From assembly GCA_015055945.1 (NCBI GenBank), contig SVHH01000005.1, positions 104,336-152,561 of the forward strand: a stretch of DNA of 48,226 nt, in the 5' to 3' direction. This stretch comes from Clostridiales bacterium. Its GTDB lineage: Bacteria > Bacillota > Clostridia > Christensenellales > Borkfalkiaceae. The notes beneath the pieces were generated by a model. It ran no database searches and was not told the origin of the DNA. It worked only from the letters and a program-made list of their open reading frames with translations. Positions 1 through 48,226 of the stretch are shown in pieces (position 1 is the stretch's first letter; every line of letters begins with the position of its first letter). Made by a program: the position numbers and the translations under genes.

Positions 1-585
1 ACCAAGAACTGACGGCGGGCAAACAGCGCCTGCTCTTGCTGATGCAACGAAACTTTCAATAACGAATTTTTCAATACCCTTAATACCGTCTGCAAACGCA
101 ACGATTCTATGTCTAGTACCGCCGAAGCATTCACTTCCGCCGCCCTTTGCTGCGTAAGAAATTTCAATACCGTCGCCATCAACGAACTTATAAGTAAAGT
201 CAGGGATGTTCATACCGATATTGTTACCGGGGTCGTAACCGGTTAAGGGGTGTTTCATAGTTGCTCTTAAATATCCCAATTCGGTTGCTTTTGCAACGGC
301 GCGTCTTGCAGCGTTTTCAAGTTCAACAAAACCGCCTTCTAATTCACACTTATTACCAACCTTAAAATAGAAAATAGGCCAGCCAGTATCTACGCACAAG
401 GGGTTTTCCCTTTTTGCTGACATTTCCATACTCTCTAAAGTTGTTTTAAGACCTTTTTTAGCGTCTTCACTAGTTTCTCTTTCGATTGCTTTTTCAAACG
501 CTTCTTTTACGTCGTCTGAAATTTCAGTTGCGCCGCGCTTTATCGTTTGAAATAACGCTTCTTCATAAACTTCAGTTTTAATCAT
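1..585 (-). CDS. Class I fumarase/tartrate dehydratase-type hydro-lyase, alpha subunit (partial)
   Basis: The first 195 residues are visible; the 3' end runs off the window. The protein matches the N-terminal (alpha) part of iron-sulfur class I hydro-lyases, which interconvert fumarate/malate, oxaloacetate/tartrate or mesaconate/methylmalate. Visible family marks are CVDTGWP with Cys64, a GGGSE motif near 148-152 and a CPP motif with Cys189; Cys64 and Cys189 are candidate 4Fe-4S ligands, and the third would lie outside the window. The start ATG at 585 is preceded by AAGGAGA at good spacing. It is the last visible gene of the AtuA–DUF4387–M20 operon, 37 bp after the M20 gene. The beta subunit is expected further left. 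The substrate cannot be told from sequence; family membership is fairly sure. Confidence 0.85.
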   Translation of the reverse strand, partial: MIKTEVYEEALFQTIKRGATEISDDVKEAFEKAIERETSEDAKKGLKTTLESMEMSAKRENPLCVDTGWPIFYFKVGNKCELEGGFVELENAARRAVAKATELGYLRATMKHPLTGYDPGNNIGMNIPDFTYKFVDGDGIEISYAAKGGGSECFGGTRHRIVAFADGIKGIEKFVIESFVASARAGAVCPPSVLG

Positions 586-622
586 CCAAATTCTCCTTTA
601 TTGTTTTGTAATCATTTTGATT

Positions 623-1813
623 TTAAGCACGCTCATCTGACGCGGATATTTCCGTGCTATCTATACCCTGCATATTGTCGAGTACAAATTGTATACAAGT
701 ATCACTTCCTAAAATAAGCGCATCTTCATCTATTCTAAAATCATTGTTGTGCGGGAGAGTTGTACAACCCTTCTCAACATTTTTAGTACCAAGCCTTATA
801 AATACACCAGGCTTTTTAGTAAGATATTGTGAGAAATCTTCTGAACTTAGTTTCTTTGGCATTTTTACAATATTTTCTTTACCAACAACCTTTGCTGCAG
901 AATCAAGAACTAACTTTGATATATACGGGTTGTTATAAACAACAAACGCTTTTAGAGACGTATCAACTTCAGCCTTTGCACCGATTTCTTTAGCAGTATT
1001 CTCGGCAATCTCTTTAATTCTTCTTATAAGAAATGCGTCCAAGTTCATATCAAAAGTTCTTATCGTTCCAAGCATAAACGCGTGGTCAGCAATAACGTTT
1101 TGAGTTGTTCCACCTTGTAATTTTCCTACAGAGCAAACGTACTCCGCAAAGGGATTGATTTCTCTTGAAGTCAAATATTGAATATTGTTATAAGTACGAA
1201 CTGCCGCTGCAAGCGCATCAACACCCGAATGTGGTAAGGTTGCGTGCGCTGTTGCTCCGTGAAAATCAATGCGGAAGTTTCTACTTGACGCCATTGACGC
1301 GCCACTGCAAACGCCAACACATCCAGACTCTAACCAGTTTTCAACGTGCATACCGATAATCACGTCTATATCGTCCATAACTCCGTGTTCAACCATTTCT
1401 GCAGCGCCACTGCGAATACCTTCTTCGCTAGGTTGGAATAAAAGTTTAACACGACAATCTATCTTATCACGCATAGTAAAAAGCGCTTTAGCCGTACCCA
1501 AGAGCATAGCGGTGTGAGCATCATGCCCACAAGCGTGCATTTGTCCGTCAATTTTAGATTTGTATGGAAAATCATTCTTTTCGTTGATAAGTAAAGCATC
1601 CATATCAGCGCGTATACCGATAGTAAAATTATTCTTTTCGGGGTTTATAGTTGCAACAACACTGCTTTCACCGTAATTTTCGCTATACTCAACGCCGATT
1701 TTCTCAAGTTCACGCTTAACGAGAGCAATCGTTCTCGGTAAATCAAAACCAATTTCCGGATATTGATGAATCTCGTGATACAATGAAATTATATATTCTT
1801 TATCTGCGTACAT
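623..1813 (-). CDS. M20 family (M20D-type) amidohydrolase
   Basis: This 396-residue protein resembles hippurate hydrolase / N-acyl-amino-acid amidohydrolases, which hydrolyse an amide between an acyl group and an amino acid with one or two metal ions. Visible motifs are RADMDAL (68-74), HACGHDAH (93-100) with the metal-binding Cys95 and His97 of the M20D type, and PSEEG around 140 with the paired glutamates. The length is typical. No signal peptide is visible, so it is probably cytoplasmic. The start at 1813 follows AAGGGA. It lies 11 bp after the DUF4387 gene and 37 bp before the fumarase-like gene, so it is probably co-transcribed with both and may release the acid or amino acid that the others process. 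The exact substrate is unknown. Confidence 0.88.
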   Translation of the reverse strand: MYADKEYIISLYHEIHQYPEIGFDLPRTIALVKRELEKIGVEYSENYGESSVVATINPEKNNFTIGIRADMDALLINEKNDFPYKSKIDGQMHACGHDAHTAMLLGTAKALFTMRDKIDCRVKLLFQPSEEGIRSGAAEMVEHGVMDDIDVIIGMHVENWLESGCVGVCSGASMASSRNFRIDFHGATAHATLPHSGVDALAAAVRTYNNIQYLTSREINPFAEYVCSVGKLQGGTTQNVIADHAFMLGTIRTFDMNLDAFLIRRIKEIAENTAKEIGAKAEVDTSLKAFVVYNNPYISKLVLDSAAKVVGKENIVKMPKKLSSEDFSQYLTKKPGVFIRLGTKNVEKGCTTLPHNNDFRIDEDALILGSDTCIQFVLDNMQGIDSTEISASDERA

Positions 1814-1824
1814 TTTTAATTCCC

Positions 1825-2121
1825 TTAAATTTCTATATTTGCCAAGGGCATATGTTGTTGACAGCCGTAAACGTCGTCATCTAAAACGCAACCGCTTACG
1901 TGCTTTCTCGGGAAAGTGATTTTGATTGACTTAACGATTTCATAAGGGATAACGGTGATATTTTTTACGTCCGTATCGTAAGCCTTTGCAACGTCTTCAA
2001 TCTTTAAGTTTTGAAGAACGTAATTCATCTTTTCCATATCTTCAAAGATAAGGTCGAAAGTAATATACAAAGGACCAGCATTTTTACTACGTAAAATTTT
2101 GGTTAAATCTATAAGTTTCAT
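1825..2121 (-). CDS. DUF4387 family protein
   Basis: A 98-residue protein that looks like the DUF4387 family: the N-terminal stretch has RSKNAGPLYITFD (11-23), typical of that family. Its biochemical role is unknown. It starts 1 bp after the stop of the AtuA-like gene, with its ribosome binding site (GGAGGT) inside the end of that gene, so the two are translationally linked. In other genomes DUF4387 proteins are commonly encoded beside AtuA-like proteins, which fits a two-component function; I infer the two work together. Small, soluble, no membrane segment or signal peptide. Confidence 0.8.
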   Translation of the reverse strand: MKLIDLTKILRSKNAGPLYITFDLIFEDMEKMNYVLQNLKIEDVAKAYDTDVKNITVIPYEIVKSIKITFPRKHVSGCVLDDDVYGCQQHMPLANIEI

Positions 2122-2122
2122 T

Positions 2123-3433
2123 TTACTTAACCTCCATCAATTCTACTTTAACGGTTTCATCTAAAGAATCAACTTTTGCCAAGTGGAATACTGAGAATTC
2201 ATAAACTTCGCCAACGTGGATATCTGACGGAGAGAACGGGAACGCAACGTTGCCCGCGCTTGACTTTCTTCCAACGTAGTCGCAGTGAAGCATTCTTGAA
2301 CGAGCAAGCGAGCAAATAGTGTCGGCAATTTCTTGAGTTTTACCAACTGCGTCGATTACTACGCAAAGGCTTGATTCAGGACCGCCGTAACGACGGAAGT
2401 TAACGGTATATTCATCGGGTTTGCAAGTGGTTGCAGTTGTAATAAAGTCTTTAACAGTCTTTTCAATATAATCGAACTTTTCAATAGTCAACGGATCGAA
2501 AATACCGCCAACGCAAACCGTTCTATAACCTACCCTTTTTACGCCTTCAAGTTTAAGCGTTTTTTCTTCGGCTTCGGTAAAGGTTGCGCCTGAAATTCTA
2601 ACCGTTCTATCATCGATTTGCTTGAAAGTGCAATCTTTAAGGTTGATAACACCGTCGGGTTCGTAAATTAAATACGGGTTGGTTTGTTCATAAAGGGTGT
2701 GTGCTGCAACTCTATCAACCGTACAACGGCGGATGGGGTTTGCAGGACGAAGTTCAAAATAATCGTCATACATATAACTTTGCATAACGTCAACCGCAGC
2801 AACGGGTTCTGAACACATTGCACCACATTCCATAATCTTTGCCATATGGAACGCCAAGCCTTCTTTATAACCTTCATAAATACAGGGTGCTGCGTAAATT
2901 GCAGTGTCGCACGCACGACCTGAAATGATTACGTCTACCTTTTTCTTTAAAAGTTCAATGATAGGCTTAACACCGATTTGACTAACGATTCGCTCACTAT
3001 CTTCAATCATTTGTTCGGTAAGCGGGAATTCTGAACACATATCAACGATTTTGCCGTCTCTATATTTGTTCAAAACGTATTCTTTGGTTACGTCGCTATA
3101 AATTACGCCCATCTTGAAAGATAAGCATTTTTCTTTAGCGATTTCTTTAATAATTTCTACAAGCCAGTCGGTGTGCGGCTTTGCACCTGCGCCACCAGCA
3201 GTACCTATAATAAACGGTGCTTTTTGTTCTAACGCTTTAGGAAGTGCTAAAGACAAGTCGCGCTTAACTGCGCCTCTGTCGGTAAAAGACTTACCGCTAC
3301 CAAGATAGTAAGGACCCGGGTCGGTTGAACCAGCGTCTACACCTACGTAATCTACCTTTTCAGAAAAGGCGATGTTTAAGGCTTCTTCGCTATAACCGTA
3401 ACCGAGCAATCCGCAAAGTGATACGATTTTCAT
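2123..3433 (-). CDS. AtuA-like (DUF1446) family protein
   Basis: A 436-residue protein of the acyclic-terpene-utilisation AtuA / DUF1446 family. Visible features include an N-terminal beta strand and glycine-rich turn (MKIVSLCGLLGYGYS), VGVDAGSTDPGP near 28-39, GTAGGAGAKPH near 78-88 and a conserved SGRACDTA segment. The reading frame extends 15 codons further upstream, but I place the start at the ATG at 3433 because AGAGGTAAC lies just before it and homology begins there. AtuA itself belongs to citronellol/geranyl breakdown in Pseudomonas, but most family members have no known substrate; nothing here indicates terpene breakdown. It is the first gene of the operon with DUF4387, M20 and the fumarase-like subunit, and diverges from an AraC-type regulator that probably controls it. 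Confidence 0.85.
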   Translation of the reverse strand: MKIVSLCGLLGYGYSEEALNIAFSEKVDYVGVDAGSTDPGPYYLGSGKSFTDRGAVKRDLSLALPKALEQKAPFIIGTAGGAGAKPHTDWLVEIIKEIAKEKCLSFKMGVIYSDVTKEYVLNKYRDGKIVDMCSEFPLTEQMIEDSERIVSQIGVKPIIELLKKKVDVIISGRACDTAIYAAPCIYEGYKEGLAFHMAKIMECGAMCSEPVAAVDVMQSYMYDDYFELRPANPIRRCTVDRVAAHTLYEQTNPYLIYEPDGVINLKDCTFKQIDDRTVRISGATFTEAEEKTLKLEGVKRVGYRTVCVGGIFDPLTIEKFDYIEKTVKDFITTATTCKPDEYTVNFRRYGGPESSLCVVIDAVGKTQEIADTICSLARSRMLHCDYVGRKSSAGNVAFPFSPSDIHVGEVYEFSVFHLAKVDSLDETVKVELMEVK

Positions 3434-3517
3434 TTTTGTTACCTCTTTTGGTTTTTTTATTTGACTATATTGTAACACCTTATTATATAAAAGTTATTGC
3501 AAATCGTACTTTTAATA

Positions 3518-3546
3518 TTGCATTTTGTCTAAACTTGTGATATAAT
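3518..3546 (+). promoter_or_regulatory. Sigma-A-type promoter of the AraC-family gene (leaderless)
   Basis: TTGCAT at 3518-3523 and TATAAT at 3541-3546 are separated by exactly 17 bp. Only 6 bp separate the -10 box from the ATG at 3553, so the expected start of transcription falls on or next to the A of the ATG. No Shine-Dalgarno sequence is present. The transcript is therefore predicted to be leaderless. Confidence 0.65.
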
Positions 3547-3552
3547 GATTTT

Positions 3553-4416
3553 ATGGATATAAAAAAATTTGTTCTATCATATTATAAGAACGCAAAAAAC
3601 AACTTCCACGTTGAAAAATTATCTAACCCAACTGAAGCGCAAAACTTGCACGAACACCCTTATTTTCAAGTGTACTATATGATAAAAGGGAGCATTGAGC
3701 ACTTTGTTGAAAAAGGTAAGGCTACGCTTGTTGCGGGCGACGTATTTATTCTTCCGCCATCAGTTCCGCACTACATAAAGGTTATTGATAAAAACTCAGA
3801 ATTTTACTCTATTTCTTTTATGCAAGAATTTTTAAAAAGCGGTGAAAGTGAAAATAAACTTATCGCTGATTTTTTGTATTACTTAACCACTGCAACTGAA
3901 GGAAATATTCAGCCAAAGTTTGCAATTCCGCACGCAGACACCCTATTTTGTCAGACAATATTTAACCGAATAAACCTAGAGTTTTACGAAGGAAAATCGG
4001 GATCGGAAGAACTTATTAGAGAGTGCGTTAACTCACTGCTTACACTCTTTGCAAGAATATACTTTGAACAAAAACAAGTAAGCATTGATTTTGAAGCAAA
4101 CACTAGTTCCGTACTTCATTGCTTAGAGTATATTAAAAACCATTTAGACGAAGACGTTTCCCTAAACGACATGGCAAAAAAATCAGCCATGTCAAAGTCT
4201 AATTTTTGCAAGGTTTTCTACTCGGTTGCGGGCAAATCTTTTAAAGAATTTGTAAACAGCAGTAGAATTGAAAAGGCAACCGAACTAATTGAAAAGGGCG
4301 AAAACTTTACTTCGGTTTGTAGAATTTGTGGGTATAACGATTTTTCAACTTTTTTTAGAAACTTCCGTAAATACACTGGGCTATCCCCCACAGAATTTAA
4401 GAAAAGATTAAAATAA
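3553..4416 (+). CDS. AraC-family transcriptional regulator with N-terminal cupin
   Basis: This 287-residue protein is the only plus-strand gene in the window. Residues about 30-80 form a cupin-like ligand-binding segment (HEHPYFQVYYMIKGS, then GDVFILPPSVPHY). The last ~100 residues are a double helix-turn-helix AraC DNA-binding domain, with CGYNDFSTFFRNFRKYTG followed by SPTEFKKRLK at the C-terminus. It is divergent from the AtuA-like operon across a ~120 bp region, the usual arrangement for a local regulator, so it probably senses the substrate or product of that operon and acts at the shared region. It ends in a bidirectional terminator shared with the convergent esterase gene. The ligand is unknown. 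Confidence 0.92.
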   Translation: MDIKKFVLSYYKNAKNNFHVEKLSNPTEAQNLHEHPYFQVYYMIKGSIEHFVEKGKATLVAGDVFILPPSVPHYIKVIDKNSEFYSISFMQEFLKSGESENKLIADFLYYLTTATEGNIQPKFAIPHADTLFCQTIFNRINLEFYEGKSGSEELIRECVNSLLTLFARIYFEQKQVSIDFEANTSSVLHCLEYIKNHLDEDVSLNDMAKKSAMSKSNFCKVFYSVAGKSFKEFVNSSRIEKATELIEKGENFTSVCRICGYNDFSTFFRNFRKYTGLSPTEFKKRLK

Positions 4417-4417
4417 A

Positions 4418-4455
4418 AAAATTAAGGCTTGACCAAGCGGTCAAGCCTTTTAATT
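4418..4455. terminator. Bidirectional intrinsic terminator
   Basis: A perfect 11-bp stem (AAGGCTTGACC at 4424-4434, GGTCAAGCCTT at 4439-4449, loop AAGC) is flanked by an A-run on the left and T-rich sequence on the right. It sits between the convergent araC-type gene and the esterase-like gene, so it can end transcription from both sides. Confidence 0.85.
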
Positions 4456-4463
4456 AAGTTTAA

Positions 4464-5507
4464 TTACCAGCCGAGTTTATCGGTGATTTCTTTCATTTCT
4501 TTCCAAATAACGTCAACACACCACCAGTGTCCCTTTTCGGTTTCAACGAGTTTGCAGTTGTCGGGAACGCCCGCTTTTTCAAACACTTTCTTAACCGTTT
4601 CATAACCACGACGCACGCCTTCAATACGGAAAGCGGTATCGTACTTACCAGCAACTATTACCAAGTTTCTAGGTGCGATTAAGCAAGATAAGTCTTGCAT
4701 ATCAAAGTATCTATACGCACGTGGAACGTAGTTACAAGAGCAGTGATAGTATTTCAATATTGAACCAGGGTAATCACAGAAAGCGCAAGACGGCATTGAA
4801 ACCTTAATTCTTTCATCATAGCACGCTGCATAATATGACATTGTGCCACCGCCAGAGTTACCAGTGATAGCAATCTTATCAAGATCGCAACAATCAAAAT
4901 GAGAGAGCATATCGATTGCGGTGCTGATATCGTGGCATCTTTCGCCCAAAAGCGTTCTACCTAAAGTCAAAGCGGTCATTGCTTCGTAATAGCAACCGCC
5001 GTTATTTAATGAAACGCGTCTTTCAAAGGTATTAACAGCCTTTCTTTCACCCATACCGCGTTGTTCGATAGCGAGAGCGATATAACCAGTTCTAACCGCT
5101 TGGATAGCGAACTGACCACGACCAGTATCGTAATCAAGAGTTTCATGGCAAAGAATATTACCGATTGAACTGTGGAAGCCTTGTTGGTTATGACCTTGTA
5201 AGGTAATAACAACGGGGAGTTTACCCTTAGCGTTATCGGGAACTAAAAGATAGCAAGGAACGTATGCACCAACTTCACTAAAGAATGAAAAGCGGATACG
5301 CTTATAGCCGTCCATTTGAACTTCTTCTTCAATCTTGAATTCGGGATCGCAAACGTTTTCTTTAATAACATCAATACCGAAAAGTTCAATAAATTTATCT
5401 TTAACTTGTGCGCGCCATTCGTTATAGTCAACGCATTTATCAAAGCCTAATTTTTGTTTAGTTGATTTAACTAATTCGTCGTGGCAAATTGCGCCATTAT
5501 AAGCCAT
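4464..5507 (-). CDS. Alpha/beta hydrolase, acetyl-(xylan-)esterase-like
   Basis: This 347-residue protein has the alpha/beta-hydrolase layout of acetyl xylan esterase and dienelactone-hydrolase-like enzymes. Residues about 97-107 carry the oxyanion-hole strand (PVVITLQGHNQ). The nucleophile elbow is GNSGGG with Ser218, the likely acid is Asp290 in AGKYD and the histidine is His327 in KGHWW, so the triad is complete. There is no signal peptide, so it should act in the cytoplasm on imported oligosaccharides. It begins 12 bp after uxaC with a good ribosome binding site and shares its promoter. The neighbour points to deacetylation or de-esterification of uronic-acid-containing plant sugars; that is inference. 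The protein is rich in cysteine around 240-260. Confidence 0.78.
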   Translation of the reverse strand: MAYNGAICHDELVKSTKQKLGFDKCVDYNEWRAQVKDKFIELFGIDVIKENVCDPEFKIEEEVQMDGYKRIRFSFFSEVGAYVPCYLLVPDNAKGKLPVVITLQGHNQQGFHSSIGNILCHETLDYDTGRGQFAIQAVRTGYIALAIEQRGMGERKAVNTFERRVSLNNGGCYYEAMTALTLGRTLLGERCHDISTAIDMLSHFDCCDLDKIAITGNSGGGTMSYYAACYDERIKVSMPSCAFCDYPGSILKYYHCSCNYVPRAYRYFDMQDLSCLIAPRNLVIVAGKYDTAFRIEGVRRGYETVKKVFEKAGVPDNCKLVETEKGHWWCVDVIWKEMKEITDKLGW

Positions 5508-5519
5508 TTTTCTTTCTCC

Positions 5520-6911
5520 TTATTTCATATCAAAGTATTTAATAGAGTTGTTGTAAGAAATATCTTGAACAACCTTTCCTACAAGTTCAATATCTTGAGT
5601 CATTTGACTGTTTTCCATCATAGTGCCAAGGTAGTTGCAAAGAATTCTTCTAAAGTAGTGGTGTCTGGGGTATGAGAGAAGTGAACGGCTATCGGTAAGC
5701 ATACCAACGAAGGTTGCAATATGACCGGTTGCGGTTAAATCTTCAAGGTGTTTTTCCATACCCACTTTATTATCTAAGAACCACCAAGCAGGACCATATT
5801 GAATCTTACCCTTTGCACTAGAATCTTGGAAGCAGCCGAGCAAGGTCATAATTTCAGTATTCATTTTGGGATTAAGGTTGAAGATGATGGTCTTGGGGAG
5901 AGAATTTTCATTGTTAAGACGATCAAAGAGTTTTGACATAAGTCTAATGCTGTTGTCTTCAGCAATGCTATCGTAACCAGTGTCTAAACCTAATTTAGCG
6001 AGCATCTTAGAGTTGTTATTTCTCATTGCGCCGATATGAAGTTCAGTTCTGATATCGTATTTTGCATAGAGTTTAAACAAGAAGTAAGTGAAGTAGCCTT
6101 TGAATACTTTTGCTTGTTCTTCACTAATGGTTTCGCCTTTAATAGCAGCCTTTAACACTTTGTCAGCGTCTTCCTTTTCTGCAATTTCATATACGCATTG
6201 AAGTGCAATATCTGATGCGGTAGTGCCAACTTTGATGAAGGCTTGAAGTCTGTTTTCAATTGCCTTTTCCAAATCTTCAATACCATTAATTTTGCCTACG
6301 ATACCTTCTAATTTTTCAATAGTTTTATCGTAACCAACAGCGTCAACGTTCATAATCTTATCAGCGCGGAATGCGGGGATAACTTTGAACTTATAGTCTT
6401 TTTTAGCAATCTTTTCAAAAGTAGAAAGATCATCGAAAATTTCGTTAGTAGTGAAGATGTGTGAAACGTTTGACTTTTCGATAAGACTTTGGGGAGTGAT
6501 GTTATTGAGTTTGATGTAATCATTACACCAGTTCCAAATGGTTTCAGCGTTATCTTCATTAATTTCAATTTCACAGTTAAAGAATTCTTTAAGTTCTACT
6601 TGTGACCAGTGATACAAGGGGTTGCCAAAAGCAGTGCCTAAAGTTTTGCAGTATGCCGTGAATTTTTCTTTATTACTTGCGCTACCAGTAATACATTCTT
6701 CATCAACACCGTAGTTTCTCATCAAACGCCATTTATAGTGGTCCCCTTTGAGCCAAATTTCAAAAACATCGTTAAAAGGTTCGTTTGCTAAAATTTGAGT
6801 TTCGGGAAGGTGGCAGTGATAGTCGAAAATCGGCATATCTTTTGCGTAATCGTTATAAAGTTTTTCAGCAGTTTTGTTAGTTAACAAAAAGTTATCTTTT
6901 AAGTAGGTCAT
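5520..6911 (-). CDS. uxaC: Glucuronate/uronate isomerase UxaC
   Basis: A 463-residue protein, normal length for UxaC, which converts D-glucuronate to D-fructuronate and D-galacturonate to D-tagaturonate in hexuronate breakdown. It has the family N-terminus (a FLLTN start, then IFDYHCHLPE around 29-38 with the HxH-type metal-binding motif of the amidohydrolase fold) and a C-terminal LLSYPRHHYFRRILC segment. The start at 6911 follows AAGGAGAG. It is the first gene from a strong promoter at 6964-6992, followed by the esterase-like gene. The next steps (uxuB, uxuA, kdgK) are not in the window. Confidence 0.96.
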   Translation of the reverse strand: MTYLKDNFLLTNKTAEKLYNDYAKDMPIFDYHCHLPETQILANEPFNDVFEIWLKGDHYKWRLMRNYGVDEECITGSASNKEKFTAYCKTLGTAFGNPLYHWSQVELKEFFNCEIEINEDNAETIWNWCNDYIKLNNITPQSLIEKSNVSHIFTTNEIFDDLSTFEKIAKKDYKFKVIPAFRADKIMNVDAVGYDKTIEKLEGIVGKINGIEDLEKAIENRLQAFIKVGTTASDIALQCVYEIAEKEDADKVLKAAIKGETISEEQAKVFKGYFTYFLFKLYAKYDIRTELHIGAMRNNNSKMLAKLGLDTGYDSIAEDNSIRLMSKLFDRLNNENSLPKTIIFNLNPKMNTEIMTLLGCFQDSSAKGKIQYGPAWWFLDNKVGMEKHLEDLTATGHIATFVGMLTDSRSLLSYPRHHYFRRILCNYLGTMMENSQMTQDIELVGKVVQDISYNNSIKYFDMK

Positions 6912-6963
6912 TTATTATCTCTCCTTAATATTTTACCAGTTTCTCGGATACCCGATTATATTA

Positions 6964-6992
6964 ATTATACAACAAACAAATTATAATATCAA
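6964..6992 (-). promoter_or_regulatory. Consensus sigma-A promoter of uxaC
   Basis: Read on the minus strand, TTGATA (6987-6992) and TATAAT (6964-6969) are separated by exactly 17 bp. The expected transcript start is near 6957, giving a ~45 nt leader with a good ribosome binding site. A short inverted repeat (TCGG, four bases, CCGA; 6944-6955) just downstream could be a weak operator, but I would not rely on it. Confidence 0.7.
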
Positions 6993-7040
6993 TAAGTTTT
7001 AGTAAATTTTAATCCAATTTTTAAATATTTAGTAAACTTA

Positions 7041-7080
7041 AGAAAAAAAGAACCGACATAAAATCAGTTCTTTTTTTCTT
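7041..7080 (-). terminator. Intrinsic terminator after the CapA-like gene
   Basis: A long stem pairs 7041-7056 with 7064-7079 (one G-U pair). Its core is AAGAACYGA/TCRGTTCTT, with an A/T run giving a U-tract in the minus-strand RNA. It ends the ECF S-component–cyclophilin–CapA transcript upstream of the uxaC promoter. Confidence 0.8.
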
Positions 7081-7090
7081 TAGTTAAAAC

Positions 7091-8227
7091 TTATTTGTTT
7101 AAGTCTTTAAATTCGCCCCACTTACCGCGGCCGAGTTTTTTGCGGAGACCTGTAAGTAAGCATTCTCTATGAACTTCACATTCAGCAAAATGGAAGAAAC
7201 CGTTGCCCTTATAGTTAGCAAAGAATTCTTCTTCAGTTTTTTCAGGGTCAATATAACCTTTAAGCATGTTTTTAACGTATCTATTGAAAACCGTTTTTTC
7301 TGCCATTTCAGCAAAGTTCTTTTCGATAAAGCCAGGTTCTAAGATTTGCTTGCTGCGTTCTTTTAAACCATCTAAAATTTCCGTGCTATCGGTCATTTCA
7401 ATACCAACTTCAGTTTTGTTATAAGGAACGTATTCATATTTTACGCCATCTTTTGTTACGTCAGCAATAACTACGAAACCATCGCCCCAAAGCGGGAAGT
7501 TAGGATTGCTTTTCGCAAAGATAAAGTTACCTTGACCAAAAATGATTTTACCGCCAGCATGGTCCATTTCAGTACCTACGCAGTGTGTGTGTTGACAAAG
7601 AACAATATCTGCGCCTTTTTCAACGATTTTTCTGCATACCTTATAAAGATAAGGTGACGGATATTGATAATGTTCTTTACCGCCGTGATATAAAACGATG
7701 CAGTAATCAACTTGCTTTTTAAGTTCGGTAATATGGTCTAAACTATCGAGTGCATCAAAACCGTTTGCACCAAAACCGTAGTCATCAACCCAAGAAAATT
7801 CGTGTTCACAGCAAGCGTAAATACCAACCTTAATACCGTCTTTTTCAAAGATGTAAGGTTTTGCTGCTTCTTCCTTATTTGCACCACAACCGCAGTGTGC
7901 AATACCAGCGCTGTCGAGCGTTTTCATAGTAGAAACAAAGCCTTCGTAACCGTGGTCTAAAACGTGGTTGTTTGAAACACCTAAAAAGTCTACACCAAGC
8001 GCTTTATAACCGTTGATACATTCGGTGGGAGCACCGAGGTTAGGACCAGCCTTAGCGATAGGAGTTTCTTTATCGGTAAGTGCAAGTTCTAAGTTAAACA
8101 TCCTATAGTCGCAGTCTTGCATAACTTTAAGGAATCTTTCCCCTACTATGGTTTTAGCATCGCCTTGCTTAAAAAGTTCAATGTTTGACGCTGTGGGCAC
8201 TAAGTCTGCCCCAATCATAATTTTCAT
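7091..8227 (-). CDS. CapA-like metallophosphatase-family protein
   Basis: This 378-residue protein belongs to the CapA (poly-gamma-glutamate synthesis, PGA_cap) branch of the metallophosphatase superfamily. Metal-binding motifs are an N-terminal GAD, NLELALT near 47, SNNHVLDHG near 84-92, YHGGKE and CQHTHCVG. No signal peptide or membrane anchor is visible, unlike many CapA proteins that act on polyglutamate export, so this is probably a cytoplasmic member of the same fold. The start follows AAAGGAGA. It is the last gene of a three-gene operon with cyclophilin and an ECF S-component. Substrate unknown. Confidence 0.8.
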   Translation of the reverse strand: MKIMIGADLVPTASNIELFKQGDAKTIVGERFLKVMQDCDYRMFNLELALTDKETPIAKAGPNLGAPTECINGYKALGVDFLGVSNNHVLDHGYEGFVSTMKTLDSAGIAHCGCGANKEEAAKPYIFEKDGIKVGIYACCEHEFSWVDDYGFGANGFDALDSLDHITELKKQVDYCIVLYHGGKEHYQYPSPYLYKVCRKIVEKGADIVLCQHTHCVGTEMDHAGGKIIFGQGNFIFAKSNPNFPLWGDGFVVIADVTKDGVKYEYVPYNKTEVGIEMTDSTEILDGLKERSKQILEPGFIEKNFAEMAEKTVFNRYVKNMLKGYIDPEKTEEEFFANYKGNGFFHFAECEVHRECLLTGLRKKLGRGKWGEFKDLNK

Positions 8228-8244
8228 AATTTTCTCCTTTATAA

Positions 8245-8781
8245 TTAAATTTCTTCTTCGCTATCAAGCGTAACAGTTTTTATGCTAATTTCTTCCACGG
8301 GAAAATCGGTAAACATAGGATGCGGAGCACAAGTGGGCATTTTAGAAACTTCTAAAACAGCCTTTTCACTTTCTTCATCAATAGTTTTACCAAACGCTGC
8401 GTATTCCCCGTCAAGCCACGGACAAGTCGCGCTGCAAATAAAGAACTGTGATGTTGCTGAGTTTTTGTCCATCGTTCTTGCCATTGATATTACACCAAGT
8501 TCGTGTGAAATGGTGTTGCCCTTATAGCCGTTTGATGCAAATTCACCTTCGATTGCATCAACTTTAGGAAGTTCACTTAATGTTTTATCTTCCAATTTAT
8601 ATCCACCCGTTTGAATCATAAAGTTATCAATAATACGGTGGAAAATAGTTCCGTCATAATAATTCTTTTTTACGAGTGAAACAAATTGTTCTACGCTTTT
8701 TGGTGCAACTGAACCGTCAAGGCGGAGTTTAATACTCTTGCCGTTTGAAAGTTCAATCGTAACAAAGTAAATTTTAGCCAT
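8245..8781 (-). CDS. Cyclophilin-type peptidyl-prolyl cis-trans isomerase
   Basis: A 178-residue cyclophilin that catalyses cis-trans isomerisation of Xaa-Pro bonds. The hallmark FHRIIDNFMIQTGG segment lies near residues 48-61, followed by ISMART-like and SQFFI segments and a tryptophan (CPWLDGEYAAFG) in the expected position. There is no signal sequence, so it is a cytoplasmic PpiB-type enzyme. The start at 8781 follows AAGGAGA. It sits between an ECF S-component and the CapA-like gene, with gaps of 16 and 17 bp, which suggests one transcript. Confidence 0.93.
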   Translation of the reverse strand: MAKIYFVTIELSNGKSIKLRLDGSVAPKSVEQFVSLVKKNYYDGTIFHRIIDNFMIQTGGYKLEDKTLSELPKVDAIEGEFASNGYKGNTISHELGVISMARTMDKNSATSQFFICSATCPWLDGEYAAFGKTIDEESEKAVLEVSKMPTCAPHPMFTDFPVEEISIKTVTLDSEEEI

Positions 8782-8797
8782 ATATTCTCCTTAAAAA

Positions 8798-9340
8798 CTA
8801 TTCTTCATTTTTGCACAAGTGCGGAAAAATCTTATTAAAATACTTGACGTTGATAATTGCAATTACAAGTAAAACACCCACAACCGCACAGCACGCACCT
8901 TGCAAGGTATTACCTAAAAGTGCAAGCGCTCCACCAGAAAAACCGTACAATATACTTTCGTATAAAAAATATCCAAAAACCATAACGATTTCACCGACGA
9001 TTGCAGAAATAAGTCTATTCAAAAAGTCAAGTTTATCTTTTTTTATAATATTCTTAAATAAACGCCAAACTAAGTACGAGCATAAACTAACTAATGCTTT
9101 TACTGCAAAAGTTACGGGTGCATACATAGCGTAACCCGACACTATATCAGCAATCATGCTGCCTATACCTGCTGCAATTGATCCAAAACACGGTCCTAAG
9201 CACCACCCAGAGAGCAATACGAAAACGTCTCCAAGATTAACGTAACCGTTAGGAAGCGGCACAATAATTACCATAGTTGCAACACAACAAAGTGCGGCAA
9301 ATACTGCCGTGAACACAATTGTTTTTACGCTAAACCTCAT
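8798..9340 (-). CDS. ECF transporter substrate-binding (S) component
   Basis: A 180-residue, strongly hydrophobic protein with about six predicted membrane segments. It resembles the S-components of energy-coupling factor vitamin transporters (ECF-ribofla_trS/DUF1393-like). Visible marks are the N-terminal basic start followed by a long hydrophobic helix, and the LPNGYVNLGDVFVLLSG segment typical of the first loop. Such proteins bind a vitamin or precursor and use a shared EcfA-A'-T module encoded elsewhere; that module is not in the window. The start follows GGAGAT and a perfect promoter lies just upstream. Which vitamin it takes up cannot be told. Confidence 0.85.
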   Translation of the reverse strand: MRFSVKTIVFTAVFAALCCVATMVIIVPLPNGYVNLGDVFVLLSGWCLGPCFGSIAAGIGSMIADIVSGYAMYAPVTFAVKALVSLCSYLVWRLFKNIIKKDKLDFLNRLISAIVGEIVMVFGYFLYESILYGFSGGALALLGNTLQGACCAVVGVLLVIAIINVKYFNKIFPHLCKNEE

Positions 9341-9373
9341 AAGAGAATCTCCATAAGTTTTATTGTAATTTTA

Positions 9374-9402
9374 ATTATATTCTAACGTTATTTTTTTGTC
9401 AA
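9374..9402 (-). promoter_or_regulatory. Perfect-consensus sigma-A promoter
   Basis: On the minus strand, TTGACA (9397-9402) and TATAAT (9374-9379) lie 17 bp apart, a full match to the housekeeping consensus. It drives the ECF S-component–cyclophilin–CapA-like operon. No riboswitch-sized leader is present: only ~25 nt separate the predicted transcript start from the ATG. Confidence 0.85.
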
Positions 9403-9420
9403 TCTTATACGCTTATTAGT

Positions 9421-9455
9421 TTTAAAACCCCAAGAAAAAACCTTGGGGTTTTATC
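9421..9455 (-). terminator. Intrinsic terminator after the GH39-like pair
   Basis: An 11-bp stem (AAAACCCCAAG at 9424-9434 with CTTGGGGTTTT at 9442-9452) directly follows the stop of the catalytically degenerate GH39-like gene and gives a U-tract in minus-strand RNA. Confidence 0.85.
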
Positions 9456-9463
9456 ACAAAAAA

Positions 9464-10822
9464 TTATTCAAATTCAATTAAACGAACTTCGTTGGGTGAC
9501 ATCTTAAATCTAATAGGACCGTCAATCCACATACTTCTTATGATTGCAATACTTCTTCTCTCTTCAGCAGTCATATTTTCTAAATCAAGTTCTTTAATGA
9601 TGGTTGCAGTCCCTTTATTCTTAGGTACGTCAATAGTGCTTAAAGCAACTTCTTTTTCTTCATCAGAATAGTTAGTAACTAAAACTGAAACCTTATTTAC
9701 GTCAGCACCTGCAACGGCGTAAACGTCAGCATCATCACTAACTGCTTCAACTTGAAAACCAAGTTTATAGAGTTTGTTGAACGCTTGCATTACGTAGTAG
9801 CCGTAAGAAGGTACCCCAGCAGCAGAAACGGTAGGTCCAAAAAGGCCACCTTTGCTACCTGCAGCAATACCAGAGAACATTGCTTTGCTTACGCAAGAAT
9901 TTTGCCAACTTGCAAGGTTTGCACCGATAACTGACGCACACTTAATATTGCTGGGATCAACAACGTTAGTTTTCCAGCAACCACAAATATTTTCACATTC
10001 GGTAAGACCTACGTTGTCGAGAGTTTCACGAATATAATTAGCAACCTTAACGTTTGTTTCAGGACATTCGGTAATAGCGTTCCAAGTGAAGAAATCAAAG
10101 GGGGCTTTGGTTTCTTCTGCCGTTACGTATTTAACAAAATCTTCAAAGAATTCTTTAGAGTAATTATCTTTATCTTCTAAATCAATACCAGTTGCGCCGT
10201 AGCCACCAAATTTCCAGCCTTTACCAGCAAAACATTCGCTCAAGTAATTTGCAATTACTCTATAGAATTCAAAATATTCTTCTTTAGTACCCTTCCAGCA
10301 AGCGTTATCTTTAACAGCCTTTGCATTATCGGGACCGTCCCAAATTTCCCAGTATTTAATACCAGCCTTAAAGCCGTTATGCCAACCGATATTGTAGTGA
10401 AGAATAATGTGTTCGCAAATTCTTGCAAACTTTGCATAGTCCTTGGGGGGATCAATATTATAATACTTCAACCAATGGTCAGGTTCTTTACCAACACCAA
10501 GACGGAAAATGGGTTTTACGCCACGGAGTTGACATTCCCAAATAACCCAATCGGTAAACGCGAAGTCGTAACTTTCTTCTAAAAATTCGTCAGCGTCAAA
10601 ATTTCTAAAAATATTGGTTACGTCAACGAATACGTTTGAGCCGTAACGACCGCCTACGCCGTTTAATCTTACGTAAGGCATACCGATTTGATCAATATGA
10701 GATAAAACGTTTTTATTCCATCTGATTTCACCTCTAACTGAAGTTGAGATAAAACCCATTGCTGAGTGAACGGGTTTAATTCTACCTAAAACTTTATTAT
10801 TGTTAATGGTAACTATACTCAT
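9464..10822 (-). CDS. GH39-like protein lacking both catalytic glutamates (predicted pseudoenzyme)
   Basis: A 452-residue protein clearly related to its upstream neighbour (10844-12202): shared blocks include GGRYG, NIFR(N/D)FDADE, DPPKDY, ARICEH, YWEIW and DFFTW. In the neighbour, and in GH39 enzymes generally, the acid/base is Glu in WNEP and the nucleophile is Glu before WN. Here WNEP reads WDGP, so Gly163 replaces the acid/base (codon at 10334-10336). The segment before the nucleophile reads CENICGCW, with Cys282 replacing it (codon at 9977-9979). The WHSYH motif is also changed to WNAIT. The frame is intact, full length and has a strong AAGGAG site, so it is not a decayed gene. It may bind sugar, regulate or assemble with its neighbour; that is inference. 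Confidence 0.82.
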   Translation of the reverse strand: MSIVTINNNKVLGRIKPVHSAMGFISTSVRGEIRWNKNVLSHIDQIGMPYVRLNGVGGRYGSNVFVDVTNIFRNFDADEFLEESYDFAFTDWVIWECQLRGVKPIFRLGVGKEPDHWLKYYNIDPPKDYAKFARICEHIILHYNIGWHNGFKAGIKYWEIWDGPDNAKAVKDNACWKGTKEEYFEFYRVIANYLSECFAGKGWKFGGYGATGIDLEDKDNYSKEFFEDFVKYVTAEETKAPFDFFTWNAITECPETNVKVANYIRETLDNVGLTECENICGCWKTNVVDPSNIKCASVIGANLASWQNSCVSKAMFSGIAAGSKGGLFGPTVSAAGVPSYGYYVMQAFNKLYKLGFQVEAVSDDADVYAVAGADVNKVSVLVTNYSDEEKEVALSTIDVPKNKGTATIIKELDLENMTAEERRSIAIIRSMWIDGPIRFKMSPNEVRLIEFE

Positions 10823-10843
10823 TTTTCTTTTCTCCTTATCCTT

Positions 10844-12202
10844 TTATTTCTCAAAAGAGAGCAAGTAAACTGCGTGTTTAGGAAGTGCGATGGTTAAATT
10901 GTCTTTACCTTCTAATGCAACTTCATCATACCACTTGTCTTCGTCAATACAGTTCATTTTAGCCTTAGTTGCGCCAAAGCCCTTGATGTCAACTTCTACT
11001 TCAGTATCTCCGCCATCGTAGTTAGCGATCATTAAGCAAAGTTTGTTATCGTTCTTAGCAGCGCCAATGTAAATGTTTTCATTTGAACAAGAAGATTCTA
11101 ATTCGTTTCCTAAGCGGTAAAGTTGGTTAAATCCCTTGAATACGTAATAAGTTCTAAGGCGTTCACCAGTATAAGGATGATACCAACCGTTATAGTTTGA
11201 ACTCAAACGGCTAAGTGCGTAGTAGGTTGCCATATCGAGCATATTCTTTTGATATGAAAGCATATTACCAGCAACGTTAGCGCAGTCTTGAAGTTTACCA
11301 CGGAGAGTAATGTTCGGGTTCCATTCGTCGTTAATGTTTTCACAATCAGGATAACCGTAACGAGCGAGTTGGGTTTTAATGTAAACTGACATTATTGAGT
11401 TTTCTTTAGGTTTAGTGTGATATGAGTGCCAAGTAAAAAAGTCAAGCGGAACTTTCTTTTCGCCCTTGGTGATGTATTTTAAGAAACCGTGGAAACAGTT
11501 AAAGAGTTTACTCGGTGAGTGGTCTACGTTTTGGCTGGGTGAAATACCTGCTCTTATAACTTGATAAAGACCGATACTTGAATAGCCACCTACCTTAATG
11601 TAAGGGAAACGTTCTTTCAAGTGGGTTGCAGCAACACTGTAGAGTTCCCAATATTGTTCATCGGTACCGTTCCACATTTGTTCATCGCCACTTCTTGCAA
11701 ATTCTTTTCTAACTTCAGGTTCGTTCCAAATTTCCCAATATAAAATGTTGTACTTAAATCCGTCTGCCCAACCTTCGTTATAGTGCGCGATAACGTGTTC
11801 GCAAATACGCGCCCATTTATTATAATCTTTAGGCGGATCAGTACGATAGTGTTTATAGAAGTTATCGTTTTCAATGGTAATACCCAAACGGTATAATACT
11901 TGTACACCATGCTCGATACAACGAGTTACTAAAAAGTCAGTAAACGTAAAGTCATAGTTTGCGGGATCGTTCTCATCAGCGTCAAAATCTCTAAAAATAT
12001 TAGGAATATCTACGTATGTACCGCCGCCGTATCTACCACCTTGGTCGTGGTAACGGCAAATAGGAACACCTGCTTCTTCATAGTCCTTAATGTAGTTTCT
12101 CTGTAATTCTTCAGTTACAGAGTCCCACGGAACGCAACATACACCGTGTAAGGGGCGAATTTTGCCGGTTACAACACTACTGTCTACAACAATCTTTTCC
12201 AT
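10844..12202 (-). CDS. GH39-like glycoside hydrolase (beta-xylosidase/related)
   Basis: A 452-residue glycoside hydrolase of the GH39 type (clan GH-A TIM barrel), a family that includes beta-xylosidases and alpha-L-iduronidases. The predicted acid/base is Glu161 in YWEIWNEP, the nucleophile Glu293 in NDEWNP, and WHSYH near 258-262 completes the active site. The C-terminal ~90 residues look like a beta-sandwich (LCLMIANYDGGD). The frame could start at 12262, but ATG 12202 is preceded by AAGGAGA at ideal spacing, and the earlier start lies in the promoter region. No signal peptide, so it acts inside the cell on imported oligosaccharides. It shares a transcript with the degenerate paralogue, 21 bp downstream. 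Confidence 0.85.
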   Translation of the reverse strand: MEKIVVDSSVVTGKIRPLHGVCCVPWDSVTEELQRNYIKDYEEAGVPICRYHDQGGRYGGGTYVDIPNIFRDFDADENDPANYDFTFTDFLVTRCIEHGVQVLYRLGITIENDNFYKHYRTDPPKDYNKWARICEHVIAHYNEGWADGFKYNILYWEIWNEPEVRKEFARSGDEQMWNGTDEQYWELYSVAATHLKERFPYIKVGGYSSIGLYQVIRAGISPSQNVDHSPSKLFNCFHGFLKYITKGEKKVPLDFFTWHSYHTKPKENSIMSVYIKTQLARYGYPDCENINDEWNPNITLRGKLQDCANVAGNMLSYQKNMLDMATYYALSRLSSNYNGWYHPYTGERLRTYYVFKGFNQLYRLGNELESSCSNENIYIGAAKNDNKLCLMIANYDGGDTEVEVDIKGFGATKAKMNCIDEDKWYDEVALEGKDNLTIALPKHAVYLLSFEK

Positions 12203-12521
12203 AAGATTCTCCTTATAAAAACGTTCTTTATTACACCCAGCATCTATATTATTTTGGTGCAAGAACTATTCTTGTTTATTTTATTATACTACAAATAGTT
12301 TATCAATACTATATAAAAAAACTCTAAAAAAGTGAATTATTACATATATATAACATTTTTTACTTTGAATTATATGATATCATTCATCTTAATTAGAGTT
12401 TTACTTATTATTTGGTTGTTTAGTTTTTAGCGCAAAAATAACAACACTGAAAAGCGTCTGCAATAAACGTTATCGCTAGTTTGTACCTAAACATTTGCGC
12501 GTCTTTTATTACGTAAAAATT
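12203..12521. other. Non-coding gap between pyrI and the GH39 pair
   Basis: No gene is visible. The left half holds the GH39-pair promoter region (TATAAT on the minus strand at 12283-12288, no convincing -35 box) and the palindrome at 12260-12274. The right half follows pyrI. It can fold weakly (GCGCAAA near 12429 with TTTGCGC near 12493, and a small AGCG/CGCT stem inside) but has no U-tract, so I cannot name a clear terminator for the pyr operon. It has no tRNA-like fold. Confidence 0.6.
12260..12274. promoter_or_regulatory. Candidate operator of the GH39-like operon
   Basis: CAAGAA-CTA-TTCTTG is a perfect 6+6 palindrome. It lies 8 bp downstream of the likely -10 box (12283-12288, minus strand), right at or after the predicted transcript start, a typical place for a repressor. 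The regulator is unknown and not encoded next door. Confidence 0.4.
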
Positions 12522-12941
12522 TTAGTCGTTTGCTTTTGATTCACAGTATATGCAACGATAAGTTCTGCTTTCTTTATCAACGAGTTTGAAAACGTGGTCG
12601 ATGCCGTGTTCAACGCTTGTTATACAACGGGGATTTTTACACTTAATTGCGTTTTTAACAGTTTTAGGAAGTTCAACCTTGCGCTTTGCAATAAGTTTGC
12701 CTTCCTTGATAAAGTTTACGGTTGTTTCGGGTGCGATATAACCTAAAACGTCAAGGTCTAACGCGATATCCGCATCGATTTTAATAATGTCTTTCTTTCC
12801 AGTTTTTTTACTGGGTACGTTCTTGATTAAAGCAACCGTACATTCTAATTCGCTAAGGTTTAAGAAATTATAAATTTCCATGCCCTTGCCCGCTTCGATA
12901 TGATCTATTACTATGCCGTTATTGATAGGATTTATTTCCAT
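12522..12941 (-). CDS. pyrI: Aspartate carbamoyltransferase regulatory subunit PyrI
   Basis: A 139-residue PyrI. It assembles with PyrB and confers allosteric control by nucleotides. The N-terminal nucleotide-binding part begins with NNGIVIDHIEAGKG. The C-terminal zinc domain holds KCKNPRC (about 100-106) and CIYC (about 131-134), the four cysteine zinc ligands. The start follows AAGGAGAAAAAT. It is the last gene of the pyr operon, 10 bp after pyrB. Having PyrI points to a PyrB-PyrI holoenzyme rather than the PyrB-only trimer of Bacillus. Confidence 0.96.
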   Translation of the reverse strand: MEINPINNGIVIDHIEAGKGMEIYNFLNLSELECTVALIKNVPSKKTGKKDIIKIDADIALDLDVLGYIAPETTVNFIKEGKLIAKRKVELPKTVKNAIKCKNPRCITSVEHGIDHVFKLVDKESRTYRCIYCESKAND

Positions 12942-12951
12942 ATTTTTCTCC

Positions 12952-13866
12952 TTACTCTATACCAAGAAGTTTTAAGATAAGCGCCATTCTAACGAACTTA
13001 CCGTTTTTAACTTGCTTAAAGTAGCAAGCGCGCGGATCGGCGTCCACGTCTACGGCTATTTCGTTTACTCTGGGCAACGGGTGAAGTATGCACATATCTT
13101 TTTTTGCTTTTTCCAACTTTTCAAGCGTCAAGATATAACTATCACGAAGTCTTAAATAATCGTCTTCGTTAAAGAATCTTTCTTGTTGAACTCTAGTCAT
13201 ATAAAGCACGTCGAGTGAAGGCATAGCATCTTCTAAATTAGTGGTTTCAACGTAGTCCATACCGCACTTATCCATAACGTCGTTCTTAACGTAATCGGGT
13301 ACTTTTAATTCTTCGGGAGAGATGAGAACAAGTTTAATACCTTTATGTCTTGAAAGGGCTTGAATAAGTGAGTGTACGGTTCTTCCGAACTTTAAGTCCC
13401 CGCAAAAACCTACGGTCAAGTTGTCAAGTCTGCCCTTTTCTCTCTTAATAGTTAAAAGGTCTGTAAGTGTTTGAGTGGGGTGGTTATGACCGCCGTCCCC
13501 CGCATTGATAATGGGTACGTCTGAAACGAAAGATGCAACTAGCGGTGCACCTTCTTTGGGGTGGCGCATTGCAATAATATCAGAATAGCAACTAACAACT
13601 TTGATAGTATCTGAAACGCTTTCTCCCTTAGATGAAGATGAGTTTGCTGCATCTGAGAACCCAAGCGTTTTACCACCGAGTGATAAAAATGCTGATTCAA
13701 AACTAAGTCTAGTTCTTGTTGACGGTTCAAAGAAAAGGGTTGCCAAAATCTTATTTTTGCACTTTTCCGTATAATTTTCGGGATGTGCAATAATATCGTT
13801 AGCCTTGTCTAAAACCGCTTCAATTTCTTCAACTGAAAAATCAGTTATTGAAAGTAAATTTCTCAT
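12952..13866 (-). CDS. pyrB: Aspartate carbamoyltransferase catalytic subunit PyrB
   Basis: A 304-residue PyrB, which joins carbamoyl phosphate and aspartate into carbamoyl aspartate, the second step of UMP synthesis. The carbamoyl-phosphate loop [12 protein letters not shown] lies near 49-60, and HPTQTLTDL and the C-terminal HPLPRV motif are in place. The frame stays open ~43 codons further upstream, but ATG 13866 has AAGGGG before it and gives the standard N-terminus ([10 protein letters not shown]) and length. It lies 16 bp after pyrE and 10 bp before pyrI. Confidence 0.97.
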
Positions 13867-13882
13867 TTTTATCCCCTTAAAA

Positions 13883-14521
13883 TTAACCTTTAATCCAACT
13901 TTCGTCAGAAGGATTATCTCTGAACGCTTTAAGTCTTTCAACGTCGCCTTGCTTAATATACCCGATTTCAGCAGCAACTGCAATAGTGGTGTCAAAGTCG
14001 GTAAGGCTTACGTTTTTAACGTCAGCAGCGGCAAGTCTTTCCAAGCCTTTCTTCATACCGTAGGTATAGATGCTTACGATACCTAATACGATTGCGCCTG
14101 CTTCTCTTAAAGAATCAACTACGTCGATAACACTGCCACCAGTTGAAATAAGGTCTTCAACAACTACAACCTTAGTGCCCGGTTCTAACTTGCCTTCGAT
14201 TTTGTTGTTTCTACCGTGGTCTTTGCTTGAGCCACGAACGTAACCCATAGGCATACCTAAAATATGACCAGCGATTGCAGCGTGAGCGATACCAGCAGTG
14301 CTAGTACCAAAAAGCGCTTGTGCTTCGGGATATTCTTTTTTAACAGTTTCAGCAATAGCGTTTTCCACAACGTCTCTTGCTTCGGGTGCTGTCAAAATAA
14401 GTCTGTTATCGCAGTAAATGGGGCTTTTAATTCCGCTTGCCCAAGTAAAAGGTTCGTCCGGTCTTAAAAACACCGCTTTGATTTTGAGTAAGTTTTCCGC
14501 AACTTTTCTTGCTGTATCCAT
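13883..14521 (-). CDS. pyrE: Orotate phosphoribosyltransferase PyrE
   Basis: A 212-residue PyrE, which adds ribose-5-phosphate from PRPP to orotate. The PRPP-binding motif [13 protein letters not shown] lies near 119-131, and the N-terminal [16 protein letters not shown] segment matches the orotate-binding region. Normal length. The start follows AAGGAGAAAAT. It is located between pyrF and pyrB in the operon. Confidence 0.97.
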
Positions 14522-14546
14522 AATATATTTTCTCCTTGATTGAGTA

Positions 14547-15245
14547 TTATCCTAAGAATTCTTTAACGCATTGTCTGTATGCTTTAACGGGGTCTTCCGC
14601 GCCAGTGATAGAGCGTCCTACAACGATATAATCTGAGCCGATTTCTTTTGCCAAAGCGGGAGTGGTTACGCGCTTTTGGTCGCCAACAGCATCCCCCGCA
14701 AGTCTAATACCAGGGGTGATAGTTAAAAATTTACTGCCGCAAACTTCGTGTACTTTGCCCGCTTCTAAGGGTGAGCATACAACGCCGTCAAGCCCAGAGT
14801 TTTTAGCGTTTAACGCGTAACTCATAACAACTTCATCAATGGGTTTTTCAATGAGAAGTTCACTTTCCATCATTTCCTGGCTGGTTGAAGTGAGTTGGGT
14901 TACGGCAATAAGAATAGGTCTAGTGCCGTCCGCTCTAGTCAAGCCTTCGATTGCGCCTTTCATCATTGCCGAGCCGCCAGCCGCGTGAAGGTTAACCATA
15001 TCCACGTCAAAAGCGGACAAAACTGCCATTGACTTCTTTACGGTGTTAGGAATATCGTGAAGTTTTAGGTCAAGGAAGATTTTATGACCACGGCGTTTGA
15101 TTTCTTTTACGATTTCAATGCCGCCAGCATAAAAGAGTTCCATGCCTACTTTTAAGTAAGGTTTTTCTTCTTGAAACTTATCAAGAAAAGTAAAGAGTTG
15201 TTCTTTTGAATTAAAATCACATGCAATAATTACGTCTTTGTTCAT
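14547..15245 (-). CDS. pyrF: Orotidine-5'-phosphate decarboxylase PyrF
   Basis: A 232-residue PyrF, which decarboxylates OMP to UMP in the last step of the pathway. [11 protein letters not shown] near 58-68 contains the catalytic lysine-aspartate set, and the C-terminal [13 protein letters not shown] is the phosphate-binding loop. Its ATG overlaps the TGA of pyrD by four bases (ATGA) and the ribosome binding site GGGAGG lies in the end of pyrD, so translation is coupled. Confidence 0.97.
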
Positions 15246-16156
15246 TTATGTGCCTCCCCTATAATTTCACTTAAGTCGTTTATTTTATATTTTGCCATAA
15301 CAGCGGGCAAGTTATCAATAATATCTCTGCACGCGTACGGATTAACCAAGTTTTCCGCGCCGACTTGAACAGCCGTTGCACCCGCCATCATCATTTCGAT
15401 AACGTCTTCAGCAGTTGCTACGCCACCGATACCCATAATGGGAAGTTTTACTGCTTCATAAACTTGCCACACCATTCTAAGTGCTATCGGGAAGATTGCT
15501 CTACCTGAAAAGCCGCCGATTTTGTTTGCAATTACGGGCTTTCTTTTATTTAAGTTAATTCTTAAACCTTGCGCAGTGTTAATCAAACTGATACCGTCCG
15601 CGCCACCCTGTTCACACGCTTTAGCGATTGAAACGATGTCAGTTACGTTTGGTGTAAGTTTAATAAATACTGGTTTTGTGGTAACTTTTTTTACCGCTTT
15701 AGTTACCGCTTCAGCATTTTCAGGCTGAGTACCAAAACTCATACCGCCGTTATGAACGTTGGGACAACTGATATTTACTTCAATAATATCAACGTCATCA
15801 ACCGCGTTAATTTTTTCACAACATTCAACGTATTCGTCGATTGAAAACCCGCTTATGTTAGATATAATCGGTTGCGAATACACTTGTCTAAGTCTAGGGA
15901 TTTCCTTTTCGATAACCGCATCAATTCCAGGGTTTTGTAAACCTACTGAATTTATAAGTCCTGAAGTGCATTCGGCAATTCTAGGAGTGGGGTTACCAAA
16001 GCGACTATCCCTTGTTGTGCCCTTAATTGAGATTGCGCCGAGTACGTTAATATCGTAAATATCGCTAAACTCATAACCAAACCCAAAAGTTCCGCTTGCG
16101 GGCACGACTGGGTTTTGAAGTTTTACTCCGCAAAGGTTGACGTTAGTTTTTACCAT
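15242..16156 (-). CDS. pyrD: Dihydroorotate dehydrogenase, type 1B catalytic subunit PyrD
   Basis: A 304-residue class 1B PyrD, which oxidises dihydroorotate to orotate using FMN and passes electrons to PyrK and then NAD. The catalytic cysteine lies in NISCPNV near 130; [11 protein letters not shown] near 242 is the FMN phosphate loop. The start at 16156 follows AAAGGAGG and overlaps the 3' end of pyrK by 7 bp, consistent with a PyrD-PyrK heterotetramer. Confidence 0.97.
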
Positions 16157-16884
16157 ATAATTTCCTCCTTTACGAGAACGGGGCCGTCTTTACAAATACG
16201 CTTGTTGCCGTATTTTGTTTTGCAAGTACAACCCATACACGCGCCAAAACCACAGCCCATTCTTTCTTCAAAAGAATATTGACCGCTAGTTGTGGTTGCG
16301 TTATATACTGCTTTAAGCATAGGTTCAGGTCCGCAAGTGTAAACGTAAGAATATTCTTCCACGTCCTTAATGGCGTCGGTTACAAAACCTTTAATACCGT
16401 AACTGCCGTCAGCAGTAGCAACTAAAACGTTTACATTAAGTGCCTTAAATTCACTTTCGTAAAAGATTTCAGCCTTAGTGTTAAAGCCTAAAATAACGGT
16501 CGGTTTTTTGCCTTCTTTAAGTAATTCTTTACACAACTTATACATAGGTGGAACACCTACGCCGCCGCCGATTAAAAGGGGCTTATCCCCTGATAAATCG
16601 GTAAAGTAGCCGTTACCTAAACCTGAAAGGATATCGAGAATTTCTCCACCCTTCATTCTTGACAACTGTTCCGTACCCTTACCTACTACTTTATAAATGA
16701 TAGTAAGTTCTTTATCGTTTGTATCACATACCGATATAGGACGACGAAGGAAAAGTCCGTCAAGTGCAATATTTACAAACTGACCTGGGCGTTCAATAGC
16801 GCTTTGGTCGCCCCAAAGCACCATTTTACAAACGCTGTCGGTAAGTTTTTCATTTGATAACACTTTCAAATAAACTTGTTTCAA
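16150..16884 (-). CDS. pyrK: Dihydroorotate dehydrogenase electron-transfer subunit PyrK
   Basis: A 244-residue PyrK that carries FAD and a 2Fe-2S cluster and passes electrons from PyrD to NAD. RRPISVCD near 47-54 is the FAD-binding motif, LIGGGVGVPPMY near 103-114 the NAD-binding loop, and the C-terminal cluster of cysteines (ERMGCGFGACMGCTCK, then RIC) binds the 2Fe-2S centre. It lies between carB and pyrD. Confidence 0.96.
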   Translation of the reverse strand: MKQVYLKVLSNEKLTDSVCKMVLWGDQSAIERPGQFVNIALDGLFLRRPISVCDTNDKELTIIYKVVGKGTEQLSRMKGGEILDILSGLGNGYFTDLSGDKPLLIGGGVGVPPMYKLCKELLKEGKKPTVILGFNTKAEIFYESEFKALNVNVLVATADGSYGIKGFVTDAIKDVEEYSYVYTCGPEPMLKAVYNATTTSGQYSFEERMGCGFGACMGCTCKTKYGNKRICKDGPVLVKEEIIW

Positions 16885-16898
16885 AATTTATCTCCTTA

Positions 16899-19800
16899 TT
16901 AAGCGTCGATAGTTGAGATGCTCAAAGTAATTTCTTCTAATACGTCGAGAAGAACTTTTACAGTATCGAGCGCGGTAAACATGGTTACGTTGTTTTCTAC
17001 TGCTGCACGGCGGATTTTATAACCGTCACTTGCTTCGCCAAGAGAGTTAACGTCCCTTGTACTGATTACATAGGTTACATATCCGCGGCGGATAGCGTCT
17101 AAGATTTCTTCACTGCCTTCGCTAATTTTTGCTTTTACTCTGGTCTTAATACCGTTTGCTTTCAAGAACTTAGCAGTACCTGAAGTTGCTTCGATATTAA
17201 AGCCAAGATTGTAAAATCTTCTTACTAACGGAAGTGCTTCGGGTTTATCAGCATCAGCAATCGACACGAAAAGCGTACCGTAATTCATAACGTTCATACC
17301 AGATGCTTGAAGTGCTTTATAGAGTGCGCGGTTAAACTTATCGTCATAACCGATTGCTTCACCAGTTGACTTCATTTCAGGTGAAAGGTATGCGTCGATA
17401 CCGCGGAGTTTACTGAACGAGAAAGCGGGTGCTTTTACGTACCAACGCTTCTTTTCAGCGGGATAAAGTTCGGTTATGCCTTGTTCTTTAAGGCTTTGAC
17501 CTAAGATAACCTTAGTACCGATATCCGCAAGTGAATAGCCCGTTGCTTTTGAAAGGAACGGTACGGTTCTTGAAGATCTGGGGTTTACTTCGATAACGTA
17601 AACGTTTTCATCTTTATCAACGATAAATTGGATGTTGTAAAGACCTACGATACCGATTCCAAGCCCTAACTTTTTGCCGTATTCTAAGATGGTTTTCTTA
17701 GCCTTTTCACTTACTGAGAAGGTAGGATATACGCTTATTGAGTCGCCTGAGTGTACGCCCGTTCTTTCGATAAGTTCCATAATACCGGGAACGAATACGT
17801 CTTTGCCGTCGCATACCGCGTCGATTTCAAGTTCTTTACCGATAATATATTTATCTACTAAGATAGGATGATCTTCGCTAATGTCTACTGCATTTTGAAG
17901 ATATGCTCTTAATCCTTCTTCGTTACCTACTATTTGCATTGCTCTGCCGCCCAACACGTAAGAAGGACGAACGAGCACGGGGTAACCGATTTCTTCAGCA
18001 ACTTTAACGCCGTCTTCAACGCTGAACACCGCTTGACCTTTAGGTTGCGGGATTTGAAGTTTTTCCATAATCTTTTCAAAAGCGTCTCTATCTTCCGCGT
18101 TATCGATTGCTTCACAGTCAGTACCGATAATCTTTGCCCCGCGTGAACGGATAGGTTCAGCAAGGTTAATTGCAGTTTGACCACCAAGTGATGCCACAAC
18201 GCCCATCGGGTTTTCAAACTCGATAACGTTCATAACGTCTTCAGCAGTTAACGGTTCAAAGTAAAGTTTATCACTTACGGTATAGTCGGTTGAAACGGTT
18301 TCGGGGTTATTGTTGATGATGATTGCTTCATAACCGCTCTCTTTTATAGTTTTTACAGCGTGAACGGTTGAATAGTCGAATTCTACGCCTTGACCTATTC
18401 TAATAGGTCCACTACCTAATACAATAGCCTTTTCTTTTTCGGTTACTATTGAATCGCCCTTACCAGTATAGGTTGAATAGAAGTAAGGAATATACGCGCC
18501 GCTGTGGAGTGTGTCAACCATTTTGAATACGGGTTTAATACCGTTTTCTTTTCTAAGTGCGTTAACTTCAATTTCTTTCATTCCCCAAAGTTTACCGATA
18601 AACGCATCGCTAAAGCCCATAGTTTTTGCAGCGCCTAAAGCCTTAACGTCGCCTTTCTTATCTTTTAAGACGTTTTCCATCTTAACTATTCTTTCAATAC
18701 ATTCTAAGAAAAGTTCGGTGATTTTGGTTGCTTTATGAATACTTTCAATAGTTTCTCCACGTCTGATAAGTTCAGTAACGGCAAAGATGTTGTCAGACTT
18801 AAATTCCTTTAAGTAATCGTAGAGTTGTTCGGTTGAATAAGAATCAAATTTTGCAAGGTAGAAATGGTTTACACCGATTTCGAGTGAGCGAACAGACTTA
18901 AGCATACACTCGTCAAGCGTTGTACCGATACCCATAACTTCACCAGTCGCTTTCATTTGAGTTCCTAAAACGTTTGATGCTGAAGTGAATTTATCAAACG
19001 GGAAGCGCGGGAATTTTGCTACGATATAATCGAGAACGGGTTCGTTAATTGCGGTCGTGCCTGAAACGTGAATTTCATCAAGATTCATACCAACAGCAAC
19101 CTTTGCGGTAACCTTAGCGATAGGATAACCACTCGCTTTACTTGCAAGTGCTGATGAGCGTGATACTCTGGGGTTAACTTCGATAAGGTAATATTCACTA
19201 GTAGTGGGATGAAGCGCAAATTGAACGTTGCAACCGCCTTCAATCTTTAATTCACGGATAATTTTGATAGCCGCGTCGTTGAGCATCTTTAAGTCCTTGT
19301 CACTGAGTGAAAGAATAGGTGCTACAACGATTGAGTCGCCAGTATGAACGCCTACGGGGTCAACGTTTTCCATACCGCAAATGGTGATGGCGTTATCCTG
19401 AGAGTCGCGCATAACTTCAAACTCAATTTCTTTATAACCTTTAACGCTCTTTTCTACCAATACTTGATGCACGGGTGAAAGTTTAAGCGCATTTTTCATA
19501 ATTTCTTCAAGTTCTGCTTCGTTATCAGCAAAACCGCCGCCAGTACCGCCGAGAGTAAATGCGGGGCGAAGTACTACGGGGTAACCGATTTTTTCCGCGC
19601 TCTTTTTTGCTTCTTCAATGCTGTAAGTGATTTCTGATTGAATAACCGGTTGACCGATTGATTCGCACATTTCCTTAAAGAGTTCTCTATCTTCAGCGCG
19701 TTCAATACTTTTTGCGTTAGTACCTAAAAGTTCTACGCCGCATTCTTCCAACACACCTTTTTTAGCGAGTTGCATTGCAAGGTTTAAGCCCGTTTGACCG

Positions 19801-20072
19801 CCAAGACCAGGAATAATTGCGTCGGGGCGTTCGTAACGGAGAATTTTTGCAACGTATTCAAGCGTTAAGGGTTCCATATAAACCTTATCCGCAATAGTCG
19901 TATCCGTCATGATGGTTGCAGGGTTGCTGTTACACAAAATAACTTCATAGCCTTCTTCTTTCAAAGCAAGGCAAGCCTGCGTGCCTGCGTAGTCGAATTC
20001 AGCCGCTTGACCGATAATGATAGGGCCGCTACCGATTACTAATACTTTTTTGATGTCTGTTCTCTTAGGCAT
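16899..20072 (-). CDS. carB: Carbamoyl-phosphate synthase large subunit CarB
   Basis: A 1057-residue CarB, full length for the family. It has two homologous ATP-grasp halves (the first beginning KVLVIGSGPIIIGQA, the second KAIVLGSGPIRIGQG near 552) and a C-terminal MGS-like allosteric domain (about 935-1057). It makes carbamoyl phosphate from bicarbonate, ATP and ammonia channelled from CarA. The start at 20072 follows AAGGAG. It sits 31 bp after pyrC and 14 bp before pyrK. The small glutaminase subunit gene carA, normally next to it, is not here. Confidence 0.97.
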   Translation of the reverse strand: MPKRTDIKKVLVIGSGPIIIGQAAEFDYAGTQACLALKEEGYEVILCNSNPATIMTDTTIADKVYMEPLTLEYVAKILRYERPDAIIPGLGGQTGLNLAMQLAKKGVLEECGVELLGTNAKSIERAEDRELFKEMCESIGQPVIQSEITYSIEEAKKSAEKIGYPVVLRPAFTLGGTGGGFADNEAELEEIMKNALKLSPVHQVLVEKSVKGYKEIEFEVMRDSQDNAITICGMENVDPVGVHTGDSIVVAPILSLSDKDLKMLNDAAIKIIRELKIEGGCNVQFALHPTTSEYYLIEVNPRVSRSSALASKASGYPIAKVTAKVAVGMNLDEIHVSGTTAINEPVLDYIVAKFPRFPFDKFTSASNVLGTQMKATGEVMGIGTTLDECMLKSVRSLEIGVNHFYLAKFDSYSTEQLYDYLKEFKSDNIFAVTELIRRGETIESIHKATKITELFLECIERIVKMENVLKDKKGDVKALGAAKTMGFSDAFIGKLWGMKEIEVNALRKENGIKPVFKMVDTLHSGAYIPYFYSTYTGKGDSIVTEKEKAIVLGSGPIRIGQGVEFDYSTVHAVKTIKESGYEAIIINNNPETVSTDYTVSDKLYFEPLTAEDVMNVIEFENPMGVVASLGGQTAINLAEPIRSRGAKIIGTDCEAIDNAEDRDAFEKIMEKLQIPQPKGQAVFSVEDGVKVAEEIGYPVLVRPSYVLGGRAMQIVGNEEGLRAYLQNAVDISEDHPILVDKYIIGKELEIDAVCDGKDVFVPGIMELIERTGVHSGDSISVYPTFSVSEKAKKTILEYGKKLGLGIGIVGLYNIQFIVDKDENVYVIEVNPRSSRTVPFLSKATGYSLADIGTKVILGQSLKEQGITELYPAEKKRWYVKAPAFSFSKLRGIDAYLSPEMKSTGEAIGYDDKFNRALYKALQASGMNVMNYGTLFVSIADADKPEALPLVRRFYNLGFNIEATSGTAKFLKANGIKTRVKAKISEGSEEILDAIRRGYVTYVISTRDVNSLGEASDGYKIRRAAVENNVTMFTALDTVKVLLDVLEEITLSISTIDA

Positions 20073-20103
20073 ATAATTTCTCCTTAAAATGTATAGTGAA
20101 TTA

Positions 20104-21366
20104 TTATTTATCTAGATTGTTAAAAATAGGTTGTCCGTTATAAAAGTTTGCAAGGCACTTGCCGTTTACCTTAAACCCTTCAAAGGGCGAACTCTTACCC
20201 ATTGATAAGAATTCTTCAGGGTTAATGGTATATTCTTTATTTAAGTCGAACACGTTTAAGTTTGCGACCTTGCCTTCAGCAATTTCAATATCTAAACCAA
20301 AACGCTTTGCGGGGTTTTCACTCATGATTTGAATTGCCTTTTCCAAAGTGATTTCGCCTTTTTTTACAAGGTAAGTGTAAATTATCGGGAAAGCAGTTTC
20401 AATACCGACAACGCCGTTCATACTAAGTAAACCTTTACTCTTTTCTTCTTTAGAATGGGGCGCGTGGTCGGTTGCAAGCATTTCTAACGTGCCGTCTTTA
20501 ATACCTTCAATAAGTGCAAGGCGGTCTTCTTCCGCACGGATAGGCGGGTTCATTTTGAAGTTACCACTCTCAGCAATCATCATATCGTTGAGTACGAGAT
20601 AGTGCGGACCAGTTTCCGCCGTTACGTTAACTCCCCTTGCCTTTGCTTTTCTAATCGCTTCCACGCTCTCTTTTGCGGAAACGTGGCAAACGTGGTATTT
20701 TACACCAATTTTTTCTACAAGTTCAAGATCTCGTTCAATTTGCTTATATTCGCTTGCTGAACAAATACCTTTATGTCCGTGAAGTCTAGCGTACTCGCCG
20801 TCGTGTATATAACCGCCGTTAAGAAGGCTTTCATCTTCACAGTGCGCTACGATAAACTTGCCCTTTTCTTTGGCAATCTTCATAGCCTTTTCCATCATTT
20901 TGGTGTTTTGAACGCCTTTACCGTCATCTGAAAAGCCTATTACCTTTTCAGATAATTGTTTTAAGTCAGATAGTTCCAACCCCTTTTCGCCCTTAGTGAT
21001 TGCCGCTAAAGGATAAACGGAAATAACTGCGTCCTTATCGATGATATCTTGTTGAATTTTTAAATTTTCTACGCTATCGGGGACTGGGTTTAAGTTAGGC
21101 ATTGTAAACACCGCGCTATACCCTGCGTGCGCCGCTGCGTTAGTACCAGTTTTAACAGTTTCTTTATATGAAAAACCCGGCTCACGAAGGTGCACGTGCA
21201 CGTCAATGAAACCGGGAAAAATAAACAAATTATCACAATCAATAACTTTTAAAGAACTAGATGATGCGGGCTTTAAAAAGGAAATTCTACCCCCTACAAT
21301 TGCCAAATCAGTTTTGACAAACTTACCGCCCGTATAAACTGTTCCGTTTTTAAGTAAAAAGTCCAT
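20104..21366 (-). CDS. pyrC: Dihydroorotase PyrC
   Basis: A 420-residue class I dihydroorotase, which closes carbamoyl aspartate to dihydroorotate. The zinc-binding HVHLREPG (about 57-64), the KGIC/HVCHVSAK histidines and the catalytic ATDHAPH segment near 300 are visible. The start at 21366 follows AAGGAGAAATT. It is the first gene of the pyr operon, directly behind the attenuation leader. Confidence 0.96.
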   Translation of the reverse strand: MDFLLKNGTVYTGGKFVKTDLAIVGGRISFLKPASSSSLKVIDCDNLFIFPGFIDVHVHLREPGFSYKETVKTGTNAAAHAGYSAVFTMPNLNPVPDSVENLKIQQDIIDKDAVISVYPLAAITKGEKGLELSDLKQLSEKVIGFSDDGKGVQNTKMMEKAMKIAKEKGKFIVAHCEDESLLNGGYIHDGEYARLHGHKGICSASEYKQIERDLELVEKIGVKYHVCHVSAKESVEAIRKAKARGVNVTAETGPHYLVLNDMMIAESGNFKMNPPIRAEEDRLALIEGIKDGTLEMLATDHAPHSKEEKSKGLLSMNGVVGIETAFPIIYTYLVKKGEITLEKAIQIMSENPAKRFGLDIEIAEGKVANLNVFDLNKEYTINPEEFLSMGKSSPFEGFKVNGKCLANFYNGQPIFNNLDK

Positions 21367-21382
21367 AATTTCTCCTTAAAAT

Positions 21383-21490
21383 AAGAAAAAAAGCCATGCA
21401 AAAAGCAAGGCTAAGATATCACAAAATACGGGAAGCCCCGCTATGAATATAAAACCTTGCCGGTCTCTCTGTACCGAATTAAAGATTTAT
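21383..21490 (-). ncRNA. PyrR-type attenuation leader of the pyr operon
   Basis: On the minus strand the ~110-nt leader carries a hairpin CGGT-ACAGAGAG-ACCG (21461-21476) whose loop has the CAGAGAG core found in PyrR-binding loops. This is followed by GCAAGGTT, which can pair with AGCCTTGC (21405-21412) as an antiterminator. The alternative is a terminator stem pairing 21392-21399 with 21405-21412 (one mismatch), followed by a U-rich run. High UMP with PyrR would thus favour termination before pyrC. Recognition is by motif and arrangement; pyrR is not in the window. Confidence 0.8.
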
Positions 21491-21497
21491 CCTATAT

Positions 21498-21526
21498 AGA
21501 ATACCATTTAAATTTTTACTTGTCAA
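21498..21526 (-). promoter_or_regulatory. Promoter of the pyr operon
   Basis: TTGACA (21521-21526) and an extended -10, TGG-TATTCT (hexamer 21498-21503), are separated by 17 bp on the minus strand. The predicted start near 21490 opens the attenuation leader. Confidence 0.75.
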
Positions 21527-21575
21527 CAAAATATATAAATTCTTTAAATTTAAATATTATAATTTATTAACATTA

Positions 21576-21610
21576 TATATGTACACGCTTTTACTAAAAG
21601 CGTGTGGTGT
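21576..21610 (-). terminator. Hairpin downstream of the ferritin-like gene
   Basis: A perfect 10-bp stem (ACACGCTTTT at 21583-21592, AAAAGCGTGT at 21596-21605, three-base loop) follows the stop of the ferritin-like gene. The following minus-strand sequence is A/T-rich but has no clean U-run, so termination strength is uncertain. Confidence 0.5.
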
Positions 21611-21614
21611 TTTA

Positions 21615-22862
21615 TTAAACGCCTTTTTTTCTACCCAAGTCAGTGTTATCCACCTTTCTATCCCTAAGCGTTTTTTCGGGGTTGGGTTTTTGTTCAAAAC
21701 GGTAATCTTCACCGTATTTTTTAATATACTTATCAATTACCGCGTGCGATGCTACTTTAGAAACCGAAGAATTTATGCGGCTTTGATACTTAAAGAAGTC
21801 TGCGTTTTGCGGCATATCGTCAATTTTAACGATATTTTCTTTATACGCTGTATTTCTAACCGTGCCAATAACTTCTCTAATATACCCTATATTTGATTTT
21901 AGTCTAATAAGCGACGGGAAGTCCGCTCCGCCCACGAATAATTGTTGCCACTCTCTCCCTTCATATTTTTTAAGCATATCGGCGGCAATTTTTAAGTGGG
22001 TTAATTCTTCTTCAAAATGTTCAAGCCATATTTTCTTAATTTGCGGATGCGTTTCGTCTTGATAGCAAGAATAGTATAGGTAGCACTCGGTATACTCGTG
22101 CATTACCCAACTTTCAAACCAAGTAGAAGACGGGTCTAAAAGCGAGCCGTAACCAGTTACGTGCTGTTCTTCTATCATAGCGATTTCACTAAATAGTTTT
22201 CTACCTAGGTCGTTATGATAAAAACCGCTTACGTTCATATAATAGTTCATCGTTTGCTGTTCGGCGGCGGTTATAATGTTGGTGTGAAGTCTTGTAATCA
22301 AAGCGTCTTGCCAGCAGTTTATATAACGGCGAACGTCGTCGTTTGGATGGCGGTGCTCTGATATTGTCGGGCGGGCGGGCGTAAGTTCAGTATATCCGCC
22401 AACTAACCTTTCAGCGTGTACACCTTCATCCATATCTAATAGGTTTGCATATCTGTAAAGGTGGTCAAAGTCTTCAAGCAGTGCGAAGTCAAGTTGCTCT
22501 TTAACTATGGGGTTGGGCTCTTTTTGCGCCATTTCAGCGGTTAAGTCTACGGCGAGTTGCTCGTAACCGATAGTGTGCTCTAAAATGCTTTCGTCAAGCG
22601 GTTTTAATGCGGAAATACGCTTTTGTTGTTGCTGTTCTTGGCGGCGAACTTGCGCCAAAACTCTACGGACTTCGTTATTTAAGCAGTGCCTATTAAACTG
22701 ATGCAAAAACCAGTTTGACTCAAACTCTGTGCCGTTCATCAAAATAACGCGCGTTTTAGTGTAAGGGTCGGTGGTGTTTTTGTCGTAAGGCTTTACGGCA
22801 AGTGCCGTCCAGTTTGCGTAAGATATCTTACTGTCTTTGGGTAATTCTTTAAATGGATTCAT
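21615..22862 (-). CDS. Ferritin-like (diiron-type) protein of unknown function
   Basis: I do not recognise a named family. The 415-residue protein is mostly helical with several glutamate/histidine motifs typical of ferritin-like diiron proteins: EH near 95-96, EDFDH (130-134), EEQH (231-234), HEYTE (255-259) and ELTH (286-289). An internal glutamine-rich stretch (QEQQQQ) lies near 75-80. There is no signal peptide, and the C-terminus is basic and charged. The frame can extend 17 codons upstream, but ATG 22862 has AAGGAG before it. It stands alone between two terminator-like hairpins. A metal-binding or oxidative-stress role is possible but unproven. Confidence 0.6.
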   Translation of the reverse strand: MNPFKELPKDSKISYANWTALAVKPYDKNTTDPYTKTRVILMNGTEFESNWFLHQFNRHCLNNEVRRVLAQVRRQEQQQQKRISALKPLDESILEHTIGYEQLAVDLTAEMAQKEPNPIVKEQLDFALLEDFDHLYRYANLLDMDEGVHAERLVGGYTELTPARPTISEHRHPNDDVRRYINCWQDALITRLHTNIITAAEQQTMNYYMNVSGFYHNDLGRKLFSEIAMIEEQHVTGYGSLLDPSSTWFESWVMHEYTECYLYYSCYQDETHPQIKKIWLEHFEEELTHLKIAADMLKKYEGREWQQLFVGGADFPSLIRLKSNIGYIREVIGTVRNTAYKENIVKIDDMPQNADFFKYQSRINSSVSKVASHAVIDKYIKKYGEDYRFEQKPNPEKTLRDRKVDNTDLGRKKGV

Positions 22863-22930
22863 ATCAATCTCCTTTTTATTAGTCTTTATTAAATTCGATT
22901 TGATTATGACCATTTAGCGTTTTATTATAC

Positions 22931-22964
22931 TAAAAAAGACGGAATAAAAATTCCGCCTTTTAAG
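22931..22964 (-). terminator. Intrinsic terminator after the first MFS gene
   Basis: On the minus strand AAGGCGGAAT pairs with ATTCCGTCTT (G-U allowed), followed by a U-run. It directly follows the MFS stop codon. Confidence 0.8.
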
Positions 22965-24257
22965 TTATTTGTTTTTAAACTTTTTAATTTTTCCAGTGTG
23001 TGCAAGCGACCAAACACCGATAATTATCATATAGATTACCGACAACGCCATTGCAATAATGAAAAGCGTTCTGTACCCTTCCGCCTCGATAACGCTTGCT
23101 GCAAGCGGCGGAATTACACCCGCTGCTAACGCTGCAAACGCGTTGGTATACGCAAGATATCCACCAGAACTTAGTTGCGTTCTCATCTTAAACGCCAAAA
23201 TTCCACTAAACACTTGTCTTGCCCCTGCAGCGAGCGCTGTAAACGCCACCATACATATTAGGGTTAAAACGATATTTAAGTTGTGAACGAATAACATGGG
23301 TACAAATATAACCATAGCAACGACCATAAGCCAAAAACTTACCGCTATGATGTTGACGTATTTTTCACAGAGATTTACTACCCAAATTGAAGTTATTGCT
23401 TGAACTACGGGGAACAAAAGTGTTAGTAAAATTGAAAGACTTTCGCCTTGATGGAACACTTCTTTTATAAGGTTGGGCACCCAGTTGAAAGTGCCGTAAT
23501 AAGTTGCATTGCCGATTAAAGTCAAGAACGCCATCATCGCAAAGAACCCTATCTTTTTACCTTTACCTTGCAAGGTCATAAAGGGCTTTTCATCACTTGC
23601 GGCAACAGTTTTACCATCAACGTTTTGTATTGCAGGCGGATAGCGTTTAATCTTATTATATGAAACAAGAAAAAACACTACTGACGCAAGGAAAAGCGCG
23701 CCTAAAACAAAGAAAGGATAATTCCATTTATCTAGCGCAACAAAAAACGCGGGGACTGCGTACGCCGCAACGCTTGCAACGGAACTGCCGAGTGCCATAA
23801 TCTTATTCGCTGCGGGAAGAAGTTTTTTATCGAGTTGGCGTGATAAACATTGCATACAACCAGAGTATATCCCCGCTTGCAAAGCACCATTCACCGCACA
23901 GAGCACGTAGATTGGCTCTAAAGTTTTCATTAAACCTATCGTTATGGTCAAAATTGAAGAAATACCCGCGGTTATAGTTAAATAAATTTTAAGATTGATT
24001 TTGCCCATACAAAACGAAAGCAAAATTTGTGCGATGGCGTAAGTTACAAAATAATAAGTCATCGCAAGGCTTACGTCGGGTTTAGTGGAGTTAAATACTT
24101 CAATTAGTTCTACCATTTCCGCCGTGTATGAGTTTTTTGAACTCATCATAAACACGTATAAGAAAAAGCACGACCAAATGAACATATAAGAAACTCTATT
24201 CTTTTTCTTGTCTTCTAATCGTTGATTATCTACCGAATTAACAGTTTGTGTCGTCAT
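22965..24257 (-). CDS. MFS transporter
   Basis: A 430-residue membrane protein with about 12 hydrophobic segments in two sets of six, split by a hydrophilic loop around 205-235. This is the Major Facilitator layout. It is clearly a paralogue of the MFS gene at 44582-45913: both have a hydrophilic N-terminus, a GALQAG(I/L)(Y/F)SGC segment in the first half and AAGV(I/M)P late in the second. The start follows AGGAGT. It lies 35 bp after malQ and may share its transcript. The substrate is not predictable from sequence. Confidence 0.88.
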   Translation of the reverse strand: MTTQTVNSVDNQRLEDKKKNRVSYMFIWSCFFLYVFMMSSKNSYTAEMVELIEVFNSTKPDVSLAMTYYFVTYAIAQILLSFCMGKINLKIYLTITAGISSILTITIGLMKTLEPIYVLCAVNGALQAGIYSGCMQCLSRQLDKKLLPAANKIMALGSSVASVAAYAVPAFFVALDKWNYPFFVLGALFLASVVFFLVSYNKIKRYPPAIQNVDGKTVAASDEKPFMTLQGKGKKIGFFAMMAFLTLIGNATYYGTFNWVPNLIKEVFHQGESLSILLTLLFPVVQAITSIWVVNLCEKYVNIIAVSFWLMVVAMVIFVPMLFVHNLNIVLTLICMVAFTALAAGARQVFSGILAFKMRTQLSSGGYLAYTNAFAALAAGVIPPLAASVIEAEGYRTLFIIAMALSVIYMIIIGVWSLAHTGKIKKFKNK

Positions 24258-24292
24258 AACAAACTCCTATTTATAATCTAATGATTATTATA

Positions 24293-25789
24293 TTATCTTC
24301 CGCATTTAATTGCAAGTTTTTTTAAGTTGTTTGCGGCTGATTTTTTGAAATCTTTTTCATTAAATCTTACCGACCAGTTTTGCTCTTTTACAGTACCAGG
24401 CTCGTTTATTCTATAATCACTGTTAAGCAGCAAAACATCTTGCATAGGCATAATGAAAAGATTTGCTTTTGAATAAAATCCAAGAAGCATTATTGCCCTT
24501 GCTAAATCTTCATCATTTTCAATTTTAGCGGCTATATTCATCTTTGATAAACTGTTTTTTACCCCGCGATAAAGGTTGTTTTTGTCCCACTCGCTTGCGC
24601 TATTTATTAAGCCCATAAGCGTGTCGTTGTCGTGCGTGCCAGTATAACAAATAGAATTTTTTGGCAAACTTTCAGGAAGATATAAGTTGTTATCTTCGCC
24701 GTTAAACGCGAAAGATAAAATCTTCATACCAGGATATCCAACGCTCTTTAATAGTTCTCTAACACCGTCGTCAATAATACCTAAATCTTCAGCAATAATT
24801 CTTTTTCTATCAACGCTTTTGTGCACGGCGGCAAAAAGTTCCTCGGATGGAACTTCTACCCACTCGCCCACGATAGCATCCTTTCTATCCGCATCGATTT
24901 CATAATAGCGGTCAAACGCACGGAAATGGTCAATTCTTACAAAGTCGTAAACGGATAGCGCGGTTTTTATTCGTGCAGTCCACCAAGCAAAGTCGTCCTT
25001 TTTATGTTCGGCATAATCGTACACGGGGTTACCCCAAAGTTGACCAGTTTTTGAAAAGTAATCGGGCGGAACACCCGCAACTTTTTTAGGCTTAAAATCA
25101 CCGTCTAACTTAAATAATTCAGGGTTTTTCCACACGTCAACGCTATCGAGCGCAACGTATATGGGCATATCGCCAAGGATTGAAATCCCCTTACTATTTG
25201 CGTAAGATTTTAACTCAAACCACTCTTTTTTTGCTAAATATTGCACGAATTGCCAAAAAAGAAGTTCTTCGCCGTTGTCTTTAATAAATTTGTTTAAGGC
25301 TTTATTATCTCTATTTTTTAAGGGGTTATCCCACTCGTAAAAGTGTTTTTGCCCCGACGCGTTTTTTATAGCCATAAAGAGAGCATAGTCAAGTGCTTCT
25401 TTGCTCTTTACGAATTTTTGAAAGCCCGTATCCGTTTTATCAAAGCGGCTGAACGCTTTTCTGAGTAGTGGATATCTTACAGCGTAAAGATTGCCGTAAT
25501 CGATAAGCCCTTCCTTTGCGAATGCAAACTTTGCTTCCGCTTTGGTTATAAGCCCCTTTTCGATCAAACCGTCAACGCTTATATAGTAAGGGTTAAATGA
25601 AGTAGAAGACACGGATGAGTAAGGCGAATCGCCATACCCCGTTTGAACGAGCGGAAGTATTTGCCATACCTTTTGCCCCGCGCTTTCTAGATAATCTACG
25701 AATTTATAACTTTCTTTGCCAAAACTTCCTATTCCGTACTTACTCGGTAGAGAAAATATAGGCATAAGTAAACCGCTGCATCTTTCCAT
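24293..25789 (-). CDS. malQ: 4-alpha-glucanotransferase (amylomaltase) MalQ
   Basis: A 498-residue GH77 enzyme, which transfers maltodextrin segments and releases glucose in glycogen/starch-oligosaccharide metabolism. The N-terminus SGLLMPIFSLPSKYGIGSFG is diagnostic. Catalytic segments VRIDHFRAFDRYYEID (nucleophile Asp), RIIAEDLG (acid/base Glu) and TGTHDNDTL (third acid) are all present. The ATG at 25789 has no Shine-Dalgarno sequence; a small hairpin (25802-25823) lies just upstream. Translation may be coupled to the preceding dehydrogenase gene or start from a short leader. Confidence 0.95.
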   Translation of the reverse strand: MERCSGLLMPIFSLPSKYGIGSFGKESYKFVDYLESAGQKVWQILPLVQTGYGDSPYSSVSSTSFNPYYISVDGLIEKGLITKAEAKFAFAKEGLIDYGNLYAVRYPLLRKAFSRFDKTDTGFQKFVKSKEALDYALFMAIKNASGQKHFYEWDNPLKNRDNKALNKFIKDNGEELLFWQFVQYLAKKEWFELKSYANSKGISILGDMPIYVALDSVDVWKNPELFKLDGDFKPKKVAGVPPDYFSKTGQLWGNPVYDYAEHKKDDFAWWTARIKTALSVYDFVRIDHFRAFDRYYEIDADRKDAIVGEWVEVPSEELFAAVHKSVDRKRIIAEDLGIIDDGVRELLKSVGYPGMKILSFAFNGEDNNLYLPESLPKNSICYTGTHDNDTLMGLINSASEWDKNNLYRGVKNSLSKMNIAAKIENDEDLARAIMLLGFYSKANLFIMPMQDVLLLNSDYRINEPGTVKEQNWSVRFNEKDFKKSAANNLKKLAIKCGR

Positions 25790-25801
25790 AATTAGTTTAA
25801 T

Positions 25802-25823
25802 AGGGTAGACTTTTGCCTACCCT
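25802..25823 (-). other. Hairpin between the dehydrogenase gene and malQ
   Basis: AGGGTAG (25802-25808) and CTACCCT (25817-25823) form a 7-bp stem. Only the plus-strand reading has a T-rich tail, yet both flanking genes are on the minus strand, so it is at best a weak terminator for the upstream gene. It sits 13 bases before the malQ ATG. Confidence 0.4.
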
Positions 25824-25830
25824 TTTCCTT

Positions 25831-26568
25831 TTATAAAGTAAAGCCACCGTCTACGGTGATTATTTGTCCAGTAATAAAACTTGACTGTTCTTGGCTTAAA
25901 AACCACACTGCGTTTGCAACATCAATAGGTTCGCCAAGTTTCCCTAGTGGCGTTTCATTGATAAGTTCTTCCACTTCTTCTTTTGAAAACCTTGCATTCA
26001 TAGGTGTATTTATTACCCCTGGGCAAATGCAGTTTACGTTGATATTGCTGGGGGCAAGTTCTTTTGCAAGCGCTTTAGTGTAACCTATAAGCGCCGCTTT
26101 TGATGCTGAATAAGCAACTTCCATACTTGCGCCAACGCTTCCCCACATAGAAGAAATATTGATTATTTTACCTTGGCCTTTTGAAATCATACCGCCGATG
26201 AACGCGTTATTGATTTGGTACGCGCTTTTAATATTTACTGCAAAAAGTTTATCCCACTCGCTCTCAGTGGTGTCGGTTATAAGTTTATAAAGCCCAACAC
26301 CAGCGTTGTTTACGATTACGTCTATGCTCTTAAAAGACTTAGTTAAGTTGTCAAGCATATTAGACACTTGCTCGCTGTTAGATAAATCTGCTTGCACGAA
26401 AAATATGCGCTGAAAAGCGTTTTGGCTTTCAGCATAATTTTTGAGCGCATCAATACCCGTTTTATCAGTGTTATAATGCGCAATTACGGTATAACCGTTA
26501 TCAAGGAATTTTTTGGCAATAGCGCTGCCGATAGCACCGCTTGCACCACTAATAAATACTTTTTTCAA
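25831..26568 (-). CDS. Short-chain dehydrogenase/reductase (SDR), TTG start
   Basis: A 245-residue classical SDR, resembling FabG-type reductases. The nucleotide-binding GASGAIGSAIAKKF near 9-22, NNAGVG near 85, the catalytic Ser in ISSMWG, the YSASK pair (Tyr, Lys) and the C-terminal ITVDGGFTL are all present. The longest ATG frame would begin at 26697, but it would run through a terminator hairpin (26589-26620) and add a basic, non-conserved tail. TTG at 26568 gives the standard SDR N-terminus (KKVFISGAS) and the usual length. The ribosome binding site is weak. Substrate unknown. Confidence 0.88.
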   Translation of the reverse strand: MKKVFISGASGAIGSAIAKKFLDNGYTVIAHYNTDKTGIDALKNYAESQNAFQRIFFVQADLSNSEQVSNMLDNLTKSFKSIDVIVNNAGVGLYKLITDTTESEWDKLFAVNIKSAYQINNAFIGGMISKGQGKIINISSMWGSVGASMEVAYSASKAALIGYTKALAKELAPSNINVNCICPGVINTPMNARFSKEEVEELINETPLGKLGEPIDVANAVWFLSQEQSSFITGQIITVDGGFTL

Positions 26569-26588
26569 GATTATTACCCGTTTGTAAT

Positions 26589-26620
26589 AAAACCCACAAA
26601 ATGACTTTTTTGTGGGTTTT
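26589..26620 (-). terminator. Intrinsic terminator upstream of the SDR gene
   Basis: A 13-bp stem (AAAACCCACAAAA at 26589-26601 with TTTTGTGGGTTTT at 26608-26620) followed by U-rich sequence on the minus strand. It ends transcription coming from efp, only 20 bases before the SDR TTG codon. Confidence 0.85.
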
Positions 26621-26700
26621 AAGTTTTTGTTAATATTGATTTTTGTTTTGGGTTTAAGGGTGAATAGACAAGTTAGGCAATGCTCTCTTTCTATCACTAT

Positions 26701-26820
26701 TTTAAGGCATAGTTACAAGCAAGACAAGGAAAGATATATTTGACGAAGTGCGTGTACTATCCGTACACAATCAAGTCAAATATTTCTTGACACAGTATTG
26801 CGCAGTAAATATGGCTTAAA
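26701..26820. repeat. 120-bp imperfect palindrome downstream of efp
   Basis: The ends TTTAAGGCAT and ATGGCTTAAA, the middle arms AAGATATATTTGAC (26731-26744) and GTCAAATATTTCTT (26775-26788; 13 of 14 pair) and the centre GTGTAC-TATCC-GTACAC (26752-26768) are all symmetric about ~26760. It reads as one long imperfect hairpin on either strand. There is no reading frame or transposase, so it looks like a dispersed palindromic element or a structured 3' region of the efp mRNA. Confidence 0.75.
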
Positions 26821-26822
26821 AA

Positions 26823-27380
26823 TTAGCCTTTAACACGTTCCATATATTCCCCAGTTCTAGTATCAACTCTGATAAGTTCGCCTTGTTCTACGAACATAGG
26901 TACTTGAATACTTACGCCAGTTTCAAGAATTGCTTCTTTGGTTGCGTTGGTTGCAGTGTTACCTTTTACTGAAGGATCTGCTTGGGTTACGCGAAGAGTT
27001 ACAAAGTTTTCACATTCAACGCTGAACGCTACGCCCTTATATGATCTTACGATAACGGGGTCGTTTTCTTTGATGTATTTAAGAGCATCTTCTACTTGGT
27101 CATAGTTAAGCGGTGTAAGGTTGAATTCTTGGTCCATGAAATAGTAAAGTTCACCATCGGTGTAAGAATAAGTCATATTTCTAGTTTCGATGGTTGCATC
27201 TTGTAATTTTTCAGTAGGGTTCCAAGTTCTTTCCAAAACTTTGCCGTCAATAACGTTCTTCATTTTGGTTCTAACGAACGCTGCACCTTTACCGGGCTTA
27301 ACGTGTTGGAAGTCTACGATAGTCCATACTGAACCTTCGTATTCGAAAGTTGAACCTTTTCTAAAATCGCCTGCTAACAT
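26823..27380 (-). CDS. efp: Elongation factor P
   Basis: A 185-residue EF-P, which binds the ribosome beside a stalled peptidyl-tRNA and helps form bonds at consecutive prolines. The three-domain length is normal. The domain I loop [10 protein letters not shown] places Lys31 at the tip, the position modified in other species, and the C-terminal block [25 protein letters not shown] is diagnostic. The start follows AAGGAGAAAATT. It is 35 bp downstream of the M24 peptidase gene, a common Firmicutes pair. Its 3' end abuts the 120-bp palindrome. Confidence 0.98.
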
Positions 27381-27415
27381 AATTAATTTTCTCCTTAATT
27401 GTTATCTATAATTTT

Positions 27416-28456
27416 TTATTTTTTCAAAATCAAAAGTTTTTTTTCGTCGGTGAATAATCTTTTCACCTTTCCGTTTTCTAAAAGCACGGTATCTTCTATC
27501 CTTATACCGAACTCTCCGTCAAAATATACGCCCGGCTCTACCGTAAATACCATGCCGTTTTCTAAAACTGCATCGCTTTTTGGAGATAAGCGGGGATACT
27601 CGTGTATTTCTTGTCCAACGCCGTGCCCTAACGAGTGGGTAAAAAAAACGTCGAGATTTTTTTCTTTTAAGTAATTTCTTGCAAATGCATCGCCGACTTT
27701 TGCTGTGGTTTTATCAGTAATATTATCTTCCGCAATTAAATTTGCATTTAGAACTGCATCGTAGCACTCTAAAAACTTTTTATCGGGAGTTCCAAAAAAC
27801 GCCGTGCGGGTTATATCTGAGCAGTATCCGTTGTAGACACAGCCCATATCGATTAAAACAACTGAATTTTCTTTTAGTTTGGTATTTCCCGTTTCGTGAT
27901 GTGGAACGGCGGAATTTTCACCAAAAGCAACGATTGTATCAAACGAAGTTTTTGTTGCGCCTAAAGAAAACATTTTAGTTTCAAGTTTTTCTTTTAACTC
28001 AAGTTCGGTCATTCCTTCTTTTAAGGTTTTTATAACCGAATGATATGCGCTTTGGGCAATTTCACAAGCCTTTGTAATACTTGCAATTTCAGTTTCGGTT
28101 TTAACTGACTTAAATTTTTGAAGTTTTAGCGAAAAGTCTTTTATATCTACGCCAAATTTTTGATAATCAAAATATTCTTTTACGGTTGACCTTTCAAAGT
28201 CGATATATAAAACGCTTGCGCCTACTTCTTTTATAAAAGCGGCAATGTCTTCATCACTTTTATAAATTCTACACTCTACGCCGACCTTAGTTAAAGCCTT
28301 ATTTGCCGCGTAAAAATATCTTGAGTCGGTAAAGTATACTTTTGTTTTAGACAAAAACAAATACCCTTCCGCAATATCTACTCCCGTAAAATATTCTCGC
28401 GTAGTCCTATCGGTTATAAGATAGACGGCGTTAGTTTCAACTTCAAAATTCTTCAT
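27416..28456 (-). CDS. M24B Xaa-Pro peptidase family protein
   Basis: A 346-residue metallopeptidase of the Xaa-Pro aminopeptidase/dipeptidase type. Residues 1-120 form a creatinase-like N-domain. The C-terminal pita-bread fold carries IDMGCVYNGYCSDITR (metal Asp residues), HSLGHGVGQEIHE (metal His) and VFTVEPGVYF (metal Glu). Slightly short but complete. The ATG at 28456 has no ribosome binding site; the promoter is placed so close that the mRNA leader would be only ~5 nt. It leads the efp operon. Confidence 0.93.
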   Translation of the reverse strand: MKNFEVETNAVYLITDRTTREYFTGVDIAEGYLFLSKTKVYFTDSRYFYAANKALTKVGVECRIYKSDEDIAAFIKEVGASVLYIDFERSTVKEYFDYQKFGVDIKDFSLKLQKFKSVKTETEIASITKACEIAQSAYHSVIKTLKEGMTELELKEKLETKMFSLGATKTSFDTIVAFGENSAVPHHETGNTKLKENSVVLIDMGCVYNGYCSDITRTAFFGTPDKKFLECYDAVLNANLIAEDNITDKTTAKVGDAFARNYLKEKNLDVFFTHSLGHGVGQEIHEYPRLSPKSDAVLENGMVFTVEPGVYFDGEFGIRIEDTVLLENGKVKRLFTDEKKLLILKK

Positions 28457-28467
28457 TTAACTATTTT

Positions 28468-28496
28468 ATTTTACCAAAATTTTATATATAAGTCAA
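28468..28496 (-). promoter_or_regulatory. Promoter of the M24 peptidase–efp operon (near-leaderless)
   Basis: TTGACT (28491-28496) and an extended -10 TGG-TAAAAT (hexamer 28468-28473) lie 17 bp apart on the minus strand. Eleven bases separate the -10 from the ATG at 28456, so the predicted leader is about 5 nt and lacks a Shine-Dalgarno site. Confidence 0.65.
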
Positions 28497-28505
28497 TTAT
28501 ATAAC

Positions 28506-29348
28506 TCAATTAAAGTATATTTGCTGCATTTTTACGGCGTCAATATCTTGAGTTCCTGCCGATTCGCAAATAATAAAAGGCTCTAAATTGAGTTTTTTAA
28601 GCGCAGCGGCAAGCGGTTCAAAGTTAGGCCCGTAATGATTATCTTCAAAGGTTAAGTGCCTTACTTCGCCTTTTGCCGAATACTCAATTTTAGAAAAATG
28701 AATATGAAAGTTTTTCATCTTTTCATAACCGAGTTCAGCAACCATATACTCTAACCTATCAAGAAAATCTTTTTCGGTTTTTAAACTTCCACATTCCCTT
28801 GCGTTGATATGACCAAAGTCAACCGCGGGAATATAAATTTTATCGATTTTGCAAAATCTAGTAATTTCTTCAACCGTGCCGATTTGACCGATTTTACCCA
28901 TTGTTTCTGGGCAAAAAATCAAGTCGTCAAAACCGTTTTCATAAATCTTATCACGGAGAATTTTTAAGCGTTCTTCAGTTAAATCAACTGCTTGTTCACG
29001 CTTCATTTTACCTTGGCTTGCGGGGTGAAAAACAACCCTTTTTCCGCCCATTATTTTGACCTTTTGTGCCGACTGCATTATATACATATAAGACTTTTCA
29101 GCCATCTCGTCTTCTGGGTTGGCAAAATTGATATAATACGGTGCGTGAACGCTTATTTCTACACCTGCATCACTAAACGCTTTGCCGATAGAAATTGCCC
29201 TTTCATCACTTAAACTTACGCCCCTACCAAAAGAATATTCAAAGCAAGAAAGCCCTTTGTTTTTTACCCATAAAGCAGAGTCTTCACTCTTAGAAAAACC
29301 TGCTTCACTAAAGGCTACTGAATTTCCGCTTGGCCCAAACTTTATCAT
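28506..29348 (-). CDS. Endonuclease IV-like TIM-barrel protein (AP endonuclease family 2)
   Basis: A 280-residue protein with the trinuclear-zinc pattern of endonuclease IV: His68 (SVHAPYYINFA), His108 (VVFHPAS), Glu148 (CPETMGK), Asp177 and His180 (VDFGHINA), His215/217 (FHIHFS) and Glu262 (CES). Endonuclease IV cuts DNA at abasic sites in base-excision repair. Length and ligand order fit well, though spacing near 229-238 differs slightly from the E. coli protein. The start follows AAGGAGT and lies inside the 3' end of ribF, overlapping by 4 bp. It is the last gene of the long rimP–ribF block. Confidence 0.85.
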   Translation of the reverse strand: MIKFGPSGNSVAFSEAGFSKSEDSALWVKNKGLSCFEYSFGRGVSLSDERAISIGKAFSDAGVEISVHAPYYINFANPEDEMAEKSYMYIMQSAQKVKIMGGKRVVFHPASQGKMKREQAVDLTEERLKILRDKIYENGFDDLIFCPETMGKIGQIGTVEEITRFCKIDKIYIPAVDFGHINARECGSLKTEKDFLDRLEYMVAELGYEKMKNFHIHFSKIEYSAKGEVRHLTFEDNHYGPNFEPLAAALKKLNLEPFIICESAGTQDIDAVKMQQIYFN

Positions 29349-30238
29349 CTAATGTACTCCTTGACGGTTTCTTTATCAATTTCAAGTTGTTTTTTTAATT
29401 CTTGCACGCTATCAAAGCGCTTTATGTCTCGCATAAAGAAGTCAAATTCGATAGTGATTTGCTTACCGTATAGCATTCCGTTAAACCCAACGAAGTGCGC
29501 TTCGATAAGTTTTTTATCTAAAGAAAAAGTGGGGCGCGCGCCGTAGTTAATTATGGCGAGATACTCTTTCTTTTCAAGTGTTACCCTGCCCCCGTAAACG
29601 CCGTTTTTAAGACGGTGTTTATCCTTTTCTATTTCAATATTGACGGTTGGAAAACCAATGGTTGAGCCAACTTTTCTATCAGCAAAAACTGTACCAGTAA
29701 TAGAATACGCTCTGCCTAAAAGTTCATTTGCTTTACTTACATTACCTTCGCTTAACAACTCTTTTATTGCAGTGGTTGAAATCCTTAAATCACCTTCTTT
29801 TAATAGGCTTAAAGTTATGCACTCTTGACCATTATTTTTAGCGTAATTATTAAGGTCTAAAACAGTTCCGCTGCCGTTTTTACCGAACTTATAATCTTCC
29901 CCACTGACGTATGCACGAACTAAATATTTTTGGTTTAAAAAGTCTAAAAACTCTTGCTTCTTCATCCCCAAAAATTCTTTAGTAGACGGTGCAAAAAACA
30001 CTTCGTCAGCGCCTAAATCTTTAAAGAAAGTTTCTCTTTCTTTTGCGCTGAAAACGCTCTTAGAAGTGCCGTCGCCAAGGATTGCGCGAAGGTTACCGTC
30101 AAAGGTTACGACAACCGTTTTTGCATTAAGTTTTTCAGCGAGTTCTTTCGCTTTGGATATAACCGCTTGATGACCTAAATGCACGCTGTCAAAATATCCA
30201 AGCGCTAAAACTGCGCTAACTTTTTTATTATCTAACAT
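29345..30238 (-). CDS. ribF: Bifunctional riboflavin kinase/FAD synthetase RibF
   Basis: A 297-residue protein of standard length. The N-terminal FAD synthetase part has the nucleotidyl-transferase motif (ALGYFDSVHLGHQ; most homologues have FDGVHLGH, so Ser replaces Gly). The C-terminal riboflavin kinase part starts near 175 with GSTIGFPTVNI and KNGVYGG. It converts riboflavin to FMN and then FAD. It overlaps truB by 11 bp without its own ribosome binding site, suggesting coupled translation. Confidence 0.95.
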   Translation of the reverse strand: MLDNKKVSAVLALGYFDSVHLGHQAVISKAKELAEKLNAKTVVVTFDGNLRAILGDGTSKSVFSAKERETFFKDLGADEVFFAPSTKEFLGMKKQEFLDFLNQKYLVRAYVSGEDYKFGKNGSGTVLDLNNYAKNNGQECITLSLLKEGDLRISTTAIKELLSEGNVSKANELLGRAYSITGTVFADRKVGSTIGFPTVNIEIEKDKHRLKNGVYGGRVTLEKKEYLAIINYGARPTFSLDKKLIEAHFVGFNGMLYGKQITIEFDFFMRDIKRFDSVQELKKQLEIDKETVKEYIR

Positions 30239-31076
30239 ATGCTTTTATTTTTAAAACGCCGTCTTGAGCCTCTCCTACACCCCAGAACTCAGCACCGTTA
30301 TAAACCCTATAAGTTCCGTCGTTAAAGCCGTAATTTTCAAACACGCCGTTTAAGATTTTTTCAGCTTGTCGACTTGACAAAACAAGTTTTTCAAAACTTA
30401 CCGCTTCATCCGCTGGGATAATATATTTATTAGCATCAGTTGAACTCTTTAACTCATCAACCGACACACCGTTTTCATAATTAAAAATTCCGCAAGTCGT
30501 TCTATCGAGCGAACTCATTACTCCTAGCGTTCCGCAAGATAATGCAATATCCCTTGCTAGTGAGCGGATATAAGTTCCGCCCTTACAGCGGAATTCAAAA
30601 CTAAACTCATCTTCCGCAGTTTGACCTAAACACTTTGCATCCAAAATGCACACTTTTTTAGGTGCAAGTTCAAACTCTACGCCTTTTCTTGCGAGTTCAT
30701 AACCCCTTTTGCCGTCAATGCATTTTGCCGAGTATTTTGGCGGAATTTGGTCGATTTCACCTATAAAATTAGGTAATACCGCATTGATTTCATCAAGCGT
30801 AGGAATATTGCCGCCGTCTAGTTCAGTTTTTCCAGTTACGTCTAAAGTATCGGTTGAATAGCCAAACTTAAAGCGCGCAACGTAAACCTTTTCTTTATCT
30901 AAAAGGTACTGAAAAAGTCTTGACGCTTTGCCTAAGCCCACGGGTAGTACGCCCGATGCCATAGGGTCAAGCGTGCCCATATGTCCACACGGTATATTAA
31001 ATTTTTTCTTAACCGCACCAACTGCATAAGCCGAACTCATACCTTGGGGCTTAATAAGATTTATAAAACCTTTCAT
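30228..31076 (-). CDS. truB: tRNA pseudouridine(55) synthase TruB
   Basis: A 282-residue TruB, which makes pseudouridine 55 in the T-loop of tRNAs. The N-terminal INLIKPQGMSS and the catalytic GHMGTLDPMASGVLPVG (Asp in TLDP) are diagnostic, as is the GTYIRSLARDI segment. The C-terminal part has a short PUA-like tail. Start one base after nrnA, probably translated by coupling; end overlaps ribF. Confidence 0.97.
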   Translation of the reverse strand: MKGFINLIKPQGMSSAYAVGAVKKKFNIPCGHMGTLDPMASGVLPVGLGKASRLFQYLLDKEKVYVARFKFGYSTDTLDVTGKTELDGGNIPTLDEINAVLPNFIGEIDQIPPKYSAKCIDGKRGYELARKGVEFELAPKKVCILDAKCLGQTAEDEFSFEFRCKGGTYIRSLARDIALSCGTLGVMSSLDRTTCGIFNYENGVSVDELKSSTDANKYIIPADEAVSFEKLVLSSRQAEKILNGVFENYGFNDGTYRVYNGAEFWGVGEAQDGVLKIKAYVR

Positions 31077-31077
31077 C

Positions 31078-32034
31078 TTAATCTATAAGTTCTCTTTTTA
31101 CCGCAAACGCAACTTTATCAACAACTTCTTCATATTCGCCTTGAATTTGGCAACCGCTTGCAAGAATATGTCCGCCACCGCCGAAAGTGCCGGCAACGGC
31201 GTTTACGTTTGCACCCTTAGAGCGGAAACTGATTTTATATTTATCTTTGCCTATTTCCATTATGCACGCACCGACTTCTATGCAGTCAATACCCATAATA
31301 AAGTCGATAAAACCTTCGGTTTCATCGGGTTTTGCGCCGCACTTTTCAATATCTTCTTTGGTAACGGTTGCAACTGCAAGTCTATCGTCGTGGAAATATC
31401 TAATTTTACTCATTACCACGCCGAAAAGTTTTGCACGCGCCTTAGTTTGCGCGGTGAACATATGGTAATAAATAGAGTTGATATCAGCACCCTTTTCTTT
31501 TAATTGTGATGCAACGGCAAGCGTTTGGGCAGTAACGTTTTTATGCTTAAACCCACCCGTATCGGTCATAATGCCGAGCATTAAGTGGTTTGCAATATCT
31601 TGAGTGATTTCTACGCCCATTTCTATTAAGAGTGCGTAAATATTTTCACAGTTACTTGCGTTATCAACGACGTAATTAACTTTAGCGTATTTATCGTTTG
31701 AAATATGATGGTCAATATTATAGGTGTTTTTACACTTAGAAAACTCGTGAGCAAAACTACCCAAACGATTTATATCGCCGCAGTCGATTGCTACAAATGC
31801 GGAATACTCGCTAAAGTCGATAGTATTTTTGATATTTTTAGGTTCATTTAAAAAGAAAAATCTCGACGGGATTTGATCGTCGCAAAAAACGTCTACCCTT
31901 TTGCCGAGATTCTTAAGCGCAAGGCTTAAAGCAAGCGCCGACCCGATAGAATCGCCGTCGGGTCGGATGTGGCAAAAAAGCGCGAGCGTTCTTTCGCTTT
32001 TTAACTTGTCCGAAAGTTCGCGTAAACTAATCAC
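31078..32034 (-). CDS. nrnA: DHH/DHHA1 phosphoesterase NrnA (nanoRNase / pAp phosphatase)
   Basis: A 318-residue DHH family phosphoesterase, which degrades very short RNAs and 3'-phosphoadenosine-5'-phosphate. CHIRPDGDSIGS near 21-32, the DHHIS motif near 150 and the C-terminal GGGGHILASGC of DHHA1 are all present. The start codon is GTG (32032-32034) with AAGGAG before it; it overlaps rbfA by 8 bp. The rbfA–nrnA–truB–ribF order is typical of Firmicutes. Confidence 0.96.
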   Translation of the reverse strand: MISLRELSDKLKSERTLALFCHIRPDGDSIGSALALSLALKNLGKRVDVFCDDQIPSRFFFLNEPKNIKNTIDFSEYSAFVAIDCGDINRLGSFAHEFSKCKNTYNIDHHISNDKYAKVNYVVDNASNCENIYALLIEMGVEITQDIANHLMLGIMTDTGGFKHKNVTAQTLAVASQLKEKGADINSIYYHMFTAQTKARAKLFGVVMSKIRYFHDDRLAVATVTKEDIEKCGAKPDETEGFIDFIMGIDCIEVGACIMEIGKDKYKISFRSKGANVNAVAGTFGGGGHILASGCQIQGEYEEVVDKVAFAVKRELID

Positions 32035-32401
32035 GTTTTTCTCCTTCGCTGATACTTTTAAATAACTTCTCCATTTTATCGCCGTATTCCATAGAATCGT
32101 CTAAAATAAAGTGGAGTTCGGGAACGGTGCGCGCACGGATAACTTGCGCGAGTTCATAACGAATTTTCTTAGCGTCCCCCGCAATCGCGTTAAACGTTGC
32201 GTTCTTTTTTTCCTCGTTAGTAGAATAAATGCTGATATAAACTTTAGCGTGCGATAAATCACGGCTAGCGTCAACCCTTAGTACTGAAAACATTTCGGTA
32301 ATTAGCGGGTTTTTTAGTTTTCTTGAAATAATATCGTAAATTTCTTTTTGAAATTCGCCGTTTAATCTATCGTTTCTACTTATTTTACAAGTCTTTCTCA
32401 T
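32027..32401 (-). CDS. rbfA: 30S ribosome-binding factor RbfA
   Basis: A 124-residue RbfA, a KH-fold protein needed for 16S rRNA 5'-end maturation. Visible marks are RLNGEFQKEIYDII near 11-24, VLRVDASRDLSHAKVYISI, and the PELHFILDDSMEYGDKMEKL segment near 95-114. It begins in a TAATG overlap with the infB stop and overlaps nrnA at its 3' end. Confidence 0.96.
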   Translation of the reverse strand: MRKTCKISRNDRLNGEFQKEIYDIISRKLKNPLITEMFSVLRVDASRDLSHAKVYISIYSTNEEKKNATFNAIAGDAKKIRYELAQVIRARTVPELHFILDDSMEYGDKMEKLFKSISEGEKRD

Positions 32402-35010
32402 TATCTTTTATTCTCTTCTACCTGATAACTTTCAATAAAGTCGCCGATTTTGATGTCGTTGAACTTTTCAATAGATATACCACATTCAAAGCCTTGTGCA
32501 ACTTCCTTAACGTCGTCCTTAAAGCGCTTTAATTGCAATACGTTTCCTTCACAAATCATTATGTCGTCACGATAAATACGAAGTTTACCACTTCTTATAA
32601 TCTTACCTTCAGTAACGTAACAACCAGCAACTTGACCAACACCTGAAATCTTGAACACTTCACGAACTTCCGCTTTACCCATATAAACTTCAGTAAACTT
32701 GGGTGCAAGCATACCTTTGAGTGCCTTTTCAACGTCTTCAATCGCTTCGTAAATTACGCGGTAAAGTTTGATGTCTACACCGCTTCTTTCAGCAATTTGT
32801 TTTGCATTTGAGTCAGGACGAACGTTAAAGCCGATAATAATTGCTTTTGAAGATTCTGCAAGCATAATATCAGATTCTTTAATTGCACCCGCTGCTGCGT
32901 GAATAACGTTAACTCTAACTTCTTCGTTAGAGAGTTTTTCAAGTGATGCTTTAACTGCTTCAACTGAACCTTGAACGTCCGCTTTAACGATGATGGGAAG
33001 AACTTTCATTTCGCCTTCAGCAATCTTGTTAAACACGTCGTCAAGCGTAACCATTTGAGAAGATTTGAGCATATTTTCTTTTTCTTTGTTCTTTCTCTCT
33101 TCTGCAACTTTCTTGGTAAGTTTTTCATCAACCGCAAACAAGATGTCGCCAGAGTTAGGAACTTCATCTAAGCCCATAATTGATACAGGCATTGAAGGAC
33201 CAGCCGCGGTAACGCGTCTACCCTTGTCGTCAACCATTGCTCTAATCTTACCGATAACCGTACCAACAACTACGCTGTCTGAAATGCGGAGAGTACCGTT
33301 TTGAACTAAGATAGTTGCGATAGGGCCTTTGCTTTGGTCGAGTTTTGCTTCGATTACTACGCCTTTCGCCTTTCTGTCGGGGTTAGCCTTTAATTCTTTC
33401 ATTTCAGCGAGAAGAATTACGTTTTCTAAAAGGTTATCAAAACCTTCGCCAGTCTTTGCAGATACCGGGCATAAGATTGTATCCCCACCCCATTCTTCAG
33501 GAAGAAGTCCGTGTTCGGTGAGTTGGGTTTTAATTCTTTCAACGTTTGCTTCGGGCTTATCTATTTTGTTGATAGCAACTAAAATAGGTACGTCCGCTGC
33601 TTTAGCATGGCTAATTGCTTCGATAGTTTGCGGCATAATACCGTCGTCGGCAGCAACTACTAAGATTGCAATATCGGTTGCTTGCGCACCGCGCGCACGC
33701 ATAGCGGTAAACGCTGCGTGTCCAGGTGTATCAAGGAAGGTAATAGTTTCGCCATTAACTGATACTTGATATGCACCGATGTGTTGGGTAATACCACCCG
33801 CTTCGCCAGCGGTAACGTTAGTCTTTCTAATTCTATCGAGAAGTGAAGTTTTACCGTGGTCAACGTGTCCCATAACGGTAACAACGGGCGGGCGTTTCTT
33901 TAAAAGTGCAGCATCTTCTGCATCTGTGTCGAAACCTTCGGTCAACACGTCTTCTGCGGTCTTATCGAGTTTGAGTTCAAGTTCAATACCAAGGTCTGCT
34001 GCAATAAACGCTGCGGTGTCGAAGTCAATTGAATCGTTAATTGTCTTCATAATGCCTTCTTTAAACAATCTCTTGGTAATTTCAGCAGCGGTAATACCGA
34101 TTTTTTCACTGAGTACTTTGAGTGCGATAACTTCAGTGTTGATAACTGCCTTTTCAATCTTGATTACGTTTACTTCCGCTTGTTCTTTAGCCTTTTTAGC
34201 GGGGCGGAACTTTCTGTAACCACTCTTGTTTTCATCAAAGTCATCAATATCGACTTGATTTCTAATGAGAGCGCGCTTATTAATAGCGTGCTTATCTTCG
34301 TATTGTTTTTCACCACCTTGTTTTTTCTTGGTGAAATTTCTCTTAGTGTTATCAGTAGGCACGATAGGCGGAGCAATATAAGTTCCACCTTGGGGTTTTT
34401 TTGCTCCACCTTGGCGGTTAAAATCGGGCTTTGCAGGACGGTTATTGTTAAATCCGCCTTGACCGCCTTGACCTTGTTGCTTGTTAAAGCCTTCTCTTCT
34501 ATCACTTTGGTTGGGCTTAAACTCACCACGCGGACGGCGTTCTTCTCTCTTTTCCGCAGGTTTTTCGCGTTGGATAGGTCCTTCACGTCTAACTATAAAC
34601 GAAGGTCTTTCGGGAACGAATTCCGCACGCTTTTCGGGCGCGGGTTTTTCTTCAGGCTTGATTTCTTTAACTTCAGTCTTAACTTCAGCGGGCTTTTGTT
34701 CTTCAACTTTTACTTCGGGTATATGTTCAACCTTCTTTTCTTCTCTTTCGCCTTCCGCTTTTTTAACTTCTACTTCCTTCTTTTCGGGAGCAGGCTTTTC
34801 TTCAATAGGTGCAGGTGCTTTTTCAGCAGTTTCCTTTTCCTTTCTTGCGGCGGAGAGCGCCTTTAATTTTTCTTCTAATTTAGACTTTGCGCCGATAACT
34901 TCACCCTCTAATTTACGGGTGTCTTTTAAAAAGGCTTCTAATTTGCCGTCTTTGAAAAGTTCGCTTATCTTTTTAATATTGTCAATACGCATTTCTTTCT
35001 TTTCAGCCAT
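32401..35010 (-). CDS. infB: Translation initiation factor IF-2
   Basis: An 869-residue IF-2, which brings fMet-tRNA to the 30S subunit. Residues ~60-240 are a charged, low-complexity linker rich in E/K/P and then G/Q/N/R. An IF2_N-type region lies near 290-350. The G domain has the P-loop GHVDHGKT (381-388), DTPGHAAF and NKID. Domains II-IV follow to the end. The start ATG shares one base with the L7Ae stop (TAATG). The antisense frames over the linker are shadows of its biased composition. Confidence 0.98.
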
Positions 35011-35339
35011 TATTTATTATTCTCCTGATTTCTCGCAATAAATTCTTTTTCCGAATTGCTTAAAATTGCATTTGATAGTTCTTTATCTGCTATCGCCATT
35101 ACTTTTGCATTTTCCCTATGAGTAATTTCTTCAAGGGTTTTATCTATCGGCTCGATTATAGGACAATGAAATTTACGCGCAAGTTTTTCCGCTTCTTTTT
35201 TTGTGTTATCACTTGCCGTCCCACACACTATAACCAAGTACGCGCGCTTTAGGGTTGCCGCCGCGTTTGCGCCGATACGGAACTTACCTGTTCTCATTGC
35301 AAAACCGATAAAAGTTTGCGCTTTACTTTTATTTTCCAA
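35010..35339 (-). CDS. L7Ae-like ribosomal/RNA-binding protein (YlxQ type), TTG start
   Basis: A 109-residue L7Ae/L30e-fold protein, presumed to bind kink-turn RNA; its position between rnpM and infB is conserved in Firmicutes. The core ..[24 protein letters not shown] matches the family start region. An ATG further up (35372) would add 11 non-conserved residues and overlap rnpM by 44 bp. I prefer TTG at 35337-35339: GGAGG lies six bases before it and the protein then starts [13 protein letters not shown]. It overlaps the rnpM stop. Confidence 0.82.
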
Positions 35340-35589
35340 GGAATTCCTCCATGATCGCGTCGTAAGTTTCATCAGATACCTGACACGAAAATGCGCGATT
35401 TAGCATTTTTCCTTTCTTTAATTTTTTAATGCACTCTACGTCGTTACAAACATACGCGCCGCGCCCGTTTGCCTTGCCCGTTAAATCAAGTTTAATTTCA
35501 TCGTTAAACTTAACTACGCGGATAAGTTCTTTCTTAGGCTTTTGAGTTCTGCAAGCGATGCAAGTGCGCATCGGTATCTTTTTTTCCAT
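35329..35589 (-). CDS. rnpM: RNase P modulator RnpM (YlxR)
   Basis: An 86-residue YlxR-family protein, which binds RNase P RNA and modulates its activity. MRTCIACRTQKPKKELIRVV near residues 7-26 and GRGAYVC are the family signatures. It lies 16 bp after nusA and overlaps the L7Ae gene. Its ribosome binding site is weak (GGCGGT), so translation may be coupled to nusA. Confidence 0.95.
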   Translation of the reverse strand: MEKKIPMRTCIACRTQKPKKELIRVVKFNDEIKLDLTGKANGRGAYVCNDVECIKKLKKGKMLNRAFSCQVSDETYDAIMEEFLGK

Positions 35590-35605
35590 TTTCTACCGCC
35601 AAAGA

Positions 35606-36694
35606 TTATTCTTCAACTACGTCTTCTTCGGTATTGATGTCCGCGGTAAGTTCTGCACCAACGGCACTTTCACTCTTAACGTCAATCTTCCAACCGGTAA
35701 GTCTTACAGCAAGTCTTGCATTTTGACCGCTTCTGCCGATTGCAAGTGAAAGTTTATCATCGGGAACGATTGCCATTGCGCTTTCATCACCAGTTTGAAC
35801 AACTTTTAATACGCGTGCGGGTGATAACGCTCTTGAAATGTATTCTAAGGGGTTTTCACTCCATTGAATAATATCAATCTTTTCACCGCCGAGTTCTGCA
35901 ACGATTGCGTTTACTCTTGCACCCTTGTTACCTACGCAAGCACCAACTGCGTCAACCATAGGATCTTCTGAAACGATTGCAATTTTGGTTCTTTGACCTG
36001 CATCACGCGCGATACCTTTAACCAAAACGATGCCTTGTTTGATTTCGGGAACTTCGTTTTCGAAAAGGCGTTTAACTAAACCAGTTGCCGTTCTTGAAAC
36101 AACGATTTGAGCCATCTTACCGCTGTTCTTTACGCGCTTAACGTAAACGTTAAGTCTTTGGTTTAATTCATACTTTTCACCAGGAACTTGGTCTTTAGGC
36201 ATAAGCACGCCTTCGATTTGGTTGCCGCCGAGTTCAACGAATACGTTGCCGTCTTCAATACGACGTACGGTGCAAGCCATAAGTTCGCCTTCTTTATCTT
36301 CAAATTCGCTAACGGTGTTGTCGCGTTCGATTTCACGAAGTTTTTGCATTAAAATTTGTTTTGCGGTTTGAGCAGCAATTCTACCGAAGTTCTTTGAGAT
36401 AATTTCGGTATTGATGGTGTCGCCCGCCTTATAACTCTTTTTAATGGTTTGCGCTTCTTCAACGCTAATTTCCTTTTCGGGATCGATAACTTCTTCTACT
36501 ACCGCTCTAGTGCTATAAATCTTGATAGATTTTTTTTCGGGGTTAAGTCTTACTTCAACGCCACCAGCAGTACCTGTGCTCTTTTTGTAAGCGATTACGA
36601 GAGCGTTTTCAAGCGCAGCAATAAATTCTGCTTGTGAAATGCCCTTTTCTCTTTCCAAATCTTCAAGCGCTAAAAAGAAATCTTGGTTAATCAT
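35606..36694 (-). CDS. nusA: Transcription termination/antitermination factor NusA
   Basis: A 362-residue NusA, which binds RNA polymerase and modulates pausing, termination and antitermination. N-terminal domain (to about 130), S1 domain (about 133-200, with GELMACTVRRIEDGNVFVELGG), then KH1 and KH2 (GACVGNKGARVNAI and SLAIGRSGQNARLA). Length matches Firmicutes NusA without the acidic repeats of E. coli. The start follows AAGGAGAAAAAT, 56 bp after rimP. Confidence 0.98.
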   Translation of the reverse strand: MINQDFFLALEDLEREKGISQAEFIAALENALVIAYKKSTGTAGGVEVRLNPEKKSIKIYSTRAVVEEVIDPEKEISVEEAQTIKKSYKAGDTINTEIISKNFGRIAAQTAKQILMQKLREIERDNTVSEFEDKEGELMACTVRRIEDGNVFVELGGNQIEGVLMPKDQVPGEKYELNQRLNVYVKRVKNSGKMAQIVVSRTATGLVKRLFENEVPEIKQGIVLVKGIARDAGQRTKIAIVSEDPMVDAVGACVGNKGARVNAIVAELGGEKIDIIQWSENPLEYISRALSPARVLKVVQTGDESAMAIVPDDKLSLAIGRSGQNARLAVRLTGWKIDVKSESAVGAELTADINTEEDVVEE

Positions 36695-36750
36695 TATTTT
36701 TCTCCTTGTAAACCTTGTTTACTATATAAAATATATTTTTTATCTATTTA

Positions 36751-37212
36751 TTAAAAATCGATGTATTCGTTTACCTTTACGCAGTTTTTAAGGTCAATGG
36801 TAAAGGTTGTTTTTTCATCAACTTTTAAGGTTATTACTTTACCGTTATACGAAGTCAATATGCCGTCGTAAAACTTCTTTCCACGAATAGAACTATTTAG
36901 TTTTACTTCAACCCTTTCGCCTATATGTGAATTAAAATCTTCATCAGTCTTAAAAGGTCTATCCGCTCCAAGGCTAGAAACGTTCAAAGTGTATGCTACA
37001 CCAAAAGTGGGGTCAAGCTCGTCAATAGGCTCGTCAATAGCGCGGTGAAAAAGTTCACAAGTATCAAGGTCAACACCGCCCGCTTTATCGATATAAATGG
37101 TAAGCGCGGGGTTTTTGCCTTGCTTAAACTCAACTTCCGCAACCCTTATACCTAAAGGTTCAGCAATTTTTTGACAAAATTCTTGAATTTCTAAGTTAGA
37201 TTTAACTTTCAT
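36751..37212 (-). CDS. rimP: Ribosome maturation factor RimP
   Basis: A 153-residue RimP, needed for 30S assembly. The central VDLDTCELFHRAIDEPIDE and LNVSSLGADRPFKTDEDF segments are diagnostic. The start follows AAGGAGAAAAA. It is the first gene of the rimP–nusA–rnpM–L7Ae–infB–rbfA–nrnA–truB–ribF–nfo-like block. A structured leader with a terminator-like hairpin lies directly upstream. Confidence 0.96.
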   Translation of the reverse strand: MKVKSNLEIQEFCQKIAEPLGIRVAEVEFKQGKNPALTIYIDKAGGVDLDTCELFHRAIDEPIDELDPTFGVAYTLNVSSLGADRPFKTDEDFNSHIGERVEVKLNSSIRGKKFYDGILTSYNGKVITLKVDEKTTFTIDLKNCVKVNEYIDF

Positions 37213-37440
37213 TTTTTCTCCTTATTTATTAGGCTGCTAAAAAAGCCAAAGGCTTTGTAACTGAGAGTGATTGATTTAGCAAAAACTCGTTTTTGCGATT
37301 GACGAGAAAAATACAAGAAAGACGAGTGTTTTATGAGAGCGCATACCCTCTGCGGTCTGTAATCGAATAAAACGCGAAGTATTTCACAGTAGTTTTCCGT
37401 CAAAAATCAATTAAATGAAGTGAAAAAGCCTATTATAAAA
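37213..37440 (-). promoter_or_regulatory. Structured leader upstream of rimP–nusA–infB
   Basis: This gap of over 200 bp has no gene. A possible promoter is TTGTCC (37454-37459) and TATAAT (37432-37437), 16 bp apart on the minus strand. Downstream are paired arms centred near 37350 (TGACGAGAAAA with TTTTCCGTCA; GTTTTAT with ATAAAAC), a perfect local hairpin GCAAAAAC-TC-GTTTTTGC (37279-37296) and a terminator-like stem AAAGCC/GGCTTT with a U-run (37239-37256) about 30 bases before the rimP ATG. It could be a transcribed attenuator or an inserted palindromic element. Confidence 0.5.
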
Positions 37441-37444
37441 AAGA

Positions 37445-37472
37445 TATGAGAACGGACAAGTCCGTTCTCATA
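37445..37472 (-). terminator. Intrinsic terminator after the PolC-like gene
   Basis: A perfect 12-bp stem (TATGAGAACGGA at 37445-37456, TCCGTTCTCATA at 37461-37472, loop CAAG) is followed on the minus strand by TCTTTTTTAT. It separates the ispG–PolC-like transcript from the rimP operon. Confidence 0.9.
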
Positions 37473-37532
37473 GCAAGTAATCATCTATAAGCATACTTAT
37501 TTTAACATACTTTTATTACAAAAGCAAGCATT

Positions 37533-39059
37533 TTACACTTTATTTTTAATTTTAAGAAGTTCGGTGAGCACTTCAACGGTGCAATATGCGTCGGCAAGCG
37601 CTCTATGATGGTGAAAAACTATTCCAAAATAGTCAGCAATAGTGTTAAGTTTATGATTCTTTAATTGCGGCATGTATTTACGCGCCAAAGCCATCGTGTC
37701 AATTACTTCGTTTTTAACTTCATAATCTTCAGCACCAGCAAAATACTTGATAAACTTAACGTCAAACTCAGCGTTATGTGCAACCAAGATAGCACCTTCA
37801 ATGAACTTCATAAAGTCAGGAATAACCGTGCTGATTTTAGGCGCGTCTTTTACCATTTCTTCTGATATACCCGTGAGTTTTTCATTTTCTTCATCAATTC
37901 TATAATCGGGTTTAACAAGCGTGGTAAATTGCTCGGTCGGCTTCCCGTTTACAAGTTTAACCGCGCCTATTTCAGTTATACCACTACGAGTTAATTCTAA
38001 CCCAGTAGTTTCTATATCGAACACCACGTAAACTTTATCGGTTAACTCGCTGGGCAATACTTCTTCCGCATCAAACACCGTTTTAACTTTAATGGTTTTT
38101 GCGGGTTCGGGGAAAATGGTCTTATAGTTTTTGGGTGCGGACTTTTTATACTTATCCTTTTTAACAAAGTCCGCTGGAAAAGTGCAGCGGTTAATTTTTT
38201 CAAAAGTAAAAGAGCGTCTACCGTTATAATCGCCTATCTTTCCGCGCGCAATAATAGTATCCCCTACCACTAATTCTTTTATCTTGTGGTAAGTGTTCTT
38301 TTTAGAAAAATACACGCCGCTAGTAGTGCCAGTTGTATCGTCAAGATGAATAATTAAGAAAGGCTTGCCGTTTTTAGTTTCGCGTTCACTTATCTCAGTA
38401 ATTTTACCGCAAACGGTAATGTCGCCAGCGGTAGCATCTTCAATATAGAGCGCAAGGTCGCCCATATTATAGTCGTCTATAACGATTACGTCTTTAACCC
38501 TTATCGTTCTATGTTCTATCTTTTGAAGTTCACTCTCATAAACTTCATCACTAAGTAAACTTATGCTTTCTTCTGCTTCTTTTATCTCAGTGCTGCCCGC
38601 AAAATCTGAACAAAAACACTTTGCTAAATGCTCGTTAAGTTTTGTCAAAGCGCCGTTTTTAGTAACGTATTCCGCACCGTCTTTAGTAAGTCTTAAAACA
38701 TACTTTACAACGTTACCGATAACACTGCAAATTATGTCAGTTGGCTTTAAAAAAATGGATACGGATGGGTATTTTTCTGCCAAATAGCGGTAAATTTCCG
38801 TGCTGATAAGTTGGTCGTTACTAACGATTTTCTTAACGGTAATTTCCACTTGGGTAAAGGCTGAATTAGTGATTTTTTCCGCTTCGCCTAAAATGCGTTT
38901 TTGGAGATCTTCATCTATAGCAACGTCGCATATGAAATTGTAACGGATCTTGCTTTTTTCACGCTCGATTTCGATAGAGTTGATTCTTATATTTTTCAAC
39001 TTAACGTCAAGCGCGCGAATATCAGCAATAAATTCCGAGTGGCTTTTTACTGTAAACAT
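37533..39059 (-). CDS. PolC-like protein reduced to N-domain, OB fold and 3'-5' exonuclease
   Basis: A 508-residue protein matching only the front part of Gram-positive replicative polymerase PolC (usually ~1400 residues). Residues 1-200 resemble the PolC N-domain and 210-292 the OB fold (DITVCGKITEISERETKNGK). After a linker (~293-342), a DnaQ-type exonuclease spans ~343-505. The exonuclease residues are intact: Asp348 and Glu350 (FDIETTG), Asp433 (HNAEFD), His485 and Asp490 (HRALAD). PHP and polymerase (palm, fingers) domains are absent. The frame ends cleanly and a strong terminator follows; no polymerase remnants lie in the next 320 bp. It sits in the conserved polC slot beside ispG and rimP, overlapping ispG by 13 bp. 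It may serve as a stand-alone proofreading or repair exonuclease. Confidence 0.85.
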   Translation of the reverse strand: MFTVKSHSEFIADIRALDVKLKNIRINSIEIEREKSKIRYNFICDVAIDEDLQKRILGEAEKITNSAFTQVEITVKKIVSNDQLISTEIYRYLAEKYPSVSIFLKPTDIICSVIGNVVKYVLRLTKDGAEYVTKNGALTKLNEHLAKCFCSDFAGSTEIKEAEESISLLSDEVYESELQKIEHRTIRVKDVIVIDDYNMGDLALYIEDATAGDITVCGKITEISERETKNGKPFLIIHLDDTTGTTSGVYFSKKNTYHKIKELVVGDTIIARGKIGDYNGRRSFTFEKINRCTFPADFVKKDKYKKSAPKNYKTIFPEPAKTIKVKTVFDAEEVLPSELTDKVYVVFDIETTGLELTRSGITEIGAVKLVNGKPTEQFTTLVKPDYRIDEENEKLTGISEEMVKDAPKISTVIPDFMKFIEGAILVAHNAEFDVKFIKYFAGAEDYEVKNEVIDTMALARKYMPQLKNHKLNTIADYFGIVFHHHRALADAYCTVEVLTELLKIKNKV

Positions 39060-40087
39060 CTATCAATTTCTCCGAAAAACACCTTTTCTACTTGGTCTTT
39101 CTTTACCTTTTTAACAATTTTACCTTTAACAAAAATTACACATTCATCCTTGCCGCCAGCGATACCAAGGTCAGCATCCGCCGCTTCGCCAGGACCGTTT
39201 ACAACGCAGCCCATAACGGCAATTTTTAAGGGTTTTTTGATGTTTTGAGTGTAATCTTCAACCTTTTTTGCAAAGTTCATACAGTCCCACTCACATCTTC
39301 CACAAGTGGGGCAAGCAATAATTTTAACTTTATCGTCAATTAGGTTTACCGCCGATAAAATTTCACGTGCGGCAATCACTTCACGTGCGGTGTCAGCCGA
39401 TAAACTTACCCTTAAAGTGTCGCCTATGCCCTTTAACAACAGCGCGCCGATACCGATAGAATTTTTAACAACGCCGCTATATTCCGTACCCGCTTCGGTT
39501 ACGCCCAAATGCAATGGGTAGTCGGTCTTTTTTGCAATATATTCGTACGCTTTTACCATTAAAGAAACGTCGCTTGCCTTTACTGAAATAACGATGTTAT
39601 CAACGCCGTGTTTTTCTAAAATCGCAACGTTTTTAAGCGCACTTTCACCTAGAGAAATTTCATTTTTACCATATTTTCTTAAAAATTCTTTTTCAATACT
39701 ACCAGTGTTTGAACCAACTCTGACGGGGATTTTATTTGCTTTTAGCGCATCGGCAACAGCCTTAACGTTTTGCTCTCCACCGATATTACCAGGGTTAATA
39801 CGTATTTTATCCGCACCGCCGTCAATAGACGCAAGCGCTAATTTATAATCAAAATGGATATCCGCAACGAGTGGAACGCCCGCGCCCTTTTTAACAATGC
39901 CAAACGCTTTAGCATCCAACTCATCGGTTACGGAAAAGCGCATAATATCAAGCCCCAAAGATTTTAATCTTTGACACTCGTCAATTGCGCGCGCGGTGTC
40001 GCTAATCTTAAAGGTAGCCATTGACTGAACGGCAACCCTTTCCCCACCGCCTATAATAACGTTTCCTATACTAACTTTTTTACTCAT
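39047..40087 (-). CDS. ispG: 4-hydroxy-3-methylbut-2-en-1-yl diphosphate synthase IspG
   Basis: A 346-residue IspG (GcpE), the 4Fe-4S enzyme that makes HMBPP in the MEP isoprenoid route. The N-terminal VAVQSMATFKISD, the IRINPGNIGG segment near 95-104, the cysteine motif CPTCGRCEWDC and GCVVNGPGEA are diagnostic. Length is normal. It has no ribosome binding site; its promoter predicts a transcript starting at the ATG. It is the first gene of a two-gene transcript with the PolC-like gene. The usual Firmicutes neighbours dxr, rseP and proS are missing upstream. Confidence 0.97.
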   Translation of the reverse strand: MSKKVSIGNVIIGGGERVAVQSMATFKISDTARAIDECQRLKSLGLDIMRFSVTDELDAKAFGIVKKGAGVPLVADIHFDYKLALASIDGGADKIRINPGNIGGEQNVKAVADALKANKIPVRVGSNTGSIEKEFLRKYGKNEISLGESALKNVAILEKHGVDNIVISVKASDVSLMVKAYEYIAKKTDYPLHLGVTEAGTEYSGVVKNSIGIGALLLKGIGDTLRVSLSADTAREVIAAREILSAVNLIDDKVKIIACPTCGRCEWDCMNFAKKVEDYTQNIKKPLKIAVMGCVVNGPGEAADADLGIAGGKDECVIFVKGKIVKKVKKDQVEKVFFGEIDRCLQ

Positions 40088-40094
40088 ACTAGTT

Positions 40095-40123
40095 ATTTTA
40101 ACATAAATATATAAAAATGTAAA
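40095..40123 (-). promoter_or_regulatory. Promoter of ispG (predicted leaderless)
   Basis: TTTACA (40118-40123) and an extended -10 TGT-TAAAAT (hexamer 40095-40100) lie exactly 17 bp apart on the minus strand. Only seven bases separate the -10 from the ATG at 40087, so transcription should start at the A of the ATG. No Shine-Dalgarno site is present. Confidence 0.7.
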
Positions 40124-40135
40124 GTGCTAATATAA

Positions 40136-40168
40136 AAAACCCCTTTTGCTTTTTGCAAAAGGGGTTTT
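40136..40168 (-). terminator. Intrinsic terminator of the sugar operon
   Basis: A 14-bp stem (AAAACCCCTTTTGC with GCAAAAGGGGTTTT, five-base loop) just downstream of the fucose-isomerase-like gene, with U-rich flank on the minus strand. Confidence 0.9.
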
Positions 40169-40184
40169 AAGTTTTACTAAACTA

Positions 40185-41528
40185 TTAGATAATTTCAATA
40201 CCTGCGATATTGCAGAAGTCTTTGATAAGTTTAGAGTTATCACCGTAAGAGATGATGTAGTGTTGACACATAACCTTATCAGCGAAGTCTTCGGTGTCTT
40301 TTAAGAGAACCTTAAGCGCAGGAAGTTGCGGAGCGGGTTGAGCCCAGCCTGCTTCTTCCCATTTTTGCGGAGTAGTACCTTCACCAACAACCATATGCAT
40401 AACGTACTTGCCTTCTTCTACTGCCAAACGGCACATAGTGAGAACTCCGGTTTTAACCTTTGACACGTTGAGAACACCTTGTGATAAAAGACCGAACGCT
40501 TCGGGGCTAACGGTAACTTGTCCATCAACGATTTCAGCGGGAACGTAGTCAGGAACACCCGCGAGAACGCCTTCTTCAAAGAATTCATAGAATTCTAAGT
40601 AAGCAGCGATTTGACCCGTAAGTGATTTGATGAGCGCTTGGGTAACGTTACCTAAGCAGTCGTTTTCAGGGATAGTGCAAAGACCTTCTCTATCAGCAAG
40701 GAGCATGAAAATCATTGCGGGCGGGAAGCCGAGCAATTTCTTCATACCGTCAACGTCTTTAAGCGAGATTGCCGCGTACTTTCTTTCATCAATGATTTCC
40801 TTTAATGCAAGATAGTAAGCAACACCGCGGCGAACGATACTCATATCGGGTTCTTTCTTGAAATTCCATTCTTTTAAAGTGGTGTTGATAACGCCGTCGA
40901 TTGCTTCTTCAGTAACCTTTTCAGCGCGTTGAACAACTTCAAGCATTTCAAAGCATTCAATTTCAGGACCAACAACTCTCTTTAATGACGGGCCGTCAAA
41001 CAAAGTGCCGTAAAGATGCATATCTCTAAAGCCCATTTGACCGATTTTAGCAGAACGGAGTTCTTTAAATGCTGATGCTGCCTTGCAGAAAGATAATACT
41101 TCAGTAACTCTTGAAGGTTTACCGATAATGTCGTAAACGTACTTAAACTTATAGCCTAAGTCTTTCATAGTTTTGCGGAGAGCGGTAGTACCTGCTTGGT
41201 CAGCGGTGGTGATAATTCTGCCATCTTCAATCCAACCGCAAAGTCCCCAAAGAACCATAGGAATATGACGGAATTTTTCAGCAACTTTGATTACTGCGTG
41301 GGTAGGAATCCAACCTGCTACGCAAAGAACTAAACAGTCAAAATCTTTACCAGTAAAGTAGTCAATTGCTTTGTTTACGTCTTTTTCTTCATAATCGTCG
41401 GTGATAGGATAGCAAGAATAAACTTCCGCACCTGATGCTTTTACGTCTGCGAGAGCAGCCGCACACTTTCTTTCAATGATTTCGATAGGCGTATTAACTT
41501 CGCCAAATCCAGCAAATGCAATTTTCAT
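40185..41528 (-). CDS. L-fucose/L-arabinose isomerase family protein
   Basis: A 447-residue protein of the FucI/AraA superfamily, which converts aldoses to ketoses with Mn. Visible marks are the N-terminal alpha/beta domain (MKIAFAGFGEVNTP), CLVLCVAGWIPTHAVI near 65-80, VLWGLCGWIEDG near 92-103 and QMGFRDMHLYG near 163-173. It is shorter than FucI of E. coli (591 aa) and resembles the compact fucose-isomerase-like group. It shares one base (TAATG) with the kinase gene upstream, so translation is coupled. The pair isomerase + FGGY kinase implies a pentose or deoxyhexose route; the exact sugar is unknown. Confidence 0.85.
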   Translation of the reverse strand: MKIAFAGFGEVNTPIEIIERKCAAALADVKASGAEVYSCYPITDDYEEKDVNKAIDYFTGKDFDCLVLCVAGWIPTHAVIKVAEKFRHIPMVLWGLCGWIEDGRIITTADQAGTTALRKTMKDLGYKFKYVYDIIGKPSRVTEVLSFCKAASAFKELRSAKIGQMGFRDMHLYGTLFDGPSLKRVVGPEIECFEMLEVVQRAEKVTEEAIDGVINTTLKEWNFKKEPDMSIVRRGVAYYLALKEIIDERKYAAISLKDVDGMKKLLGFPPAMIFMLLADREGLCTIPENDCLGNVTQALIKSLTGQIAAYLEFYEFFEEGVLAGVPDYVPAEIVDGQVTVSPEAFGLLSQGVLNVSKVKTGVLTMCRLAVEEGKYVMHMVVGEGTTPQKWEEAGWAQPAPQLPALKVLLKDTEDFADKVMCQHYIISYGDNSKLIKDFCNIAGIEII

Positions 41529-42943
41529 TATTTAAAAATCTCCATTAATTTTTTTTCTTTTACTTTATAATCCGCATAGATATCTTCGTATGCAGGGTTA
41601 TCCACTTTATAAGACTTTTCTAAGGCTACGATTTTATCAGTAGCGGCAATTTCATTTTCGAAAACGCCTATGCCTACGCCAGCAAAGATTGCAGAGCCCA
41701 AGCAAGCAGTTTCGTTTTGTTTTAAGGTAACGATTTCTTTACCCAAAACACCGCTCTTGATTTCACACCAAAGTTTACTGTTTGCGCCACCGCCCATTGA
41801 ACGGATTTGTTCAACCGAAACGCCCATGAATTCCACGTATTCTTTAATCATGTACGCAACTGATTCCATGATTGCGCGAACGAAGTGTCCCCTTTCGTGC
41901 TTTAATTCCACGCCGAAGAACACGCCTTTTGCGTTAGGTTGATTTTCGGGCATAACCGTTCCGCAAAGGTGAGGAAGCGCGATTAAACCTTCACATCCAG
42001 CGGGAACTTTTTCAGCAATTTCGTTTAGTTCTTTATATCCTAAACCTTCGCAAAGGTTACGCTTAAACCATTCTAAAACTGCGCCAGCCGTGGGTGCCCA
42101 CATCAAAAGGCAATATACGCCGCGTCTTACGTAGTAGATTGAAACTTTCAAACCTTCGTAATACGGGGGGAATTCTTCAGTCAAAGCACAAACTGCCAAA
42201 GCCGTACCCGTAGTTTCACTCATAACGCCCGTCTTAACAACGCCTGCACCAGTTGCACCGGCAATTTGGTCAAGTGCGCTGGTTACAACGGTAATTCCGT
42301 TATATTCGCCAACGACTTCACCACTTTCTTTAAGTTCGGGAAGTTGATCTTTAGTGATGCCTAAATAGTCGAGCATTTCGGGGATATATTCTCCCGTTCT
42401 AATATCCATCAAAAGTGATGAAGAATAGAGTGAACGAGATGCCGCAAACTTACCGGTTAAACGATATATAATATAGTCTTCTAAAAGCAAGAATTTTGCT
42501 GCTTTACTAAAGAGTTCGGGCTTATTATCTTTAAGCCATTCAATCTTAGGTGCGGGATATCCTGCGGGGATTTCCGCTTGTCCAGTAAGATTATAAATCT
42601 TTTCTAAACCGAACTTTTCTTCCATGCGCTTTGCTTGAACTTCCGCTCTATTGTCAAGCCAAATGATAGCGTTCATCAAAGGATTTCCGTCCTTATCCAA
42701 AACTATCATGGTTTCGCCTTGAGTGTCGAGTGCAAGCGCGTCAACCTTGAATTTATCTGTAATTTTTTTAACCGTGTTAGAGAATACGTTAAAGAATTCT
42801 TCTGCGGGGAATTCAATAAATTCGCCTTCGGTTATTAGTTTATATTGCGCGGACTCCGACGCTAAAATATTGCCTTTTTCATCGAAAAGACACGCTTTAA
42901 GCGCAGTGGTTCCAAAGTCTACGCCGAGTAAATTTTTACCCAT
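41528..42943 (-). CDS. FGGY-family carbohydrate kinase
   Basis: A 471-residue sugar kinase of the xylulokinase/fuculokinase/ribulokinase type. GVDFGTTALKACLFD near 6-20 is the first ATP motif, IIWLDNRAE near 90-98 the substrate loop, TTGTALAV near 245-252 and GGGANSKLWCEIKSG near 382-396 the second ATP motif. It probably phosphorylates the ketose made by the downstream isomerase; the neighbours do not settle the sugar. The start at 42943 follows GGAGAAAAT, 14 bp after the ceramidase-like gene. Confidence 0.92.
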   Translation of the reverse strand: MGKNLLGVDFGTTALKACLFDEKGNILASESAQYKLITEGEFIEFPAEEFFNVFSNTVKKITDKFKVDALALDTQGETMIVLDKDGNPLMNAIIWLDNRAEVQAKRMEEKFGLEKIYNLTGQAEIPAGYPAPKIEWLKDNKPELFSKAAKFLLLEDYIIYRLTGKFAASRSLYSSSLLMDIRTGEYIPEMLDYLGITKDQLPELKESGEVVGEYNGITVVTSALDQIAGATGAGVVKTGVMSETTGTALAVCALTEEFPPYYEGLKVSIYYVRRGVYCLLMWAPTAGAVLEWFKRNLCEGLGYKELNEIAEKVPAGCEGLIALPHLCGTVMPENQPNAKGVFFGVELKHERGHFVRAIMESVAYMIKEYVEFMGVSVEQIRSMGGGANSKLWCEIKSGVLGKEIVTLKQNETACLGSAIFAGVGIGVFENEIAATDKIVALEKSYKVDNPAYEDIYADYKVKEKKLMEIFK

Positions 42944-42957
42944 TATTTTCTCCTAAA

Positions 42958-44466
42958 TTAAAACTTTTTATTGATACGTTCTAAGGTTTCGCGTACTAAC
43001 ATATCACCGCCAACGTGACCAACAGTACCAGAAGAAACGTATGCAGAGTAGTGACTGCCTTCTTCTGCTTTCTTAGTAGGCAAGTATCCAGCAGTACCGC
43101 AAGCGAGTTGGATAATAAAGGTTTGTTTTGCCTTAGATCTTGCTCTAATTTGGTTACCGTAATCAAGGAAGAGTTCAAAGGGGTTAGTACAGAAAGCAAC
43201 GTCGCCGAAACGAATAATGTGTACTTCCATTTCTACGGTGTTAACGAGTTGTTGTTGACGATAACGAGTGATTGCACCAGAGTAAACGTGCATTGCAGCG
43301 GTATCTTCAAAAGATGCGCGTCTGCCACGGTTCTTTTCGATAAAGTTATCGATTGCTGCCTTTGCATCTTCATATTCCTTAACGGTAACCTTTCTTAAAG
43401 GAAGTGAAAGTTCGATAGTTTCGTGAACGAGCAAACCTTCATCCTTAAAGTCGCCATTAAGTTCTTCAAACACAGAGATAATTTCGTTAGAAATTCTTCT
43501 ACCAACAACTTTTAAGCCTGAAACGTCAAACATTGACGGGTCTGCCCTGCGTTCTACGAGATAATTTCTCTTGATGTTAGGATCGTCAATGGGGGTTTCA
43601 GGTTCTACCCAACGGATAATATCTCTCGGGCATTGATCCCCTGCTGCTGAGCAAAGACCTAAAACTTTGATGTCTCTACCAAACTTATTGCGTAAGTTTT
43701 CTCTAACCTTGCCCCAGTAGTCAGATGAAATGAAACTTCTATGTTCAACAACTTGTGAAGGGCACGCAATGTTTGCAATTACACCAGAAAGTTCTTTGTT
43801 TTCATCATAAGTGTAGATAAGTTCGATACCACTATCGTTACCTGCTTCTAAAGAATCGAAGTTAGCCATATTGGTTTCACCCCACATCTTAGCAGAGCCG
43901 TCATCATAAACGGCACGGCGGTTCATACCAACAACTGCACGGCCGAAAGCGTTTTGATAGAAAGCGGGCTTTCTATTATTCCATGCGGTAATTGCTGCTT
44001 CTGAAATTTTTTCAATAAGCATTTGAAGAACTTCTTCACCAGGCATACACTTTTCGTTGCTAACTAAAGGTTTGTATTCCATATCCGGGGGAAGATTTTC
44101 TTGCAAGTATGAACGAGAAGTAGTAGGGTCTTGTTTTCTTAATTTCCACGCAAGAACGTTAGGTCTAGGATATACGTAAGACGTATGAGTATGTATTGCA
44201 CTCAAGATTACCTTATCGGGTGAAATGGGAAGTTTGTCTTTAAGATTTTCTTTTACCATTGCGTTAAGGTTTGCTGCAATACCAACAAGGTCGCATGCAC
44301 AAATAATCATTTGGTCGTCGCCACTTTCTAAAGCGAAAGCAGTTACCACCAAAGGTGATTCTACTTCATCAGTAATTCTTTCAAAGAACTGACCAGCAAG
44401 GCTGATTTTAACGCCTTTTTTCGGGGTAATGTCTACTTCTGACCAACCGATTTTGATTTTTGACAT
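42958..44466 (-). CDS. Neutral/alkaline ceramidase-like hydrolase (N-terminal domain type), cytoplasmic
   Basis: A 502-residue protein of the neutral/alkaline non-lysosomal ceramidase superfamily. The zinc motif HTHTS (SAIHTHTS near 90-97), VVEH near 224 and GTAGYLPT near 461-468 are visible. True ceramidases are secreted and ~650 residues; this one has no signal peptide and lacks most of the C-terminal domain, so another amide or ester substrate is likely. It is first in the operon with an FGGY kinase and isomerase, suggesting it frees a sugar or sugar derivative that the next two enzymes use. That role is inference. Confidence 0.75.
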   Translation of the reverse strand: MSKIKIGWSEVDITPKKGVKISLAGQFFERITDEVESPLVVTAFALESGDDQMIICACDLVGIAANLNAMVKENLKDKLPISPDKVILSAIHTHTSYVYPRPNVLAWKLRKQDPTTSRSYLQENLPPDMEYKPLVSNEKCMPGEEVLQMLIEKISEAAITAWNNRKPAFYQNAFGRAVVGMNRRAVYDDGSAKMWGETNMANFDSLEAGNDSGIELIYTYDENKELSGVIANIACPSQVVEHRSFISSDYWGKVRENLRNKFGRDIKVLGLCSAAGDQCPRDIIRWVEPETPIDDPNIKRNYLVERRADPSMFDVSGLKVVGRRISNEIISVFEELNGDFKDEGLLVHETIELSLPLRKVTVKEYEDAKAAIDNFIEKNRGRRASFEDTAAMHVYSGAITRYRQQQLVNTVEMEVHIIRFGDVAFCTNPFELFLDYGNQIRARSKAKQTFIIQLACGTAGYLPTKKAEEGSHYSAYVSSGTVGHVGGDMLVRETLERINKKF

Positions 44467-44497
44467 AATTTTTTCTCCTTAATTTATATCATATTTT

Positions 44498-44527
44498 ATT
44501 TTAACACATTTTTTGACTTTTGTGTTA
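44498..44527 (-). promoter_or_regulatory. Candidate promoter and operator of the sugar operon
   Basis: On the minus strand an extended -10 (TGT-TAAAAT, hexamer 44498-44503) has no good -35. A palindrome TAACACA-N12-TGTGTTA (44502-44508 and 44521-44527) overlaps it and could bind a repressor or activator. A 30-40 nt leader with AAGGAG precedes the ATG. Confidence 0.35.
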
Positions 44528-44581
44528 GTTTTTATTAAATTTGTTCATTAGAACTTATTATTGATTTTTATAACGTTTAGT

Positions 44582-45913
44582 TTAATTGTTTTTTTGTTTA
44601 CTCTTATTTGCTTTTGTTACCACAGCGTTAACTATTATAAGTATTACAGTAAGAACGAGTGCAACTATAAAGGTTACAAGGTAAGATAACTGCCATCCAG
44701 CAAAGTCAATAAGCGCACCGACTACTACGGGCATAACCCCTGCCGCGATAGATGCAGTTGCGTTTGAAATTGCGCTATACGCGCTTACGTTGAACTGCTT
44801 TCTCATTTTAAAGGTTATAATGCTTATTGCAATAGCCTTTACTCCGTTAGTTAAAATAACGTAGAGTATCGTAAGCGGCAGCGCAATAAACACGCTTACG
44901 TCATAAAAGAACATTAAAAGTAGCGGTATAGGAAGAACGATTAACATAAATTTAACCGCTTGGCGAATAAAGTTTTTATCTTTATTACAAGCAGAAATTG
45001 TCATCATCGGCCCTATAGCAATAGTTACTGGTGCTAAAACGCTTACGTAAATTGAAATGTCATCAGGAAGTCCGTGCACGTCTTTAAGAAGAAGCGTAAC
45101 GTTGTTCATTACGCAATAATAAAGTGCAGTTATTATAAAGGTGCAAGATAAAACTATAACGTAAAACAAAACTTGCTTTTTCTTTGTTTCAAGCGTAACT
45201 ATAGGATCATCATCGTCATCTTTTACTTTTACAGTTGTGTTTTCAGCATCTTTTTTGTGGAAAATATCGTTTATGTGTTTTATCTTCCACGCTAATCCCG
45301 AGATGATTATAAAAATTATAAAAGATATTAAAAATAACGCTCCAAAAACAAAGTATGGTATTCTCCAGGCCCCGTTTGAAACACAAAGCCCGCACAGCGC
45401 GTACGATAAAACCGTACCCGCCGCATAACCTAAATTCATAAAACGGTTACCTTTGGATAATAACGACGACGGTAAGCAAGAAGTAAGCGTTGAATTACAA
45501 CCCGAAAACAACCCCGCTTGGAACGCGCCCATTAGTCCGTAAAACACCCACAGTTGCACGATATTATTACTAGTACCCATTAAAACGACAAACAAGGCTG
45601 ATAAGGGTATAGTTACAATAAGGTATTTTCTAATATTTATCTTTTTCACAAAGATAAACAAGCCTATCTGAACAAGACCGTATATAACGAAGTAAAAGGC
45701 GTTAGACATACTCGTTTGCGTATAGTTTAAATTCCACAGTTCTTTTAAGAACCCCGTTTCCGCAGCGACTATACCCTTTACCGACATACTCATCATGTAA
45801 GTAAAAAAGCACGAATATATCAAAAGGTTGCCTATCTTTTTACGTCTTTCATTTAGGTTACTTTCAGTTACGTCCTGTACAAAAGCGTTTAAGTTAAATC
45901 TAAAGTGTGCCAT
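44582..45913 (-). CDS. MFS transporter (second paralogue)
   Basis: A 443-residue Major Facilitator protein with about 12 membrane segments and a central charged loop around 210-235. It is a paralogue of 22965-24257 (shared GAFQAGLFSGC and AAGVMP elements, hydrophilic N-terminus and similar segment order). It is 27 bp after the M20 peptidase gene and follows AGGAT, so it probably shares their transcript and imports the substrate of the M20 peptidases. No terminator is obvious after it, so read-through towards the sugar operon is possible. Confidence 0.88.
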   Translation of the reverse strand: MAHFRFNLNAFVQDVTESNLNERRKKIGNLLIYSCFFTYMMSMSVKGIVAAETGFLKELWNLNYTQTSMSNAFYFVIYGLVQIGLFIFVKKINIRKYLIVTIPLSALFVVLMGTSNNIVQLWVFYGLMGAFQAGLFSGCNSTLTSCLPSSLLSKGNRFMNLGYAAGTVLSYALCGLCVSNGAWRIPYFVFGALFLISFIIFIIISGLAWKIKHINDIFHKKDAENTTVKVKDDDDDPIVTLETKKKQVLFYVIVLSCTFIITALYYCVMNNVTLLLKDVHGLPDDISIYVSVLAPVTIAIGPMMTISACNKDKNFIRQAVKFMLIVLPIPLLLMFFYDVSVFIALPLTILYVILTNGVKAIAISIITFKMRKQFNVSAYSAISNATASIAAGVMPVVVGALIDFAGWQLSYLVTFIVALVLTVILIIVNAVVTKANKSKQKNN

Positions 45914-45940
45914 TTCTTATCCTAAAGTTAAATTAACCGA

Positions 45941-47299
45941 TTATTTTTTATAGTCTAAAGTGATAGTGCCGTCTTCGTTCATAATAACGGTATCTTTTTC
46001 CATATTGATTGAACGCTTGTGAGCAAGATATTCGTCAACACTCTTAAATACGGGCGTAAATTTAGCCATTACTTCTTTTGCTCTAATCGCGTTATTTTCA
46101 AGAAGTTTTACGATTAAACCAAATTCGGCTTTAGCACCGTTTACACAGCACTTATAAGCGTCTTCAATATAAAAGTTAATACCGTGTGTAGAGCCTTTTG
46201 CGCCTGCTGAATACATATGGATTGCGGGGAAAAGTGTACTAATATCACCCATATCGGTTGAAGATGCTGCCCAAGTATCGTCATATTTATAACCGTCTTT
46301 ACCAGCGATTTCTTCAAATACTTCTAAAGCAACTTCTCTTAAATTCGGGTCTTCGTGAAGTGCCTCACTACCTGCCATATCTTCAATTCTAACGGTACAG
46401 CCGATTGCTGCAGCCGCTGCTGAAATTGCTCTGTTTACGCTATCGTTAACTAACTTATGTGCTTTAGGTTCTGCACAACGAACGTAACTTTCAATTACAA
46501 CTTCGTTAGGAACTGCGTTTACCGCATCGCCACCTTTAGTGATAATTGAGTGAACTCTTGCATAGTAACTTTCTTTGAAAGTTTCTCTTAAAGAGTTAAT
46601 CGCAACAATAATTAACGACGCTGCGTTAAGAGCGTTAATGCCTTCGTGCGGGCGTGCGCCTGCGTGTGAAGATTTACCCTTAACGATAGTGCGTTTTCTA
46701 ATAACGCCGTTATGACCCTTAGTTAAAACAAAATTAATTTTTTCATCATCGTTTACTGTTGTGTGCATCATAAACGCTATATCTACGTCGTCAAAAAATC
46801 TTCTTGAAATAAATTCAGGTTTACCTGAAGTAAATTCTATTTGACCTTTTTCAACAAGCCCTTTTCTATAACCGATTTCAATACCTTCTTCTGCGGGAAC
46901 AACGCAGAGTTTAATTCTACCGCAAAGGTTATCTAAAGCGCCTTCTTCTTTTAACGCCGCCGCTACGCCAAGCATCGCAGCGCATTGTGCGTGGTGTCCA
47001 CAGTTATGAACTGCGCCAGTTTCTTTATCGCATTCGGGGTGAAGTCTGTTGATAAGTGAGTCAAGTTCTGCCATTACTAAAACGGTAGGACCAACTCTAC
47101 CAGTATCAACTACGGTATAAAAACCAGTGCAATCTTTTGCTTCAACAATATCGGTATAACCAAGTTTTCTAAATTGTTCAAGCATATAAGCGTTAGTCTT
47201 AAATTCTTTATAACCAGGTTCGGGGTTTGCCCAAATATACTTTTCAGCATCTAAAACGAGTTGCTTATTCTTTTCAACTAATTCGTAACATTTCTTCAT
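45941..47299 (-). CDS. M20 family peptidase/amidohydrolase (AbgB/ACY1L2-like), copy 1
   Basis: A 452-residue zinc amidohydrolase related to aminobenzoyl-glutamate hydrolase AbgB. Metal residues: Asp80 in AELDS, HNCGHHAQ (98-105) and Glu137-Glu138 in VPAEEG. The dimerisation domain spans roughly 205-330. A C-terminal extension of ~50 residues (ending DGTITLDYKK) is shared with copy 2. The start follows AGAGGTGAT. It is 18 bp after copy 2, and more than 100 consecutive residues are identical between them. It likely cleaves an acyl-amino acid or dipeptide; substrate unknown. Confidence 0.88.
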   Translation of the reverse strand: MKKCYELVEKNKQLVLDAEKYIWANPEPGYKEFKTNAYMLEQFRKLGYTDIVEAKDCTGFYTVVDTGRVGPTVLVMAELDSLINRLHPECDKETGAVHNCGHHAQCAAMLGVAAALKEEGALDNLCGRIKLCVVPAEEGIEIGYRKGLVEKGQIEFTSGKPEFISRRFFDDVDIAFMMHTTVNDDEKINFVLTKGHNGVIRKRTIVKGKSSHAGARPHEGINALNAASLIIVAINSLRETFKESYYARVHSIITKGGDAVNAVPNEVVIESYVRCAEPKAHKLVNDSVNRAISAAAAAIGCTVRIEDMAGSEALHEDPNLREVALEVFEEIAGKDGYKYDDTWAASSTDMGDISTLFPAIHMYSAGAKGSTHGINFYIEDAYKCCVNGAKAEFGLIVKLLENNAIRAKEVMAKFTPVFKSVDEYLAHKRSINMEKDTVIMNEDGTITLDYKK

Positions 47300-47317
47300 A
47301 TTATCACCTCTTGTTTC

Positions 47318-48226
47318 TTATTTGTAATTTAATGTTATCGTTCCGTCGTCGTTCATTATTACAGTCTGCTTATCCTTGTTGATAGATTTCTTATGAGCTA
47401 CGTATTCTTCCACTGAATTAAACACGGGAGTAAAATTAGCTATGATATGTTTTGCCTTCATAGCGTTATTTTCAAGTAATTTACGTATTAAACCAAACTC
47501 AAACTTTGCGCCGTTCACACAAACGTTATACACGTCATCAATATAAAAATCTATACCGTGGGGTTCACCGATTGCCCCCATAGTATACGCGTGTATTGAT
47601 GGGAAAAGCGTGCTTATATCTCCCATATCGGTTGAAGACGCCATCCATTTTCCATTGTACTCATATCCGTCCTTACCAGCAAGTTCTTCAAACACTTCTA
47701 AAGCAACTTCTCTCAAAGCCGCGTCTTCATTAAGCGCTTCACTACCTGCCATATCTTCAATATGAACGGTACAGCCGATTGCTGCAGCCGCTGCTGAAAT
47801 TGCTCTGTTTACGCTATCGTTAACTAACTTATGTGCTTTAGGTTCTGCGCAACGAACGTAACTTTCAATTACAACTTCGTTAGGAACTGCGTTTACAGCA
47901 TCGCCACCTTTAGTGATAATTGAGTGAACTCTTGCATAGTAACTTTCTTTGAAAGTTTCTCTTAAAGAGTTAATCGCAACAATAATTAACGACGCTGCGT
48001 TGAGCGCGTTAATACCTTCGTGAGGACGCGCGCCTGCGTGTGAAGATTTACCCTTAACGATAGTGCGTTTTCTAATAACGCCGTTATGACCCTTTGTTAA
48101 TAAGAAATTAATTTTTTCATCATCGTTTGAAGTAGAGTGCATCATAAACGCAATATCAACGTCGTCAAAAAATCTTCTTGAAATAAATTCAGGTTTACCT
48201 GAAGTAAATTCTATTTGACCTTTTTC
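47318..48226 (-). CDS. M20 family peptidase/amidohydrolase, copy 2 (partial)
   Basis: The 3' 303 codons are in the window; the 5' end lies to the right. The frame runs open through the right edge and its first visible residues (EKGQIEFTSG) match copy 1 at the same point. From the edge to about 47765 the DNA is nearly identical to copy 1. From there to the stop it differs clearly (for example YEYNGKWMASS against YKYDDTWAASS), although both stay full length and functional-looking. The missing N-terminal part would hold the first metal site. Confidence 0.9.
   Translation of the reverse strand, partial: EKGQIEFTSGKPEFISRRFFDDVDIAFMMHSTSNDDEKINFLLTKGHNGVIRKRTIVKGKSSHAGARPHEGINALNAASLIIVAINSLRETFKESYYARVHSIITKGGDAVNAVPNEVVIESYVRCAEPKAHKLVNDSVNRAISAAAAAIGCTVHIEDMAGSEALNEDAALREVALEVFEELAGKDGYEYNGKWMASSTDMGDISTLFPSIHAYTMGAIGEPHGIDFYIDDVYNVCVNGAKFEFGLIRKLLENNAMKAKHIIANFTPVFNSVEEYVAHKKSINKDKQTVIMNDDGTITLNYK

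Follow-up and report, generated by a model that had tools for sequence, protein, structure and literature searches.

A polC orthologue without its polymerase half in an order of Clostridia, and its possible role beside DnaE1

Results

Architecture and genomic slot

The stretch of DNA analysed here (the window: 48,226 nucleotides of contig SVHH01000005.1) carries on its reverse strand, at 37533..39059, a gene with an ATG start for a protein of 508 aa, in which a PolC N-terminal region, an OB fold, a linker and a DEDDh exonuclease follow each other (hereafter the short PolC). The N-terminal region (residues 1-205; 38445..39059, reverse strand) has no Pfam match, and profile comparison shows it to be colinear with the PolC N-terminus. 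It is followed by the OB fold (residues 206-292; 38184..38444, reverse strand; PF01336 at residues 214-289, E 1.2e-10) and by a linker which, according to alignments and the profile comparison, replaces PHP-N (residues 293-343; 38031..38183, reverse strand). The DnaQ-type exonuclease (residues 344-504; 37548..38030, reverse strand) was recognised by Pfam (RNase_T at residues 345-498, E 4e-37), by sequence comparison with solved structures (the PolC exonuclease 2p1j being the best match) and by an alignment in which D348, E350, D433, H485 and D490 fall on the DEDDh positions of the family. Models for PHP, the polymerase core (PF07733), the finger and HhH were absent from the Pfam matches of the protein, and its top NCBIfam match, PolC NF001688, scored 186 bits where 873 are required.

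No Pfam match to the PolC N-terminal domains was obtained with any of 61 short forms. When these were made into a profile, it gave a single colinear match to a profile of 12 long PolCs (residues 19-508, E 2.8e-75), the main stretch without a counterpart being PHP-N, which in PolC lies between OB fold and exonuclease and whose place is taken in the short forms by a linker of about 50 residues. Pfam, profile comparison and alignment thus agree with the initial annotation, which had described a 508-residue protein with PolC N-terminal region, OB fold and complete exonuclease, devoid of PHP and polymerase domains. The N-terminal part also matched ribosomal protein S3 weakly (E 0.01-0.09), which agrees with the prediction of a type II KH fold in PolC (PMC3919608). 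In a tree of exonucleases, one group on the PolC side (support 97) held the 37 short forms, of which 32 belong to the 67 rows with an intact exonuclease and five come from named contigs; many branches of this tree were weak, and of its 19 stand-alone exonucleases seven fell on that same side without a resolved position, ten grouped apart and two sat on long branches. Fusion of a foreign DnaQ to a PolC N-terminus is not favoured by this tree, itself weakly resolved.

Upstream of the short PolC, and overlapping it by 13 nt, lies ispG (gcpE; 39047..40087, reverse strand), and downstream follow rimP (36751..37212, reverse strand; from the ORF list and Pfam) and nusA (35606..36694, reverse strand; named from its protein by eye). 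The same slot, between ispG and rimP-nusA, holds the long PolC in other families of the order, so that the earlier designation as the conserved polC slot is borne out. The 3' side of the gene carries a terminator-like hairpin of 12 pairs with a T-run (37445..37472, reverse strand; fold z-score -5.5). When the post-exonuclease parts of three long PolCs were compared with the window, the best E value was 0.36, which is not significant (in the control, the search recovered its own gene at E 0); a terminator-like signal after the gene and a lack of detected polymerase debris in the window, both remarked on before, are thus borne out. Elsewhere in the window, two very similar amidohydrolase-like ORFs are found in tandem, at 45941-47299 (452 aa) and, shorter, at 47318-48145 (275 aa).

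Stability and distribution of the short form

A full-length short form was found in 22 of 25 genomes of the window's genus (its own included); in one of the remaining genomes the gene is split over two contigs, and the other two, 61 and 86% complete, are without it. Whole-gene pN/pS was 0.19-0.23 in five pairs of this genus and 0.09, 0.33 and 0.36 in three other pairs with an intact exonuclease, values that are rough owing to synonymous saturation in many pairs. The loss is therefore not confined to this assembly, nor do all close relatives carry a full-length polC at this place: the short form is shared by the genus and by many families. An assembly error, a frameshift or a decaying polC pseudogene has nothing to recommend it except the missing domains, and in view of this spread over genus and families, the purifying selection and the absence of polymerase debris from the window it was rejected as next to impossible, which upholds the earlier view of a stable architecture.

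The order, which we take to be Christensenellales of GTDB, was surveyed in 396 genomes that are at least 85% complete, by cross-tabulating matches to a short-form profile with those to PF07733. A short-like match (E 1e-70 or better) was present in 222 genomes, with one PF07733 match in 206, two in 12, none in four, and three or more in no case. The profile matched more weakly in 149 genomes (PF07733: at least three in 96, two in eight, one in 45) and not at all in 25 (at least three in 13, two in three, one in nine). Three PF07733 matches were read as one from DnaE and two from the interrupted match of a PolC, following Pfam scans of four long PolCs, one of which gives a single, unsplit stretch. 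Since three or more matches occur only in genomes with a weaker or no profile match, none of the 109 genomes with this DnaE-plus-PolC signature is short-like, and none of the 222 short-like genomes has the signature. A PolC hidden behind an odd PF07733 count was sought in the 16 short-like genomes with two matches (12) or none (four) and rejected, as none of them reached the TIGR01405 cut-off for PolC; both PolC controls did.

Short-like matches extend over 14 family codes (f1, f3, f6, f8, f9, f10, f14, f18, f19, f20, f23, f26, f27 and f30). They are missing from 1 of 39 genomes in f1, 2 of 31 in f3, 1 of 37 in f6, 2 of 31 in f23 and 1 of 38 in f26, which probably reflects assembly gaps. The open frames of the best profile rows measure 500-591 aa, apart from one of 759 aa (L078) in which homology starts about 168 residues in. 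In the class survey, 19 of 393 genomes gave a match at 1e-78 or better, a threshold that would miss forms with a dead exonuclease or very diverged ones, and all 19 belong to the order. Close relatives also occur in records whose titles name Candidatus Coproplasma or Candidatus Gallimonas. In f11, the genome G061 (loci L145 and L105) has one PF07733 match and, among its matches, only an exonuclease protein of 301 aa and no slot-type short form; PolC may have been lost altogether there, or be absent from the assembly. A protein of 448 aa in f28 (L248:654-2000, reverse strand, genome G052) consists of an N-terminal region, a low-complexity linker and an exonuclease, apparently without OB fold.

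The joined tree of IspG, NusA and RimP (86 of 91 rows; five, two of them PolC, were dropped for having too few residues) requires one change between long and short form, with an SH-aLRT of 100 and only six PolC rows on the long side.

Polymerases of the cell

The window's assembly is 96.4% complete and comprises 18 contigs with 1.45 Mb in total. The search with PF07733 gave one match in it, a DnaE of 1173 aa on a different contig, which leaves no full PolC elsewhere in the genome at this completeness. The earlier expectation that the cell needs another replicative polymerase is consistent with this DnaE being the only C-family polymerase found. Judging by its signature and by what is said of Clostridia in PMC12926913, it is probably DnaE1; its PHP pattern is HHDHEHCDH, accompanied by a QISLF motif, and by the rule of the same paper a PHP domain with such a pattern counts as active. 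The PHP metal site is apparently intact in all 18 DnaE proteins examined (from a sample of 21 loci, three of which were missed by the search string; 13 of the 18 come from short-form genomes), and no compensating change was seen among these 18. With the exonuclease site of its PHP domain apparently complete, DnaE does not require a second proofreader. RNase_T matches in the window's genome are the short PolC and one weak match (32 bits; 196-aa ORF).

The DnaE of four other genomes (G083, G099, G363 and G372; f1, g19) has its PF07733 match split in two, in frames of 1220-1291 aa, as if by an insertion in the polymerase core. Two DnaE-like frames of 1211 aa with equal scores, on contigs C15 and C16 of G303 (f19), may represent a duplication or assembly redundancy; G295 (f23) likewise has two DnaE-like frames (1205 and 858 aa), on contigs C41 and C10.

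Conservation and loss of the exonuclease

Among 83 aligned short forms (the window's and 82 chosen ones, of which only five are from its genus), 67 keep all five DEDDh residues. In these, mean pair identity is highest in the exonuclease (44%), followed by the OB fold (27%) and the N-terminal region (18%). The remaining 16 rows, here called exo-dead, comprise ten from f19, four from f16 and two from f30-g76; weak profile matches sampled in these three groups measure 489-605 aa and match poorly in the exonuclease part. On the neighbour-gene tree the loss of catalytic residues amounts to four changes. Whole-gene pN/pS in four exo-dead pairs was 0.28, 0.31, 0.44 and 0.54; these values are equally rough, and the proteins are still under purifying selection. 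Replacement of the dead exonuclease by a stand-alone DnaQ was discarded as an explanation, such genes being present in exo-dead and exo-intact genomes alike, with no clear pattern.

The linker motif

Outside the window's genus the alignment has 61 exo-intact rows, and in 55 of them the linker holds a motif, Q-x-x-[LIMF]-[FL], compared with 3.0 expected from shuffled linkers; the stricter Q-x-[SDNTA]-[LM]-F is found in 36 of these rows, and the rest of the 61 proteins contains 18 matches in 28,684 residues. Its Gln sits 21-26 residues ahead of the catalytic Asp, and the column counts over the 61 rows are, in order, Q 55, S/N/D/T 58, L/F/M/I 61 and F/L 58. The six rows without it belong to f3 and f6. 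The long PolCs of the order carry the motif at their C-terminus (eight of eight) and never between OB fold and exonuclease (none of eight). In its residues, the linker motif fits the published consensus for clamp binding, QL[S/D]LF or QxxLF (PMC12309361), which makes it a candidate clamp-binding site.

A second set, drawn from named contigs and overlapping the first in some species, has the motif in 45 of 54 proteins; the nine others are four from the window's genus, three with RETTLF, one with QTSVF and one without any motif. In the window the aligned residues (325-329; 38073..38087, reverse strand) read V-K-T-V-F, other members of the genus are similar, and the Gln is absent from the rows seen. 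With the motif drifted to this extent, any tether in the window's genus would have to be weaker or of another kind. Of the 16 exo-dead rows, one keeps the motif. When death of the exonuclease was tested against loss of the motif in pairs, the informative pairs pointed in the expected direction (median p 0.25); with about three independent pairs, the coupling of the two losses is suggestive only.

Discussion

Following these results, it seems somewhat more probable than its opposite that the remaining part of PolC was reused, after a single loss of the polymerase half, as an exonuclease that acts in trans for DnaE1, in the manner of the epsilon subunit. The polC orthologue would have lost PHP, polymerase, HhH and the C-terminal clamp-binding motif once, in an ancestor of many families of the order, leaving a DnaE1-type polymerase as the only replicase found. 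The exonuclease would then have been kept at the fork, as E. coli epsilon is, through a clamp-binding motif that the new linker carries immediately before the exonuclease domain, with the N-terminal region (through the clamp loader) and the OB fold (through single-stranded DNA) perhaps assisting the tethering, and mispaired 3' ends made by DnaE1 would be trimmed by the short PolC in trans. It is from the retained catalytic residues together with the clamp-type motif ahead of the exonuclease that we infer such a tethered exonuclease editing the products of DnaE1. The analysis itself establishes the architecture and orthology, the single change on the tree, the distribution and selection, and the motif with its position, whereas clamp binding, partners and proofreading are read from sequence. 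A precedent, by analogy, is the PolC of B. subtilis, the exonuclease of which proofreads DnaE in trans, also when polymerase-dead PolC was used in the test (PMC5627055).

Proofreading in trans and repair had both been considered in the initial annotation, which did not foresee the linker in place of PHP-N, its clamp-type motif in most lineages or the loss of catalytic residues in several sub-lineages. The PHP site looks complete in each of the 18 DnaE proteins examined, and the exonuclease has died repeatedly while selection on the protein persists; both points weigh against proofreading in trans, and because of them two other explanations were kept. The missing Gln in the rows seen from the window's genus, and the six further exo-intact rows of f3 and f6 without the motif, also count against the proposed tether. 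The short PolC could be a clamp-tethered repair exonuclease that trims 3' ends during repair or at stalled forks, proofreading being left to the PHP domain of DnaE1. The apparently intact PHP sites would agree with this, as would the four occasions on the tree at which the protein survived losing catalytic residues, and tethering to the clamp would suit repair equally well; however, the ancestry of the PolC exonuclease is that of a replicative proofreader, and no repair gene was seen as partner or in an operon with it, the neighbours being ispG, rimP and nusA, which makes this explanation unlikely without making it negligible. It could also be that the protein is mainly a scaffold, in which the N-terminal region and the OB fold, with a mostly structural exonuclease, hold clamp loader, DnaE1 and single-stranded DNA together and catalysis is secondary. 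This would explain why the 16 of 83 rows without full DEDDh keep the N-terminal region, OB fold and C-terminal domain under selection, and a contact with the clamp loader has been proposed for the N-terminal region of PolC (PMC3919608). Yet DEDDh is intact in 67 of the 83 rows, and in these rows conservation is highest in the exonuclease and lowest in the N-terminal region, so that a mainly scaffolding role is rather improbable. The exo-dead lineages fit into a wider version of the trans-acting exonuclease, for which the chances seem evenly balanced: a replisome of PolC and DnaE1 would have fallen back once to DnaE1, the stump of PolC would have been rebuilt as a clamp-tethered, epsilon-like subunit with its motif arising at the former PHP-N, and in some descendants the exonuclease would have died together with the motif, leaving the stump as a structural part of the replisome.

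With PolC (NF001688, TIGR01405) the short form shares the N-terminal region, OB fold and exonuclease, in equal order and in the same genomic slot; unlike PolC, it is devoid of PHP, polymerase, HhH and the C-terminal clamp motif, and has, instead of PHP-N, a linker in which most lineages carry a clamp-type motif. The likeness to E. coli DnaQ (epsilon), drawn from sequence, lies in a separate DEDDh exonuclease beside a DnaE replicase and, in most lineages outside the window's genus, in a candidate clamp-binding motif adjoining the exonuclease. In epsilon the clamp motif is positioned after the exonuclease; the short PolC differs in having it ahead, in the probable PolC descent of its exonuclease and in its extra N-terminal region and OB fold. 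As for B. subtilis PolC, the reaction proposed here, in which a PolC exonuclease edits what a separate DnaE has made, would be the same, but that PolC is a full polymerase and its DnaE is without proofreading of its own (PMC5627055), whereas the PHP site of DnaE is apparently complete in the present case.

The domains are known; their architecture in the short PolC, its spread and the linker motif appear to be undescribed, no title on a polymerase-less PolC having been found among those listed in the literature searches. PolC without exonuclease is known from Clostridia and Negativicutes (PMC3919608) and forms a mirror image: these classes again contain a PolC that lacks a domain, with the polymerase kept and the exonuclease absent. 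The available portions of PMC3919608 and PMC12926913 name Clostridia with a single DnaE1 and PolC without exonuclease, and do not name a polymerase-less PolC; in PMC12926913, truncated sequences were discarded before tree building. PMC3919608 states as an open question what makes Clostridia retain both PolC and DnaE1, two replicases that seem complete. The order amounts to a natural experiment on it, in which the polymerase of PolC was given up and the exonuclease half kept in most lineages, which allows the two halves to be studied separately. Should the tether prove real, an epsilon-like subunit would have arisen by a second route. By inference, PolC inhibitors such as ibezapolstat would also not find their target polymerase in such gut bacteria.

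The opposite loss to that of the short PolC occurs within the same order: a long PolC of f11 (L247:1903-6156, reverse strand, genome G149; ORF of 1417 aa) has, by eye, lost the usual catalytic motifs of its inserted exonuclease, and its PHP and polymerase remain.
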